Shown here: positions 1-64,000 of the stretch, one piece after another | How the letters are laid out: every line of letters begins with the position of its first letter | How positions within the stretch are numbered: the stretch's first letter is position 1 | The notes under the pieces: generated by a model | The model's database searches: none | What the model saw: only the letters and a program-made list of their open reading frames with translations | What the model was told of the DNA's origin: nothing | Assembly: GCA_008704415.1 (NCBI GenBank) | Contig: VXIS01000159.1 | Span: 1 to 64,000, forward strand | Origin: Sphaerosporella brunnea | Lineage: Eukaryota > Ascomycota > Pezizomycetes > Pezizales > Pyronemataceae | DNA: 64,000 nucleotides | Reading direction: 5' to 3' | Made by a program: the position numbers and the translations under genes

Positions 1-1613
1 TTTCACTTCCACAAGCATCGCAATATGATACTCTCAACAGCATCCTCGTCCATTCGGGAATGAATCACTCAACCCCCCCCGTCGTGCCATCCCGAGAGCT
101 CAGCCGTTCATCAACCTCTATCTGTCGATGAGTGAGAGGGTGCAAGCAACGATGAACCATTCCGCCTTGGTGCCATTGTAACCGGCAACCACCGAGATGG
201 TTTACCTAGATACGGAGGAGGCTTGGAGCGGTTGACATCCAGACTGGAGGTGTTAGACTCATGTGTTGCTCATGCACTCCTACTGAACTGAAGAAATTAA
301 GTCATCTGGAGGATACATCATGCACGGAGAGATCCCGGTGGGGTGGGTCAGATGTTTGTTCGGCAGCTCCTGGTCCGCGTGTTGTTTTGGGACGATTACA
401 CAGATTGCGATTACACAGATTGCGTTGCGGCGAGGGCGTCGGCAGGGTGGGCCTGGTACTGTAGCGAAAGTCATTCAAAGCATTGTGTCTCTACCCCAAA
501 ATATGACTAGCAGCTATCGCGTCTGCGGAGCCCAAGGCAAACGTGTTGAGACCAATACAAAGCGAACGGGGAGGGGTTGGAGGGGGGTCGGAGCGGACAA
601 GTAAACAAAGCAAAGCAGCAGGCACAACAGGGGTGCTAATAGACGGGCCGCCCCGTGGGGGGCAAATGGGGCACCACCAAAGTCGGCCGGGCTGGGTCGC
701 CTGTCGCGCTTGTCGGATAAGTTCCGGGCGACGATTCCGAGGCTGGAAGACGATAGGCCGTCGGCGGGGGTGCCTGTTCAGTCAAGAATGTCGAAGCATT
801 GCCGATCACGGAAAACTCGGATCGGACTAAGTGACATTCTTGACTAACAGGCACCCCCCACGCATATCAGTATCAGGCTCGGAATCTTCGCCCGGCACTA
901 TCCGACAGCGCGACAGGCGACCAGCCGGCCTACTCTTGTGGGGCCCATTTGCCCCACGGGCGGCCCGTCTATGTTAGCACCCCTGGTTGTGGCTGCTGCT
1001 TGCTGTTTACTTGTCCGCGCCGCGTTCGCTTGTGTATTTGGTCTCCACACGTGTGCACTGGGCTCCGCAGACGACGATAGGCTGCTAGTCAGATTTTGGG
1101 GTAGAGACACAATGCTCTTGAATTGACTCTCGCATACGTACCAGTCCCCACCTGCCCGACGCCCCTCCCCCGCCGCACGCAATCTGTGTATCGCAATCTG
1201 TGTATCGTCCCAAACAAACACGCGGACCAGAGCTGCCGAACAAACAATCTGACCACCCACCGGGGATCTCTCCGTGCATGATGTATTCCTCAGATGAGCT
1301 ATCTTCATTCAGTATGAGGCATGAGCAACAACATGAGTCTAACCAGCCTCCAGTCTGGACTCGCTCAAACGCTCCCAAGCTCCTCCGTATCTAGGTACCC
1401 ATCTACGGTGGTTGCCTTTTTCGGTACACATTGGCACCTTAAGGCGGATTTATCATGGTTCATCGTGCTGGGCCCTCTCACTCATCGGACAGATAGAGGT
1501 GATGAACGGCTGAGCTCTCGGGATGACGACGGGGGGTTGAAGGTGAGTTCCTTCCGAAAATGGACGAGGATGCTCGTTGAGAGTATCATATTGCGAGCTT
1601 GTGAAGTGAAATT
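1..1613. repeat. Long imperfect palindrome, open at left edge
   Basis: The left arm (1-792) is the reverse complement of the right arm (833-1613), with many small indels and a 40-nt spacer at 793-832. The innermost arm bases are TCAAGAATGTC and GACATTCTTGA. Landmarks in both arms are TACATCATGCACGGAGAG, the ACACAGATTGCG repeat and GAGAGCTCAGCCGTTCATCA. The outer part of each arm contains a decayed copy of the last exon of gene 1 (the part encoding the TSILVHF motif). The arm may continue left of base 1. It could be a foldback element or an inverted duplication of gene 1's 3' end. Confidence 0.8.
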
Positions 1614-2910
1614 CTTAAATACGAGGCACGAGCACCGGGGTTTAAAGGCGATTCATTCCCGAAATGGACGAGGATGCTGGTGCGCGTATCGCATTGCGAT
1701 GCTTGTGGAAGTGAAATACCTTCAGTATGAGGCACGAGCAACAATATGAGTCGAACCACCTCCCTTCTGGCTGTCAACCGCACCCAAGCCTGTTCCGTAT
1801 CTAGGTAAACCATCTCGGTAGTTTCCGGTACAATGGCACCAAGGCGGACGTGATTAAACTTGCATGGCACCCTCCTAGTCATCGATAGAAAGAGCATGTG
1901 CCACGGCCTAGCTCTCGGGATGACGACGGGGGGGTTTGAAGGCGATTCATTGCCGAAATGGACGAGGATGCTGGTGCGCGTATCGCATTGCGATGTTTGT
2001 GGAAGTGAAATATGCACAGCGTCCTCAGGAACAGTTGCGGCCGGTGACAGTGGTTTCGGCGCGGGATTGAGCTCGCACGGTCGGATCTCACGGCCGTTAT
2101 CCACGCTGCGGGTTTCGTCGTCGCACTTGGCTCGAACCGATGGAGGAAGGCGCATTTCGTGGTCATGTGCCTCCGCCAGCCGAGTTTGACCGTTCAAATC
2201 AACATTTGGCATATCCGTGACCTGGTTGCTGAGTTGCTCGTCGATCTCGGTGTGACTCTTGTTTACGGACCATATGCCTCCACCGAAATGGCGGAATTCC
2301 TTGTCGTCCTGGCCGTCTGCGTCATCCATGTCTGTTTCGACAGCTTGTTGCTGAGCATACGGCTGCTCAGTCGGCGCAGCCGGAGTGTCCTCATCACTGG
2401 ACGTGTGACGATCCTCCTCGTGCTTGGAATTTCGATCTTCCTCCTCATCCTGCTGCAGTGCTCAGCCGACGCCAAGACCACGGTTGCGAAACAACTTACC
2501 GAGTCTCCCTTGGACCTCTTATCCTGCGCGACCCTCATGTTTCTAACGTTATCCAAGCAGAGTTTGTGCACCAGCGCGTCGACAGCCGTGGTGGGGATCA
2601 CCTTCTTCCTTTTCGGGTCCGCGTTCAACTGCGCGGTCACCTGGTTGACGAGGTTGCGCATCGCCTTCGCCCCCCACGTGCTGTAATTCTGAGTCAGTTC
2701 GAAGCCGTGCTGCTTGCAGAGGTCCTGCACCTCGCGGCGAATATTGAGGCTGGCAAGCTTGTCGCGGGGCGGAATCCCCAGCAGCTCGCACAGCAAGTAG
2801 TGGTCCTTGTACAGCGGCAGCCGCACAACGGCGACGCGCATCTTCTTGATGCCCTCCGCGTCCTCCGTGCTGCGCGCGCGTTTCGTGATTCTCGTTCGGG
2901 TGTCGGGCAT
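1586..2910 (-). CDS. Gene 1: two-exon protein of unknown function (paralogue of gene 2)
   Basis: I do not recognise this family. Exon 1 is 2910-2500 (137 codons from ATG at 2908-2910). The intron is 2499-2453 (GTAAGT...CTGCAG, phase 0). Exon 2 is 2452-1586 (stop included), about 425 residues in all. The N-terminal domain (about residues 30-125) contains YKDH, a PRDK-x-AS stretch, a QNYSTWG motif and LCLDNVR. A Glu/Asp/Ser-rich linker follows. The C-terminal domain contains TSILVHF, a PPVVIPRARPWHML segment and EMVYLDTEQAW. The same order of motifs, and the intron at the same place and phase, occur in gene 2 at 41892-43125. The acceptor is a CAGCAG (NAGNAG) site, so one Gln may be optional. 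The last 60 or so residues are a partial repeat of the TSILVHF segment and may be read-through into duplicated sequence. No function is inferred beyond a soluble two-domain protein. Confidence 0.65.
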
Positions 2911-3460
2911 GTTCTCTCGCGGAGTGGGGTTGCGCAGTTGGTAGATTGACGTCGTGTGGTGATGCGATGCGACAGGTGGCGAGGGTTGTTGTTGGTGGTG
3001 GATGTTGCGGTGTTGATGTTATTTGGGTTTTGGTCGTTGAGGGTTGGTTGGTGGGTTGGCGTCTGGCCAGAGTCACGGGGAATCATTCGAGCCCTTACCC
3101 TACGTATCGACCAACGCGGAGCATTTTGTAGGGGATTGCAAAATACCTCCCGCCGACACCGACGTGGCCGGAAGGGATCGCCGTGAGGGTTAATCGGTGC
3201 TATTCACCAGATGAGCAGATGAAAAGAGACTCGCCACGCTCGTCCAGTCCGGTTCCAGTTGTTTCATTGCGGTGACTCCTGCCCCAGATGTCGGCTCCCG
3301 TGGGCCTCCCATCGAGCTAACTTCACCCCGGGAGGAGATGCAGCACGCTATAGCTTTGGAGTGATTGTTGCGAGGCGACGGCTGTCGATGCTGGTTCGTT
3401 TTCGAAAGTATGACCCTGACCTTCACGCATTCAACCTCCACAATCCCGCCCCTGCCCCGT
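2911..3460. other. Upstream region of gene 1, no gene seen
   Basis: On the minus strand this is the 5' side of gene 1 and is pyrimidine-rich just before the ATG (C/T/A-rich runs around 2970-3060), as in many fungal promoters. I see no clear TATA box, and the ORFs here look random. Confidence 0.3.
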
Positions 3461-3905
3461 TCGAGTGATCAACCCCGTTCCGTCCGAGCCCCGATCGAGT
3501 GATCAATCCCGCCCCACCCCCGTTCGAGCGATCAACCGTGTGGAGACATGGAGTATCACTCTATCATGAAGTGTCACTCTATCATGCAGTGTCACTCTAT
3601 GTCAGATCCGAGTATGAACCGACGCATTAGGGTTAGAGAGCAGTGTAGTTAGATTAAGGTTTGGGGCTAGCGTTGTGTCTGCACCTTAAGTGCAGAACCG
3701 AGCGCCTAAGCTCCGTACCTTCAATATAACCTCTTCTACCCACATGTTGGTGTCCACTGCGTGAAACCTGCTGTCAAGAAACCCCGTCCGAGCTCCGTTC
3801 GAATGACCCATCCCATCCCAGCCACGTTCGAGTGATCACCTCCATCCCAGCCCCGTTCGCGTGATCCATCCCATCCCAGCCACGTTGGAGGGATCAACCC
3901 CAGCA
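3461..3905. repeat. GATC minisatellite array 1, split by a solo LTR
   Basis: Degenerate units built from CCCCGTTCGAGTGATCAA and CCCCGTTCCGTCCGAG occupy 3461-3540 and 3777-3905. The gap is filled by LTR-like sequence at 3541-3776, so the two blocks were probably one array. The same unit forms array 2 (8381-9190) and array 3 (51850-57715). Confidence 0.8.
3541..3776 (-). mobile_element. Solo LTR (minus orientation), same family as 44305-44520
   Basis: Read on the minus strand it shares GGTTTCACGCAGTGGACAC, CTCGGTTCTGCACTTAAGG, GACGCTAGCCC-type sequence and ATACTCGGAT with the well-delimited solo LTR at 44305-44520, in the same order. The ends are degraded and I see no convincing 5-bp target duplication. 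Three copies of a short CACTCTATCATG-type repeat lie near its 3' end (3555-3605). Confidence 0.6.
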
Positions 3906-4830
3906 CGGCAGCTTGGAGAGGCGGCCTCAAGCTGCGGCGTAGTAGCTATGCGTCAGTAACGGTTAATCATGGGAACTGAGCGTCATGCAATGTTGGAGGG
4001 AACACACCATAGCTCGCTGAAGAGCCTAAAAAACAGGGACCAAACACACGCCCTGTTCCCCGTGCAAACAGTTCCCGAAAGAACCCACGGACCGATCGTT
4101 ACAGCTATGTCTGTCCGCAGTGGTGTCTCAACACCGTTGTCCCTACAGCACCAATTTGCCTCAGCGATGATGGCTATATCAAATAAGATGACTCGGAACG
4201 TACCCCAGCTCGACAGCCTTCTTCAACCACTCGTCCGTGGTAATCGTCTTTGTGGCTACCAAGCGATCCACCCGCACGGGGTTCCACTTGGTGTGGTTGG
4301 CCCTGTCGCACAACCACTGCTCATGGTCGAGGAAGTAGTGTTCCAGCACAACGGCAGCTTGGCAAGGTGCGGCGTAGTAGCTATGCGTCAGTAACGGTTA
4401 ATCATGGGAACTGTGCGTCGTTCAAGGTTGGAGGGAACACACCATAGCTCGCTGAAGAGCCTAAAAAACAGGGACCATACACACGCCCTGTTCCCCGTGC
4501 AAACAGCCATTCCCTCGGTGAAGGAAGACCCACGGACCGAATGACGCTGCGCACCGCACAATCCCCCAGCTTGGGGGACACAGTGCGGTCGACGCAGCGC
4601 GCCTCAGCGAGTTCCTTGTAGTTGGTGTTGCCCATCTGATCATGTTAGACACCAAATGCTCGCCAGATATCTGGGAAGGAGGGTGTGGAGAACGCGGGAA
4701 CAACGTACTTTGCGTTCGCAGGCGAGCGTTCTGAACAGGGACCAAACACACGCCCTGTTCCCCGTGCAAACAGTTCTCAAAAGAACCCACGGACCGATCG
4801 TTACAGCCATGTCTGTCCGCAATGGTGTCT
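3906..4830. repeat. Tandem duplication of a roughly 430-bp cassette
   Basis: The sequence from GTAGTAGCTATGCGTCAGTAA through AGCTCGCTGAAGAGCCTAAA occurs at 3940-4030 and again at 4375-4475. Both copies continue into a roughly 75-bp segment (CCCTGTTCCCCGTGCAAACA and CCCACGGACCGA) that is also found at 4735-4800 and 6235-6310. The cassettes carry fragments of the RANHTKW family, so gene pieces and the spacer have been amplified together. Confidence 0.65.
4199..4349 (-). pseudogene. Fragment of an amplified gene (RANHTKW family), copy 1
   Basis: Minus-strand reading gives LEHYFLDHEQWLCDRANHTK followed by a VRVDRL segment and a DEWLKKAVELGY stretch. Closely related fragments lie at 4838-4990 and 6318-6480, and a shorter one at 4603-4640. 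The family is unknown to me. It reads as a helical domain with a conserved Trp/Asn/His-rich core. No start codon or complete frame is present here, so it is a broken copy. Confidence 0.5.
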
Positions 4831-4837
4831 CAAGCGA

Positions 4838-4990
4838 TCCACGCGCCCGGCGTTCCACTTGGTGTGGTTCGCCCTCTGACTCAACCACTCCTGGTTGGCG
4901 ATGAAGTACTTTTCGAGCGCCTCGCGAACGTCCGCGGAGTTCAGACCGAGGTCCTCAGCGAGCTCTTTGTAATTGGAGTGATCGGCTGGC
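4838..4990 (-). pseudogene. Fragment of an amplified gene (RANHTKW family), copy 3
   Basis: Minus-strand reading starts with SNYKELAEDLGLNSADVREA and runs through LEKYFIANQEWL, RANHTKW and GRVDRL. This is the best preserved copy of the four. It is cut off on its C-terminal side by the repeated spacer (CCCTGTTCCCCGTGCAAACA). The function is unknown and no complete gene of this family exists in the window. Confidence 0.5.
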
Positions 4991-5261
4991 GTGTAGAAGC
5001 GCGGCTACACCGGTTGAGAGTTGCGTGGGGGTTGCGGATTGGGAGTGTCCTTCGTGGTGTCAATAACCGTTGAGGAATTGTTCAAACATGAGCGAAGGCC
5101 ACATACCTGTTTGCTGGAAGTTTTGCACCGCGAGGGACAACTCGTCGTGAGCTGTGAAGCTGGGAAGCATCTCGCCTCGGGGAGGTAGCAACAAAGTGGC
5201 ACCGCCGTCGCGTAGCGTTGCTGGTTTTCGCGTTGTTCGAAACGCCGAGCGCAGGATGGCG

Positions 5262-5395
5262 ACGAGATGGTAGGAACGCGATGAGATGGTAGGAACGCCA
5301 CGAGATGGTAGGAACGCGACGAGATGGTAGGAACGCGACGAGATGGTAGGAACGCGACGAGATGGTAGGAACGCGACCAGATGGTAGGAACGCGT
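5262..5395. repeat. 19-bp tandem repeat, about 7 copies
   Basis: GAGATGGTAGGAACGCGAC is repeated with a 19-bp period and only single-base variants. Because 19 is not a multiple of 3, the long ORFs read through it in several frames are artefacts. Confidence 0.9.
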
Positions 5396-5613
5396 AGCCG
5401 GCGACAACAACATCGCAAAGAAGCCAACGGTAGTCAGTGCCGAAAACCGCGTCTCGTGTGGTGGGCGCAGGCACGTCCAAGCAGTACGGTGCATCGAGTG
5501 GTAGCAGTTGTAGACGGAAAGGCAAGGGAAGGCGGAAGAAAAGGCGAGGGTAAAGAGGAGCAAAAGAGAGGCGCACAAGGCAAGCAAGGAAGAAAGGATG
5601 GTGGAGGTTGCGT

Positions 5614-5698
5614 GGGCGAAAGAGGTAGAGGGCGAAAGAGGTAGAGGGCGAAAGAGGTAGAGGGCGAAAGAGGTAGACGGCGAAAGAGGTAGAGGGCG
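5614..5698. repeat. 17-bp tandem repeat, 5 copies
   Basis: GGGCGAAAGAGGTAGAG is repeated five times with a 17-bp period. It lies in a purine-rich stretch (5510-5720). Confidence 0.9.
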
Positions 5699-5699
5699 C

Positions 5700-6230
5700 G
5701 CGGCAAGAGGAGGACGGCGGGGATAGCGACGAACGAGCGACGCAATTTATACGTGCTGGGACCAGTTGCCTTCACTAAATCGCACTCGGACCCTAACCCT
5801 AAGCCACGTTTGCGGTGGGATGCAATCACCCGAGGCCATTCCAACCAGCCCACGCTTCGCCGATCCAAAACATCGTTGCCGCCACGTTCATTTGACGAAC
5901 GAAGCGTGGTGTCTCTGGCCCAAGTTGTGGTGTTGCTTTCGTGCAAGATCTTCCAATCCTTCACGATATATCAACATGGATCACGGATACACTGTGATTT
6001 CAAGAATGCGGACTTGCAGTGTAAATTGATAGTCCGTACTGACGATCTCTAAGAACGCAGGTAGATGAGATATTTTAAAGGTACCAAAAGCAGTCTTCGC
6101 GGACTGTGCAACCCGCCATCTTCTCATTCGCCTTGTTCTGGACAGGATTAAGGTCAACCCAATTTTGATTAATGTGCCCATGTGAACGCAGCAGCCGGAA
6201 ACGTGAACGTACGCGTCCATAGGCTAAGCA
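5700..6230. other. No gene recognised
   Basis: There are short overlapping ORFs only. A single telomere-like CCCTAACCCTAAGCC occurs at about 5791-5805. One short interstitial match is not evidence of a telomere. Confidence 0.3.
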
Positions 6231-6317
6231 GAAAAAAAACCAGGGACCTAACGCACGCCCTGTCCCCCGTGCAAACAGCCATTCCCTGCGACAAGGAAGA
6301 CCCACGGACCGAACGTT

Positions 6318-6480
6318 GTTGCCCATCACGCCGTCCACCAGCACTTGGGTCCGCTTGGTGTGGTTGGCCCTGTCGCACAACCACTGCTCATGGCCGAGGA
6401 AGTAGTGTTCCAGCGCATCGCGAACTTCGGCGGAGCCGAAACCGAGCGCCTCAGAGAGCTCTTTGTAATTGGAGTTTCCC
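6318..6480 (-). pseudogene. Fragment of an amplified gene (RANHTKW family), copy 4
   Basis: Minus-strand reading gives SNYKELSEALGFGSAEVRDA, then LEHYFLGHEQWLCDRANHTK. It is preceded (higher coordinates) by unrelated sequence and followed by the same CCCTGTCCCCCGTGCAAACA spacer as the copies at 4.0-4.9 kb. It is a separate, diverged copy about 1.5 kb from the others. Confidence 0.5.
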
Positions 6481-6535
6481 GTCTGGTTAGGTTAGCCACG
6501 AAATGCGTGGGTGAAGGCAATGCCAGTGTGCAGTC

Positions 6536-6765
6536 TGTTGAAAATAGTCTAGGTGTGGATGTCAAGCGTAGGCGGGGTCGTAGATGATGGGAAAGGTGAT
6601 TGTTTTATTGCGCTCTAAGAGGCTATCTAGGCGCGTATAGATACGCTTCCAAGCGTCACCATGATGTCATTCGGTCCTCCATCATAGCATATCACTACTC
6701 CAAGTACTCGCTCTTACTCGTCCTTATCCATGCCTTAACCATGCCTAGAAAGCCAGTTTCCAACA
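6536..6765 (-). mobile_element. 3' LTR of the deleted copia element (inferred)
   Basis: The right boundary is TTTCCAACA directly next to the polypurine tract complement CTCCCCCCTCTTTCTAGG, exactly as in the copia element at 61762-61992. The left boundary is set at TGTTGAAAA (6536), giving TG...CA ends and 230 bp against 216 bp in the other element. The left end is the less certain one. Confidence 0.55.
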
Positions 6766-6782
6766 CTCCCCCCTCTTTCTAG

Positions 6783-7985
6783 GCAGTGTCTCGTCTATCC
6801 TAGAGGTCTCGTCTAACCTTCGACTGAGCTTTTCGGTAAGCGTCCGATTCCGAGCGATCGGAAGTGCTTTCGTTAGGAGGTCTGCGGGGCTGTCTTCGGA
6901 GGCGATAGATCTATTTGAACTCCATATAACCCCCGGGGGCTACGGCACTTCCATCCAAAAAAAAAACCCCGTCTCCTGATAGCTTCAGAGGGAAAAAAGG
7001 TAGTCCGTAGCCGCCTATCCAATCCTTCCAACGCTCTGCCGTAGGCCGCTTTCGTCATGAGGTCGGCAAGGTTGTCGCTGCTTATCGGCATGGTGTAGTC
7101 GATCGAGCGCTCGATATCTCTTCGTAGACGTCGTAGCCGTAGCGCTTCACGAGTCGCATCAGGATATCGATCCCTTATTCGTCTGGAATACGTATCTTCG
7201 ATTTTCTGCTTCCGGTGCTTCCTGCCCAGTCGGAGTCTGTGAAGCCTATGACGCTCGTATCCGACTGCTGAATCACGCCTCAGAAGTGTAACCGTATTTC
7301 GAAGTCCATTAGGACGGTGACGCAGAATGCGATATCAGGCCTGGTTCCCAATGCAGCATACATGAGAAATCCAATCATCGACTGATAGAGAGTCCGATCT
7401 GACACCAGCTTGTCGTCGCGTAGAGGATTATCGAGATCGACCCTTACGTCCATTGGTGAGGAGGTCTCTTTTGCGCTTTCGAGGTTGCGTTTTCGGGTCC
7501 GTCGAAGTCAAAAGTGAGGGTTTCTAGTAGCGACTTCCATTCCTCTTGCATCAATCCAAGAGGCTTCGTGAGAGCTAGCCATAGCTTCTTCGAACGAGAT
7601 AGGGTCTGGCTCATAGAGAGGGGAAATCGGACCAGTATAGTCACTCCCCCCTCGATTTGCCTTCTCGACTATGATTGCATTCGCCGCTCGTCGTGAAGTC
7701 CGATCGTTGCACTCATAGGCCGATTCCTCGATGTCATTGTTGTCTGATTCGTCGATGTCATCGTTGACTGATGCGCCTGGGAATTCGACGTCGTCGTCTT
7801 CTGCTCTTTCAGGATGTATTAGTAGGCAGTGCATCCGAATCGTCGAAGATGCTCTAGTTTGGGTTTCTCTCTGGTTTAGACGTTAGGCCTGGTTCGGCCG
7901 AGTCTGATCTTCTAACAAGGATTAGCAGTGGTTTTTTCGCTGTCTAAGACGTTTTTGCGGCATTCGGTGGGTCTTGTTCGACACT
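6783..7985 (-). pseudogene. Ty1/copia polyprotein remnant with the reverse-transcriptase core deleted
   Basis: On the minus strand, pieces align in order with the element at 61991-64000: FGC-x-AY (integrase end), RRAANAIIVEKANRGG at 7650-7690, PDPISFEEAM, an EEWKSLLETLTFDF stretch, then DRTLYQSMIGFLMYAALGTR and SSDNLADLMTKA near the RNase H end. About 0.7 kb is missing between the FDF stretch and an ENA-x-SKA segment (junction near 7497). This removes the part that carries YVDD in the other copy. Frameshifts and stops are frequent. It is non-autonomous. Confidence 0.8.
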
Positions 7986-7999
7986 TAGCCTAGCTTTCA

Positions 8000-8236
8000 T
8001 TGTACTGGAGCGTTTTACGCTCTTTTCGGTCTAAGAGTCGTACTGGAGCGTAAATACGCTCTTTTCGGACTAAGGGTCGTACTGGAGCGTAAAAACGCTC
8101 TTTTCGTCCGGCTCCATGCTTTCCCTTTTCAGGTAGTGACAAATTGGTCTCGTCAGGTAGTGACGAAGTAGTCTTGTCAAGTAGTGACAAATGGTTCTCG
8201 TGAGGTAGCGACGGAGTAGTCTTGTTAGACAGTGAC
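8000..8236. repeat. Two tandem repeats: 41-bp hairpin repeat and 24-bp repeat
   Basis: Three units of GTACTGGAGCGTAAAAACGC at about 8000, 8041 and 8082 each contain a GAGCGT/ACGCTC inverted repeat. They are followed at 8131-8236 by about five 24-bp units of the CAGGTAGTGACGAAGTAGTC type. Confidence 0.8.
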
Positions 8237-8380
8237 GTCTGGAGCCCGGATCGGGTCGTAATATGCGCTTCGGCCTGAAGTTGGACCATATAGAGGCCGA
8301 CGTCCCTCGTCGCTTCTATGATCGTCTTCGAGTTTAGATACGGCTCGTTGTATAGTCTCGTCGTATATTCTCGTGCGTCC

Positions 8381-9190
8381 TAGCCACGTTCGAGTGATCA
8401 ACCCCGTTCCGTCGCAGCCACGTTCGAGTGATCGACCACGTTCCGCCCCAGCCCCGTTCGAGTCATCAACCCCGTTCCGACCAAGCCACGTTCGAGTGAT
8501 CAACCCCATCCAAGCCCCGTTCAAGTGATGAACCGGATTTCGTCCAAGCCACGTTCGAGTGATCAACCCCATCCAAGCCCCGTTCGAGTGATCAATCCCA
8601 TCCCAGCCCCGTTCGCGTGATCAACCCCATCCAAGCCCCGTTCGAGTGATCACCCCATCCCAGCCCCGTTCGAGTGATCAGCCCCGTTCCGTCGCAGCCA
8701 CGTTAGAGTGATCCATCCCTGCCCAGCCCCGTTCGAGTGATCAACCCCGTTCCGTCCAAGCCCCGTTTGAGTTTTCAACCCCGTTCCGTTCGAGCCCCGT
8801 TCGAGTGATCAACCCCGTTCCGTCCAAGCCCCGTTTGAGTGATCGACCCCGTTCCGTCCAAGCCCCGTTCGAGTGATCAACCCCGTTCCGTCCAAGCCCG
8901 GTTCGAGTGATCAACCCCGTTCCGTCGCAGCCACGTTCGAGTGATCAACCCCGTTCCGTTCGAGCCCCGTTCGAGTTATCAACCCCATCCAACCCCCGTT
9001 CGAGTTATCAACCCCATCCCAGCCCCGTTCGAGTGAACAACCCCGTTCCATCCCAGCCCCGTTCGAGTGATCCATCCCTTCTTAGCCCCGTTCGAGTGAT
9101 CACGCCCGTTCTAGCCACGTTTGAGTCATCAGGCCCGCCCCAGCCCCGTTTGAGTGATCAGGCCCGTCCCAGCCCCGTTCGAGTGATCTG
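8381..9190. repeat. GATC minisatellite array 2
   Basis: About 25-30 degenerate units mix CCCCGTTCGAGTGATCAA with CCCCGTTCCGTCCAAG or CCCATCCCAG. Long ORFs on both strands (INPVPSQP-type and its minus-strand counterpart LITRTWLGR) are produced by the repeat and are not genes. It ends at an LTR-like scrap (TTGATAGGTTTCACCC at 9195). Confidence 0.9.
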
Positions 9191-9289
9191 ACGGTTGATA
9201 GGTTTCACCCACACCGGGTAGTTGTCGCTTTGGAGCAACGGCACGAGTTGCGTTGTCATCTTGTTTTTCGGTTGTTCGGTGTTTCTTCT

Positions 9290-10010
9290 GCAAAGGATTC
9301 GTCAAGGTCCAGTTGTTTTATACCCACAACAGGACGTTGTTGGGCTAATTCCACTTGCGCTGCCCTGTCGTTCGCTGAGTATTCGTCAAGCTGCTGTTGC
9401 CTTGCCCCTACAAGTTCCAGGTCTTTTCGTTGAGCTAAAGTGGTTTCATCTCGGTCCGCAAACGATCCTCCAAGCTCCTTCGGTGAGCTAAAAACCGCTT
9501 TTCTTCTGGTCCGTCGAAACCATTCTCCAAGCTCGTTTGCTGAGCTAAAATCGCTTCCCTTCCGATCCGTCGAACGATTCTCCAAGCTGCTTCGGTGAGC
9601 TAAAACCGCTTTTCTTGTGACCCACAGGCGATCATCCAAGCTCCAGTTGTCTTATGCCCACAGCTCAGGCGTCCGGTGAGCTAAGATCGCTTACTTTCGG
9701 TCCGCAAGCGATCATCCAAGCTCCAGTTGTCTTATGCCCACAGCTCAGGCGTCCGGTGAGCTAAGATCGCTTACTTTCGGTCCGCAAGCGATCATCCAAG
9801 CTCCAGTTGTCTTATGCCGACAACTCAGGCTTTCGGTGAGCTACGATCGCGCTCTTATATCCGTTGGCGATCGTCCTAGCTCCAGTTGTCTTGACCCCCA
9901 CAACTTCAGGTTTCCGCTGCTCAAACCTGTCCGTAGCAGCTCCAGCTGTATATAGCGACAGCTGACGGTCCGCGCTGCTCAAACTGGTCGAATAGCAGCT
10001 CGGTTTCCGA
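9290..10010. repeat. Degenerate 60-80 bp tandem repeats
   Basis: Units share CAAGCTCCAGTTGTCTTATG and CGGTGAGCTAAGATCGCTTA. Three nearly identical 80-bp units begin at about 9628, 9708 and 9788, and more diverged units lie on either side. No gene is supported here. Confidence 0.85.
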
Positions 10011-10084
10011 CCTTCGTTTGTGTAGCTTCTCGTTTCCGTGGATGTTGTCAGTTCTTATCGAAGTCGTAGCGCCGGGCTCATAAC

Positions 10085-10228
10085 CTGCTAACGATAGGTT
10101 TCACGCAGTGGACTTTAAGAACGTCGGTAGAAGTGTCAATTGCAAGGTGCGGAGCGAAGTGCGAGTTGCTGCCCTTAAGAGGCAGAAACGGGTGCCAGCT
10201 CCAAACTCTAATCTGAGTACACCACTAT
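10085..10228 (+). mobile_element. Truncated LTR fragment
   Basis: It shares ACGATAGGTTTCACGCAGTG, GGTGCGGAG and the CTTAAG-GCAGAAACG stretch with the solo LTR at 44305-44520. It is cut short where the hAT end begins at 10230. Confidence 0.5.
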
Positions 10229-10229
10229 C

Positions 10230-10530
10230 CAGGGCTGTCAAAAGTCCGGCCAGTCCGGCTTCGAGCGCGGCCTGAACCGGACCGATCGAAACGGGCTTTT
10301 GAAATCACGGCCCGGTTGAACGAGGCTTTTTGGATCGGGACCCGCCAGGCCCAGAAGTACCCGGCCCGCCAGGCATCTGTAGTTTTTTTGCTAACACATA
10401 CATCAAGGAAAGAAACATGAACGCGAGATACAGATTCAACAACCTGAAGGACCTCCATATACCCCTCTATCTCGGCCGCCCGCTGATCCGAAATCGTTGG
10501 ATTTGTGAGCATAACGTCAGCCATATTCAT
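10230..10530 (-). mobile_element. hAT family-1 end with transposase tail remnant
   Basis: The terminus CAGGGCTGTCAAAAGTCCGG starts at 10230 and is shared with 22701 and, in related form, with the composite element ends at 38197 and 45198. Inside, the stretch around 10430-10490 resembles the region near 46080-46140 (CAACAACCTGAAGGACCTCC). On the minus strand both read as the extreme C-terminus of a hAT transposase (a AAEI-type stretch). The opposite end was not found nearby. Confidence 0.6.
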
Positions 10531-11341
10531 CCGCCTCTCTTCCGACCTGCATTTCCTGGGTTACAGTGCGTCGAACTTGCGAGGTTTGTGAGTAAAACGT
10601 CAGCATTTCCGCTCCGCAGTATTCCGACTCTCATCCAAGTTGTTGTTTTTGGGGTGGATCGACCAGTCTTTTTATAGTCGTGAGTCTTGTATAACATCAC
10701 GAGATTGCGTGACTTGTGCAAGCCCGCCCCGCCAAAAGGGTTCTGGAGACCATTAAAAAACATATGGGCCGGCGGACGGGGATCTGGGCGTCATGGCAGC
10801 GCGCACACTAGGACCTATAAAGAGGATGGCGATGCATGCCTTCGTTTCGACAGATTACGCGACGGGTCTTGGTGCGGCGGGGGGGGCGACGACGTCCAGA
10901 AAAACCCAAAACATAGCTTTCTCGTGACATTTTTAAATGCGGATCAGTCGTTCTCCAAGATTACGTCAAACTATAGCGAAATTAAAGAATTTCACCGTAC
11001 GAAAGAAGGGTGTATAATCTTCTTAGACCACGAGAACCGAAACCCCGCCAGCAGGGCGCTCGGCATGAGAAAAAAGCCCATGGGCCGGAGCGGAAGTACA
11101 AGCTAGGACCGCCGCCGCCGAGCGTGGGTCGGCAGACCGTCCGAGCATTCTCGTCTCAGCTACAGCGTGCCAGTGTTGGACGACGACCGCACCTGTGACT
11201 ACCGTTCTCAGCGCCCACGCAGACCACCCAAGCTGCAATTGCCTATTAGAATTGGGGTGCGCGACTTCCATTCGCTGTGGGTAGCGATTTCATATGTTTC
11301 AGTTTTCGCTTAGAAGCGAGATCTCCGGAAATCTATATTTC

Positions 11342-11665
11342 TAGCCACATTGTGTCATTACCGAGGTAATATAACGCTAATATAACGCTAGTTCTCGGGT
11401 AAGGCAATGTGGCAAAGACGCTGCGCTCTGCGGGGAAGTCCGTCGGCTAGCCACATTGCCTCATTACCGATTAATATAACGCTACGGCAGTGTGCCAAAG
11501 TGCTGCGATCCTGGCAAAGTCGGCTAGCCACATTGCTTCATTACCGAGATAATATAACGCTAATATAACGCTAGTTCTCGGTCCGCAATGTGGCTAAGTC
11601 GCTGCGCTCCCGGATAAGTCACCTCGCCACATTGCTTCATTACCGAGATAATATAACGCAGGTAA
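11342..11665. repeat. Tandem repeats of 75-107 bp with internal hairpins
   Basis: Four units begin CTAGCCACATTG or TCGCCACATTG and contain TACCGAGATAATATAACGC. Each carries an inverted CCACATTG/CAATGTGG pair. They lie inside the inverted-repeat element. Confidence 0.85.
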
Positions 11666-12189
11666 TAACACAATTTGACTCGTACCGTTCAGCGGGCAGT
11701 GAAGCTGTGTGCGAGGCGGTCGCAAGCGACGTGCCTGGACAGTGCTCGACCGGTGGTGGTCAGTAAAACCTCAAACAGAGCGGGGAGATGGAGACCGCGG
11801 CGTCAGTTTGAGCGCTCGCTCTTTCCCCAGCCTCCGCCGTCTCCACCTTGTCTCCAGCGTCTTTCCCCTCCAGCACGCGTCGACACACTTCCCATCCAGG
11901 TTCACTGCCCGCTGAACGCGTCAGTATACTTCGGCGCCGGCGAAATTCCGGATAATACGGTAATGCAACGCGGGTACGCCGGCGTGGCGCGGGTGCGCTT
12001 GCGGCGCCACACTTGCGCGACAACCAACTACTACTCGAAACATAGAGTTCCCGAGATCTCGCATCTAAGCGAAAACTGAAACATGTAAAATCGCTGCTCA
12101 CAGCGAATGGAAGTCATTCCGCGACAGGGGCAAGTGGCTAGCGAAGCACTGCACCCCCAAAAAGCACGACAAACGGCGTCGTAAGGCGG

Positions 12190-12455
12190 ATCTGACTTGC
12201 CGCCAAGGCACCCAAAGCAACTTGCATCACGCTTCTTCCAGCTGAAGCTAAATAAGCTCCCAACCTGCTCTGGACGAGCAGTCGGACGGACGATCTATGC
12301 TGGTGGTGCGGACCAAACGACAAACAGACGCGTGGGATGGAAAGCCGAACAAATGGCACTATGGAAGGCGGTGAAGGGCGCTACCACGGAGGGTGGGAAG
12401 GGGCGACGCTAGCCCTCCACAAGATGATTAAAACCAAAAAAAAGCAAAACGAACG
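12190..12455 (+). pseudogene. LINE 3' fragment (C-terminal ORF2 remnant and tail)
   Basis: The plus strand reads KQLASRFFQLKLNKLPT and later AEQMALWKAVKGAT. These match the LINE at 53518-53877 (KTIASRFYQLRLNK and MEQMVLWKAVKDAT). The zinc-knuckle segment between them is degraded. It ends with GATTAAAACC plus an A-rich tail (12425-12447), as the other LINE copies end with GATTAAAACAAA. It is 5'-truncated and dead. Confidence 0.75.
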
Positions 12456-12639
12456 GAATTCGCGCACCCCAAGACTGATAGGCAATCGCAGCTTTGGTGG
12501 TCGGCGGGCGCAATGAGAACGGTAGTCACAGGTGCGGTCGTCAGCCAGAACACACTGGCACGCTGTAACGCTTGGCGGCGGCGGCGGCGGTTTGACGAGA
12601 ACGGTATCTACGTACCACCACTCTCAAGCACCATGGCCG

Positions 12640-12745
12640 CACACCGTCTTGGCTGGTGGAAAGCAAACGAACATCGCTATCCCATTGTGGCAAAAATCGC
12701 GCGCGATTATCTGGCCATCCCCGCCTCCGGCGTTGAACAGTTACA
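12640..12745 (+). pseudogene. hAT transposase dimerisation-domain fragment
   Basis: The plus strand reads WWKANEHRYPIVAKIARDYL followed by AIPASGVEQ. This is the hallmark of the hAT C-terminal dimerisation region (W-W-x3-E-x-RYP, then RDYLAIPAS). Only about 35 residues survive, and neither the DDE residues nor a full frame is present. Confidence 0.75.
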
Positions 12746-12821
12746 GGCAGCGTGTTGTAGTCAGCACCGGTGTAAGCAGTGCCGAGCGTTCACGGCAGTT
12801 AAAACATATCCCCAAATGCAC

Positions 12822-13138
12822 GCGCCTTCGTGGCGCAATGGTTAGCTGACCTGTCTCCGCAGTCCGGACCTTAAGCTCAATGCGGCAGCCGCCGCGTTCG
12901 AGCCCGGCTGGAATCGCCTGCGGAAACAGTATTGAGGGGCCCCGTCACGTGTGTTCCGGGGTGAGCAGGGTTGTCCGACAGCGGGATCTGAACTGATTAG
13001 TCAGTCAGAGACGCTGGTTTGTAATGCCCCGGTTACCATTCACTGCAGTTACGGTCTGAGACATCGGCAGCGAGGCCGCAGTGGAGCTGGTAACCCCGGC
13101 AACGGGCATTCATATACGTGCATCTTTTTTTATTTGTT
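12822..13138 (+). mobile_element. tRNA-derived SINE, copy A
   Basis: The head has an A box TGGCGCAATGG (12831-12841, fits TRGYNNARYNG) and a B box GTTCGAGCC (12896-12904, fits GWTCRANNC), as in a tRNA-derived RNA polymerase III promoter. The 3' body runs through GGGGCCCCGTCACGTGTGT and GGTTTGTAATGCCCCGGTTA to a T-rich tail (13124-13134). A second copy with high similarity over its whole length lies on the opposite strand at 46578-46904, and a head-only relative lies at 48600-48674. The dispersal and shared tail make it a SINE rather than a tRNA gene. No clear target duplication is seen. Confidence 0.75.
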
Positions 13139-13279
13139 TATTGCATGTCAAACACTTTAACTGGCGGGTGTCAATGACCTGTGTTTGCTGCGTCCGTGAG
13201 CTCGAAGGTTGCTGAACGGCCCCTCCGTTGGTGGGAGCTTATGAGCGGGTGTTAATGACTACACAGCTGTACCGTCCTG

Positions 13280-13350
13280 GTGCGGAGCAGTGGAAGAGCT
13301 TTAGCGACGATGCTGCGGAGTGACTACGCGGCTGTGCACACTGCTCGATT
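13280..13350. repeat. Dispersed 65-70 bp repeat (single unit)
   Basis: GGAAGAGCTTTAGCGACGAT and GCTGCGGAGTGACTACGCGG match units at 23140-23215 and the three tandem units at 47880-48110 (on the opposite strand). Its nature is unknown. Confidence 0.6.
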
Positions 13351-13359
13351 TTATCGGAA

Positions 13360-14850
13360 ACCGAGAAAGCGCGATAAAATGGGCGCTGGATGTCGAGCAC
13401 GTGTGGTCCGACGGACTGCAAATGCAGCTGAACATACATCTTGCTATTTTGCTTTGCATCTGAGACTACCCAGTTCCGGCCGAAATTGATCTTGGTCACC
13501 GCACTTTGTGGGATCTTGAGGCTGGCGGGTTGCGGTATCCCCAGGTGTATATCTTATGCCGTACAGGCAATTCACTGATCTAAAATCGCCCACGAATGCG
13601 GCAACGTTTCTACAATCATCGCCACGCGCTCTCATGTACTCTCCTGTGAAACGGGATCTGCGATCACGACTGATAGGTCCTCGTCGGATTTGTGGGCGGC
13701 TTATAGAACCAGCTAAATCAGCTGGAAACTAGACTCTCAGTTTGCAATCTAGAGAGTGCGTGCGTTTCTCCAGTCTCCGGCTTCCAAGCCTAGCCCAAAA
13801 TCGTGACCTCCTGATAGGGATCTGTCTTTACTGAACTCAGTAGTCAGGATCACCTCTGGGGGCTACATAAGTGCAAAGGTGGGCCGGGAAACGAACGGTT
13901 TTGCTCAGCAAAATACCCTGCCAGGATGCCCACGCAAAGGCACACTCGGTTTGTCGCATTCACTGACCATCAGACTCCCAATCTAAACTACTGCGCTCGC
14001 CAGCACACACGGTGTTCCTGCGTGGCACGCGATGCGCGTGCGTGGTGTGCTGTGTTTGGTAGCTGGAAGCTTTAGTACGACAGTTGCCCGCAACCTTGGA
14101 GATGCCTGTTACTGCCTAGAGTTGTCAGAAACTAAATGCCCTTCGCTTCTCAACCATGATTGTGCTCGACGTCAAAACAAACATATCAATGTCTTGACAT
14201 ACAATCAGACGGGGCATCGGGCAAAAGGTGCCGCCTAGAGGGGGCACGAGTGAATCTGAGAATAAGTACCAATCCAACGAATACTTGAAGGATCCGCAGG
14301 ACTCCAATAACCAGGCTGAGGCCGGTTCGTGATACCAACCCCGTTTCACAAAGGAGGCTGCCGTCTCACACAAGGCCTTGAACCCACCCCTACAACAGCG
14401 CGAAATGGAAAGCAGCCCCTTGGGAAGCCCAAGCAACCGCGGACCTGGAATAGTTTTCCCTGTCGTTCGTGGCTAGACATTCAGTCACTTACTAGTTAGG
14501 AACACCCTGAGAAGGCAAAGCAAAGTGGAGGGACAACTCCAACTCACCTGTTGAGCGACGGCCTGAACGTAAGACAAGGAACGGTATCAACTGTGAGGAA
14601 CGCGTTAAAAATTGAAAGTTATTAAAGACTGCCATAGAGTGGGAAACGGAAGAAAATGGAAGGTGCACTGGCTAGAGTGCCATGTCGTATACTATGCCTT
14701 ACCCCGCCTAAAGAAGGCACCCATACCCCGAAGTCAGCTGTGAAGCACTCGACGAGTTGCGGGGTTTTAGGGCTTGCCCTGGGGGTTAGGTTCACGACAG
14801 CAGCACCTCACATAACACATCGTCAAGCCACGGGCATCCATCCATCCATC
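13360..14850. other. No gene recognised; upstream region of the FunK1 kinase
   Basis: There are only short, overlapping ORFs on both strands with no family resemblance that I can see. The ATG at 14852 follows a (CATC)n run (14836-14851) that sits directly against the start codon. I cannot identify a TATA box. Confidence 0.35.
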
Positions 14851-14851
14851 C

Positions 14852-17125
14852 ATGGCTGCAGCTCGTGTTCCAAAAACTTCACCATCTACCCTGTCGGTTG
14901 CTCTAAAACGCCAAATGCAGCGGGGCCCGATGCGGTCAACAGAAGCGCCCAGTGCCACTGCAGACCTGGCCGCATCGGTGGCGATGATCTCCATCGAAGC
15001 CCTGGCTCAGACATCGACCCAATCGACTGCGTGGACCACTATGTCAACGCCGCCCAGCATGAACTCCGATGCCTTGCGTCCGCACACCTTCAATGACACC
15101 GGCAACCGACTAAAAAAAGGATCGAAGGCGTCTCGGAAGGTGACGGATCTCAGTTTGTACAACGAGCTTTGGGACAGAGTCATCTATGACGTCGACACGC
15201 TGTGGGAGAGCTTTGACGACATTGCTGTCCCCGCTCACCTCCACGATGGCTCCCGCTGGGTCGGGTGGCCCGAGTCGACACTCGAGCACAGGGTTCTGAA
15301 GTGGTTTTTCGCGGACATCCACCCCCTGATTCAAGAGACGCCGGCAGCGGTGACGAACGATTCTAAGCAGTCCAAATATGGACCGCGGAACACTCGCGCG
15401 GCTGTGAAAAAGGCCACGGCGGCTGCACTCGGGTGCACGATACAGTACGTGAGCTCCGGTAATCTCGTCATCAAGAACGGAGACGCGAACAGAAAAGGTG
15501 ATCTGGTTGTGCGCTGTTGCCTTCCAGGGCAAGATCGGCGGACTTACTGGGACCAGGTTCGCGTCGTCGGCGAGCTGAAGAGTAACCCAGACAAAGACGG
15601 CCGCGACAGGACCTTCATCCAACTCGCGAATTACATGCGTGAACTCTTCGGTACTCAGCCGCAGAGGTGTTGGGCTTTCGGTTTCACTCTCTGTGGCCCA
15701 CTCATGCGCATCTTCCGCTTTGACAGATCCGGAGCTCTCGGATCAACGTCGATAGACATTCACGAGCAACCCAAGCTCTTCCTGGGCGCGATGAAGTTCT
15801 TCTTGACACCAGACGCAGAAGCCATGGGATTCGATCCCACGATCAGATGGAACCCGCTCAACCCTGGGCTCGACGTTGTCTACGATCCTACGGTTCATTT
15901 CGTCAACTGGAGCCTGCCGGACCCCTTCATCCTCGCCGGTCGTCAGAAGTACCGCATTTACCGCACCTTCATCGTTCGTCGGTATGCGATCGCAACTCGT
16001 GGAACTGTCTGCTGGCGTGCCAGACCATTCGACGCGCTGGCCGACAGCCCGTGGTCGTATGTCATCAAAGACCAGTGGCGAGCAGCGGAAAGGGACCAGG
16101 AGGGTGATTTCCTTGCCCTAATTCCGCCGGGGACGCTGGGCTTACCAGAGTACATATGGCATACTGACGTGCGTCGTGGGCCGACAAGGACCAACACGCA
16201 GTCTGGACCGACAGGGACGCTCATGGACGTTGCTGGTCACGTCAGGAAAGGCATTGATCACGGTGCGCAAGACAAAGGCTGCAGTGCGATATCGAGTCTC
16301 ACCGACACCAGCAGGAACCTATATCGCACCGCTGCCGACGGCATCCGCCTTCAGAACCGCGTTAAAACACGTCTGATTATGCGTCCACTGGGGTCCCCGT
16401 TGCTCTCGTTCACATCGTACAAACACCTTCTCCTCGCGCTGAGGGATGCGGTGCTTGGTCATCGCCACATGTACACGGTACACAATATCGTGCATCGCGA
16501 CGTGTCCCTCAATAACATCCTCCTCCATCCGCAACAAGGGACAGCGGCGACGTCCCCATACGGTTTCCTGATCGATTTCGACTTCGCGATTGATCGCGCG
16601 CGACAGGGACTGTCTGGAGCTGACTTCATCACCGGCACGTTCAGGTATATGAGCATTGACGTCCTGACAGGGAAGATGAGCGAGCCGCACTCGCCTATCC
16701 AGGACCTGGAGAGCTTCTACTACGTTCTGCTGGATATCGCCATCCATTACGACGAGCGCGGTGCTCTGCGGACTCCGAAGCCGCTTCCCACCATCTTCAC
16801 GGGCCTCAACACCGAAGGAGACCACGACCTGCGAAGATTCGCCGCCAGCCAGAAACGCATGTATTTGGAGCAGGAATCGTTTATGGACGACGTGTTCCCC
16901 ACATTCAACGACACCGCAAAGCAGCAATTATGCCTGGTGGCCGATGCCTGGCGTGAGCTAATCGACCACACGCGGCAGAACCGCTGCCGCCCGCGGTGGG
17001 TCATGGATGAAGGTGTTCCGCCAATCAAGTTGCCAGCACAGCGTCAGCCCGAGGATGACATACGCACTATGTATGATACCACATTGGATATTTTGGATAG
17101 GGGCATCGCTCGTCTGCGGGAGTAA
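14852..17125 (+). CDS. FunK1-type fungal protein kinase
   Basis: This is an intact single-exon frame of 757 residues. Residues 1-90 are a low-complexity, probably disordered leader. At about 230-330 is the segment typical of FunK1 proteins: WDQVRVVGELK, QLANYMRELF, RCWAFGFTLCG, RIFRFDRSG and MGFDPTIRW. The kinase core follows: VIKDQWRAAER (candidate ATP-binding Lys), IVHRDVSLNNILL (catalytic HRD Asp and Asn), LIDFDFA in place of DFG, TGTFRYMSIDVL (activation-segment end) and a DLESFYYVLLDI helix. All key catalytic positions are present, so activity is plausible. The substrate is unknown. The family is strongly expanded in mushroom-forming fungi. The GELK motif with a downstream Gln also resembles a nuclease-like core, which is speculation. 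I chose ATG 14852 as the first Met of the open frame. Confidence 0.92.
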   Translation: MAAARVPKTSPSTLSVALKRQMQRGPMRSTEAPSATADLAASVAMISIEALAQTSTQSTAWTTMSTPPSMNSDALRPHTFNDTGNRLKKGSKASRKVTDLSLYNELWDRVIYDVDTLWESFDDIAVPAHLHDGSRWVGWPESTLEHRVLKWFFADIHPLIQETPAAVTNDSKQSKYGPRNTRAAVKKATAAALGCTIQYVSSGNLVIKNGDANRKGDLVVRCCLPGQDRRTYWDQVRVVGELKSNPDKDGRDRTFIQLANYMRELFGTQPQRCWAFGFTLCGPLMRIFRFDRSGALGSTSIDIHEQPKLFLGAMKFFLTPDAEAMGFDPTIRWNPLNPGLDVVYDPTVHFVNWSLPDPFILAGRQKYRIYRTFIVRRYAIATRGTVCWRARPFDALADSPWSYVIKDQWRAAERDQEGDFLALIPPGTLGLPEYIWHTDVRRGPTRTNTQSGPTGTLMDVAGHVRKGIDHGAQDKGCSAISSLTDTSRNLYRTAADGIRLQNRVKTRLIMRPLGSPLLSFTSYKHLLLALRDAVLGHRHMYTVHNIVHRDVSLNNILLHPQQGTAATSPYGFLIDFDFAIDRARQGLSGADFITGTFRYMSIDVLTGKMSEPHSPIQDLESFYYVLLDIAIHYDERGALRTPKPLPTIFTGLNTEGDHDLRRFAASQKRMYLEQESFMDDVFPTFNDTAKQQLCLVADAWRELIDHTRQNRCRPRWVMDEGVPPIKLPAQRQPEDDIRTMYDTTLDILDRGIARLRE

Positions 17126-17789
17126 CTGCTGGGGGGATCGACGGCGTTTATGTTATATTGGGACCCGTTCATTGCATTTCTGGTAGTGCAAGACCATAAT
17201 CAGCTCGCCTTCTGAAATGATGAAACTCAGTCACTGTTACTAGTTCTCCTCGCATGCACGTGTGGTTGCTCATGATTGCAGCCATCCGCTGGTCTCCCAT
17301 AAAGACGTGATGTTCCTGCGCCCCTCAAAGCTGCCGGGTCAGGTCGACTTATCGGTGCAGTCCAAGCGTAGGTAGAGGACCGCAGGGACTCCGTAAACAC
17401 GGCCACCGACCCTTCTGCCACGTGAGTTTCCACTTTGCTTCCGCACGTGCCAGTGCTTCGCCTGGCCTGTGCCGGTCATACGGGAAACTGATTGCGGGCC
17501 ATGAATATTCATGTTGAGCATCATCACAACCCATAAGGTACGGGAGCGCTGGTAACCTATTGACGGTTATTGACTTGACCGCATTATCCCCGATACAGAG
17601 CCACAGCCTGTGATGAAAGATAACCTCCAGCTAATACGGTGTAAAACAACATGCCACACATCGAGTTTTGCGGTATTACAACTTCGTATAGGGATTGCGC
17701 TTTCTGAGCCCGGAAAGCCAGTTTCCAACACAAATAGTGATCAATTTCGAACACCGTCCAATCTGAGCCAAGCGAACGACGCCTTCGTG

Positions 17790-19516
17790 ATGGCTCCGCG
17801 ATTAACGCCGACTGACTTCGACAGGGAGTTCCGGCTCCGTATGGAACCGTTTACTTTGACTGCGGACTTCCTTAAGGAAAACAAGAGCGTCTTCGAGTCA
17901 CCGCTCAGCGCGCCGAGGACCCGCGACAGGTACCGGCAAATGCTCCCACCCGCACTGTTGGCGACTAACGCGTTCTTAGACACATATTGTGGTGGTCCCG
18001 TGTGAGGAACAACTTGATTGACTCCGAATGCGTCGACAACAAATGCAAACTTATCGTTGGCGACAATTATGATACCGTCGTGGAGACGCTGAAGAAAACC
18101 TCCCGTTGCGAGCTGATCCGGATCACGCTCACTAATATCAAAGCGGCCAAGCACCACAAGGCGCCGTGGGTTTTTCCAACTGAGAAAGAGATGCGTATCT
18201 TGTTCAAGGGAGCCTACAGGGCCCTACTCGCAGGCTTACGCATCGAGAGCACTGGCGTTATGCGGGTCATCTTGCCCTTGATTGAACTGCTGCATCGCGT
18301 GTCGAAGATGCGCGCACTATTCAACCAAACGGATGCCTGGGTGTGCGGACTTTTACAGAAGTTGGAGCAGCGCAGCAAGTGTGAGAACACTGAGGCGTTG
18401 GAGGCCTATCGCCAGTGAATGGAGAAACTGCTGGAGTCACAGACGGAGGACCCAGTGCGCTTTATGCAACAGTTGTGCACGCCGAATGACCAAATTGATC
18501 GGTCACGGCGTTGCAAGAGTTGCAGAGTTGCGGTGCCCGCTACCACGCAGAGCGCTGTGATAACCGTGGATGAGGTCAGCATCACAGCATACCTCGCGAC
18601 CTTCACCGGTATCATGGACGATTTCACGGACTATTGCGATCGATGCAACAAGCACACAGTGCATCACTGGACGCCCCGCATAACCATCCCAGGTGGCCAA
18701 GGATTACTTGTAAAACCTCAACCTAAGTACAGGTTGCGCGGCGAAGACATCAAGATCAGCATCCCTTCGTACAAATGGTTCTGGGTTTTGAAGGCGGGAA
18801 TCTGTGGTCCTGGGCGAGCCTTTTGGGTGGACGGTGATGACCTGTGGCGTTTCCTCTATGATACCTACGGCCGTCAAGGTCTGCCCTGCACGTTGGCATT
18901 CAAAACCGACGAAAGCTATGACTGGCTCGATGGCTATGAGATGGCCTTACTATATTACGAACGGATTGCCGATCCGGACGGCGACGATGGGTGCGACGAC
19001 GATGGGTGCGACGACGATGGGTGCGACGACGATGGCATTGCCGAACCGGACGGCGACGATGGGAGCGACGACGATGGGAGCGACGACGATGGGAGCGACG
19101 ACGGGGCGGCCGTCGGACACGGCAATGAAACTGCTGGCAAAGACTTAGTCCACAAGATTAATCTCATTGATCTGTCAAACGTGGATTCCGTTCTCACTGT
19201 CGAGGTGATGGGCTCACGGAGCAAAATCTTCCTCTTCGAGGTCCTAGTCGGTTGCTCGATCTTCGCAGGTCCCAAACCCGAAGAGCATTTGCTTGACACG
19301 CTGCACACGACAGCTGCGAAGAAGCAATACTATGAGCTCGTCTCGTTCAAACTCACTGGAATGAAGCAGGACACCTTGGTGGACAAATTCTCACTGGCCC
19401 GTGGCGCGGTCAACCGGCAGCATTGGGACAGCATATGCGTCACGTTGGAGGAGTACTGTTCCGATCGCTGCACGGGCATTCTTGACGGTAAACCACAACG
19501 CCCTTTTACAGTATAG
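17790..19516 (+). pseudogene. CxxC/Asp-rich protein gene with an in-frame TGA and frame break
   Basis: I do not recognise this gene. The frame from ATG 17790 (MAPRLTPTDFDREF) runs to about 18005. The reading then continues in another frame (NNLIDSECVDNKCK) from about 17990, so a 1-2 nt shift or a small intron lies there. That second frame meets TGA at 18416-18418, directly followed by ATG, and continues unchanged to 19516. The run-on sequence is helical on both sides (EALEAYRQ before, MEKLLESQ after), so the TGA most likely replaces a sense codon. The C-terminal half has CKSC and CDRC pairs plus an HHW motif (possible zinc site), a WFWVLKAGICGPGRAFWVDG stretch, and 15-bp repeats encoding (D/G-rich) DDDGC and DDDGS units. 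It may be two ORFs, a recently dead gene, or a gene with an intron I misplace. Confidence 0.5.
18966..19110 (+). repeat. 15-bp coding tandem repeat (Asp/Gly-rich)
   Basis: GGGTGCGACGACGAT and GGGAGCGACGACGAT units, about three each, lie in two blocks separated by a copy of ATTGCCGAACCGGACGGCGA. The period is a multiple of three, so the reading frame is kept. This gives acidic CDDDG and SDDDG repeats, and length variation would not break the protein. Confidence 0.9.
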
Positions 19517-19519
19517 ACG

Positions 19520-20160
19520 CAACTAATCGGTGGGTGTAGTCACAAAGAAGGGTCGTGCGTGGTTCTATTCCAAACACACAGGTCTTGTGAAATGTTGGCA
19601 CGGTCATTCGGTATAAACAAAAAGGGTAATCGCTGTATAGTTTGTCACACGAACGCCGCAAAGCAAAAAGCCCACAACAACCACGTGAGGGCCACGATAA
19701 TTTGGTCCGCGAACGCTCTCCAGTGTGTTCCACGCTGCCTATCGAAGCCTGCCAGACATTGAAGCTTGGATCTGTGAGGAATGGGTTGGCGCCACCTTTG
19801 CAGGCAAAATCGGCAGGCCGCAGTGGCGCTGTCGTATCACACGCAGTCCAGACACCTGGGAGTTGGTTGCGATGAGACTCTGATGCTTGGATTGCGGTGC
19901 TTGTATACGCTGGATTCATGCCGTCATGTTCAGAACAGAGTAGGAATTTAATTACTTTGATTAACAATTTGATTAACAACGTCGTCTGGGATATACTAAA
20001 CAGGTTCGTAGTTTCCCCCGCCGCTTTCATTTTCTGGTCGCACCCCTCCCATGCCGCTTCTCTTCCCCACCGCTTCTCTCCCCAGGTCGCTCCTCTTCCA
20101 CCCCGCCTGTTTCCGCCCCAGCGCTTCTTTCCCTCATGCTTGTTTTGCCCGCTGCTTCTC
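19520..20160. other. No gene recognised
   Basis: A long minus-strand ORF (19506-20195) has no domain-like features and is partly a shadow of a CT-rich repeat (20040-20165, CCGCTTCTCTCCC-type units). I regard the stretch as non-coding. Confidence 0.35.
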
Positions 20161-20194
20161 TCCCTCACCGCTTGTCTTTCTAGCCACTTGAGCA

Positions 20195-20842
20195 CGCTCT
20201 GTGGGATGTCGTGAAATATTGGGCTGCAAATCGCACCGAGCCACGCTGGAAGGACCTAGCATGCAGGGCACTCGAGTATCTAACCATACCAGCTATGCCT
20301 GGCAAACTGGAGCGCGTCTTCAGCAGCGCAAAATTGACCATCACGCCTCGTCGGTGAATGTTTAGAGGCGAAGGTCTCAGCGCTCTGGAGTGTTTGAAAA
20401 GCCGGTCGCGCGATGGATTGATCTCCGCCGAGGATTCCCAATTATAGGAGCTTGCGGAAATGCCCCACGCACTGTGTAAAGCGGAGCGTGAAAAAAGGAA
20501 ACAGAAAAAAGGAAACAGAAAAAAGGAAACAGAAAAAAGGAAACAGAAAAAAGGAAACAGAAAAAAGGAAACAGATGCACGGGAGAGCAGGAGAGGAGGG
20601 GATTGGTTGAGCGGGATAGCGGCATAGTCGGATAGCAGGATAGGGGCTATGTATTTGAAGCAGATTGACAACAGATATTGTTTTGCCGAGCGCCGATACA
20701 GCGGTTGACTGCTGTTGACCGTAGACGACTGTGAACACGGTCGACTGCAGTTGAATGCAGGCGGTCCCGGCCGCACTACCAAAAATACTGGCAGCCGTGG
20801 TCCTTCCTCAAGACTGGACCGAACGGACCGTACGGCACACTG
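20195..20842 (+). pseudogene. hAT family-3 remnant: dimerisation domain and right end
   Basis: The plus strand reads WDVVKYWAANRTEPRWKDLA, CRALEYLTIPAM, an ERVFSSAKLTITPRR stretch, a stop, then EGLSALECLKS. This is the canonical hAT C-terminal dimerisation region. The fragment ends with GGACCGTACGGCACACTG at 20825-20842, matching the right end of the hAT at 27587-29259 (GGACCGTACGGAACACTG). It contains a 14-bp repeat AAAAAAGGAAACAG (about six copies, 20487-20573). It is 5'-truncated and dead. Confidence 0.8.
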
Positions 20843-20849
20843 AGATTGT

Positions 20850-21290
20850 GGCACAGCGCCCACCGTATTGGCGGCGGTTTCTGGGGAACCGCATGGCTTC
20901 GTCACGGCCTGTCATGCACGGTTGAAGCTATAAGAGTCTACAAGGAGGCCCCACTGGATCCGCAAACCTGTCACAGTTTAGACACAGCCCGCCTGAGATT
21001 TTCATATAAAACCATCAGCTGGCAGCACTGCTGCCGTAGAGGCGCCGGTCCATTGCCGAATATGGCCGCAAGTACAGGCGACATGCTATGGCAAGCGAGA
21101 TGATGGGTCACTGTGTTCAGAATGGGGACTCGTGGTGACATCGTGGCATTTCACGGATAGAACACGCAGCTGAGGATTGACGGCACTACGCACGGACCAC
21201 AGTCACCTTCTTGCATTAACTACACAAGACCCAACGTGCATCAACCTTTCTTTCCGGTGGTACCGTCTCCAGAGCATCATGCGCGCAACT
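20850..21290. other. No gene recognised
   Basis: Short ORFs only. This is the 3' flank of the minus-strand gene at 21292-22173. Confidence 0.3.
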
Positions 21291-21291
21291 C

Positions 21292-22173
21292 TCATAGGAT
21301 TGCCTCGTAATCCTCCGCTGTGAGCCCGTTAAACAGATCCCATTCCGTGCTGAAAGGGTTGTAACCACCCCTCGCCAATTCCACGCTCTCGTCCAAGAGG
21401 GCCCATGCTGCTTCCGCAGTCTCGTTCGCGGCAGTGAAGGCTCTCGCGCCACGCGGATCGGCCGCCTGAGTTTCCGCCTGAATGGCCGTCTCAAGCGCGG
21501 TTTCAAGAGCGTTCTGGGCAACTTGCTTAGCGTTGTACCAATGCTCAGTTGACTGTCGTTTGCGCTGATGCTTTTTCGCATTGCGAAGCGATCGGCTGTG
21601 GAAGGCATTGATCGATTCAATGTAGGCAGTGACCAACACTGCATAGATGATGTCACACACCGGACGGAGACTGGAGATGAACTGTATCGGTGAGCGGCAG
21701 TGACCGAACGGCACGAGGGGGACGTATTCCAGGCCGTCATACACGCCGCGCCACACCTGGATTGAAATGTTCGGCCGACGATTTAGCTCCGGTCTCTCGA
21801 AACTGAAAAAATAGCAGGACTCCCCATTGGTTAGAATGCCAAATATCGGCTGGTGAAAGCCCTGTTTGTAGTTATCATAGTCGCAGGCGTCACCTTCGGC
21901 GAGAGCCTGGCGCCGAAATACATCAGCGACGACTCTTGCGGCACATACAGCGTTGGCTTCACCACGTACCTGTGCGATTGCATCCATCCGTTCCGACACA
22001 GTTCCAAGCACAAGCTTAATCTCGATGAAAACAACGTTCACAGACCCAAACGAACGATATTGATACTCGATCCGGCCCCTGGTCGTGACCGCACCCAGCA
22101 ACATGGACTCCGGTTGCCAACTGGCATCCGCAGTTTCCTCGACCTCAATGAGCGTGGCCTCCTCTCCGGCCAC
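21292..22173 (-). CDS. Uncharacterised protein with a PD-(D/E)XK-like core
   Basis: An intact frame of 293 codons that may extend a few codons upstream (DLSTYPRVAGEE) to an acceptor-like CAG at 22194. The key segment is VNVVFIEIKLVLG followed by RMDAIAQVRGEANA. A hydrophobic strand ending in E-x-K with a helix bearing Gln/Glu is what the PD-(D/E)XK nuclease fold shows. Next come FGILTNGESCYFFSFE, an LRPVCDIIYAVLVTAYIESI helix and an Ala/Glu-rich C-terminal helix. I recall similar proteins as an expanded unnamed family in Basidiomycota, so nuclease activity is inference only. The true start is unresolved. A GTGAGT donor at 22231 would give a 38-nt intron, but the frames do not join cleanly. 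Confidence 0.7.
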   Translation of the reverse strand: MAGEEATLIEVEETADASWQPESMLLGAVTTRGRIEYQYRSFGSVNVVFIEIKLVLGTVSERMDAIAQVRGEANAVCAARVVADVFRRQALAEGDACDYDNYKQGFHQPIFGILTNGESCYFFSFERPELNRRPNISIQVWRGVYDGLEYVPLVPFGHCRSPIQFISSLRPVCDIIYAVLVTAYIESINAFHSRSLRNAKKHQRKRQSTEHWYNAKQVAQNALETALETAIQAETQAADPRGARAFTAANETAEAAWALLDESVELARGGYNPFSTEWDLFNGLTAEDYEAIL

Positions 22174-22700
22174 CCTCGGATACGTTGAGAGGTCTGCATG
22201 TCAAGCAAACCCAACACGGTAGATGACTCACCATCCTCCTGCGACAATACTGTTCGTTAATCGTGTTCAACCAGCGCATGCGAGTGACGGTCATTGAAGC
22301 TAGTTTGCGGGGTCGACGCGGTGATTTTACCTAGCCACATACAAGGCGTGGAAAGTACATCAAAACACCGCTCTCTCCCCCTCGATTGAACAAATACCAT
22401 TATCGGTATCGCTCCACGTTTGCCTTGGTGCAAACATACCGTTCAATAAAGGTAAGTTGCTCTACGCCTATCGGGCCTAGTGCTAACTCGCCGCGTCAGA
22501 CGCGCACCATCAAGGAGACTTACCGCAGTTTCGGGGTGGCCCGCATCTTTTCTTGCGAGCCGCCGTTCTACCTACAGCTCGCACGCTTCGTCTCAACCAG
22601 AAACTGGTTTCTCGCGTACCATCCCTAACGTCCCAGACATGGAACGCCGTGGGCCGTCGTCCTCGCCACGGCCTTCGACGCCCTAGCTGGCACCTGAACA

Positions 22701-22860
22701 CAGGACTGTCAAAAGTCCGGCCAGTCCGGCTTTGAGCGCGGCCTGAACCGGACTGATTGAAACGGGCTTTTGAAATCACCGCCCGTTTGGACCAGGCTTT
22801 TTGGATCGAGACCCAGGCGCCTACGAGCACCCGCCAGGCCCACGCAACCAACACAACATC
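22701..22860 (+). mobile_element. hAT family-1 left end
   Basis: It begins CAGGACTGTCAAAAGTCCGG and continues with the subterminal AAACGGGCTTTTGAAATCAC and GGCCCGTTTGGACCAGG stretches shared with 10230, 38197, 43623 and (reverse) 48961. The partner end is not recognised. Confidence 0.6.
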
Positions 22861-22873
22861 CTCATCAACCACC

Positions 22874-23206
22874 ATGCGGGTCGAACTCACCCTCAAAGGC
22901 ATCCACGATGCGGCCAATGTCCGAATGAACCCCGACGTCGAGCTCCACAAGCTGTTTCTGTCAATAAGCTACGAGAACGGCTGGCATAAGAAAACGGGCT
23001 ACTACCGACCCTGCGTCTTCGAGACCACCTCAAATTTCAACAGCATCTGGGACACCGAGCGTCCAGGCTACAGATGTTGCAACAAGCTTCAAAATGTCGG
23101 GTCCGCAGTGAGCGCATCGTCGGCTGTAACGAAGGGGGTGTTTGTGTGGAGCGGAGCCGCGGAGGAGCTTTACCGACGAGACTGCGGAGCGACTACGCTG
23201 CTGTAG
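22874..23206 (+). CDS. Hypothetical ORF fragment next to a hAT end
   Basis: From ATG 22874 (context ACCACCATGC) the frame encodes MRVELTLKGIHDAANVRMNP, then FLSISYENGWHKKTGYYR and CVFETTSNFNSIWD. The composition looks protein-like up to about 23070. Beyond that the frame runs into the dispersed 65-bp repeat (23140-23215) and is probably not coding. I do not recognise the family. It could be a 5' gene fragment captured or truncated by transposition. Confidence 0.35.
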   Translation: MRVELTLKGIHDAANVRMNPDVELHKLFLSISYENGWHKKTGYYRPCVFETTSNFNSIWDTERPGYRCCNKLQNVGSAVSASSAVTKGVFVWSGAAEELYRRDCGATTLL

Positions 23207-23252
23207 AAACTGCTGGATTTGTAGATAGTTGTGGAATGGAAGAGAATTGTAT

Positions 23253-24709
23253 CGGTTATTTCACCCTACACCCCCCTCCAGAGACCGTAATTCACCGTCT
23301 ACCCCCCATATTAGATTATTTGACCCTCTACCCCTCAACCCGTCGAGCGAGAATTAATCACTGTGAGCTGTACCAAGTGACAAACCTCGATCCCCGCGAC
23401 AATCCCCATCCCCTGTCCGCGCGACAACCGTCATCCCCCATCATCGCGACAAGCTAGCTTCTGGTTCACCAACCGCAGGTGCGCAGACCGGTCTTTCTTG
23501 CTTCACCCGCTGACCCCGCTACAGTCAACATGTCAGACCCCACCGCTGAGGGGTGGCAGTAAGTGGTATGTAAAGGTCTCAGCCCATTCTGGGCTCGACC
23601 CAGGGTGTCTATCCAGCTAGCAACATCAGGTATCACTCAACCCGTGTCCTAACCCCACACCATCCATCACTCGGCCCATATCCCGCACCCTACAACCGCG
23701 CGCCCTGAAGATGTGGCTAGAAACTCAGACTCGGAGTCGCAACGTCCCGGCCAAGTTGGTGTTCATGTCGACTGTCCGGCTGTGAAAGTTGGGGATAGGT
23801 TTTCAACCTTCCAGGATTTCACGGCATGCCTGCGTCTCCATGCGATTTTGAACGGGTATTCTATCCGTTTTGTGGAGTCCGACAAATCTCGGAATGCGGT
23901 GCAGTTCGGAGGCAGCGATCAGTGCGACTACAAAGTGCGTGCCGACTGGAACAAGAAGGAGGGGGAGGAGAAGGTCACGGTTGTGGTAGGCACCATCTGA
24001 TTACATGTCCTCCTACGTCAAAAACCGAACCCTCATCGACAGCTACAGCGGAGACTTTCCCCCTGTCGATAGAGAAGATGTTCGCAGTATGAAACAAGGC
24101 ATTTTGGTGGACAGGGAAGACAACTCCGATACTGACTCTGACGCGAGTACGGTATTGTCAGAGCCCCCGTTAGACGAGTGCGAGCCACCAGCGACTCGTG
24201 CTCCCCGCGGCAGCCCCCCCCCCAAGAAACGTAAGCGCAATAGGGCCGCTCAGACAGGCGTTTATATTTTTTTCGACGTTTCTGGATTTAAGGCCAGTTT
24301 CGGCGTCAAATGGCTTACAGACATCGATAAACAGCCGGTTGAAAATTCGGATATCCAAGTCAAAAACGCCCGTCTGAGGGGCCGTAATGGGGAGAACGAC
24401 GGTCTGAGAAAAAAACGGCAAGATCAGGCTGCGCAGCGCGCTCCAGTTCGTTGTAGTACGTGTCGTGGGGTGGGCCATAACGCACGTAATTGTACTCGCT
24501 CTCATACTTAAAGCAGTCGACCAGTTTGGCGGGATGATAGCAGAGTTTGTATTTTAGGCACGGGAATCTATCATGGTTTGGGTTGGTGTTAGTAGTCGCG
24601 TATACGCTCGCTGGACGGGTTGAGGGGTAGAGGGTGAAATAATCTAATATGGGGGGTAGAAGGTGAATTACGGTCTCCGGAGGGGCGGGCGTGTAGGGTG
24701 AAATAACCG
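23253..24709 (+). mobile_element. MULE with about 105-bp terminal inverted repeats, internally deleted
   Basis: The left terminal repeat starts CGGTTATTTCACCCTACACC at 23253. The right one ends AGGGTGAAATAACCG at 24709, with AATTCACCGTCTACCCCCC and CCTCTACCCCTCAACCCGT shared internally. The same repeats bound the smaller element at 39493-40170. Flanking 9-mers (GAATTGTAT and ATCATTTAA) do not match, so the target duplication is lost. Its coding part is described separately. Confidence 0.85.
23713..24511 (+). pseudogene. MULE/FAR1-type transposase: N-terminal domain joined to C-terminal zinc knuckle
   Basis: The first part (23713-24000) encodes a FAR1/WRKY-GCM1-like DNA-binding start: FSTFQDFTACLRLHAILNGY, RFVESDKSRN, then QCDYKVRADW. 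The second part (24005-24511, another frame) has a KKRKRNR basic stretch and ends in RCSTCRGVGHNARNC, a CX2CX4HX4C zinc knuckle. The central transposase domain with the DDE residues is missing. The matching central piece of such a protein is seen at 33629-34170. The element would depend on a transposase made elsewhere. Confidence 0.75.
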
Positions 24710-24913
24710 ATCATTTAAAGTTTGGAATTTTGTAAAACAAACACGCTTCAAATTGTGGACTTTTGACTGTCCGCAGACGCGCCGCGGCGATACAGAATAC
24801 CAATGGATTCTTTGTAAGCAACAGTAGACAAGAAACCCTCCCATCCAAACGCCATCTGACGACCTGTAACTATGACCGCATTCCATCATCACCCCATCTC
24901 CCATTCAGAGAAG

Positions 24914-26045
24914 TCAACCTGATTTGTCTCCCTTCCCCTTGATCTCCTCGTGCTTCCTCTTGTTATTGGCAGCGGCTCGCAGCGTCTGGCCTCCGCCGGA
25001 AGAGAACATGCTTTGTTTCTTCCCTTGGGCTTCTTTATCGCCGCCCGCCTTCCCCGGCTTGATGGTGTACCCAAAGAACAGTGTTCCTGAGGGGAGTCTA
25101 AGCGGCTGAGGACCGGCCTTGCGCGTCGACTTTCCAGGGAATGCGGAAGCGTTCGCGACCGCCGTGGCAGCCAGGACAGAGTAGCCAATGCGCTTGCCCA
25201 TGGATCCCTCTTGGATGATGGCCGTGACCCTGCCTCCGGCGACTACGCTTCCTGGTGTATTGCTTCCCGTGTTGGTGGGGATGAGTACGGGCTCCACATA
25301 GTCGAGCGGAGGGGCAAAGTCGACTTCCAGATCCGTTTCCACGCACGAAATAGCGCCGGAGTTGTTCTGGGGCTTTACTTCTAGCACGGCGAGCTCGAAG
25401 ACTTCGCCGTTGTACAGAAACTGGAATTTGTCGCCTTTTGTTAGCGCCGAGAAGTTGCGCAGGGCGTTTTCGAGCACGGCTTTAGGGTCGGAGATCGTTT
25501 TGATGAAGGACATCGACTGTGGCTGAAGCTTGATGAAGCTTCCTGCGGGGAGGTCAGTCGATTTGATTTGTAGCAGGTCGCCCGGTTCGAGAGAGAGGGT
25601 TTGCATCATCTGTTGGAAATTTGTTAGGGGAAGATGTAGGACGGCGGCAGGATGGGAGAGGTACCCAATGCGGTAGATAGACTCGCTCCTCCTCAGCTAT
25701 GAACTCCAGCACACCCGCATGCGTCATCTTTTGTTGGCGGCCGTTGTGGAGCTCGAACACCATGGGGTAGGCGATGTGCAGGCGCGTCAGCTTCTCCAGC
25801 GCGGACGGAGGCATGAGGATCTTTCCCCCGTAGTTGAGCTGTTTGCGGTCAAGAACGGCGATGGGGTAGCAGCGGAAGTAGGTGTCGAAACGGCGCGCAG
25901 GACCACCGCGTCCGCCGCCGGGGATGCCGTAGCCCGACATCATTTCGTCGTCGTCATCGTAAAAGTGGCCACTGAACTGCGGGATGATTGTTAGTTTTTG
26001 CGCACCGGGTGTTTGTTTGTTGGGATGCTAGAGGAATAATACCAT
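24914..26045 (-). CDS. UFD1: UFD1, ubiquitin fusion degradation protein 1
   Basis: UFD1 is the ubiquitin-binding cofactor that, with Npl4, recruits the Cdc48/p97 ATPase to ubiquitylated substrates in ER-associated degradation. Exons are 26045-26043 (the ATG alone), 25976-25665 and 25609-24914. Introns are 26042-25977 (GTATTA...AACTAAC...CGCAG) and 25664-25610 (GTACCT...CTAAC...CAACAG), both phase 0, giving 336 residues. The start MFSGH resembles yeast MFSGF. Conserved blocks are GGKILMPPSALEKL, THAGVLEFIAEEERVYLPHW (joined across intron 2 to MMQTL), GDLLQIKSTDLP, DPKAVLENALRNFSALT and DFAPPLDYVEP. A SHP-type Cdc48-binding motif FSSGGGQTLR lies at about 307-316, followed by a basic tail. All parts look intact. 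Confidence 0.95.
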
Positions 26046-26099
26046 CGAACTTGTGGTGCGGGGGGCGGGTCAGGAAGCGGAAAGATGGGGTAGAAGGTG

Positions 26100-26290
26100 G
26101 TTGATGAGGTTGGTGTGGCCAGTGGTATGTAGAGGTCTAGGTTCTATTGAGGTGTCTCGGCCTAGCTATAGATAATTACATGCGCAGCCCGTCACTGTCT
26201 CCAAGCCGCCGCCGCACGGCCAGTCACTCTCTCCCAAGCCGCCTCCGTTCTCCCACACTACCTCCCGTTGCATAAAACCAGCGCCATGCA
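26100..26290 (-). mobile_element. hAT family-2 remnant upstream of UFD1
   Basis: The stretch TCTATTGAGGTGTCTCGGCC and the following ACATGC and AGCCGCCTCCGTTC segments match, in reverse orientation, the 5' part of the hAT at 55352-57067 (55480-55660). It lies within about 60-250 bp upstream of the UFD1 start codon and so forms part of its promoter region. Confidence 0.55.
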
Positions 26291-27580
26291 GAGAAAAAAA
26301 GTAAGAGCAACCTAACTTTTCCTTTGCCTATGCCCATCCTAGGAGCCCTACCGACTTCAGCCCTGGGCCCCCTCGTCTGCGAGGCTGGCCTCACCGACGC
26401 TGGTACTCTGCTTGCGCACCGGAGACGCCGCTTCGCCTGCAGACTCGCCGTCACGCCGAAGGGTAACCCTGCCGGGGACCAGACGGCAGAGCGATAGATG
26501 GTTTCAGGTTGTTTCTTTCGTTGTAATCAAGATTTTGCATGACGTTTTCCAAGACGGTATGTTGTTTCAGTCAAGTGCTATGTACTTTCGCTTCCTCGCG
26601 GAGGTGGCGACGTAATCATGCTACCAATAAGATTTTTCCACACTCCGCCGCCCATTGTGCTCGTGATCGACAGAGCACGAATCTCTTGCCATGCTGATGA
26701 ACAATAGATACTGAACACTCAACATCCAAATGAACCCAGGAATGCACCACAGGTAGACCGAGTGGGAAGCCAGCCAGGCTCCAGGAGATATGTTGCGGCG
26801 GATCAGAATTTGTGACCCGCCCGTCCATCTCTCATGTGAAGCGCAGGAACAAAACCAGCCTCTGACAATGTCTGCTGGGGATGGCCAACACGATTGAGGC
26901 GGTTGTTGGGTGCACATATCACGGTCACTCATATCACGGTCACTCAATAGCAGACATGGCACCGGTCTACCAAACGGTGGCTCCTTGGTACGTATCCAGA
27001 CGACTTGAAGGATGACGAGAAGGGGGAAGGGGCATTTGGGTGGGGAGAGGTAATTGACCGTAGAGAGGGGCGTTGGGAAGAGGAATAGCATACTGGATGG
27101 CATAAATACCGGGGAAGGGCGCGTGAAGCGGTACCCTCAAGCGAGGACACGTAGGGAGTCCGAAGGCTTACTACCAACGAAAAGCAGCACGCGAAGCTGA
27201 CAGTTTAAGGCCACATATGAATGTTGTGATGGGTGTATCCATTTACCTGTCATGTTGCGCTTGTCTGCTTTTGTTTTGTAGTGCCTATTGTGTCCTTTGT
27301 GCAGGTGTACATGGCCGTACGTTTTTCGGCCGTTTGCTCGGCACGGTCAGTGACCGCGGATATCGGGTGGCCGTTTTCTTTTATCGTGGCGATCGGTCAG
27401 TCCCAGAAACGTCCCTTAGACAGCTGGTGAAAACTCACTCCCCCGCATTCCCGACGCGCCATATTCCGCCGACAGTCTCTGACACTATAGGCCACGCTAG
27501 CAACTATCGCGTCTGCAAACCCCAAGCCACTTCGTTACTAATGTAATAGTAGTGTTGTCCTGTGGGGTAGTCCCGCGGGG
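26290..27580. other. No gene recognised
   Basis: No domain-bearing ORF. A short segment at 27500-27530 (GCAACTATCGCGTCTGC) resembles part of the palindrome arm at about 512-530, so some of this may be old repeat sequence. Confidence 0.3.
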
Positions 27581-27586
27581 GTCATA

Positions 27587-29259
27587 CAGTGTTCCGTACA
27601 GTCCGCCATGGCGGAGGACCGCCACGATCCAGTCTGATCCAGTCCGCGGGTGCCAGGGACGGGGAAAGGCCGTAGTCGACTGCAGTCAACTGGATTATTA
27701 GTAAGGTTGTAATATGTATGATAGTACCCGCGCGCCAGAAGTCTGTTTGCCGCGGTGGACCCTGACAATTGGCGGAGCCTTTGAATCGGTAGACCCTTTC
27801 TTAGCCACGGTGAAAAAATTTGAATCCCTTCGCCACCGCAAAGTGTCTCATCTCATAAATTAGGCGTCGTCGTCATGGTGTGTTCATAACCCTTAACAAC
27901 CACCTCCGGAGATCAAACAGCAACGCCCGCACCCCGCGCTCAATGACCATGAGCCAGATTTCGTCCAGCGCGCCTTTCACAACCGCTGCTTCCTCCACCG
28001 CGCCTTCCTCGCAGTGTGAGAAAGGTATCTCCGATAGTCAGAGCACAGTTTCACCCGGTCTTTCTTCGGCCCGAAGCGGTCTCTTCACACCGACTCTTGG
28101 TAGCGATCCCGCCAAGCCGGAGCAACAAGAATCGCAAGATCCACGTGTCCCGGATATATTTTTGGGAAAAAGGAACGACCGCACCAGCATTATCTGGAAT
28201 CCGGAGAATGGGCACAAGGTAGAGATGCCGGTCAGAGGACATGGCGGTGTAATCGACGTGAGTCCTCGTTCCTCAAGTTCCGGCCCAGTCCTTGAAATTC
28301 CATGTCTTTCTCAACGCTGACTTGCACAAGGCCCAGGAAAGACGGCTGCTCATTTTGCGGTGTCTTCGACTAAAAATGCTCTCGAGCACCTCCTTAAGGT
28401 GCACAGAATTGGACCCGACGGCCCTAAAAACACTGCAGCTTCTCTCATCCAACTACCTCCCAAACTAATATGATGTTGATTACTTCCATCAGGTACTATG
28501 GCCTCACTGACCTCTGTCCCGCCTACATTGTGGCAGTTGCACTCAATCGCACGATGAAGATGGCTTGGTTTCACGATGAATGGCACGATAAGCCTGATTG
28601 GATTGAGCAAGCGGAGCGCACAGTTAACGATATGTGGAGAACATCATATCGCGGGCAAAGTGGGGCTATGGTTGCCGAACAGGATGGAGCGGACCAAAGT
28701 GATTCCGAACTCCGTGGTTGGCGGCGAAAGCGTCGTCAGCAGCCAGCTGCAGATGATTTGGGCTGTGATTGCTCGGAAGCCTTTCAACATGAAACACTGG
28801 TTGATGAGCACGGTGTGCAGGATGTTATTAAATTATGGGAGGCAAAGCGCACTGAGTCCCGCTGGAAGGGTCTGGCGCGAATGGCACTTGAATATCTGAC
28901 TATACCAGCTATGTCCGCCGAGCTGAACCGCGTCTTGAAGAAATACTCAAGGCACTGTCCAAAGCGGAGCTTGAGAAACAAAAACAGAAGCGTGGGAGGG
29001 TGGAAGAGCAGGGGACCGCGAGAGCGGGATAATGGAATGATAGGACGGCGGGATGGCAGTCATGTATTTGTGGAAAATCGACCACTGATATCGCCCATCA
29101 TAAGGGTTGACCGCCGTCGACTGCCGTCGACTGCAGGCGGTCCAGGCCACGGTGCCGGGGGGGCTGCCAGTCCTGGTCTTTCCTGAAGACTGGATTGTCA
29201 CTTACGATCCAGTCCGGTTGAGAGTCAGGACGGGACCGAACGGACCGTACGGAACACTG
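27587..29259 (+). mobile_element. hAT family-3 element, internally deleted
   Basis: The ends are CAGTGTTCCGTACAGTCCG (27587) and, inverted, CGGACCGTACGGAACACTG (ending 29259). Subterminal copies of GTCGACTGCAGTCAACT-type sequence lie inside both ends. Flanking 8-mers do not match. It contains both ends of a hAT transposase but not the complete catalytic region. Confidence 0.8.
27880..29186 (+). pseudogene. hAT transposase, N-terminal BED region and C-terminal half
   Basis: The 5' ORF (27880-28320) is Ser/Thr-rich and carries RTSIIWNPENGHKVE. Just beyond, in another frame, ALEHLLKVHRIGPDGPK (about 28375-28420) looks like the end of a BED zinc finger. The 28470-29186 ORF has PAYIVAVALNRTMKMAWF, an NDMWRTSYRG stretch, then the dimerisation core VIKLWEAKRTESRWKGLARM, ALEYLTIPAMSAELNRV. 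The middle of the protein, including catalytic acids, is missing or reduced. It cannot encode an active transposase. Confidence 0.75.
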
Positions 29260-30740
29260 TACTACACCGCAGCGAGGAGCGACAAAATAGGCAGATAGCC
29301 CTGGGCGTACATCCGCGTTGACAGAAATCGAACCGCCCTGGGGTGTGACCTAGGCGCCGGCGGAGCCCCGACACAGAGCTGGTGGGGGGCTGACTGCGGC
29401 TTTCAGCCACGGGCACAGCTTCCGGCTTCGCTCTTGTACTGCGCGCCTATATGGCTACGACATGGCTTTACCAGCAGTGTGTGAACAGCCTCATTGGTTT
29501 GCCTATTGTCATTTCGTCGCCCGCCAAGAGGGCCGAGAAGCTCTTACTTTTAAAAGACCTCATGCGACATGAGGACCTGCGGAAAAGATCGCTGTGTGAA
29601 GGATATAGGGAATAGAAATTAGTATGGGAGTGATCATGATGTCGACCTCGCAACAGCGTGTACGTCTACCCACCTGTGGTTGGTCTCCCGCGTGGGATTG
29701 CGGTCTGCGTCACAACCCCGGGGATCCTCGACCACAGCCTGAATGACCAGACGGAGCATGATGCAACTAACACTCACCCATCACGTCACGAGGTAATTGT
29801 GGAGGTGTCAGCGCCACATGATCGTCGTGTGCCGAACAGGGCGACGGTGAGATGCCAACCAATCATGCTGCAACAAGGAGGCCCTTTGTGCAGACTGTCT
29901 CGGAATGAGTGAAACTGCCTGTGCAGGGTATGGACCAAGTGGTTGTCCTTGGACTTTGGTGAAAGAACTGAACAGCAGGATGTTCATACACGTTCACTTA
30001 CGTGAATGCAAATGATTAGGTCCGTCTGGAATGGATACAATAGGTACAGACCGTCCGACGCACAGCATCCTCGCTGCTACAGCTCCGGTCGCTGAAGTGC
30101 TATATCTTTGCCTTTCAGCGCAGCTACACAGGCTTGGGTCCATCATATCTACAACGTTCGCAGTTGACGTCTTTGTACGCTGTCAATCTCCAACATCACC
30201 CGCTCACGCCATTGCCACCACCGCTAATCATACAACAAATGGACGTCGTACGCAAATACGGTTTATGATTACATTATAAGAACAGAGTTACTGCATTTGG
30301 CTACTATGGTGTGCATCAACCCTAAGTCCTTCGCATTATTGATTGTGAAGCTGTCCGGTACAAGGCGGCTGCGTCAGAGGCCAACTCCCTGAGTAGCGAG
30401 GATGGAGCGCCATATCAGACGGCGATGGCAACGCGGGCGTATGGTGGAATTACGCAGATGTCAGGACAATGTGGGTTCCTAAAACTACGGTTTGGGATGT
30501 TCCAATGATGAACAGAAGCACGATAGTGGTTGCTCCGGCAGCTGCAATCAGCAAATCAACAAGAATTATGTGCCACGATCTCCACATGATCGGGCTCTCC
30601 ATGCTGCAGATTGCGAGAACACTCGTCAAAGATAGGTTTCTGACCGTGTGATAGATTTTATGGATATCCTCGTCTGTGTTGTTTTCTTCGAGGGTCACAA
30701 GACGGCTGCTCCATCATAGTTTGTTACTAGCCCTTTTGAT
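29260..30740. other. No gene confidently recognised
   Basis: A minus-strand ORF (30450-30698) has a hydrophobic stretch (HIILVDLLIAAAGATTIVLL) that could be a membrane segment, but it has no family resemblance that I can see. The rest holds short random ORFs. Confidence 0.3.
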
Positions 30741-30749
30741 GTTCTCCCA

Positions 30750-31115
30750 ATGATCCAAGTGCAACCTGTTCACTACACCGTGCTCAGACATTGTTTGCGG
30801 AGGAGTATACGGATACAGGAGCAGGTTCCATTTCAGGCTTGCTGCAACACTGCTCGCGGCCCAATTGCTTTCAGATGCCTGCTGCTATTGTGTAAAGTGG
30901 ACCTCCCCTCCATTCCGATAGAATTCACAAAGAAGAACCGTGAGTTGGCAATTGACTATTCATTTGACTGTCAACACATGTTTAATGTTCTCCCAGAAGA
31001 CGATTTGAATGTCAAGCTTGCCACCAAACTGTCGTTGTGGTATGTACTCAAGGTTTTGCAGCCTTCACACGCAAGACCCCATTTTATCGCTAAACCACCT
31101 GATGTAACTCCGTAA
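30750..31115 (+). CDS. Hypothetical ORF
   Basis: 121 codons. The second half (FTKKNRELAIDYSFDC, MFNVLPEDDLNVKLATKLSL) has a protein-like composition, while the first half is Cys/Arg-rich and less convincing. No domain recognised. It may be an exon of a longer gene, but I cannot place splice sites. Confidence 0.25.
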   Translation: MIQVQPVHYTVLRHCLRRSIRIQEQVPFQACCNTARGPIAFRCLLLLCKVDLPSIPIEFTKKNRELAIDYSFDCQHMFNVLPEDDLNVKLATKLSLWYVLKVLQPSHARPHFIAKPPDVTP

Positions 31116-31603
31116 TTCCCCTGCATCGGTGTTTGCAATCCCATCACGCTCGATGCGGGAGCTCACCGATGCATTCTGGTTCCGTTCCCAGTCTTTTTCA
31201 CCTTCAGTGGGTGCCTCCCACTATTGATCGCCATCCTGAGATTCAGAGGAGAAACCGCATGGTTGAACTTGGCGGGCCTACGTGGTGCGAGGGAGTTGGT
31301 GAAGGATGATCATGAAAAGCACGGCCTAGGGCCAGTGAATTGGCAGGCTAGGAAGAAAGCGCAGCAAGCGACGGCACAGACGAAGAGAAACGAGTATTAG
31401 GCTGAAATCCTGTACATGGAGGTTCGATCTCATTGGTGAACTGATGTGGAGTTCAGTTACCAACGGGTTGAGGATGGAAGCTGGGCGAGCTGGAGGGTAT
31501 ATCAGGGTGATCATGTACGTATACGTCGTCACTCTCCTCAGGCAACATGTTCTACACCGTCTCGTCCTACACTCACCACTACACACCACACGGGCGATGA
31601 TCG

Positions 31604-32254
31604 GTGCGTTCTCGAAGTGTCAGCGGCTTCGGTGTCCTGCGTAGGCTGATGGCCCGAGAACCCTCTCGCACGGGGTTCAGGTCCCAACGCATTGCTGTTC
31701 CCATATGCCCTGTGTTGAACGGAGTGCTGGCCTGTGAGGCACAATTTTTTTTAGGGTTAAGGGAGTTGCACGCACTGTCGGTCATCCAACCAAGCCCAGA
31801 GGCAAAGCTATCCATGGCAGTGGAGGACTGGCAGTGGAGGAACACACGGTGGCAGTTGATCGAGATTGCACCACCAGGATACACAGAAACATACACTGCG
31901 ATCACCATCATGACGACTGAGCACCTCTCTCCACGACAGGTATCACAGCACCGCTACACGCACTATGTAACCCGGCCACCACCTGCTCCTCAAGCAATGC
32001 AAGTATCTGCATGCCGCTGGCGGCGTTGCATCCCAAGCACCGACCCGAACGAGCAAAGACTTCACTCCGCCACTGAGAGGGGTAGGTTAAACCCCCGAGA
32101 TTGCCTAGACAGATCATCAACTGATATGTCCGCTGCGTACAGGAACAATACAACCCGTCCATTTGCAGATATATTGCCCCTGCGGCGATTCGCAGATATC
32201 TCGCTGGATTTCATTGAATTACACAAGACAATAACCCTCGGCAAGCAGCTCTGA
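31604..32254 (+). CDS. Long ORF of doubtful coding status
   Basis: 216 codons without a stop, but no recognisable domain, membrane segment or repeat. The composition (Arg-, Thr- and Pro-rich) is close to what random GC-moderate DNA gives. It is recorded because of its length only. The opposite strand also has open frames across it. Confidence 0.2.
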   Translation: MRSRSVSGFGVLRRLMAREPSRTGFRSQRIAVPICPVLNGVLACEAQFFLGLRELHALSVIQPSPEAKLSMAVEDWQWRNTRWQLIEIAPPGYTETYTAITIMTTEHLSPRQVSQHRYTHYVTRPPPAPQAMQVSACRWRRCIPSTDPNEQRLHSATERGRLNPRDCLDRSSTDMSAAYRNNTTRPFADILPLRRFADISLDFIELHKTITLGKQL

Positions 32255-32536
32255 GATCCACCGCCCTACTTTAATGGGTGCATTGTTGCCGCTGGGCAGC
32301 TGCTGCCACACCATCGTCACCTGAGAGACCTATTGGTGCTGCTGCTGTTCTCCATACCCCGCCGCAGGCTTGACCACCACCTCAACCTCACAACAACAAA
32401 CGAATGCCTACGGTCGTGAGCACTGCATGCACTGCATGTTTGGATGCACTAACTCCGTGACAAACCGTACAACAAGCGCTCCAAGGGACGCCATGCGCCA
32501 GGTTCTAATGGCACCGTCAAGAGGACATCATGCTGA

Positions 32537-33156
32537 CTGCCTAACGAGGTTCTGGACATGGTCGGGCTCCGGACCAGGACGAGATCTACCACATTCACTC
32601 GGTGAACCGGCGCCTACACCACTGACGGCAATGGGAGTCGAACCTCACGCACCACAATGACATCTTCCACCTTCAATTGGTGAATTGGCGCTTTCATGCT
32701 CTCTTCAACAGCCAGCTTTACAGCATCCGCGTGACCGGACGGCACCGGGGGTGGCTTGTCACTGATGGCAATGTCCGTGCAGTCGAGAGGCTGCTTGCCA
32801 ACAACGTCCTCGAAGTCAAGAAATCGTACTACCAGCTGACCAACGGATACAGCGAGGCAACCGACATTCTGCGTGATGCGTTCCAGCACGAGGATACCGC
32901 GATGTGTAGGGCTCTGATTGCGGCGGGTGCCAGGTATATAAACACCTGCATCAATACTAATACCCTTGATTGCGAGTTTGGAAGGTTGGTTGAGGACCAC
33001 GTCGCCTTCGTCAAGAACATACCCACCCACTGGGAACTCAAGGAGATGTATGATCCGATACACACACCGTGGCCAGTCGTCACTATTTCCAAGAGTTTGG
33101 TTCGTCCTAATGAACCGCATTTCTTGTTCTTGTGGCGGTCGGTGTTGCCTTGGTAG
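32537..33156 (+). pseudogene. F-box/ankyrin-like gene, N-terminus frame-broken
   Basis: An F-box start LPNEVLDMVG is encoded at 32537-32566. Two shifted copies of the next F-box strand follow (DEIYHIHSVNRRLHH, then DIFHLQLVNWRFHALFNSQL), so a segment has been duplicated and the frame is broken. The frame then runs to 33156 with GNVRAVERLLANNV and MCRALIAAGARY, which resemble degenerate ankyrin repeats. Fungal proteins that pair an F-box with ankyrin repeats are common, and they act as substrate receptors for SCF ubiquitin ligases. This assignment rests on short motifs only. Confidence 0.45.
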
Positions 33157-33628
33157 GTCTGTGTGGTTTTGTGGAGTCTTTCTGCGGTTGTTTGGCTTGG
33201 ATCTTGCTGCGCAGTTGGTTGCCTTTTTCCTCAGTGTCCTAAATGTTGTTGGTCGAGCGGCTTTGGTTCTTCTCGTGATGATGAGGGAACAAGATTATGC
33301 CAGTGTCAAGGGATGGTAAGTAATCTCTGCACAGTGGAGTCTCGGCAAGCTGGAGTCTCTGCACGTCGGACTCTGGGCGGGTACTCTACGATTAGCCATA
33401 GGCTGACAGGTATTAACGCGACAGAGTCTTCAGCATGGCTCTACATTTGCAGGTCTTCGTTGAACGATGCCTGGCGGCTTGTTCGAGTGCGAGGGCATTT
33501 CCTGGGTGCAAGGTGGAAATTTTTCGGTAGAAAAAGGGATTATTCTCGGGTTGATGGTTGCAGTGGTTCGGCTTTCGTTGGTTAAAAGTTAACATTGCTT
33601 CGTATTCACCTTTTAGAGGCCCGCTTTT

Positions 33629-34170
33629 ATGCCCAAGTCGCTTCACCGTTACTCCTACAGTAGCCACCTCCGTCAGACACCTCAAGAGGTGCCGCAATCA
33701 ACAAAATCGGAATTTTACAGTCTTGGCTATGATAGCCACGGCGGGGAGTTCAATCCAGCGGACGAAACCTTAGAGAGAACGATGAATGCCTTGGTTTTTG
33801 CTGGGTTCGATGTGCGATTGAGATGGACAGACGTTTACAATAAGGATCGACTTCAACGGCGACTGCAACAAATTTTATTCGTCAGTGATGCCCAAATTGT
33901 CAAGGCGTGGCGGTTTTGCACAGACTTTGTGATAGAAATGGACGCCACGTTTAATACCAATAGTCTAAAGCTACCTGTTGCAAACATAGTCGGCGTTGAC
34001 AACTATATGAAGACTTTTATGGATTGAATTTCATACGGGCTGAAGCGGAGGAAGACCTGACGTTTATCCTGAATCAGCCAGATGAACTTGTTTTCTATGC
34101 GGACACCGGCTCAGCGGACACCAGCTCGATGAGCTCCACCGAATATCGCGCAAAAGTCTGACCAGGCAGC
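33629..34170 (+). pseudogene. MULE transposase central fragment
   Basis: The frame 33629-34027 includes RRLQQILFVSDAQIVKAWRF and FVIEMDATFNTNSLKLPVAN. The latter is the first conserved block of MULE transposases (hydrophobic strand, then D-A-T-x-x-T-N, D being the first catalytic acid). After a stop, AEAEEDLTFILNQPDE continues at 34035-34090. This is the part missing from the element at 23253-24709. The second and third catalytic acids are not seen. Confidence 0.7.
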
Positions 34171-34289
34171 TGGGCTACGGAAAGCCGTGCTTGAACACCG
34201 AAGTGGAGTTCGATTTATCACCAGCTGTCAGTTTGTCCTCAGGGCTGCCTCAACACCATCGCCTATAGCCTTCCTTGTTCCCAGGGGTG

Positions 34290-34790
34290 AACAATAGCTA
34301 GAAGTTGTTACTTTCCATGGAATGAGCTCAAATTCACAGATGTAGGGCATCACAGGATGCTCTATCACCCGCTGTACTCAGATTTAGCCCTCCATATATG
34401 GTTCTCTTGTGGTGTGGCCGTATGGGGGCTCCCCATGGTCAACAACAGCTGGAAGCTGTTACTCTCAATCGATTGGGCTCAAACTCACAGATACAGGGCA
34501 TCAAAGAACGCATTTTCACACGCTGTACTCAGATTTATTCCCCCATAGATGGTTGTTGTTTGGGGTGGCCCCGCGGAGGTGCTGTGGCTTGTCCGGTGAA
34601 AATAGCTGGAAGCTGTTACTGTCAATGGAATGGGCTCAAACGCACAGATATAGGGCACCAAAGGACGCTCTTTCACCGTCGGTACTCAGATTTATCCCCC
34701 CATAGATGGTTGTTGTTTGGGGTGGCCCCGCAGAGGTCCTGTGGCTTGTCCGGTTCAAAAATAGCTGGAAGCTGTTACTCAAGAACTGTA
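34290..34790. repeat. Tandem repeat of about 150-158 bp, 3-4 units
   Basis: AGCTGGAAGCTGTTACT marks unit starts at about 34445, 34603 and 34762 (a diverged one at 34297). Shared internal stretches are GGGCTCAAACTCACAGATAC and AGATTTATTCCCCCATAGAT. ORFs through it are repeat-derived. Confidence 0.85.
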
Positions 34791-34799
34791 TCAAGCTCG

Positions 34800-35370
34800 C
34801 ATGGCCCGCGAGACTCTCCTGGCTCTCATCACGCTGCGCACATGGTGGAAGCAGGGCACTCTTGGGTTTGATTCAGTCGTTACGAGTGCATAGTGATTCT
34901 GTGGAGGATGACCAATGAAATGTTCCATATTGAGTGGCTGGTACACAAATCTGTTTTTATGTTCCTCGCCCATCTAGGTGCACCAGCGCGCGTGACCCGT
35001 CCGCCCAGTTTAGGATGCAGACTGGAATCTCGCCCGCGCTGCAGAGATTCTCGCCAGGTCTCGCCTGGTCTCGTGAGGCCGCCGTCATTCTCGGTCTGTC
35101 TCGCCATGCTTGAGTGGTCTCGACAGTTTTCGCCGTGTCTCGATCATTCTCAGTCTCGTCTCGCGGTCTCGAGTGCATCACTGTGGACAAGGCTCACCCA
35201 GCGGCACAAAGGCCAGAGTGCACTACAAAATGACATGTCAGGGTGGGAACATATTTTGATCCCCGAGCAGGGTTAGTAAAAGCAAGTTCAAATGACGCAC
35301 TCTTAAGCCGCATCCTTGTAATGCCCAATCAACCATTCCTCCCCAGGTATGCAGCATCACTGCATGTAGC
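34800..35370. other. No gene recognised
   Basis: A TCTCG-rich simple stretch lies at 35030-35170 (GTCTCGCCTGGTCTCGTGAG-type). No coding evidence. Confidence 0.3.
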
Positions 35371-35372
35371 GG

Positions 35373-36250
35373 CTAAAAGTCAGAATAGAGAATCGCCGAT
35401 CGCACCGGCTTCTGGAGGCTTCCCAGTGTAGTCTTGTCCGGACGATGTATCTCAATCCAGTTGCCGAGGTCGGTGCGCACGACCATGTCATGTTCCACAA
35501 TTATCTCGTGCTTCCAATACTCATGGCCGATGCCGTGAAACTCGAAAAAGCGCGTCTCAATAGACGATTTCACCTGCGAGATGGTGGTCGTGGAAGCCAT
35601 CAATCAGTCATGTATCGGTTCATGTTTGCCGCCAATCATGTCCAACTGCATCTGCACGGCGATAAATGTGGAGACTGCACCTTCGCTGACGCTTTCGATG
35701 TCGGCGGTGAGGCTTTCGTTGTCAACATCGACGCCTTCGTAGTCGACGTCATCGGTCCGGGATCCGCTACCTGCAAACAGCTTGGGCGTTTCCGGGCACG
35801 CCTGGTAAACACGACTGAGTACTTCTTGTACTGGGTCGCTAGGATGAGCGCCCACAATGTACAAGCAGTAAATGTCCGAGGGCCAAAATCCGAGGGCTTT
35901 GAGCGCACCGGCCATCTGGAGCTGGCCCATGAATCCGACCAGGTGACCGACAAGCTGCCTGATGATGAGGTTGTGCGGCTGGGCAATCGCCAATTTGATT
36001 GCCGGTGCTTGTCTTTGAACTGAATGGTGAGTAGGTATTCCGAGAACAGCGGCTGGCCAATGACGGTGAACGTTTCCATGAAGTATGGCCATCAGGGCTT
36101 CATTACCGGCCAGTATGCTTTATCCATGGGATAACCAGATACATCCAGGACGGCCTGCAGGTCAATTTTGAGCTTTTCTGCGACAACGAGTTTCAGCTCC
36201 TAGATGGGCGGAGAGGAAACCCCAACGTCAGCTTGCCGGCACCAAGATCC
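35373..36250 (-). pseudogene. Decayed gene of unknown function with two in-frame TGA codons
   Basis: Minus-strand reading is coherent protein over about 290 codons. It starts ELKLVVAEKLKIDLQAVLDV, then VSGYPMDKAYWPVMKP, TGA, WPYFMETFTVIGQPLFSEYL and LTIQFKDK. After a one-base shift it continues LAIAQPHNLIIRQLVGHLVG, LGFWPSDIYCLYIVGAHPSD and an acidic DDVDYEGVDVDNES. It then meets TGA at 35604-35606 and carries on in the same frame: MASTTTISQVKSS, FFEFHGIGHEYWKHEIIVEH. I do not recognise the family. The TGA after Pro would be CGA by a single C-to-T change. The second TGA might instead separate two genes. Confidence 0.45.
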
Positions 36251-36690
36251 ACAACCGGGATTTATGCGTACCGGGTAGGTCTCGATTTGCTCTTGCGGGA
36301 TACAATGAACCCTGGGGGATCCCGGGACGACGAACTTCAGCGGGGGAAGTAGGATGAGCCCGGGCGCAATCGGGAGGACGTTAGGACACGCGCCCTCCGG
36401 CGCGCGGTGCGATTCGGGCGTCGGGATAAGCGGGTCCCGCGGTCCGAGGTCGTGGCTTTGTGCTGGTTGCGAGCTGTGGGAATGAGTGGTCGCTGGGCGG
36501 GATCGAGGTGATGGTGAAGCTGCGTGGTCTGGTACCTTCAGATTTGAACTAGGTAACTCAGGGACTTACCCTGACAAGCACCAAATGATGTTCACCCTCG
36601 GTAGAATCTGGGCATCAAACGCCACCGCCTTCAGTCAATGACACCCTTCAGTTCGTCACAGCCTGGCTCCCCGAATCAGTGTCTTCTCGC
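36250..36690. other. No gene recognised
   Basis: No domain-like ORF. GC-rich sequence between the decayed gene and a hAT fragment. Confidence 0.3.
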
Positions 36691-37050
36691 AGCCTTGAGC
36701 GCCGAGCACGGACCCGTTCGAGTCTATGTATTTTTGCGCTCGACTCCGCTCGATCGAAAAATGGTTGAGCTCGGGTCGGACTCGAGTCATTCCAGCTTTC
36801 CAGATAGCACGAGGCCGCGTCGCCGGTACCCTCAAGTTGACTCCCCGTCCTACAACCACCCCGCTCCCCTCCTAACTCCTAAACCCCAACTTCACCGGGA
36901 CAACCTCACGGATGTGAGTCAACCAACAGCCAGCGCTCAGCGCACCCACGGAAGAAGATGCGATGCGAGCGTTCAACCAAGAGCTCGGTGGACGTTGGGG
37001 TAAGGAGCTGCCTGCATTTCTCACTGCCGTTGTCCTCGCTCTAACGGCTC
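36690..37050 (+). mobile_element. hAT family-2 fragment that truncates the kinase-like gene
   Basis: It matches the element at 49381-50200 through GAGTCTATGTAT-like, TCGGACTCGAGTCATTCC, CAGATAGCACGAG and GGTACCCTCAA stretches. It ends with the exon-1 remnant GAAGATGCGATGCGAGCGTT and GTGGACGTTGGGGTAAGG (the conserved Trp codon followed by a GTAAGG donor). No terminal TAGTG ends are preserved. Confidence 0.6.
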
Positions 37051-37054
37051 TAGA

Positions 37055-37885
37055 TGCATAATCGTCGAGATCGACGGGCCGCCCGCAGGGCGTCACGCCA
37101 AATTCCATGTCGTCGGGAGAGTAGAAAATGATCTGCGGTAAACCGTCGACTTTGGCCTCCGTCAGGTTGAGGTGCATTTCGATTTCGGCTTTCATTGCTA
37201 GATGATCCCTTCGTGACAGCTTCACGGCGATCAACGTTGCGCTGCGTAGTGACCTAACACAAACCAGATCCTTTGGAACAGCCTTCAGCTTGAACGCCCC
37301 GGCTCTGCTCATCTTGGTCGTATTGAGAGGGCGTTCCACATTGCCTAGGCTGTTTAAAAACTTGAAAGCCTTCGTCTGCTGGTCCTCGTCGGCGAGGATA
37401 TATTTGAGCACTTCTGGAGCCTTGTAAAAGTCCATGGGACCATAATGCATTCCGATCCGCTCACCGTTTATAATCTCCAGCGTGATCAGCACGTTTTCAG
37501 TGATGTTCATTATCATAACCGAGAACTTTCGCCGTTCAGGCTGGGCTTGAGCCATGCGCTCGATGTAGTCCACCCCTTGTACTTGCATGTCGTTGGTGAT
37601 TCTCACGCTATGGGACTTCATCTCGACAATAGTGCGGACAAAGGTCGCGTGTGCCGAGTTGATACCAGGGCTGCAGATGGTGATAAACGGTGCTCGCTTC
37701 TTCAAACATTCCAGTCCGTGGCGGTTGAAAACACGAATGCCTTCTGCCAGTATGCTGCTGCCGCACAGCTCGCGCTGGAGAATTTCGCAGACGAAGGTGT
37801 AGATAGTCTCTTTCTTGCCATTCTTAGCCATGCCACGTTCTGACTCCCACCCCGAAGGCTGCGACCTTTCTGCACGCTCTTTCAT
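37055..37885 (-). CDS. Kinase-like protein, truncated after the N-lobe
   Basis: The frame from ATG 37885 (or MAKNGKK at 37831) encodes ETIYTFVCEILQRELCGSSI, an EGIRVFNRHGLECLKK stretch, then LEIINGERIGMHYGPMDFYK. After residue 210 it has LRSATLIAVKLSRRDHLAMK, AEIEMHLNLTEAKVDGLPQI and DMEFGVTPCGRPVDL. The last part has the shape of a kinase N-lobe: a V-K strand, a helix with Glu, a hinge ending in a P-x-G-x-P turn. No HRD or DFG segment follows, because sequence beyond about 37055 is a hAT fragment, and the annotated frame end at 36872 is read-through. The family is not named. It resembles kinase-like proteins next to FunK1 or Crinkler-type genes in fungi, but this is inference. Confidence 0.5.
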
Positions 37886-37915
37886 CGTCTTGAGCGTTTC
37901 GAGATCGGCCGCAAG

Positions 37916-38196
37916 TCAGCTGCTCTTGTCGGGGGTTTTGCGCTTCTTGCTGGGGCCGAGCGGGAACTCGAGGTCTTTTTGGAAGCCGGCTTTGTTCGAG
38001 AACATTTCCCAGAGGTCGGAGCGGGTTATGGTACCTGGTAGTGAGGTGACGGGTGGAGTCAGTGGGGCGGTGATCCAGAAGGAGGGGAAGGGGAGGTGTG
38101 CTCGAAGGCAAACCAGGGATCTGTTCGCAGCGGTCGAGGTCACGAAGTGCTTGTCCCAGTTGCTCCTGACTGGCGAGCTGTTGCTGCAGAAGGGCC
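37916..38196 (-). pseudogene. Coiled-coil gene, 3' part (split by the 7-kb composite hAT)
   Basis: Exons 38196-38114 and 38034-37916 are joined over a 79-nt intron (38113-38035, GTTTGC...CTGAC...TACCAG, phase 1). The first encodes LLQQQLASQEQLGQALRDLD, a coiled-coil segment. The last encodes TITRSDLWEMFSNKAGF, DLEFPLGPSKKRKTPDKSS and a stop at 37916. The 5' part of the same reading frame lies at 45199-45290, on the other side of the transposon. Removing the transposon and one target duplication rejoins the frame exactly. The protein is unidentified. The KKRK tail may be a nuclear signal. Only 30 bp separate its stop from the kinase-like ATG at 37885. Confidence 0.6.
38189..38196. repeat. 8-bp target site duplication, left (GAAGGGCC)
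   Basis: GAAGGGCC is directly repeated at 45199-45206, immediately outside the outer ends of the composite hAT. Eight base pairs is the standard hAT duplication length. Confidence 0.85.
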
Positions 38197-39161
38197 CTGG
38201 GGTCCCAATAGTCCGGCCAGTCCGGCGTTTAGGCTCACCTGAACCGGACTGTTTGAAACGGGCTTTCGAAATTCCGGCCCGTTTGGATCAGGCATTTTTG
38301 AGCGCAACCCAGGTGCCTACAGGGCCCGATCAGGGCAAGAAAATTCCGGTGCCTACAGGGCCCGCCAGGCACCTGACGAATCATTCCTGTAACAAGCAGG
38401 AAAGGACTACATAAAGAAAGTATACTACCATTTCCGCGGCCCGCTGTTCCAATTGGTAAAAATGGGCAGGCCACGGTTGAATAACCTTGAATTGAGTTGT
38501 CAACAGCGGGCTGCACCGGAGGCGAGGCAACATGTACAGTATATGTAGGCCAAGCAGCACGGGCATAACTGAGGATGGAACAGTCCGACACCCCAAAAGC
38601 ACGCTCGTCTAACAAAGCTTTGACCGAGTCCAAACACTATTCTCAGGCTTGAGGGGACGTTTAGATGTGTGAGCATCACGTCAGGATTGGGAATCTTCTC
38701 AAACCTCCGCAAAATCTACGAAAATACGAAAAAAAAATACGGGGTTTTCACCAGTAAAATGCGGCGTAATGTGCAAGATGCCGTCCGCCATGCCCTTTCG
38801 GTCGCGCGAATCTTGGATCTCTCAGCATCACGTCAGATTTGCAATTTGTTACAAACTCCGGCTCATACCCACGGTGCAATGATTGGATCCTGCCGACGAC
38901 AAAAGTGCGGGGGATCAAGAAGGTTTTTGATGTCGATCGACACTGCACATTTTCGTGAACCGCCGGGATAGCCCGACCATGACGACGATCTGCGCTTTCA
39001 GCGTCGCCCTGGATAACCGGTCCCGGGCGGCACCTATCAGATATCCAGGCTTTGTGAACGTCAGCGCGAACCTATCAGGCTGCACCAACTGTCGGCCCGA
39101 CCTGACTTACTCTGTCGGGCCCCGTTGGGACTGGCAGGCGCCCGGACTATTGGGACCCCTG
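38197..39161. mobile_element. hAT family-1 copy 1 (965 bp, non-autonomous)
   Basis: Both termini are present (CTGGGG..., inverted CAGGGG... at 39161). The last 290 bp (38870-39161) are very similar to 44890-45198: shared GGTGCAATGATTGGAT, CAAAAGTGCGGGGGATCAA, CGACCATGACGACGATCTGC and CAGATATCCAGGCTTTG. It contains no complete coding region. Confidence 0.8.
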
Positions 39162-39440
39162 GTCCCGGCCGCCCCGCAGATTGTGCTCATTCAGAACGAG
39201 CAGTGGCACAAGGATTTGCAAATCCTCCAGGCCTGCGCAGAGAAAATGGAGGTTATTGAAAGGCTCATTAACCAAGTCTACGAGGAGTTCACGATGCGCG
39301 TCCAGGGTGACTTCTTGAACCCCCAGCAGGCTAATGCCCTTGTGGATCAGCAGCTTGACCATAATTGTGTGCTGGCTGAGCAGTGTTTGGAGCCTGTTTC
39401 ACATCTGAAAGTTGCCGCGGAGGACGAGGAAACCCGTTAA
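39162..39440 (+). pseudogene. Captured exon fragment, helical protein C-terminus
   Basis: Directly after hAT copy 1 the frame reads IVLIQNEQWHKDLQILQACA, EKMEVIERLINQVYEEF, NPQQANALVDQQLDHNC and HLKVAAEDEETR, then a stop. CCCCGCAG just before IVL could be an intron acceptor. It looks like the last exon of a coiled-coil-type protein from the donor locus where hAT copy 1 originally sat. The gene is unidentified and its 5' part is absent. Confidence 0.5.
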
Positions 39441-39492
39441 ATGGGGAGGCTTGAGAAAGCATCATTGGTGTAACAGGTTGAGTTTAAATAAA

Positions 39493-40170
39493 CGGTTATT
39501 TCACCCTATACCCCCCCCTGGAGACCGTAATTCACCGTCTACCCCCCATATCGGATTATTTTACCCTCTACCCCTCAACCCGTTCAGCGAGCGTACACGC
39601 GACTACCAACAACAAATCAACCATGGTAAATTCCCATGTCTAAAATACAAACTCTGCTACCATGCCGCCAAACTCGTCCACTGCTTTAAGTATGAGAGCG
39701 AGTACAATTACGTGCGTTATGGTCCACCCCACGACACGTACTACAACGAACTGGAGCGCGTTGCACAGCGTGATATTGCCATTTTTTTCTCCGACCGTGG
39801 TTTTCCGCATTGCGCTTAAGCTTCTTGGGGGGGAGCACGAGTCACTGGTGGCTCGCACTCGTCTAATGGGGGCTCTGAAAATACAGTACTTGCGTCAGAG
39901 TCAGTATCGGAGTTGTCTTCACTGTCCACAATGTAGACGATGTCTGATTGCGCCCGCTTCCCTCTGCCCATCGTAGGCGAAGTGACCTGAAAATGGTATG
40001 ACGATTGTGGCGCGGACGTGGGATGGGAGTTGTCGTGCGGACGGTGGTGGATGGGGATTCAAGGAGATTTGTCACTTGGTACAGCTCACAGTCATTTGTT
40101 CTCGCTCGAGGGGTTGAGGGGTAGACGGTGAATTACGGTCTCCGGAGGAGGGTATAGGGTGAAATAACCG
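39493..40170. mobile_element. 678-bp MULE derivative with 9-bp target duplication
   Basis: The ends CGGTTATTTCACCC (39493) and GGGTGAAATAACCG (40170) are flanked by a perfect TTAAATAAA direct repeat (39484-39492 and 40171-40179). Internal sequence 39600-39960 is the reverse complement of parts of the MULE at 23253-24709 (the zinc-knuckle region and the AGACAACTCCGATACTGACT region). It is therefore an internal deletion derivative of that family. Confidence 0.9.
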
Positions 40171-40179
40171 TTAAATAAA

Positions 40180-41060
40180 TTAAGGTCGCAGTGCCACACC
40201 TGCGCGTATCTGTGTCTCTGTTCCTGTGATTCAACTTTCCAGTGCGGATGATACAGATTCTGAAACGCACGGTCACCCACAACTATCCAACACCGAACGG
40301 ACGCACAAAACTCTTGACCACCGCCATTGCTTCAACCAAGATTCACCGTTGTATGTAGGCACCGAGTATCGAAACACTGTAAGGTCAATGGCCTAAACTA
40401 AGTATGACCGTGAAAGCAGATCGAGTGAGTGACAGCGAAGGAGTGATGGCAAGTGCTCACATACCGTGACCGATATCACCCAACATAGTGAGTTAACGTC
40501 TATCAAGAAAAGGTTTCTTGTGCGGGGTGCCGTGCAAAAGCAGAGTTCTGAAAGTCACGGCGCCACGATCAGCAACCCCAAGGTGATTTTCTATGCCGCC
40601 CTGCTTTGATGCCAACTGGCTGCCTTTCCTCAATTGTAGCTGGACTAGATCTAGGTTGAAAACCTTCTCTCAAACAGTCATTTGACCGCAACGGTTTCCG
40701 AATTCAACGCCACGTTCCTCCACAAGATAAAGGGAGCGGTATATAAACGACAGGTTTCTGCACCTTTCTTTACTACGTCATTTGGAATCTTCTAGCCTTC
40801 GCAGGGCAAACCGTGTAGGTTTTATGACGATGACTGCGATGGAGGAACACCGGCAGCTCCGCCTGCTGCGACAAAGTCAAAACAGAAACGCTCCGGGACG
40901 CCTAGACCGACGCAATTGCCGACAAAAGTCGCACGGGAGGTCGCTTCCCCACTCCCCATGATGCACTAGAAGCACTGAGCGCCGAGCGACCCACTGGTAG
41001 TACGCCCAACGCCCGGCAATCCAGACCCGACAAATCCGATTCCCCCCCCCCCCCGCGATA
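40180..41060. other. Cargo sequence without recognised gene
   Basis: No domain-bearing ORF. It lies between the MULE and the LINE-like piece inside the composite hAT. Confidence 0.3.
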
Positions 41061-41068
41061 CGCCCGAG

Positions 41069-41482
41069 GCCAAAGAGGGGTGGATAGAGGTTCAAAGGAA
41101 GAAAAGCAGGCGGCCCTTGGTACGCATCGCGACACAACCTTCAGGGAAGGGTGTCCCATCCAGGGCCCAGGTGGCTCGAGGCGGTGGTGTATGCATCAAC
41201 ATTTTCATAGGCAAAGCTGCTGACACAAAGACGGACAGGCCTCGCAAGCACATAGGGGGGAAAAAGAAGAAGGAGAAGGCTAAGGAGGAGGGGAAGCAGA
41301 GGGAGCAGCGGGCTCCGTCCGTGCGGGTTTGAAGAGGGGGAGAAACATAGTCCTTTCTGCATACGTTTTGCGATTTCCTTTGTTCTCATGGAGCTTGTTT
41401 TCAGAAGGTAGCACAGTCTTTCTTCTTTATATATGCCATGGCCGCAAGCGGCCGAATCCAATATGATTAAAACAAAACAAAA
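41069..41482 (+). mobile_element. LINE fragment: ORF1-like tail and conserved 3' end
   Basis: The frame to 41332 reads EGWIEVQRKKSRRPLVRIAT, then DTKTDRPRKHIGGKKKKEKA, a basic C-terminus that could be LINE ORF1. The last 80 bp (GGTAGCACAGTC... GGCCGCAAGCGGCC... ATATGATTAAAACAAAACAA) match the 3' end of the LINE at 53326-54225, including the GGCCGC/GCGGCC hairpin. ORF2 is missing. The ORF1 call is tentative. Confidence 0.55.
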
Positions 41483-41891
41483 TGAGGTTACGCGGAGGCG
41501 GAGGATGCAGCAGCGCAGAGGAATCCGGATCGGCCCGCTCGAGAGCAGGCTGGTCAGAGTGACTACGATGCCGCGGAGGGAATTGATTCGGACGTTGGTC
41601 TGAAAAACTCCCCGTGGGTATAATAGACTGGACAACCAAGTGGTCTTGTACTTGGCAACTCTTGCACTGGAACCACTGTTATCGACGGAATCACAGCCTC
41701 TAGATTGTCCGCCAGCACGACTGTAACGTGCCCTAAGCCGCACCATCGGCAGTGACTATCACACGACACCTTCAGCCACGTTTGCAACCTCTCTCGCGTT
41801 TGACCCTCTCTGTCATGCTTCCACTTCCCCCACGCCGTTTATTGATCTGCACCCCCCCCCCCCCCATCCTCACGAAAAAAACACCACCAGA

Positions 41892-43125
41892 TTGCAGACA
41901 CTCCCCCGACGCTGCCCACCAACTCCAAAAAAACGCACGCGCAGCCGCGACGCCGCCCCACCACCCGGACGCCAACGGAAGCGCTCTGCTCGCATCCAAC
42001 CCGGTCGCCCGCACTACAAAGACCACGATTCTCTGTGCGTGCTGCTTGCTATCTTGCCGCGCGACAAATTTGCAAGCCAGAGCCTGCGCCGTCAAGCCCA
42101 AGACATCTGTCGCCAGGATGGCTACGAGCTGAAGCAGAACTACACCTCCTGGGGGGAGCAGGGCATGGAGAAGTTGGTCAAAACCGTGACAGACAAGATG
42201 AATGCGAAGCCGGACCGGAACACGGTCTTTACAGCTGAGGCTATCCGTGCGCTGCTGCGCAGAATTTGCTTGGATAATGTGCGCAAGAAGAACGCAGCCA
42301 AAGAGAAAAAGTTACAGAACGATCCAGCTGTGGGTAATCCGATATCCTTTGCTGATCTTGCTAACCTTCACGTGAAACCAGGATGGTGACGGCGCGGTTC
42401 CCCTTCCATGGCAGGAAAATGACATTTCTGGTCCTCCAAGCGACGACCCGGTTCCTGCTTCCCTTCAAGAACGCGATATGCACATCTCTCTGAGCGGTAT
42501 TGAAAATGACGGCGCGGTTCCTCCAACCGATGACCCGGTTGCTCCTCCCCTGCAGGAACGCGGCATGCACATCTCTTAGAGCGGTGCTGAAAGAGACGGC
42601 TCGGTTTCTCTCCCCTTGCAGGAAGACGACATTTCTGATACTCCAAGTAACAACCCTGTTTCTCCTCCCGTGCAGGAACGCGGCATGCACATCTCTCTGG
42701 GCGGTGCTGAAGGTGACGGATCGGTGTCTCTCCCCTTGCAGAAAGACAACCCGGTTCCTCCTGTTGACGGCGCCGGGTCAAGCGGCCCGTCTCTCGACCC
42801 CAAGAGGAGTATCCTCATCAAATTTGTGGACACAATCCGGCCTCCAATGGTTGTGCCACGGGTCAAGCCGTTCTACATGGTGTACCACCAACTGGGCATT
42901 GTGTTGGGACTGAATACGGACTGGCTGCTGATAACATACGTCCCGGGTCGTCAATCTAGCTGGTGCAATCTGACCGATCAGACCTGGCGGCGGCTAGTGG
43001 TCAACAACAGAGTTCAGAGTCTTATGTTGATCCTTTGCAATTTCGGATTTCCCTTTGATGATTGCTGGATGAATGGGGTTGGAGGGACAAGAGAGAGCCT
43101 GGGAGGCGAGGCGAGGGGGGGCTAA
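41892..43125 (+). pseudogene. Gene 2: paralogue of gene 1 with a premature TAG
   Basis: Exon 1 (open from about 41892 to 42329) encodes HYKDHDSLCVLLAILPRDKF, ASQSLRRQAQDICRQDGYEL, QNYTSWGEQGMEKLVKTVTD and RRICLDNVRKK. The intron is 42330-42381 (GTGGGT...CTAAC...CCAG, phase 0). Exon 2 (42382-43125) has three Pro/Asp-rich repeats containing ERGMHIS, then KRSILIKFVDTIRPPMVVPR, FYMVYHQLGIVLGLNTDWLL and QTWRRLVVNNRVQSLML. Domain order and intron position equal those of gene 1. TAG at 42577-42579 replaces the CTG seen in sister repeats, so the copy is probably dead or mis-sequenced. No in-frame ATG is found for exon 1. It lies inside the composite hAT. Confidence 0.65.
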
Positions 43126-43129
43126 TTGT

Positions 43130-43620
43130 AGGGTTGCATATACGTACGAGTGAGGAGCAGTGGGGAGCGATGTTCGGATGTAGATAGACATCGGGTCCTC
43201 AACCCTCTCTCCCCAATCAACCAACCTACAACCACCTACGCCCCTCTACACTGATGCCACCTCGTTTTTTTTTTTAGTTTCTCTTCAAACCTGCCTGCTG
43301 CAGTAACCGATCGCGATTGCATTTGCTGCCGCCGAAGCTGACTGTTATATTATTGCTCCTTAATTCAGCTCCGCAGAGGAACCTTCTGAATGAAGTGTCG
43401 AATTGGCGAGGGTTAAGACCGCTTACAGTTTGTTCTTACTGGTGAACTGATCTCCATCCCTATTACCTTGATTCGTCTTGCACCACCTCCCAACGACAGG
43501 ACAACATGCTTGACGAGCTGTTGAGCATCGCCTTTATTCTTCCAAATCAATGGAACGTGCACGGTGGCGATAATCCGGTTCGTCTAAAAGGAAATATGTG
43601 TGCAAGCCACAAGCATGATT
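43130..43620. other. 3' flank of gene 2, no gene
   Basis: It contains a (T)n run at 43266-43276 and no coding evidence. Confidence 0.3.
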
Positions 43621-43721
43621 TCCAGGGGTCCAAATATTCCGGCCAGTCCGGCTTTTAGTCTCCCCTGAACCGGACTGTTTGAAACGAGCTTTTGAAATTC
43701 CGGCCCGTTTGGACCAGGCTT

Positions 43722-43994
43722 TCAAAATCTCCGCCCCCACCCCCCCCGCTGTTCCAAGTCACTCAGCATACGCTCAACCTGATGAATTTGAGAACCCGGC
43801 ACATATACCAGATGTTCCCTGGCCCAGGGTTGGAGGCATTCTGTGGCTTCCACAACGTCGTCTCCCGGTTGGAGGCATTCTGTGGCTTCTACAACGTCGT
43901 CTCCCAAGGAACCCGCTGATCCGTAATAGTTTATCGACCCCTGGGAATTGTTAGTGATGCTCCCATCGACACCAACTTCAAATGACACTCTCAC
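43722..43994 (-). pseudogene. hAT transposase C-terminal fragment with internal duplication
   Basis: Minus-strand reading has LGDDVVEATECLQP directly repeated as GDDVVEATECLQPWAREHLV. The repeat comes from a tandem duplication of about 33 bp (GGAGGCATTCTGTGGCTTC twice at 43830-43890). VIEA-x-ECLKSWA-like sequence is typical of the extreme C-terminus of fungal hAT transposases. Confidence 0.55.
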
Positions 43995-44304
43995 CCGATG
44001 AACACACGTTCTGCTTCAGCAGGCATCGCTGGAATGGCATTGAGCTCAACTCCCAGGCGAGGCAGATATCCCATTGGAGCCTTGGTCCATCGCTTTAACG
44101 CAGTGGTCTTGCATGCCAGCGAATCCTGCGAGCGGGAGTTGCTGAAATCGCCCCAATGCATCGACTAGGGAGCTTGCCAACCGGGCGCGCATTTTCTGCA
44201 TTCGGCATAATCACCGACCAGACCTAATTCAGGATACCGGGCACCGGCCGGCACCTATTACATATCCAGGTTTTTCTTATGCCGGCCCGTTTGGACCAGG
44301 CTTT

Positions 44305-44520
44305 TGTTGACGATAGGTTTCACGCAGTGGACACTAAGAACGTAGGTGAAGAGATATATTGCAAGGTACGGAGGTCAGACGCTCGGTTCTGCACTTAAGG
44401 TGCAGAAACGACGCTAGCCCTAACCTTAATCCAACTACATCTCTCATCTAGTAGGGCAGTTTATACTCGGATGCCATATAGAGGATAGAGTGACGCTGTG
44501 GCGTCACTCCATACTCAACA
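44305..44520 (+). mobile_element. Solo LTR, 216 bp, with 5-bp target duplication
   Basis: It starts TGTTGACGATAGG and ends ATACTCAACA (short inverted TGTTGA/TCAACA ends) and is flanked by GCTTT at 44300-44304 and 44521-44525. It contains CACTTAAGGTGCAGAAACG and a TTATACTCGGAT stretch. It is a clean product of LTR-LTR recombination. Related, more decayed copies lie at 3541-3776 and 10085-10228. Confidence 0.9.
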
Positions 44521-44648
44521 GCTTTCCCAAGCCAGACCCAAGTGCCTACAGGGCTCGATCAGGGCAAGCAAATTCCGGTACATACAGGGCCCGCCAGGCA
44601 CCTGACGAATCATTGCTCTAACAAACAGGAAAGGACGACATAAAGGAA

Positions 44649-44939
44649 TTATACTGCCATTTCCGCGGCCTGCTGTTCCACATCAACCAGCACTGCTTCG
44701 ACCTGGCAATCTTGAGAGCCCGCTCCATAAACCAAATCTTCCCTCGCCCAAGATTTCCAACATTCAATCGCTTCAATGACATCGTCACCCAGCTTAGAGC
44801 GCTGGTCTGTGATGGTGTAACGGCCTCTAGGAAGGTAGTCAGCACTGTACTGTTTGGACATAAAAACACCGGTTGAGCTTACCCCCTGAAAACTACGGCT
44901 CATACCCGTGGTGCAATGATTGGATGCTGCCGACGGCAA
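44649..44939 (-). pseudogene. hAT transposase C-terminal fragment
   Basis: Minus-strand reading has SKQYSADYLPRGRYTITDQR, then SKLGDDVIEAIECWKSWARE and an EQQAAEMAV tail. The R-x-LGDDVIEA-x-EC-x-KSWA block is the hAT C-terminal signature. It is homologous to 43722-43994. Confidence 0.6.
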
Positions 44940-45198
44940 AAGTGCGGGGGATCAACAAGGTTTTTCATTGCAATCGGCACTGCAAATTTTCGTGAACCGC
45001 CGCGAGAGCCCGACCATGACGACGATCTGCGCTTTTAGCGTCGCCCTGGACAACCGGGCCCGGGCGGCAACTATCAGATATCCAGGCTTTGTTAACATCG
45101 GCCCGAACCTATCAGGCTGCACCAACCGTCGGCCCCACCTGACCGACTCTGTCGGGCCCCGTTTGGACTGGCGGGCGCCCGGACTATTGGGACCCCTG

Positions 45199-45290
45199 GA
45201 AGGGCCTTCTTGCCTTTCAGTGACGCATTGCTTTCCTTCAGAGTTCCAATCTGTTCCTGCAACGCAGTGATATGTTTCGGTGCCACAAGC
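45199..45290 (-). pseudogene. Coiled-coil gene, 5'-side part (split by the composite hAT)
   Basis: Minus-strand reading HITALQEQIGTLKESNASLK then GKKA runs straight into the GGCCCTTC target duplication and the transposon end. The reading frame continues in phase at 38196. Heptad-like hydrophobic spacing supports a coiled coil. Upstream the frame reads RLVAPKH and may begin at an intron acceptor (TTGTAG at about 45296-45301). The rest of the gene is not identified. Confidence 0.6.
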
Positions 45291-45299
45291 CTACAACGC

Positions 45300-46030
45300 C
45301 GCCTGTGAGATGGTGTTCTTGTCAACGTCGCTGCATTACAGACTGCCATCGGTGATTCTGGTTCAATTCCTTCGGTTGAACTGCGTTGCCAACATCTCTA
45401 TCTCAATCGTCTCCGGCTATGGGAGATCATCTCTGGTGTCTTGGCTATTTCTCGGTTTGAGGACTTGAGCTTAGATGCTGTGACAATCAAAAGCGAAGGC
45501 GATCGAGTTCGGGGTTTTCAGTTGCCTCACGCTGCGTCCTTGTGTTTTGTGCGAGGTGTTATTGGAGGAACCAAATTTCATCTATCACTCGGTGAAAGGG
45601 AGGAATCAGGGTTCGTGCCGAGTGGGGTTTGCTTGGAGAGAGTTTACGACAAGCACACACAACTGAACCTCACTCCACAGCTCCCCTCCACCACCATCAC
45701 CTTACCATCACAATGGAATGGTTCTGCCACGCAGCCCCTCTCGATCAGGGCTGGACCACTGAAGAGTAGACATCCTGCGCTGTTATGGTCGTCACTGGCT
45801 GCGTCGTCAGACGGACAACAATGTAGATCGTTCACATCATGCTTCGCAAAATGTATATATCTGCGTGTTGCCGCAACCCGATTATAGAGTATGCCGACAA
45901 GGATTGCGATACTGTTTCGCACGAGATGCTCGTCAGTTCCTGCATACTGGCGCTGCGACAGGAAAGAAGCCGGCGGTCAGGAACGTAAGGGACGCAGGCG
46001 TTGATTGAATATGTAGGAAGGGCGTTGAGC
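45300..46030. other. Possible further exons of the split gene, or none
   Basis: The plus strand has a frame with WEIISGVLAISRFEDLSLDA (about 45418-45480), which looks faintly like F-box/LRR text. The minus strand has AVCNAATLTRTPSH. Neither is convincing. Confidence 0.25.
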
Positions 46031-46079
46031 GGTTGCTGGACGTGTAGTAGCCATGCCCAGGCTGGCCTCTCACCCGGGT

Positions 46080-46407
46080 ACATGAATCAGATTCAACAAC
46101 CTGAAGGACCTCCAGCTACCCCGCCATCTCCGCCGCCCGCTGTTCCCAGTCTTTTGATTGCGATCGACGCTTTAGCTGCGGCGGAACGAGCACCGAACGA
46201 TTAGCGCTTATAGTCGCCCCGCGTTCGGCACAATGACCGACCCGACCTTGTTTTAGGATACCGGGCACCGCCCGGCACCTATCAGATAGACAGGTTTTTC
46301 TTAGGCCGGCCCGAACCAGTCGGGCTTGCCACATCACCGGCCCGACCTGACCCACTCCGTGGGGCCCCGTTTGACCTGGCGGCCGGCCGGACTATTGACC
46401 GCCCTAG
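46080..46407 (+). mobile_element. hAT family-1 right end
   Basis: It ends with GGACTATTGACCGCCCTAG (inverted CTAGGGCGGTCAATAGTCC). Subterminal CCGGGCACCGCCCGGCACCT, CAGATAGACAGGTTTTTCTT and GGCCCGACCTGACCCACTCC match the right parts of 39161 and 45198. The left partner is not identified. Confidence 0.6.
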
Positions 46408-46577
46408 TGGGTTAGAGTCGAGGAAGGAAGACCGTCTCTCTTCACCGCCAGCACCCGCCCGGATAAATACAATTCTATGCCATTTCCCGACTAGCTACAT
46501 CCACGCGGTATGGAGCATAATAGACGTTTTTTTATGCACAATACACCGCCAATTACCCAGCCAAATACTACCTTACT

Positions 46578-46904
46578 TAATAATAATAATAAAAAAAAGT
46601 TGCACAGCTATGAATGCCCGTTACCGGGGTTACCAGCTCCACTGCGCCCTCGCAGCCCCCTGTCTCAGACCGTAATTGCAGTGAATGGTAACCGGGGCAT
46701 TACAAACCAGCGTCTCTGCCTGACTAATCAGTGCAGATCCCGCTGTCGGACAACCCTGCTCACCCCGGCACACACGTGACGGGGCCCCTCAATACTGTTT
46801 CCGCAGGGAATTCCAGCCGGGCTCGAACGCGGCGACTGCCGCATTGAGCTTGAGGTCCGGACTGCGGATACAGGTCAGCTAACCATTGCGCCACGAAGGC
46901 GCGT
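46578..46904 (-). mobile_element. tRNA-derived SINE, copy B
   Basis: Reverse complement of nearly the whole of copy A: head with TGGCGCAATGG and GTTCGAGCC boxes, body with GGGGCCCCGTCACGTGTGTG and GTTTGTAATGCCCCGGTTAC, then a T8 plus (ATT)n tail (46578-46600 on the plus strand as TAATAATAATAATAAAAAAAA). It differs from copy A by scattered substitutions and no large indels. It supports the SINE call and its boundaries. Confidence 0.8.
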
Positions 46905-46967
46905 GCGTTGTTTGACGTGTTTCGCCTGCCTTGTACCCTCTAACGTGTGCTCCACAACACCCGCCAC

Positions 46968-47550
46968 TAGTGATGCAAACGAGCCGGTCGAGACGAGCCC
47001 AAGAGGTGACTCGAGCCGGATCGTCACTTTTACTGGCTCGGCTCGCGAGCGCGAGCCGGGCTCGAGCTGGTGGAGATAAATCATATGCTGAGGCGGGAGC
47101 ACGCGGGCAGGCGGCAGTTCATGGCCATGTAAATTTTCTACTATGTAGTAATCCCAGGATAGATCAGTCCGATATGTCTGACAGGCTCGAAGAGGAGTTG
47201 AGCGCGGCCTCGGCGTCTAAATCTACGCCCTCCGGCATATCACGGTCACTCTGAGTGGTTGCCCCTCCCGACGCCCGCCTTTGGTATAACCTCCGGATCT
47301 TCGTACTCCCATTTTTCCCGGCTGTTTACTTCCGTTTGCTTGAGCCAATGCTTAAGCAACAACAGAGCGCTGCTCGACTCCTTCATAAGCCGGTTGCGTT
47401 TCTTTGGGGTGATACTGTGCGGCTAGCGGTCGAGGGAAAGCCGGGGGGAAGCCGGGGGGAAGGGTAATACTTGAGGGCGCTGCGGCCACCGGCGGAACCT
47501 CGAGAGACGTCGAGCTGAGCTCGAGCTGGTGCGGCTCGTTTGCATCACTA
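46968..47550 (-). mobile_element. hAT family-2 element, 583 bp, with 8-bp duplication
   Basis: The ends are TAGTGATGCAAACGAGCCG (46968) and its inverted copy (ending 47550), flanked by a perfect CCCGCCAC duplication (46960-46967 and 47551-47558). On the minus strand it keeps the last exon of the family gene: AEAALNSSSSLSDISD then stop (about 47175-47225). Confidence 0.9.
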
Positions 47551-47639
47551 CCCGCCACGCTGACTACGCAAGGGACGCACTACCCCTACAGCACCGCTGA
47601 TCATCATATACGAGTGAACACCCGTGTGGTGACCACACG

Positions 47640-47880
47640 GTGTGCAGTCATTAGTACAGCGCCACTTAATGTAAAGTCATATGTACGTTGCAGTCAGAGC
47701 GTACGTGAAAAAAAAAAGGCCAGAACAAATGAAGACTCCGCCATCGCGCAAAAAAAGCTGTGAGCCACAGTGCAGTTGCGAAAAAAAAAAATTGCGAACA
47801 TCCCAACTCATCCCATTCAGCAAAAAACGCCCCATCAATTGTGAAATAGCTCCCTGAATACCACATTGCTGCACAATTCA
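47640..47880. other. Spacer, no gene
   Basis: A-rich runs (AAAAAAAAAA at 47709 and 47783). No coding evidence. Confidence 0.3.
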
Positions 47881-48110
47881 TCGCACCCTGATACCGTCCA
47901 GAAGAGGAGAGCTGGACAGTCGCTCCGCAATGTCGTCGCTCAAGCTCCTCCACGGCTGCGCTCCAAAATAGTAGAGCTGGACAGTCGCTCCGCAGTGTCG
48001 TCGCTGAAGCTCCTCCACGGCTTCGCTCCAGAATAGTAGAGCTGCGCAGTCGCTCCGCAGTGTCGTCGCTAAAGCTCCTCCCCGACTCCGCTCCACAATG
48101 CGCCTCGCAT
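47880..48110 (-). repeat. Three tandem units of the dispersed 65-70 bp repeat
   Basis: Each unit on the plus strand has GACAGTCGCTCCGCA-TGTCGTCGCT and AAGCTCCTCCACGGC. Single related units lie at 13280-13350 and 23140-23215 in the other orientation. The minus-strand ORF (47878-48123) is repeat-derived. Confidence 0.8.
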
Positions 48111-48599
48111 CACAGCTAATCACTCGGCTACTTATGGTTTCCGTGCTTAGCCACCGTGTTTAGCTACCGGTAAGCGCCACCGTAAAACGCCACCGTAAAA
48201 CGCCACAGGTAAATGCCGCGCTTTTGCCCGTTATAGGGATAGATGGTATATCGCTCCGCGGTGCTGGCTACGCAGCTAGATCCACCGCTCCCTGCCTCCC
48301 GTGCGCAAGCGGTCGCTGACTATATGAATTGTTGAGCTGCACGCGAATGCATTATGTATAGCTGGGTAGTCAGCACAGCGCAGCAATGTATTCTAGTCTG
48401 CCCAACTGCCTGGAGCGGTAGGTCTAGCCGGCATAGTCAGGAAACCAGCGGAGCCAGCCGTTTCGGGTACCCTGACTCATCCTGCTTGGTTGGCACGACA
48501 TCGCTGCACGGCCCGGCGCTACCGTAGCAACGTTAGCGCATTGTTGGTAAGCAGTTGATACGGCCTCTCATCGGCCCTAGCTTGGCTATCATAATTGCG

Positions 48600-48674
48600 A
48601 CGGAGTCTGGCGCATTGTGCTTAAGGCCCGGACTGTGGAAATAGGCCTGCTAACCATTGCGCCACGAAGGCGCG
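48600..48674 (-). mobile_element. SINE head-only relative, copy C
   Basis: Minus-strand GCGCCTTCGTGGCGCAATGG with TTAGC, then CAGTCCGGGCCTTAAGC-CAATGCG, matches the first about 70 bp of copies A and B. After that the sequence diverges and no B box or tail is recognised. It could be a 3'-truncated SINE or the tRNA-related parent module. Confidence 0.6.
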
Positions 48675-48849
48675 TGCAGTGAGCGATCCGTATCGCCGTC
48701 CGTGAACGCCCGCGGCCGCTTATACCGATGCCGGCTGACTGCAACACGCCGCCAAAATGGTTATATATTTCGCTCTGTATACGGATAGATGTGAGGCTGT
48801 GGAGGATTGTTCCGCCGGGTGTTCACCGGACCTGATGGTCACCTTCAGT

Positions 48850-48961
48850 CACCTGAGTCCGGTGCAAAATTGCCTGGTCCAAACGGGCGGTAAGTTTCAA
48901 AGCCCGTTTGAATCAAACAGGTTCAGGCCAAAGCCGGACTGGCCGTACTATTGACAGCCCC
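48850..48961 (-). mobile_element. hAT family-1 end (minus orientation)
   Basis: The reverse complement starts GGGGCTGTCAATAGTACGGC at 48961 and continues CAGTCCGGCTTTGGCCTGAA and CCCGTTTGGACCAGGC, as in the left ends at 10230 and 22701. Confidence 0.65.
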
Positions 48962-49380
48962 GCTGGCCTGCGGTGACGCCACGATAACGAGGTTATTGAC
49001 ACCCGGTAGCTACCAATTACCCGCACTCTGTGAATCATGGAACGGCTAATACCGGTGCTGGCCGCCATGCGGGCACATATATCGTTCCAGCCCACCTGTT
49101 TCGTTCATCGCTGGTGCTGCGTGCAGTGCCTATACCTACACCCCCGCACGCGAAGACAAGGAAACAAGTGACATCCTGAACCAGGTTTGGTATTTCCCTC
49201 CCCGTGGCGAGATGTGCAGGGTCGCCGACGGTGTTCGTTATGTCCCTTAACATACAAAAACGGGCACAGAGCGGTGAGCCCAGGGGTTGGATATTGGCAG
49301 TTTTGGTGCCGCGAAGTGGGAAACGGCGTGCCGAATTCTTGCAGGCCTTGACAGGCCGCATTTCGACAATGCACCCAACT
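48962..49380. other. No gene recognised
   Basis: A long minus-strand ORF (49035-49670) spans this stretch and a hAT end. It has no recognisable domain. Confidence 0.3.
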
Positions 49381-50200
49381 AGTGATGCACTCAAGCCGAA
49401 CCGATCAAAGCCTGGTCCCCTGGCGATCGAACGGGGTGACCGCCGAGCCGAGCCTGAGCTCAAGTAGTGTGGCAGACGAGCCGAGCCGGTATATGTTTTG
49501 GCTCGAGCCCGACTCGAGCCCATCGAGCTTTCTAGATAGAACCAGATTTTGCTGGGCGCTGGTACCCTCAAATTGAGCACCGTGTTTTGTTTCTTCCCTT
49601 TGACATTCCGCGGTTCTTTTTTTCTGTGAACCCCCGACCGCACTTCCACTGTCTTTACCTCCAGTACCACAACTCGAAACAGCGAAGCATGTCAGCGGAC
49701 CGGCAGCCAGCGCGGAGCGCACAAGCCGAGGAAGATGCCATGCGGGCTTTCTACATACAGGAGCTCAGTGGACGTTGGGGTATGGCCGCGTTAACTTTAT
49801 CCTTTAAGTTGCGCTCTTGTCCAACAGTTCTGGATACTTTGCATACTGCCGCCGGGGCCTGGACGCTCAGTGAACAGAAAACCTCGCACTACACAGCATT
49901 TCTATATGCCCGAAAGATCATATTTCGAAGAGCCGGAGGGTATAGCAGAGGCGGTGGCGGGGGAGGGGGAGGCCGCTCAAAGCGACCATGACGCTCCGGA
50001 GGCTGCGCTGAACTCTTCCGGCCTGTCAGACTTATCGGACTGATTTACGCTGACATAAACACATACTAGAAAATTTACATGACCATGAACTGCCTCCTGC
50101 CTGCGTGCTTGCGCCTCAAAACATGATTTTCCCCGACCGGCTCGATCCACCCCTTGGGCTCGACTCGAGTCGGCCCGTTCGCCACACTAAGCTCAAGCTG
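49381..50200 (+). mobile_element. hAT family-2 copy, right end lost
   Basis: The left end TAGTGATGCACTCAAGCCG starts at 49380-49381, and subterminal repeats CGAGCCGAGCC/GGCTCGAGCCCGACTCGAGC follow. Family-typical sequence continues to about 50200 (AGAAAATTTACATGACCATG, CTCGACTCGAGTCGG). No matching inverted end is found, so the right end is decayed or truncated. Confidence 0.65.
49689..50043 (+). pseudogene. Family-2 hAT gene remnant: first and last exon regions
   Basis: Exon 1 from ATG 49689 encodes MSADRQPARSAQAEEDAMRA then FYIQELSGRW and ends one base into the next codon at a GTATGG donor (49780). Further on, TLSEQKTSHYTAFLYARKII matches a minus-strand piece in the copy at 50578-51479. 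The C-terminus SDHDAPEAALNSS-GLSDLSD ends in TGA at 50041-50043. The middle of the protein is absent. The function of the parental protein (presumably a transposase) is inferred only from its location between hAT-like ends. Confidence 0.55.
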
Positions 50201-50426
50201 TTGGATCGAGCCCGGTGGTGGGAGAAGACCCTAGATGGCTGTGTGGGGGCGTAGATGGGGGCGGAATACAACACTACCGTCAGTGGCACAGTCACTTGGC
50301 CACTGCGCGGTATATACGTAATTCTGCGGTATTCTATCGAATTCCCTGATTGCGAATGGTCAAAGAAAGGCCGCCCCCACGTCCTCTCCAACCCCCACCG
50401 CGACACACTCACACCACATAATCACC

Positions 50427-50577
50427 ATGGCCACACGGTCGCAGGCCGCTCGCTCTGCAGCGCGAGATGAAATCGAGGCCGTGTACAAGAAGATCGGGGC
50501 AGCGTCCGGAATGGAGGTCAACGCCGACCCAAACTGCGCGCAACCAGTGAGGCCGGCAAAGAGACAACGAACACAAG
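50427..50577 (+). pseudogene. Gene 5' fragment interrupted by a hAT
   Basis: ATG 50427 in good context (ATCACCATGG) encodes MATRSQAARSAARDEIEAVY, KKIGAASGMEVNADPNC and RPAKRQRTQ, where the hAT at 50578 breaks the frame. A TATATA lies at about 50312-50317 and the leader is C/A-rich, as in fungal promoters. After the transposon the frame does not continue clearly. The DEIEAVYKKIG stretch faintly resembles family-2 exon 1, so it may itself be transposon-derived. Confidence 0.4.
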
Positions 50578-51479
50578 TAGTGATGGACATGAGCCGGCTC
50601 GAGCTTCGCTGTGGGGTCGGCTCGTGCAGGCTCGGCTCATCACGACTTCGGCTCGAGCCACCATACAATTTGCCATGCGCGAGCCGGTGTAAAAGGAGGA
50701 GGTCGAAGGACGTGAGATTCTGCGCGCTTCTATATACCAATCAAACCTCACGGGCGTCCGAGTGCACCGCTCATCATTCGATATCTGACGATTCCGACCC
50801 GGAATCAAGGCCTTCAGGTCCGTGCGCAGCTTCTTGCTGTGCGTCCATTCCCTCGGCCTCCCCGTCACCCTCCAGGCCCATCCAGGTCTCCCTCCACCGC
50901 TGCGTCATGGTGATCCTCGTCGCCTCTTGCCTGGCCTCGCCGGTGGTGAACTCTCTGACTGCATGTCTGAGTCCACATGGATACCTGGTTGTAGTCCCAC
51001 CGCTGCATGCACCTCACGGAAGATAACCTTTCTCTTATAGAGGAAGGCGTCAAACGTGGATGTTTTCAGCCCGCTGAGGGTTCGTTCGCCCGCGGCCTGG
51101 TTGACTCTAGCCACATGACTAGCGCGTCAGTCTGATGCACTAGACTTGAAGGGACGGCGAGTCAGCAATAACTGACCCTAACGTCCGGACATGTTCGTGT
51201 ACAGGTCTTGAATTTGGTCTTCTACTCCGCCAGTAGCATAGCGGCGAGGGCGGGGTGCGGCCATGGTACTTGACAGTAGTGGTTGACGGGGCGTCGGTGA
51301 CAAAGGTGGATAGGTTGGCGTGCAAGAGGACAGGTTACTTGGTTCGATAGACCATAGAATTGGGTCAACCCACCGGAACCTGTATGCTCCAACATCTCGC
51401 AGCTCAAGCCATAAGCTCGAGCCGAAGCTCGGCTCACCCGCGATTCGGCTCATACAGGCTCGGCTCATGTCCATCACGA
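50578..51479 (-). mobile_element. hAT family-2 element, 902 bp
   Basis: The ends TAGTGATGGACATGAGCCG (50578) and inverted TCGTGATGGACATGAGCCG (51479) are flanked by AACACAAG and ACCACACG, a 6/8 match consistent with a decayed duplication. On the minus strand it keeps exon 1 (MAAPRPRRYATGGVEDQIQD, LYTNMSGR, then TAG where the other copies have TGG) and TLSGLKTSTFDAFLYKRKVI. Confidence 0.75.
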
Positions 51480-51489
51480 ACCACACGCT

Positions 51490-51845
51490 GGGAGGTGCTA
51501 TAGCGCGCGACCCACACCAACTGAGCCGGCAACGCACATTGTGCCATGCTGTCACTGATCAAAGACCTGGGGACCATACAACGCTGAGCATACAACCACC
51601 AGCGCTTGGAACCGACATGTTGAGATTCATCATCGTGGGATACTGGCGGAAGAACCGACGCAATGCCAGATCATTAAACAAATATGAACGCAATTCGTGC
51701 AGGCATCGACTCTGTAGACTAAAGCCACCATGTATGGTGTATGTGGACGTCCGGTAGGCGAATAACTCAAGGGTGATGTCTAGGGTCGCCTTTTAGCAGA
51801 ATTTATAATTGAACCACGCTCAGCGTTCTCCGTCGTTGAATACCA
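51490..51845. other. No gene recognised
   Basis: An open plus-strand frame crosses this region from inside the hAT, but it shows no domain. Confidence 0.25.
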
Positions 51846-53325
51846 GACCCGTTCAGGTGATGAGCCCCATTCCAGCGATCAATCCCATTCCACCCCCGTT
51901 GAGTGATCAGCCCCATTCCAGTGATCACCCCCATCGCAGTCCCGTTCGAGTGATCAACCCCGTTCCGTCCGAGCCCCGTTCGAGTGATCAATCCCATGCG
52001 AGTCCCGTTCGAGTGATCAACCCCGTTCCGTCCGAACCCCGTGCGAGTGATCAATCCCATTCCGTTTGAACCCCGTTCGAGTGATCAGCCCCATTCCAGT
52101 GATCACCCCCATTCCAGCCCGGTTCGAGTGATGCACCCCGTTCCTTTCGAGCCCCATTCCAGTGATTGACCCCTTTCCAGCCCCGTTCGAGTGATGAATC
52201 CCATTCCAGCCCCGTTCGAGTCATCAATCCCGTTCCGTTCGAGCCCCGTTGGAGTGATCACCCCCATCCCAGCCCCGTTCGAGTGATCAGCCCCGTTCCG
52301 TCCGAGCCCCATTCGAGTGATCAGTCCCATTCCAGCCCCGTTGGAGTGATGAATCCCATTCCAGCCCCGTTCGAGTGATCAACGCCGTTCCGTTCGAGCC
52401 CCGTTCGCGAAATCCCACTCCAGCCCCGTTCGAGTGATCAATCCCGTTCCGTTCGAGCCCCGTTGGAGTGATGAATCCCATTCCAGCCCCGTTCGAGTGA
52501 TCAACCCCGTTCCGTTCGAGCCCCGTTCGAGCCCCATTCGAGTGATCAATCCGATTCCAGCCCCGTTGGAGTGATGAATCCCACTCCAGCCCCGTTCGAG
52601 TCATCAATCCCGTTCCGTTCGAGCCCCGTTGGAGTGATCACCCCCATCCCAGCCCCGTTCGAGTGATCAGCCCCGTTCCGTCCGAGCCCCATTCGAGTGA
52701 TCAATCCGATTCCAGCCCCGTTGGAGTGATGAATCCCACTCCAGCCCCGTTCGAGTCATCAATCCCGTTCCGTTCGAGCCCCGTTGGAGTGATCACCCCC
52801 ATCCCAGCCCCGTTCGAGTGATCAGCCCCGTTCCGTCCGAGCCCCATTCGAGTGATCAATCCCATTCCAGCCCCGTTGGAGTGATGAATCCCATTCCAGC
52901 CCCGTTCGAGTGATCAACGCCGTTCCGTTCGAGCCCCGTTCGCGAAATCCCACTCCAGCCCCGTTCGAGTGATCAATCCCGTTCCGTTCGAGCCCCGTTG
53001 GAGTGATGAATCCCATTCCAGCCCCGTTCGAGTGATCAACGCCGTTCCGTTCGAGCCCCGTTCGCGAAATCCCACTCCAGCCCCGTTCGAGTGATCAACG
53101 CCGTTCCGTTCGAGCCCCGTTCGCGAAATCCCACTCCAGCCCCGTTCGAGTGATCAATCCCGTTCCGTTCGAGCCCCGTTGGAGTGATCAGACCCATCTC
53201 AACCCCGTTGGAGTGATCAACCCGGTTCCGTTCGATCCCCATTCCAGCTCCGTTCGAGTGATCCACCCCGTTCCGTTCGAGCCCCATTCCAGTGATTGAC
53301 CCCATTCCAGCCCCGTTCGAGTTTT

Positions 53326-54225
53326 TGTTTGTTTTAATCATATTGTATTCGGCCGCTTGCGGCCATGACATATGGAGAAAGAAAGGACTATGCTACCCCC
53401 CGGGCCATAAAAGACCCGCTACAGAGGCCTGCGGCCCTTCTAAGGAAAAAGGACAGAGGAAATTATACCAGGTAAAAAGCGCACCAAGGGGAAGGAAAAA
53501 GAAGAAGGAGAGAGTCATTACATAGCACCCCTATCGGGCCAGCAGCCAATTTTTGTAGCACGAAGGAAATTCAGAACTGCCTCTGTGCACCTGTCATGCG
53601 CCAGCAACGCAACCACAGAAGTGGAAGGCCAGCGTTTCGCTCCCCCACCCTTCTTGGTGGCGTCCTTCACCGCTTTCCATAACACCATTTGCTCCATCTT
53701 CCATCTCTTACAGAATTTGAAGAGGTGGCTGCGGGTCTGAGAGGCGCCCTTTCCGCACCACCAGCACTTGTCATCCGTCCGGCGGCCTGTCCAGCGGAGG
53801 TAGGGGGCAGTTGGTGTCTTGTTCAGCCTCAGCTGGTAGAACCTCGAGGCGATTGTCTTTGGAGCCTTGGCCGCCATGTGGTTGGGCCTTTTAGGTCTGC
53901 TGTGGTAGGCCTTAGGCCTGCAATGCTTTTTCAGCCAAGCGTCACGGTCTTCTTGTTTTGCTAGGGAGACACTGCGACTGACAGCAGCTAGGGAGGCGGT
54001 GCCAATAAGATCATCCGATGGGGGTTGCTGTGCTCGGTTGCTGCTTCTTTGGCAAACCGGTCTGCTAGTTCGTTGCCCAGAACATCTTTATGGACAGGCA
54101 CCCAGCGGTATTCTATCTGCCATCCTTGAGCATTCAACACTGTCTCTGCACGGACAATGCGTGTGAGTGGCCATTGGCCTGGCCCGGGTGCGCCGTGTTG
54201 CAATCGTGTTAGCGCTGCTTGTGGA
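53326..54225 (-). mobile_element. LINE (non-LTR retrotransposon), 5'-truncated
   Basis: On the minus strand it carries the end of ORF2 (RNase H and zinc-binding tail), a roughly 190-bp 3' UTR with a GGCCGCAAGCGGCC hairpin, and a terminal GATTAAAACAAACAAAAA. Both sides continue as minisatellite, so it inserted into the array after the array had expanded. The 5' truncation at about 54225 is typical of incomplete reverse transcription. Confidence 0.85.
53518..54203 (-). pseudogene. LINE ORF2 C-terminus: RNase H end and CCHC zinc-binding domain
   Basis: The first part (54203-53988) reads GWQIEYRWVPVHKDVLGNEL and ADRFAKEAA, the last block of a LINE RNase H domain (the catalytic-His region and the ADRLAKEA motif). 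After a frameshift, SLAKQEDRDAWLKKHCRP leads into IASRFYQLRLNK, CWWCGKGASQTRSHLFKFC (C-x2-C-x8-H-x4-C) and MEQMVLWKAVKDATKKGGG, ending at 53518. RNase H plus a zinc knuckle fits Tad1-like fungal LINEs. The reverse transcriptase is missing. Confidence 0.85.
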
Positions 54226-55671
54226 TCAGCCCCATTCCAGTGATCACCCCCATTCCAGCCCCGTTCGAGTGATCAATCCCATTCCGTTCGAACCCCGTTC
54301 GAGTGATCAGCCCCGTTCCTTTCGAGCCCCATTCCAGTGATTGACCCCATTACAGCCCCGTTCGAGTGATCAACCCCGTTCCGTTCGATCCCCATTCCAG
54401 CTCCGTTCGAGTGATCCGCCCCGTTCCGTTCGAACCCCGTCGAGTGATCCACCCCGTTCCGTCCGAACCCCGTTCGAGTGATCAACCCCGTTCCGTTCGA
54501 ACCCCGTTCGAGTGATCAGCCCCGTTCCTTTCGAGCCCCATTCCAGTGATTGACCCCATTCCAGCTCCGTTCGAGTGATCAACCCCGTTCCGTTCCAGCC
54601 CCGTTGAAGCGATCAGACCCATCTCAGCCCCGTTGGAGTGATCAACCCCGTTCCGTTCGATCCCCATTCCAGCTCCGTTCGAGTGATCCACCCCGTTCCG
54701 TTCGAGCCCCATTCCAGCTCCGTTCGAGTGATCAACCCCGTTCCGTTCGAGCCCCGTTCGCGAGATCCCACTCCACTCCTGTTCGAGTGATCAACCCCGT
54801 TCCGTTCGAGCGCCGTTGGAGTGATCAGACCCATCTCAGCCCCGTTGGAGTGATCAACCCCGTTCCGTTCGATCCCCATTCCAGCCCCGTTCGAGTGATC
54901 AACCCCGTTCCGTTCGAGCCCCGTTCGAGTGATCAACCACGTTCCGTTCGAGCCCCGTTGGAGTGATCAGCCCCATTCCAGTGATCACCCCCATTCCAGC
55001 CCCGTTCGAGTGATCAATCCCATTCCGTTCGAACCCCGTTCGAGTGATCAGCCCCATTTCAGTGATCACCCCCATTCCAGCCCCGTTGGAGTGATCAACC
55101 CCGTTCCCTACGAGCCCCGTTTGAGTGATCAGCCCCATTCCAGTGATCACCCCCATTCCAGCCCCGTTCTAGTGATCAACCCCGTGTCGTTCGCACCCCG
55201 TTCGAGTGATCAGCCCCATTCCAGCCCCGTTCGAGTCATCAACCCCGTTCCGTCCGAGCCCCGTTCGAGTGATCAATCCCATCCCAGACCCGTTCGAGTG
55301 ATCAGCCCCATTCCAGTGATCACCCCCATTCCAGCCCCGTTCGAGTGACCATAGTGATGGACACGAGCCGAGCCGGCTCGAGCCCGGTGAATTTTGAGCT
55401 CGAGCCGGCTCAAGCTTTTACATAGAATTGTGTTCGTTTTGTGGACGTGCCTGGTCTCAGATATCACTCAAGCGGGACCATCTCAACCCACCCCACCATC
55501 GCCCACCGCCGCCACCGCTGTGGGGGAACAGAGGCGGCTTGGGAGAGAGTGACAGGCAGTGCATGTAATGACCTATAGCTAGGCCGAGACACCTCAATAG
55601 AACCTCGACCTCGACATACCACATCCCACAACCGCCGCAACTTCATCACCTGTTCTCTCAATCTGTCGAGC

Positions 55672-56906
55672 ATGTCAGCGGTCGCTTCTAGTGTTGGGCA
55701 CGAGCCGAGATATCCCGGGTACTCGTCTCGGGCCTAGATGACGAGCGAGACGAACGTTTTTTCTGGACGAGACGAGATATCCCGGGACTGATCTGATTAG
55801 GCGGCGATCAGGCCCGGGTACTCGTGAGTGATGAGTTATGAGTTCGGATCTAGGGTTGAGTGCACGAAAGTGAGGCGAGAAGAGCATATAAGGTGCTGGG
55901 GCGCTTCCTTTCTTCCTTTCTTCTACCATTACACCGGCCTCAACTGCGTGCGTTGCGCTTCAATATGACTGACCCCGACCACATCGCCGAGCCCCAAGAT
56001 GCGGAGCCCCAAGATTCCGGCGGTCTGAAAATGGAATTCATGCAACGTATTGCAGGAAACTGGAGTAAGTATTCATGCAACGCTATCCCCGTGGTTTAGC
56101 AGACATGGCTCGGTACTATATGTCATTGCCCGCCAGTAGTGTACCAGCTGAAAGTCACTTCTCTCGCGCAGGTATTCCCCTGAATTTCCTTTGCTGACCG
56201 TGTGATTGTTGACCGGCCTATGAACAGGTCATATTAATCCCAAAAAGCGAAACTGGCTGGGGGGGGGGGGGGGGACAGCACCACGAACATCCTTCTTCTT
56301 GTGAAGAATTGGATCGGACAGCCGGATGTGGAAGAATGGGAGCGCGAAGACGAAGACGAATTGGCAGAATGGGTGAACGAGGGCTAATGGGCAGCTGAGG
56401 AGGACGATGTATAGAGTAATAGCATTTAAACTGAACGACCGAACTCCACTCCAAGGCCTCACGTGCATGGTAGGCCCGGGTACTCGCCGGGCCTGACGTC
56501 CATGTCCCGGGCCCGCGAGACTTTTATCTCCACGAGACAAGACATCCCGGGCCGTGTTCAGATCTCGTCTCGTCTCGTCTCGTGCCCAACACTAGTCGCT
56601 TCTAGCCATGGGCCTGGCCTGGATCAGCCCCGGGTTCAGCAGACGCCTTCCGGGTCCCTGGGTCCGGCGGAGGAAGAGGACGTTGTCATGCAGGCATTCT
56701 ATAGGAAAATAAGCGGACAATGGCGTAAGTATCAGGCTCTGAGCAAAGTACTAGTACTGGACCATTCAGCCAGACATCGTGAGCGGATTGCGGGAGACGG
56801 GGCCGGGCTGGAGAGCAATAGTGACCATGACGCCCGGGAGGGGGCAGATCCATCTGCCAAGGCCGCTTTGAACTCCTCCTCAGGGCTGTCAGACATCTCC
56901 GATTGA
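55672..56906 (+). pseudogene. Family-2 hAT gene remnant, exon 1 split by the nested hAT
   Basis: ATG 55672 starts MSAVAS. After the nested element and one duplication the frame resumes at 56603 with SHGPGLDQPRVQQTP, AEEEDVVMQAFYRKISGQW and a GTAAGT donor at 56725 (phase 1). The C-terminus (SDHDAREGADPSAK, AALNSSSGLSDISD) ends at 56906. The same start and end motifs occur in the copy at 49689-50043. Confidence 0.65.
55689..56594 (+). mobile_element. Nested hAT, 906 bp, with perfect 8-bp duplication
   Basis: The ends TAGTGTTGGGCACGAG (55689) and its inverted copy (ending 56594) are flanked by GTCGCTTC at 55681-55688 and 56595-56602. It has its own exon 1 (ATG 55965, MTDPDHIAEPQDAEPQDSGG, LKMEFMQRIAGNW, GTAAGT donor at 56065, again phase 1). 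Subterminal ATATCCCGGG repeats replace the GAGCCGG repeats of the outer element, so it is a distinct subfamily. Confidence 0.9.
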
Positions 56907-57774
56907 TAGCTTGTAAACGCTTATGGAATCTACAGAGTCCTACCAATTGTTTCCCTTGTGCCTTAAACTGTTGCATGGCTCGAGCCCACGAGCCGAGTCC
57001 GGAAATCTGACGAGCCGGCTCGAGCCTACCCTCCGGCTGGGGTCGAGCCGGCTCGTGTCCATCACTAAGTGATCAACCCGGTTCCGTCCGAGCCCCGTTC
57101 GAGTGATCAATCCCATTCCAGCCCCGTTCGAGTGATCAACCCCGTTCCGTTCGAACCCCGTTCGAGTGATCAGCCCCATTCCAGTGATCAACCCACTCCA
57201 GCCCCGTTCGAGTGATCAATCCCATTCCGTTTGAACCCCGTTCGAGTGATCACCCCCATTCCAGCCCTGTTCGAGTGATCAACCCCGTTCCGTCCGAGCC
57301 CCGTTCGAGTGATCAATCCCATTCCAGCCCCGTTCTAGTGATCAACCCCGTGACGTTCGAACCCCGTTCGAGTGATCACCCCCATTCCGTTTGAACCCCG
57401 TTCGAGTGATCACCCCATCCCAGCCCCGTTCGAGTGATCAACCCCGTTCCGTCCGAACCCCGTTCCAGTGATCAGCCCCATTCCAGTGATCACCCTCATT
57501 CCAGCCCCGTTCGAGTGATCAGCCCCGTTCCGTTCGAACCCCGTTCCAGTGATCAGCCCCATTCCAGTGATCACCCCCATTCCAGCCCCGTTCTAGTGAT
57601 CAACCCCGTGCCGTTCGAACCCCGTTCGAGTGATCATCCCCATTCCAGCCCCGTTTGAGTGATCAATCCCATCCCAGACCCGTTCGGGTGATCAACCCCA
57701 TTCCGTTTGAATGTGGGAAGGTGGTCGCGTCAGAAGTAAGTTGAAAGTGAGAGAGATTCTCGGAAGAGTCCCCC

Positions 57775-58052
57775 CCAGGTCTATATATACATGATCCTCC
57801 GCCGAGCCTCCACCGAGCCTCAACCCTAAGTCACGTACCCGCACCCTACAATCCTACATCACATCCCTCCCATGATATCTTCGAGTACCGACTCGAAGAT
57901 CCAGAACCCGCCAGAAGAAAAAACATCACGCCCCATGTCTTCTCCTGGCTTTCGGCCTACCTGCCTTCGGCTGTCCTCTTGTTCCAGTACGATAAACGGC
58001 TGGACGAACCCGATCGAGTCTAGGGTTGTGACGTCGTGGTCGCGTTCGTAGT
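57775..58052 (+). CDS. Short ORF behind a TATA box, possibly part of a repeat locus
   Basis: TATATATA lies at about 57783-57790, with an A/C-rich leader and ATG at 57872 giving MISSSTDSKIQNPPEEKTSR and about 40 more residues before TAG at about 58050. The product is Ser/Thr/Pro-rich with no domain. It leads directly into the tandem repeat at 58040. It may be the 5' end of a broken gene. Confidence 0.3.
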
Positions 58053-58575
58053 TTACCGGACGTTGCGGTCCCTCGTGGTTTAACGACATCCGGCTCAGTC
58101 GTCACCACTCGTAGTTCACCGGACGTTGCGGTCCCAGGTCCTTCGCAGTTTACGGGACGTTGCGGTCCCGTGTAGCTCAACGACATTCGGCTCCGTCGTC
58201 ACCACTCGTAGTTTACCGGACGTTGCGGTCCCTCGTAGTTTAACGACATCTCGGTCCCGTGTAGCTCAACGACATTCGGCTCAGTCGTCACCACTCGTAG
58301 TTTACCGGACGTTGCGGTCCCTCGTAGTTTAACGACATTTCGGTTCCGGAGGGCTGAGTCGAAAAGGTGCGGCGCAGTCTTAACCACTAGTTTACTGGAC
58401 ATTGCGGTCCCAGTTCCCTCGTAGTTTACCGGACGTTGCGGTCCCGTGTAGTTTAACGACATTCCGGTCCCGTGTAGTTTAACGACATTTCGGTCCAGTG
58501 TAGCTCAACAACATTCGGCTCAATCGTGACCACTCGTAGTTTACCGGACGTTGCGGTCCCTCGTAGTTTAACGTG
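58040..58575. repeat. Tandem repeat with TTTACCGGACGTTGCGGTCC core
   Basis: About ten units combine GTAGTTTACCGGACGTTGCG with GTAGTTTAACGACATTCGG or GTAGCTCAACGACATTCGG, and TCGTCACCACTC spacers. ORFs across it are repeat-derived. Confidence 0.9.
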
Positions 58576-58880
58576 AAATCTTCTAGTTTCCACAAGGCAG
58601 ACTTATAGGTCTTCTAGACCATTCTTTCCTTAGTTTCGAATTTACCACCAGATTGTTATCACATGATGTACTCAGCATCGTTGGCTATAAAAGCTGCGAG
58701 CTTTTTCCTACACTCATTCTTTTCTCTTCTTTCGATACGGCCTTTCGAGCAGCCCAGATTGTATCGACTATCATCAATAAATACTGAGTTGATCAGTGAC
58801 CTGAGTGCGAGTATTCTCTTGGTATTTATCAAGTCAGATACACAAACGGTTCTGAGTTTATTTGCATCTGTGAAATAGCG
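58576..58880. other. AT-richer spacer with a promoter-like stretch
   Basis: It contains TATAAAA at about 58685 and AATAAA at about 58778 in a C/T-rich context. It could be a solo LTR or a dead promoter, but I cannot find paired ends. Confidence 0.3.
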
Positions 58881-58884
58881 GATC

Positions 58885-60480
58885 TTATAAGCTCACGAAA
58901 AGGTTACACTCGTCCTCCACGGTCCACTTTATCAAGTACTCCAGCTCCCCACCATTGATGCGCAAGTCCCACACCGCATCAACAAACCATTCCTGATGGC
59001 CATTGACATTCACAGGTACTGCTGTGGTGGTTGTTGTCGGGGAGGTGGTTGTGGTCATGCTTGGTTCGGTTCCTACTCGTTGTAGAAGCTTCCCCAACTG
59101 TTGCGACATCGCAAAACCAAGACCACACTGGCGAAAGTTCGTTTCAAGATCTCCTGGTCAAACCCTCGGTAGTGTGGGCCCATGCAGTTTTTCACCTTGC
59201 CAGACAAAGAGTGTATTTGTGGCATTTGCCATGTTGATACCGTAATCAGCCACACAGAAGTGTCATCCGTGCTCCGCATCATGACTTTGATACGTGGTCC
59301 ATGCGACACACCATTTGTGCGCATTGATCTGTTGTGCCAAAAGCGAGCATAGTTGATGCACACAATTCCCTGTGGTGGGGCTAACTCGGCCTGATGGAAC
59401 TGTCAGAATTGTGTTCCATTGAATCGCTTGTCCTTGGTCGTTGTTTCCAACCCACTCGCAGCTGACTGTTGCAAAGGCATTCCCCAATAGGTGGTTGTCT
59501 GGTTTGCATTCATTGTCACAGACTTCTCGGCCTGGGTATTCTCTATCTTCTCAACAAACCTTTTGAGATCCGCAAGTATCTCCATAGGTAGCCTTCGCCT
59601 GATCAGGTTCCAGAACAGTGCATAAACGGAGCTGCAATTAAAGTCATACTGTCCAAGCTTTTCCGGTAAGCTCAGTTCTTTCGCCGCTGCAGGAAGAAGA
59701 TTTTTTGCTCACATCAGAGCAGGTTGACTGCGGGCTCCCGAAGTCCATGCAACTAGCGCAAGTTTGCCGAGATCGTTGAGTCTTACGCTCTTCTTGGTTG
59801 CGACGCCAATCTACACAACACCATCGGCCCACTCGAACACTTCTGGATCCCCGCAGAAGTTTCGCATAACTAGCAGCACGATTTCATTTGTGTCGGCATC
59901 GCGTACAATAATATCGTTATTGCGTTTGACTACACGTCACCAGTCCAGGTCGTTGGGTCTAGCCGTTACAATGTGGTAACGAGATTGTCGCTTGTCGTGA
60001 AGTTTTCCGACAGTCAACTGCTCTTTCCACTGTTGTGTAATCTCGGGTGACTCAGATAACCACTGTCGGTTGGGCGGAAAGGGAGTCTTGGACTTGCTCA
60101 TCCAGATGGTGTTGATGCTCTGGAGAATCTCGTCGCACTTGTGTGGCTTTTGGTCCAAGCCCAGAGTCTGAATGAGATCTCGCCTCCTGTTGCGATAGCC
60201 AGTCTGAGTCAAACCACAGCGCTTCTATGCCGCTACGGTCTTGGAAGACTCGGCAGGATAGTCGTTCAGCATGGATATCAGCTCGGCATAGAGCACTGTG
60301 TTTGGCGGCTACCAGTCGGCCACATCTTGATACCACGGTTCAAGGATTGTCTGCAGCAGTTCATCTTGGAATTCTGGGTAGCACAACTGCTCCAACAGCT
60401 TGAGTGCGGCTACCGAACTCTCGAGCCGGGCGAGAACGAGTTTTACGTGAGCTCTGTACGCCGAGAATCAGTAAAGCGCT
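58885..60480 (-). pseudogene. Large decayed gene with many in-frame stops and a C-terminal chromodomain
   Basis: The minus strand reads as one long protein broken mainly by stop codons. Segments in order are VKLVLARLESSVAALKLLEQ, LLQTILEPWYQDVADW, TAG, PPNTVLYAELISMLNDYPAE, TAG, RRDLIQTLGLDQKPHKCDEI, RQWLSESPEITQQW, TGA, RNNDIIVRDADTNEIVLLVM, RNFCGDPEVFEWADGVV, TAG, LGKLALVAWTSGARSQPALM, TGA, NLIRRRLPMEILADLKRFVE. After a shift come HKWCVAWTTYQSHDAEHG, DYGINMANATNTLFVWQGEK and LHGPTLP. The last part, HQEWFVDAVWDLRINGGELE then YLIKWT, is a chromodomain. The H...HG pattern might be a double-stranded beta-helix oxygenase core. I recall similar proteins in mushrooms but cannot name them. Confidence 0.6.
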
Positions 60481-60489
60481 TGACTCAGA

Positions 60490-61290
60490 TCTCCAGCGCA
60501 TGTTTCTCCACACCAGCAAAACCACCGCTTCCAGCAAGTAGCCCTGTCGGCAGCAGGGTATTATGGACCTTCAGCCTACGGCGCATGTTCCTCCACACAA
60601 GCAAAACAACCGCTTCCAACAAGTAGCCCTGTCGGCAGGAGTACCATGCACCATCGACTCTGGTTCGGCTCTAGTCGGCAAGCTGTCGGGTGCATGTTCC
60701 TCCACACCAGCAAAACCACCGCTTCCAGCAAGTAGCGCTGGCGGCAGGAGGATATCGTGGCCCTTCGGCTTCACCAACACCCGGATCTTCGGTGCATATT
60801 CCTCCACACAAGCAAAACCACCGCTTCCAGCAAGTAGCCCTGTTTGCAGCAATGCCATGCACCATCGACTCTGGTTTGGCTCTGGTCGGCAAGCTGTCGG
60901 GTGCATGTTCCTCCACACCAGCAAAACCACCGCTTCCAGCAAGTAGCCCTATCGGCAGGAGGGTATCATGGACCTTCGCCTTCACTAAGACCCTGATCTT
61001 CGATGCATGTTCCTCCACACAAGCAAAACCACCGCTTCCAGCAAGTAGCCCTGTTTGAAGGAGTACCATGCACCATCGACTCTGATTGTTTGGCTCTGAT
61101 CGGCAAGCTGTCGGGTGCATGTTCCTCCACACCAGTAAAACCACCGCTTCCAGCAAGTAGCCCTGTCAGCAGGAGGGTATCATAGACCTTCGGCTTTACC
61201 GCACATCGCCAGGCTCTCCAGCGCATGTTCCTCCACACAACCACAACCACCGCTTCCAGCAAGTAGCCCTGTTTGCAGAAGTACCATGCA
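60490..61290. repeat. Tandem repeat of about 82-110 bp, 8 units
   Basis: Each unit contains GCATGTTCCTCCACACCAGC, AAAACCACCGCTTCCAGCAA and GTAGCCCTGTCGGCAG. Unit starts are about 60500, 60585, 60690, 60795, 60905, 61005, 61118 and 61223. The long ORFs on both strands are repeat products. Confidence 0.9.
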
Positions 61291-61329
61291 CCTTCCACTT
61301 TGGGTACATGCCAACTCCGCTGCTGCAAC

Positions 61330-61640
61330 CTGAATGTGGACTAGGCAGTGGACATACCTGTGCGCCTCCTTGCGCTTCTTTTTGGCGCTCGTGTGCTCCA
61401 TTATGTTGACTGCTTTGATTTGGTGGTTGTGGGGAAGGTGCTGTCGGGGTGGGGGTTGTAGGGGTTGGTGTTGTCGGCGTTGGTGTTTGAGCGTGAGGGA
61501 ACAAAGAACGATGTGGGTGGTAGTAGATGGGTGGGAACAAAGAGCGACGTGGGTGGTAGTAGAGGGGGGTGGTAGTAGAGGGGGGTTGTCGGGTTCAAGT
61601 TTGTGTTCACAGCCTTTCACTCGCCGCTCACGGCCTATCA
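61330..61640. repeat. Low-complexity GGT/GTT-rich minisatellite
   Basis: GGGTGGTAGTAGA units lie at 61505-61585 and a GTTGTCGGCGTTGGTGTT-like stretch at 61440-61490. On the minus strand it reads as Thr/Pro-rich nonsense. Confidence 0.8.
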
Positions 61641-61761
61641 CTCATTCTGGCCTAATCCGGCCGGATTTTCCCGGTTCAGCTGCCACCCTCGAGCGACACA
61701 TGTAGTCAACCCACCCGCTCCAGAATGCTCTACAGAGGCTACAAACGCGTACAGACGCCTG

Positions 61762-61977
61762 TGTTGAAAGTGTTGAAAGTACGGACGCGTAGAGAGACAA
61801 AGCTTAGTCAGAATGGATGAAAGGTGGGTAAGCGATTGCTGTATTGCTTAGTTTCATGCTAGCCTAGCTACGAAAGACACCACTTCACAGCTGCACTGGC
61901 TGGCACTCGGTTCCACCTAAACCCTAGTCATACCATCCCACTCGTCCCGGCATACCTAGAAAGCCCGTTTTTCAACA
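61762..61977 (-). mobile_element. 3' LTR of the Ty1/copia element
   Basis: 216 bp with TG...CA ends: plus-strand TGTTGAAAGTGTTGAAAG at 61762 (a second possible start is 61771) and TTTTTCAACA ending 61977. It abuts the polypurine tract at 61978-61992. The 5' LTR lies beyond the window, so no LTR comparison is possible. Confidence 0.75.
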
Positions 61978-61992
61978 CTCCCCCCTCTTTCT
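61978..61992 (-). other. Polypurine tract of the copia element
   Basis: The minus strand AGAAAGAGGGGGGAG sits directly before the LTR and primes plus-strand DNA synthesis. The identical tract is next to the LTR at 6765. Confidence 0.8.
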
Positions 61993-64000
61993 AGGTAGTG
62001 TCCTTCACTTCGTGGAGTCCGATCTTGCTAGTCAACGTTTGGTGTCGAGGAGCTGGAAGAGCTTTTGTTAGCAAATCTGCGATGTTGTCTTCGGAGGCTA
62101 CGTAGTCGAATTTCACGTGTCCTTTCTCTTGCTCGTCTCTAGCGTGGTGAAACTTGATGTCTATATGCTTTGTCTTTGCCTTGAGGACTCCAGTGACGAT
62201 AAGCTTCAAAGCACCTTGGTTATCGCAGTTTATCGGTGTTGGCGTTGTGATCGGTATCGGCATTGATACCGTAGGATCTCCGACTTGATCGATTTCGGCT
62301 CGTAGGCGTCGTAGCCAGATGGCTTCTCGGGTTGCATCCGAGCAGGCTATGTATTCGGCTTCTAACGTCGATAGGGCGACAACTGTCTGTGATTTCGCTT
62401 GCCAGGATATGGATCCCTTATTCATCTGAAAGACGTATCCGCCTATCGACTTTCTGCTTCCGGTGCTTCCAGCCCAGTCTGAGTCGGTGAAGCCTACTAT
62501 ACTCGTATCCGGTTGCTGGACGGTGCTCGAATAGTGCAATTCGTATTTCGACGTCTTCTTGAGGTATCGTAAAGCTCGTTTTGCAGCTGTTAGGTGCATC
62601 TGCAAGGGGTTGGCGTTGTATTTGCTCAAAACTGCGACGCAGAATGCGATATCTGGCCTAGTGCCTAGCGCCGCATACATGAGGGAACCAATCATAGACT
62701 GGTATAGAGTCGTGTCCGCCACTTGCTTATCTACACATAAGGGGTTGTCGAGATCGACGTTGGCATCCATCGGTGAAGTGGTTTCTTTGGCGTTTTCTAG
62801 GTTGAATCTTCGGATGATGAAGTGTATGTATGCAGATTGGCATAAAGTGAAGCCTGCAGAGCTTCGTCCGATTTCTAAGCCTAGAAACCTCTGCACCTCA
62901 CCTAAGTCTGTCATCTTATAGTGCTTGTTGAGTTGCCGCTTGATCTCGTCACCACCATGCTGCTTGGTATGGACGATGAGGATATCGTCGACGTAGAGTA
63001 GCAGCAGAGCCTCATCTACGATATAGAGGTTTGGATCCGCGGTGGATTGAGTAAATTTGAGAGACAGCAGAAACTGGTTAATGTTGTCATACCAGAGCTT
63101 CGGAGCTTGCTTGAGGCCGTAAAGGGCTTTTCTCAGTCGTACGGTAGAGCTTGGTAGTGACGGATCGACTTCTTCTATGCCTTTCGGTAAGGTCATATAG
63201 ACGTTGTCGTTGTCGATCTTAGGGTTAAGGAAGGCTGATTTGACGTCCATATGGTCGATTCTCCATCCTTTCTGCGCGCTTACGGCTAGCAACATGCGTA
63301 GAGTTGAGAGCTTTGAAACGGGGGCGTAGGTTTCGTTGAAATCGATGCCTTTGACTTGCTCGTAGCCTTTGATGACTAGCCTGGCTTTGAATTTCGTGGT
63401 TCCGTCTGGGTTAGGTTTCGTCCGGAAAACCCATCTGCTTCCGATGGCTTTCGGAGTTGCAATTTCGATGGCTTTCGGAGTTGCAGTGAATTCGAAGGTA
63501 TGGTTGTCTAGGAGCGACTTCCACTCGTCCTTCATTGCGTCAATCCAGGAGACTTTGTGGATGCTTGACATGGCTTCTTTGAGAGAAGTAGGATCTGGCT
63601 CATAGCGAAGGCTAATCGGATTGATTGTGTCATTCCCCCCTCGATTTGCCTTTTCGACTATGATGGCATTCGCTGCTCGACGGGAGTGACTGTTGTAACT
63701 GACAATGTCCTCGTCTGAGTTGCTTACGTCATCGTGATCGGTTGGAAATCTGACGTCGTTGCCGTCGTTGTCGTCGTTTTCTGGTCGGTAGGCGCCGTAT
63801 CCGTTTTGGTCCTCTCTGAAGACGACATTCGAGCATTCGACAGCTCCTCCGTGTAAGCCACGATCGAAGTCCCATATACGCCAGATTTTGGTGGTGTCGT
63901 GGACGTATCCTAGCATCATGCAGGGCCGCGATCGTATACCGAATTTCTTGTCCTTGCGCTGCTCTTTCGGGATGAATTTGTAGGCAACGCAGCCGAATCG
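61991..64000 (-). CDS. Ty1/copia polyprotein, C-terminal part (RT and RNase H), continues past the right edge
   Basis: The frame is open from the window edge (RFGCVAYKFIPKEQRKDKKF upstream of the first Met at 63919) to the stop at 61991, at least 669 codons with no stop or shift. The edge sequence is the integrase C-terminus. The reverse transcriptase follows: SRWVFRTKPNPDGTTKFKAR, DFNETYAPVSKLSTLRMLLA, YGLKQAPKLWYDNI and LLLLYVDDILIV with the catalytic YVDD. RNase H has GFTDSDWAGSTGSRKSIGGY, LSTLEAEYIACSDATREAIW and ASEDNIADLLTKALP. A short tandem duplication repeats ATPKAIE/ATPKAIG before SRWVF (63443-63490). Gag, protease and integrase would lie to the right. The intact frame suggests recent insertion. 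Confidence 0.95.
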   Translation of the reverse strand, partial: RFGCVAYKFIPKEQRKDKKFGIRSRPCMMLGYVHDTTKIWRIWDFDRGLHGGAVECSNVVFREDQNGYGAYRPENDDNDGNDVRFPTDHDDVSNSDEDIVSYNSHSRRAANAIIVEKANRGGNDTINPISLRYEPDPTSLKEAMSSIHKVSWIDAMKDEWKSLLDNHTFEFTATPKAIEIATPKAIGSRWVFRTKPNPDGTTKFKARLVIKGYEQVKGIDFNETYAPVSKLSTLRMLLAVSAQKGWRIDHMDVKSAFLNPKIDNDNVYMTLPKGIEEVDPSLPSSTVRLRKALYGLKQAPKLWYDNINQFLLSLKFTQSTADPNLYIVDEALLLLYVDDILIVHTKQHGGDEIKRQLNKHYKMTDLGEVQRFLGLEIGRSSAGFTLCQSAYIHFIIRRFNLENAKETTSPMDANVDLDNPLCVDKQVADTTLYQSMIGSLMYAALGTRPDIAFCVAVLSKYNANPLQMHLTAAKRALRYLKKTSKYELHYSSTVQQPDTSIVGFTDSDWAGSTGSRKSIGGYVFQMNKGSISWQAKSQTVVALSTLEAEYIACSDATREAIWLRRLRAEIDQVGDPTVSMPIPITTPTPINCDNQGALKLIVTGVLKAKTKHIDIKFHHARDEQEKGHVKFDYVASEDNIADLLTKALPAPRHQTLTSKIGLHEVKDTT

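Follow-up and report, generated by a model that had tools for sequence, protein, structure and literature searches.

A candidate hAT macrotransposon in the cup fungus Sphaerosporella brunnea

The locus

The first 64,000 nucleotides of contig VXIS01000159.1 of the Pezizomycete (cup fungus) Sphaerosporella brunnea, referred to here as the window, contain two hAT-like elements of one family (family 1), and the question they raise is whether these elements and the DNA between them inserted as a single unit. The block concerned spans 7,002 bp (38197-45198), starts with the left end of copy 1, finishes with the right end of copy 2, which has the same orientation, and carries the 8-mer GAAGGGCC at both of its sides (38189-38196 and 45199-45206). 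CAGGG-type ends and 8-bp duplications are characteristic of the hAT type. The features at the edges of the block and of its interior are as follows, with the strand given where one was assigned:

38189..38196, left target-site duplication GAAGGGCC (sequence and flank comparison)
38197..39161, plus strand, copy 1, family-1 hAT-like non-autonomous element of 965 bp (end, flank and family comparison)
39162..39169, GTCCCGGC, flank on the inner side of copy 1 and presumably what is left of that copy's old duplication
43615..43622, inner flank of copy 2, ATGATTTC (flank comparison)
43623..45198, plus strand, copy 2, a family-1 element of the short type (about 775 bp) plus about 800 bp of extra internal sequence (family comparison)
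45199..45206, right target-site duplication GAAGGGCC (sequence and flank comparison)

Flanking duplications

As is expected of a macrotransposon, two elements that each have both ends bound other DNA in direct orientation, with a single outer duplication and inner flanks that are unlike. The outer pair of flanks agrees at 8/8 positions, the two flanks of copy 1 agree with each other at 3/8, and those of copy 2 at 1/8. Among 930 cross pairs of left and right flanks from 31 elements, only the outer pair of the block reaches at least 7/8 agreement, and random 8-mer pairs from the window agree in 127 cases of 2,000,000. The preliminary description of this locus, which had claimed a perfect 8-bp duplication around the outer ends and a different 8-mer at the inner flank of each copy, is thus confirmed on both points. 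The 8-mer itself occurs four times in the window, close to the chance expectation, so that its weight rests on its position at both outer ends.

The family-1 element produces the 8-bp target-site duplication of hAT elements, and 8 bp is the usual length: 16 further family-1 copies have both ends available, and of these 13 agree at 8/8 (10 copies) or 7/8 (3 copies) and three have unmatched flanks (4/8, 2/8 and 0/8). In family 2, which is related to family 1, the 13 copies divide into five at 8/8, two at 7/8, one at 6/8 and five at 4/8 or less. Unmatched flanks in 3/16 family-1 and 5/13 family-2 copies indicate that rearrangement around such elements is not rare. These counts take in only copies with both ends in the retrieved loci, and similarity searches list more copies; L048 (left end undetected), L011, L026 and the family-2 ends inside the window were left out, and the family-2 loci L070, L072 and L077 were dropped because they share flanks with L069 (the left one only), L071 and L073.

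The interrupted gene

The block lies within a copy of a kinase/DUF6826-type gene, the two parts of which were located by similarity search:

37064..38189, minus strand, part of the interrupted gene copy 3' of the insertion (40 of 86 candidates scored)
45200..45298, minus strand, part of the same gene copy 5' of the insertion, matching paralogue P0002 at residues 57-89

Residues 57-89 and 93-118 of P0002 fall on opposite sides of the insertion. Four paralogues of the interrupted gene (on contigs C619, C179, C122 and C103) are unbroken across the site, which identifies the block as an insertion. The preliminary description had proposed a search of the same genome for an empty site; the block is missing from these four uninterrupted versions of the target, which are same-genome paralogues rather than alleles. 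This comparison is support independent of the flank statistics, and, judged from the exact outer duplication together with the four paralogues, the block is one insertion unit.

The two bounding elements

The typical terminal pair of family 1 is CAGGGGTCCCAATAGT / ACTATTGGGACCCCTG, a short terminal inverted repeat of the CAGGG type. CAGGG stands at the left end of 11 of 15 other family-1 copies, and the remaining four have one base changed. The two family-1 copies named in the preliminary description are present with the ends it gave, subject to two amendments: at its left terminus copy 1 has CTGGGG where the family has CAGGGG (second base changed, right terminus intact), and copy 2 carries its additional internal sequence at about 43723-44520. 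Inside copy 2 there is also a stretch that resembles family 2.

The copies are 91% alike across the three parts that align, and, compared with the majority of 18 members of the family, each differs by about 4-6%, with left and right ends alike in this respect. Of the 66 differing columns of the pair, 38 are private, and a single change is common to these two alone. From this divergence, they look like independent insertions. Copy 1 is at most 93% like any other copy among the 40 of 525 candidates scored, and for copy 2, among the 40 of 728 scored, the best values are 97% over about 100 bases and 96% over 308. The closest relatives of copy 2 change along its length, from L046 at the far left (two changes common to L046 only) to L007 next and L006 at the right, and variation of this sort may reflect sequence exchange between family-1 copies. 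A comparison of the parts of both copies for mosaicism gave nothing clear, and the star-like family makes this a weak test.

The cargo

The DNA between the copies has the following composition:

39162..43622, cargo, 4,461 bp (similarity searches)
39162..39440, plus strand, single-copy orphan open frame of 92 codons that ends in a stop (DNA and protein searches)
39491..40172, terminal-inverted-repeat element (putative MULE) with ends AACGGTTATTTCACC (similarity search)
40846..41487, plus strand, repeat piece (putative LINE) with many relatives at about 69-82% identity
41551..43120, plus strand, gene paralogue with internal repeats; pieces on C91, C201, C179 and C214 and at 2546-2817 of the window resemble it at about 66-78%

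Relatives were assessed in 40 of 1,135 candidates, and three cargo proteins compared with Pfam matched no family above the cut-off. The reported MULE holds as a terminal-inverted-repeat element with relatives elsewhere in the genome and at 23250-24719 of the window, its superfamily being unconfirmed. Likewise, the reported LINE piece stands as a repeat, and its label is weakly based. The end portion of the piece matches 53323-53397, and close by lies a frame whose zf-RVT similarity falls below the Pfam cut-off. Both of these pieces may have been aboard during the move, or may be later arrivals.

When the cargo edges were searched as DNA against the assembly, with all candidates scored (1/1 and 3/3), no second copy was found; besides the window's own copy there were two short matches on C57 and C99 (58 and 52 bases long), lying about 400 bases away from the edge. 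The left-edge frame, searched as protein, had no relative besides the window's own (one search was limited to proteins of about 93-296 aa). Single-copy cargo edges argue against templated copying and for cut-and-paste of the pair.

How the block may have arisen

The block is probably a macrotransposon, in which both copies and the 4.5 kb between them moved as one unit in a single cut-and-paste event. A donor locus would first have received two non-autonomous family-1 elements by independent insertions, in direct orientation and separated by a few kb. Transposase supplied in trans would then have brought together ends of different elements, the left one of copy 1 and the right one of copy 2, rather than the two ends of one element, and all DNA between the paired ends would have been excised and inserted in the kinase-like gene copy, leaving one 8-bp duplication around the whole. 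We infer from the sequence that these ends were paired, that transposase came in trans and that there was a single event, the last of these because no donor site was found. The earlier proposal that the two copies and the 4.5 kb moved together is supported at that level by the 8/8 outer agreement, the unbroken paralogues, the apparent independence of the copies and the single-copy edges.

The same outer duplication and unlike inner flanks would be predicted if a single element at GAAGGGCC had later been stretched into the block by repair of a double-strand break from an ectopic template, either a pair of family-1 copies separated by 4.5 kb or, if the template was switched, two loci. The family-2-like stretch in copy 2 suggests that switching inside elements may occur, and the variation of closest relatives from part to part is consistent with it. 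However, such a template would be expected to persist in the genome, and searches for the cargo edges turned up no second copy. Copies 1 and 2 also agree at only about 91%, and mosaicism was not clearly visible in what is a weak test. Repair of this kind is therefore considered unlikely.

Similar doubt attaches to a Composite Insertion made by reversed-ends transposition during replication, in which facing ends are inserted and the flanks are re-replicated and joined. This route, known for Ac/fAc in p1 alleles of maize, also predicts 8-bp outer duplications and unrelated inner flanks, but according to excerpts of PMC4270019 it yields segmental duplications, and no duplicate of either cargo edge was found.

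A DNA circle, consisting of a hybrid element and the 4.5 kb, could have formed by recombination between donor copies and integrated homologously into an element at GAAGGGCC. Such a circle would leave no second cargo copy, in keeping with the searches, and its topology fits; yet this route presupposes an element already in place and calls for two rounds of recombination between short elements only about 91% alike, and with no clear mosaic signal (again a weak test) it appears very improbable. Least credible is an assembly artefact in which 4.5 kb was mis-joined to a single element at the true site via repeated family-1 copies: both joints lie within repeated elements, and a mis-join could mimic the outer duplication and the paralogue match, but both copies differ from all others scored, and the published assembly is described in excerpts of PMC6908789 as PacBio, with 10-kb libraries and about 908x coverage; the same paper names the read sets SRP214822 and SRP215074, and the strain is Sb_GMNB300.

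Comparison with known systems

Composite hAT transposition was earlier said to be known from maize Ac/Ds, which agrees with the literature as excerpted: macrotransposons of this system are attributed to Huang and Dooner 2008, as cited in PMC3260210 and PMC9910405. As in the maize cases described in those excerpts, two hAT elements flank the S. brunnea block, their outer ends appear to have been jointly used with the DNA between them carried, and an 8-bp duplication (or footprint) surrounds the whole. Unlike in maize, the host is an ascomycete, both ends are supplied by short non-autonomous elements, and the movement is deduced from the sequence rather than observed. The compound maize element Ds-l4-483 (7,344 bp) is comparable in size, in having an element at each end and an outer-end duplication, and in its trapped sequences, which include transcribed DNA; its first copy is itself flanked by the duplication, and its second is a truncated duplicate of the first (PMC3260210, excerpts). 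A duplication of the Ds-l4-483 type was rejected for S. brunnea, where the copies are 91% alike with one change common to them alone, and the inner flanks differ.

Reversed-ends Composite Insertions also have transposon termini bounding other DNA with 8-bp outer duplications, and, as far as excerpts of PMC4270019 describe them, their content consists of segmental duplications. In contrast, no second copy of the S. brunnea cargo edges was found in the assembly, although one may lie in a part missing from it, and a duplicate of donor-flanking sequence was rejected as the content of the block. Both copies resemble hAT MITE families (PMC3517528) in being short non-coding hAT elements, but differ in that two of them serve as ends of one larger unit.

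In the open-licence PMC literature that was searched, hAT macrotransposition appears mainly in work on maize, and no description of a fungal hAT macrotransposon was found among the papers listed. As part of the single-event reading, the block is likely to be a natural fungal example of this known kind. If so, the case, with its unbroken paralogues in the same genome and its single-copy cargo edges, would show that unique host DNA of ascomycetes can be mobilised by short non-coding hAT elements, and the combination of outer-flank agreement with inner-flank disagreement offers a simple signature to scan for in other genomes.

Donor site, further composites and transposase

The check for a donor locus in the same genome, suggested in the preliminary description, located no donor site by footprint or cargo-edge searches. 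The footprint pattern gave five matches against three in the control, none with both full 8-mers, and these were treated as chance. Two partial partner searches revealed no second composite: L041 as a left member had no matches, and L046 as a right member had two one-mismatch matches on other contigs, against two in the control. Two pairs were rejected as composites, namely the direct-oriented pair on C569 (L003 and L084), in which none of the cross pairs matches and L003 is flanked by an 8/8 duplication of its own, and the inverted pair on C118 (L005 and L042), with an 8/8 duplication at each copy. A tentative and rather doubtful idea is that, in this hAT-rich Pezizomycete, two short non-autonomous elements have served time and again as the ends of a larger unit, moving unique host DNA between loci without a dedicated cargo element; the family-1 copies with unmatched flanks, L041, L046 and L084, would in that case be the ends or remains of other events of this kind.

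Several observations were counted against the macrotransposon: the lack of a donor scar, a linked autonomous partner or a second composite, the unmatched flanks elsewhere, the relatives that vary by part, and the changed second base of copy 1. Among the hAT frames, none was linked to family-1 ends as an autonomous element, one locus (L085) having been inspected; it has a hAT-like frame beside a family-1 fragment, and the frame could not be tied to that fragment. The hAT dimerisation domain was matched by 150 of the 150 candidates scored (of 451), which indicates that transposase sources are plentiful in this genome.

Structure of the composite insertion

The block at 38197–45198 is well shown to be a single insertion unit. 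The same 8-mer, GAAGGGCC, stands outside both of its ends (38189–38196 and 45199–45206), whereas the inner flank is GTCCCGGC at copy 1 and ATGATTTC at copy 2. Across eight bases, the outer pair agrees 8/8, as opposed to 3/8 for copy 1 taken alone and 1/8 for copy 2 taken alone. This confirms the preliminary description of a composite with an exact outer duplication and differing inner flanks. The block consists of the following parts:

38197–39161, copy 1, a family-1 hAT-like element in the same orientation as copy 2
Between copy 1 and copy 2, cargo of 4,461 bases, which includes the next four features
39162–39440, orphan open frame
39491–40172, inverted-repeat element with relatives
40846–41487, repeat piece with many relatives
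41551–43120, gene paralogue related to contig C91 and to 2546–2817 of the window
43623–45198, copy 2, a family-1 hAT-like element in the same orientation as copy 1

The LINE label of the repeat piece rests on a match to 53323–53397; a frame close to that stretch matches zf-RVT below the threshold.

Flank agreement across the element families

Agreement by chance occurred in 127 of 2,000,000 random 8-mer pairs from the window. When the left flank of every element was compared with the right flanks of all others (31 elements including copies 1 and 2, giving 930 cross pairs), agreement of 7/8 or 8/8 was reached once, between the left of copy 1 and the right of copy 2; the runners-up were six pairs at 6/8. 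Rearrangement around these elements does happen, since flanks are unmatched in 3 of the 16 other family-1 copies whose two ends are present (10 identical, 3 with one difference) and in 5 of 13 copies of the related family 2 (5 identical, 2 with one base off, 1 with two).

The unmatched family-1 copies L041 (4/8), L046 (0/8), and L084 (2/8) may have arisen by ectopic recombination or may mark the ends of further composites; partner searches for two family-1 copies with unmatched flanks found no second composite. Within family 2, the inverted pairs L071/L072 (contig C408) and L073/L077 (C319) share flanks, and L069/L070, on C441 and C318, have the left flank alone in common. The flank-sharing pairs suggest duplications or assembly palindromes.

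The interrupted gene

An annotated paralogue of the interrupted gene, P0002 (551 aa), has both kinase and DUF6826 domains. Its residues 57–89 map to 45298–45200 and residues 93–118 to 38189–38112, thus placing the block between residues 89 and 93. The empty site sought after the preliminary description has its counterpart in four loci that run through without the block (L050 on C619, L051 on C179, L053 on C122, and L055 on C103), with about 10–20 bases separating the left- and right-flank matches; the four are paralogous copies rather than alleles at one locus. Next to the site, 21 bases present in L053 and L055 are missing from the window. This stretch varies in any case, as L050 is without 12 bases there and L051 without 21. 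The right-flank match to the paralogues is short (59–76 bases), after which the window's gene copy diverges, and the match to L050 resumes at 45533–45817. Because the interrupted copy contains an in-frame stop, the target was probably a decayed or partial gene copy before the insertion.

The two terminal copies

Copy 1 belongs to the long type of family 1, and the second base of its left terminus is changed, presumably since the move. Copy 2 is short-type and aligns with another element copy, L040, over 100 bases at its left (95%) and 676 at its right (91%). Between positions 100 and 96 of the element lie about 800 extra bases (43723–44520), bordered on each side by GCTTTC; among them are a body similar to that of family 2 (81% to L068) and a short stretch repeated from the left subterminal region.

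Relative to the majority sequence of 18 family members, each copy differs by about 4–6% at both its left and its right end. The two copies most likely inserted independently, neither being copied from the other, since they are 91% alike in aligned parts and, of the 66 columns in which they depart from the majority, 38 are private and one is common to these two alone. Their nearest relatives change from one part to another. At its left end, copy 2 shares two changes with L046 alone, whose own flanks do not match. Family 1 appears star-like, so the comparison lacks sharpness for exchange between copies.

Mode of movement

Most likely, copy 1 supplied the left end and copy 2 the right end that a transposase brought together, and the unit of both copies and cargo would then have moved as one. 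A single macrotransposition, as initially proposed for the copies and the 4.5 kb between them, is the best explanation and one that we hold with fair confidence. Much less probably, the cargo was built in by repair from a template or by re-replication. What chiefly separates these models is that both cargo edges are single-copy in the assembly searched, because template repair or re-replication should leave the source in place and cut-and-paste need not. That source may nevertheless lie on a missing contig or have been lost long ago. The published assembly is given as 51.6 Mb in 872 contigs, 99.34% complete by CEGMA (PMC6908789); the one searched (50.6 Mb, 640 contigs) falls short of it by about 1 Mb. 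An assembly mis-join, made through repeats where the true site has one element, could mimic the outer duplication; the only counterarguments are how far the copies diverge and how the published assembly was sequenced. The donor site suggested at the outset did not emerge, as the assembly search found no donor scar. This counts against the single macrotransposition, as do the lack of a linked autonomous partner, the unmatched flanks of other family-1 and family-2 copies, the partner searches that gave no second composite, and the altered left terminus of copy 1.

Comparison with known systems

The maize precedent invoked earlier holds: a Ds/Ac-bounded macrotransposon mobilises as much as 100 kb (PMC3260210), and excision of a 28-kb macrotransposon left a modified 8-bp duplication (PMC9910405). 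The compound maize element Ds-l4-483 resembles the block overall but departs from it on the two decisive points: its first copy is described as itself flanked by the duplication, whereas the block's inner flanks differ, and its second copy as a truncated duplicate of the first, whereas the block's copies are 91% alike (PMC3260210). Reversed-ends Composite Insertions likewise have duplications at the outer ends, yet their content is described as segmental duplications (PMC4270019), none of which was seen for the block. In the literature searched, no described case of a fungal hAT macrotransposon was found; the available parts of two fungal texts name 'alternative transposition' in general terms only (PMC4905642, PMC6679389), and that of PMC12730594 does not mention Sphaerosporella. 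The block is best explained as a fungal case of macrotransposition, a kind already known from maize.

Potential transposase sources

At the one locus inspected for such a link, L085, no hAT frame could be tied to an autonomous partner with family-1 ends. In L085 (C224:122150–123350), a hAT dimerisation-domain frame precedes, by a few hundred bases, a family-1 fragment whose right end is intact. The 150 candidates scored, of 451, place at least 150 hAT dimerisation-domain matches in the genome, with several frames of more than 700 codons and three matches of equal score and frame length; these may reflect recent hAT activity. Contig C602 (10,108 bases) gave scores equal to those of C124 in two different searches (L034/L035 and L058/L059), and may be a near-duplicate of it.
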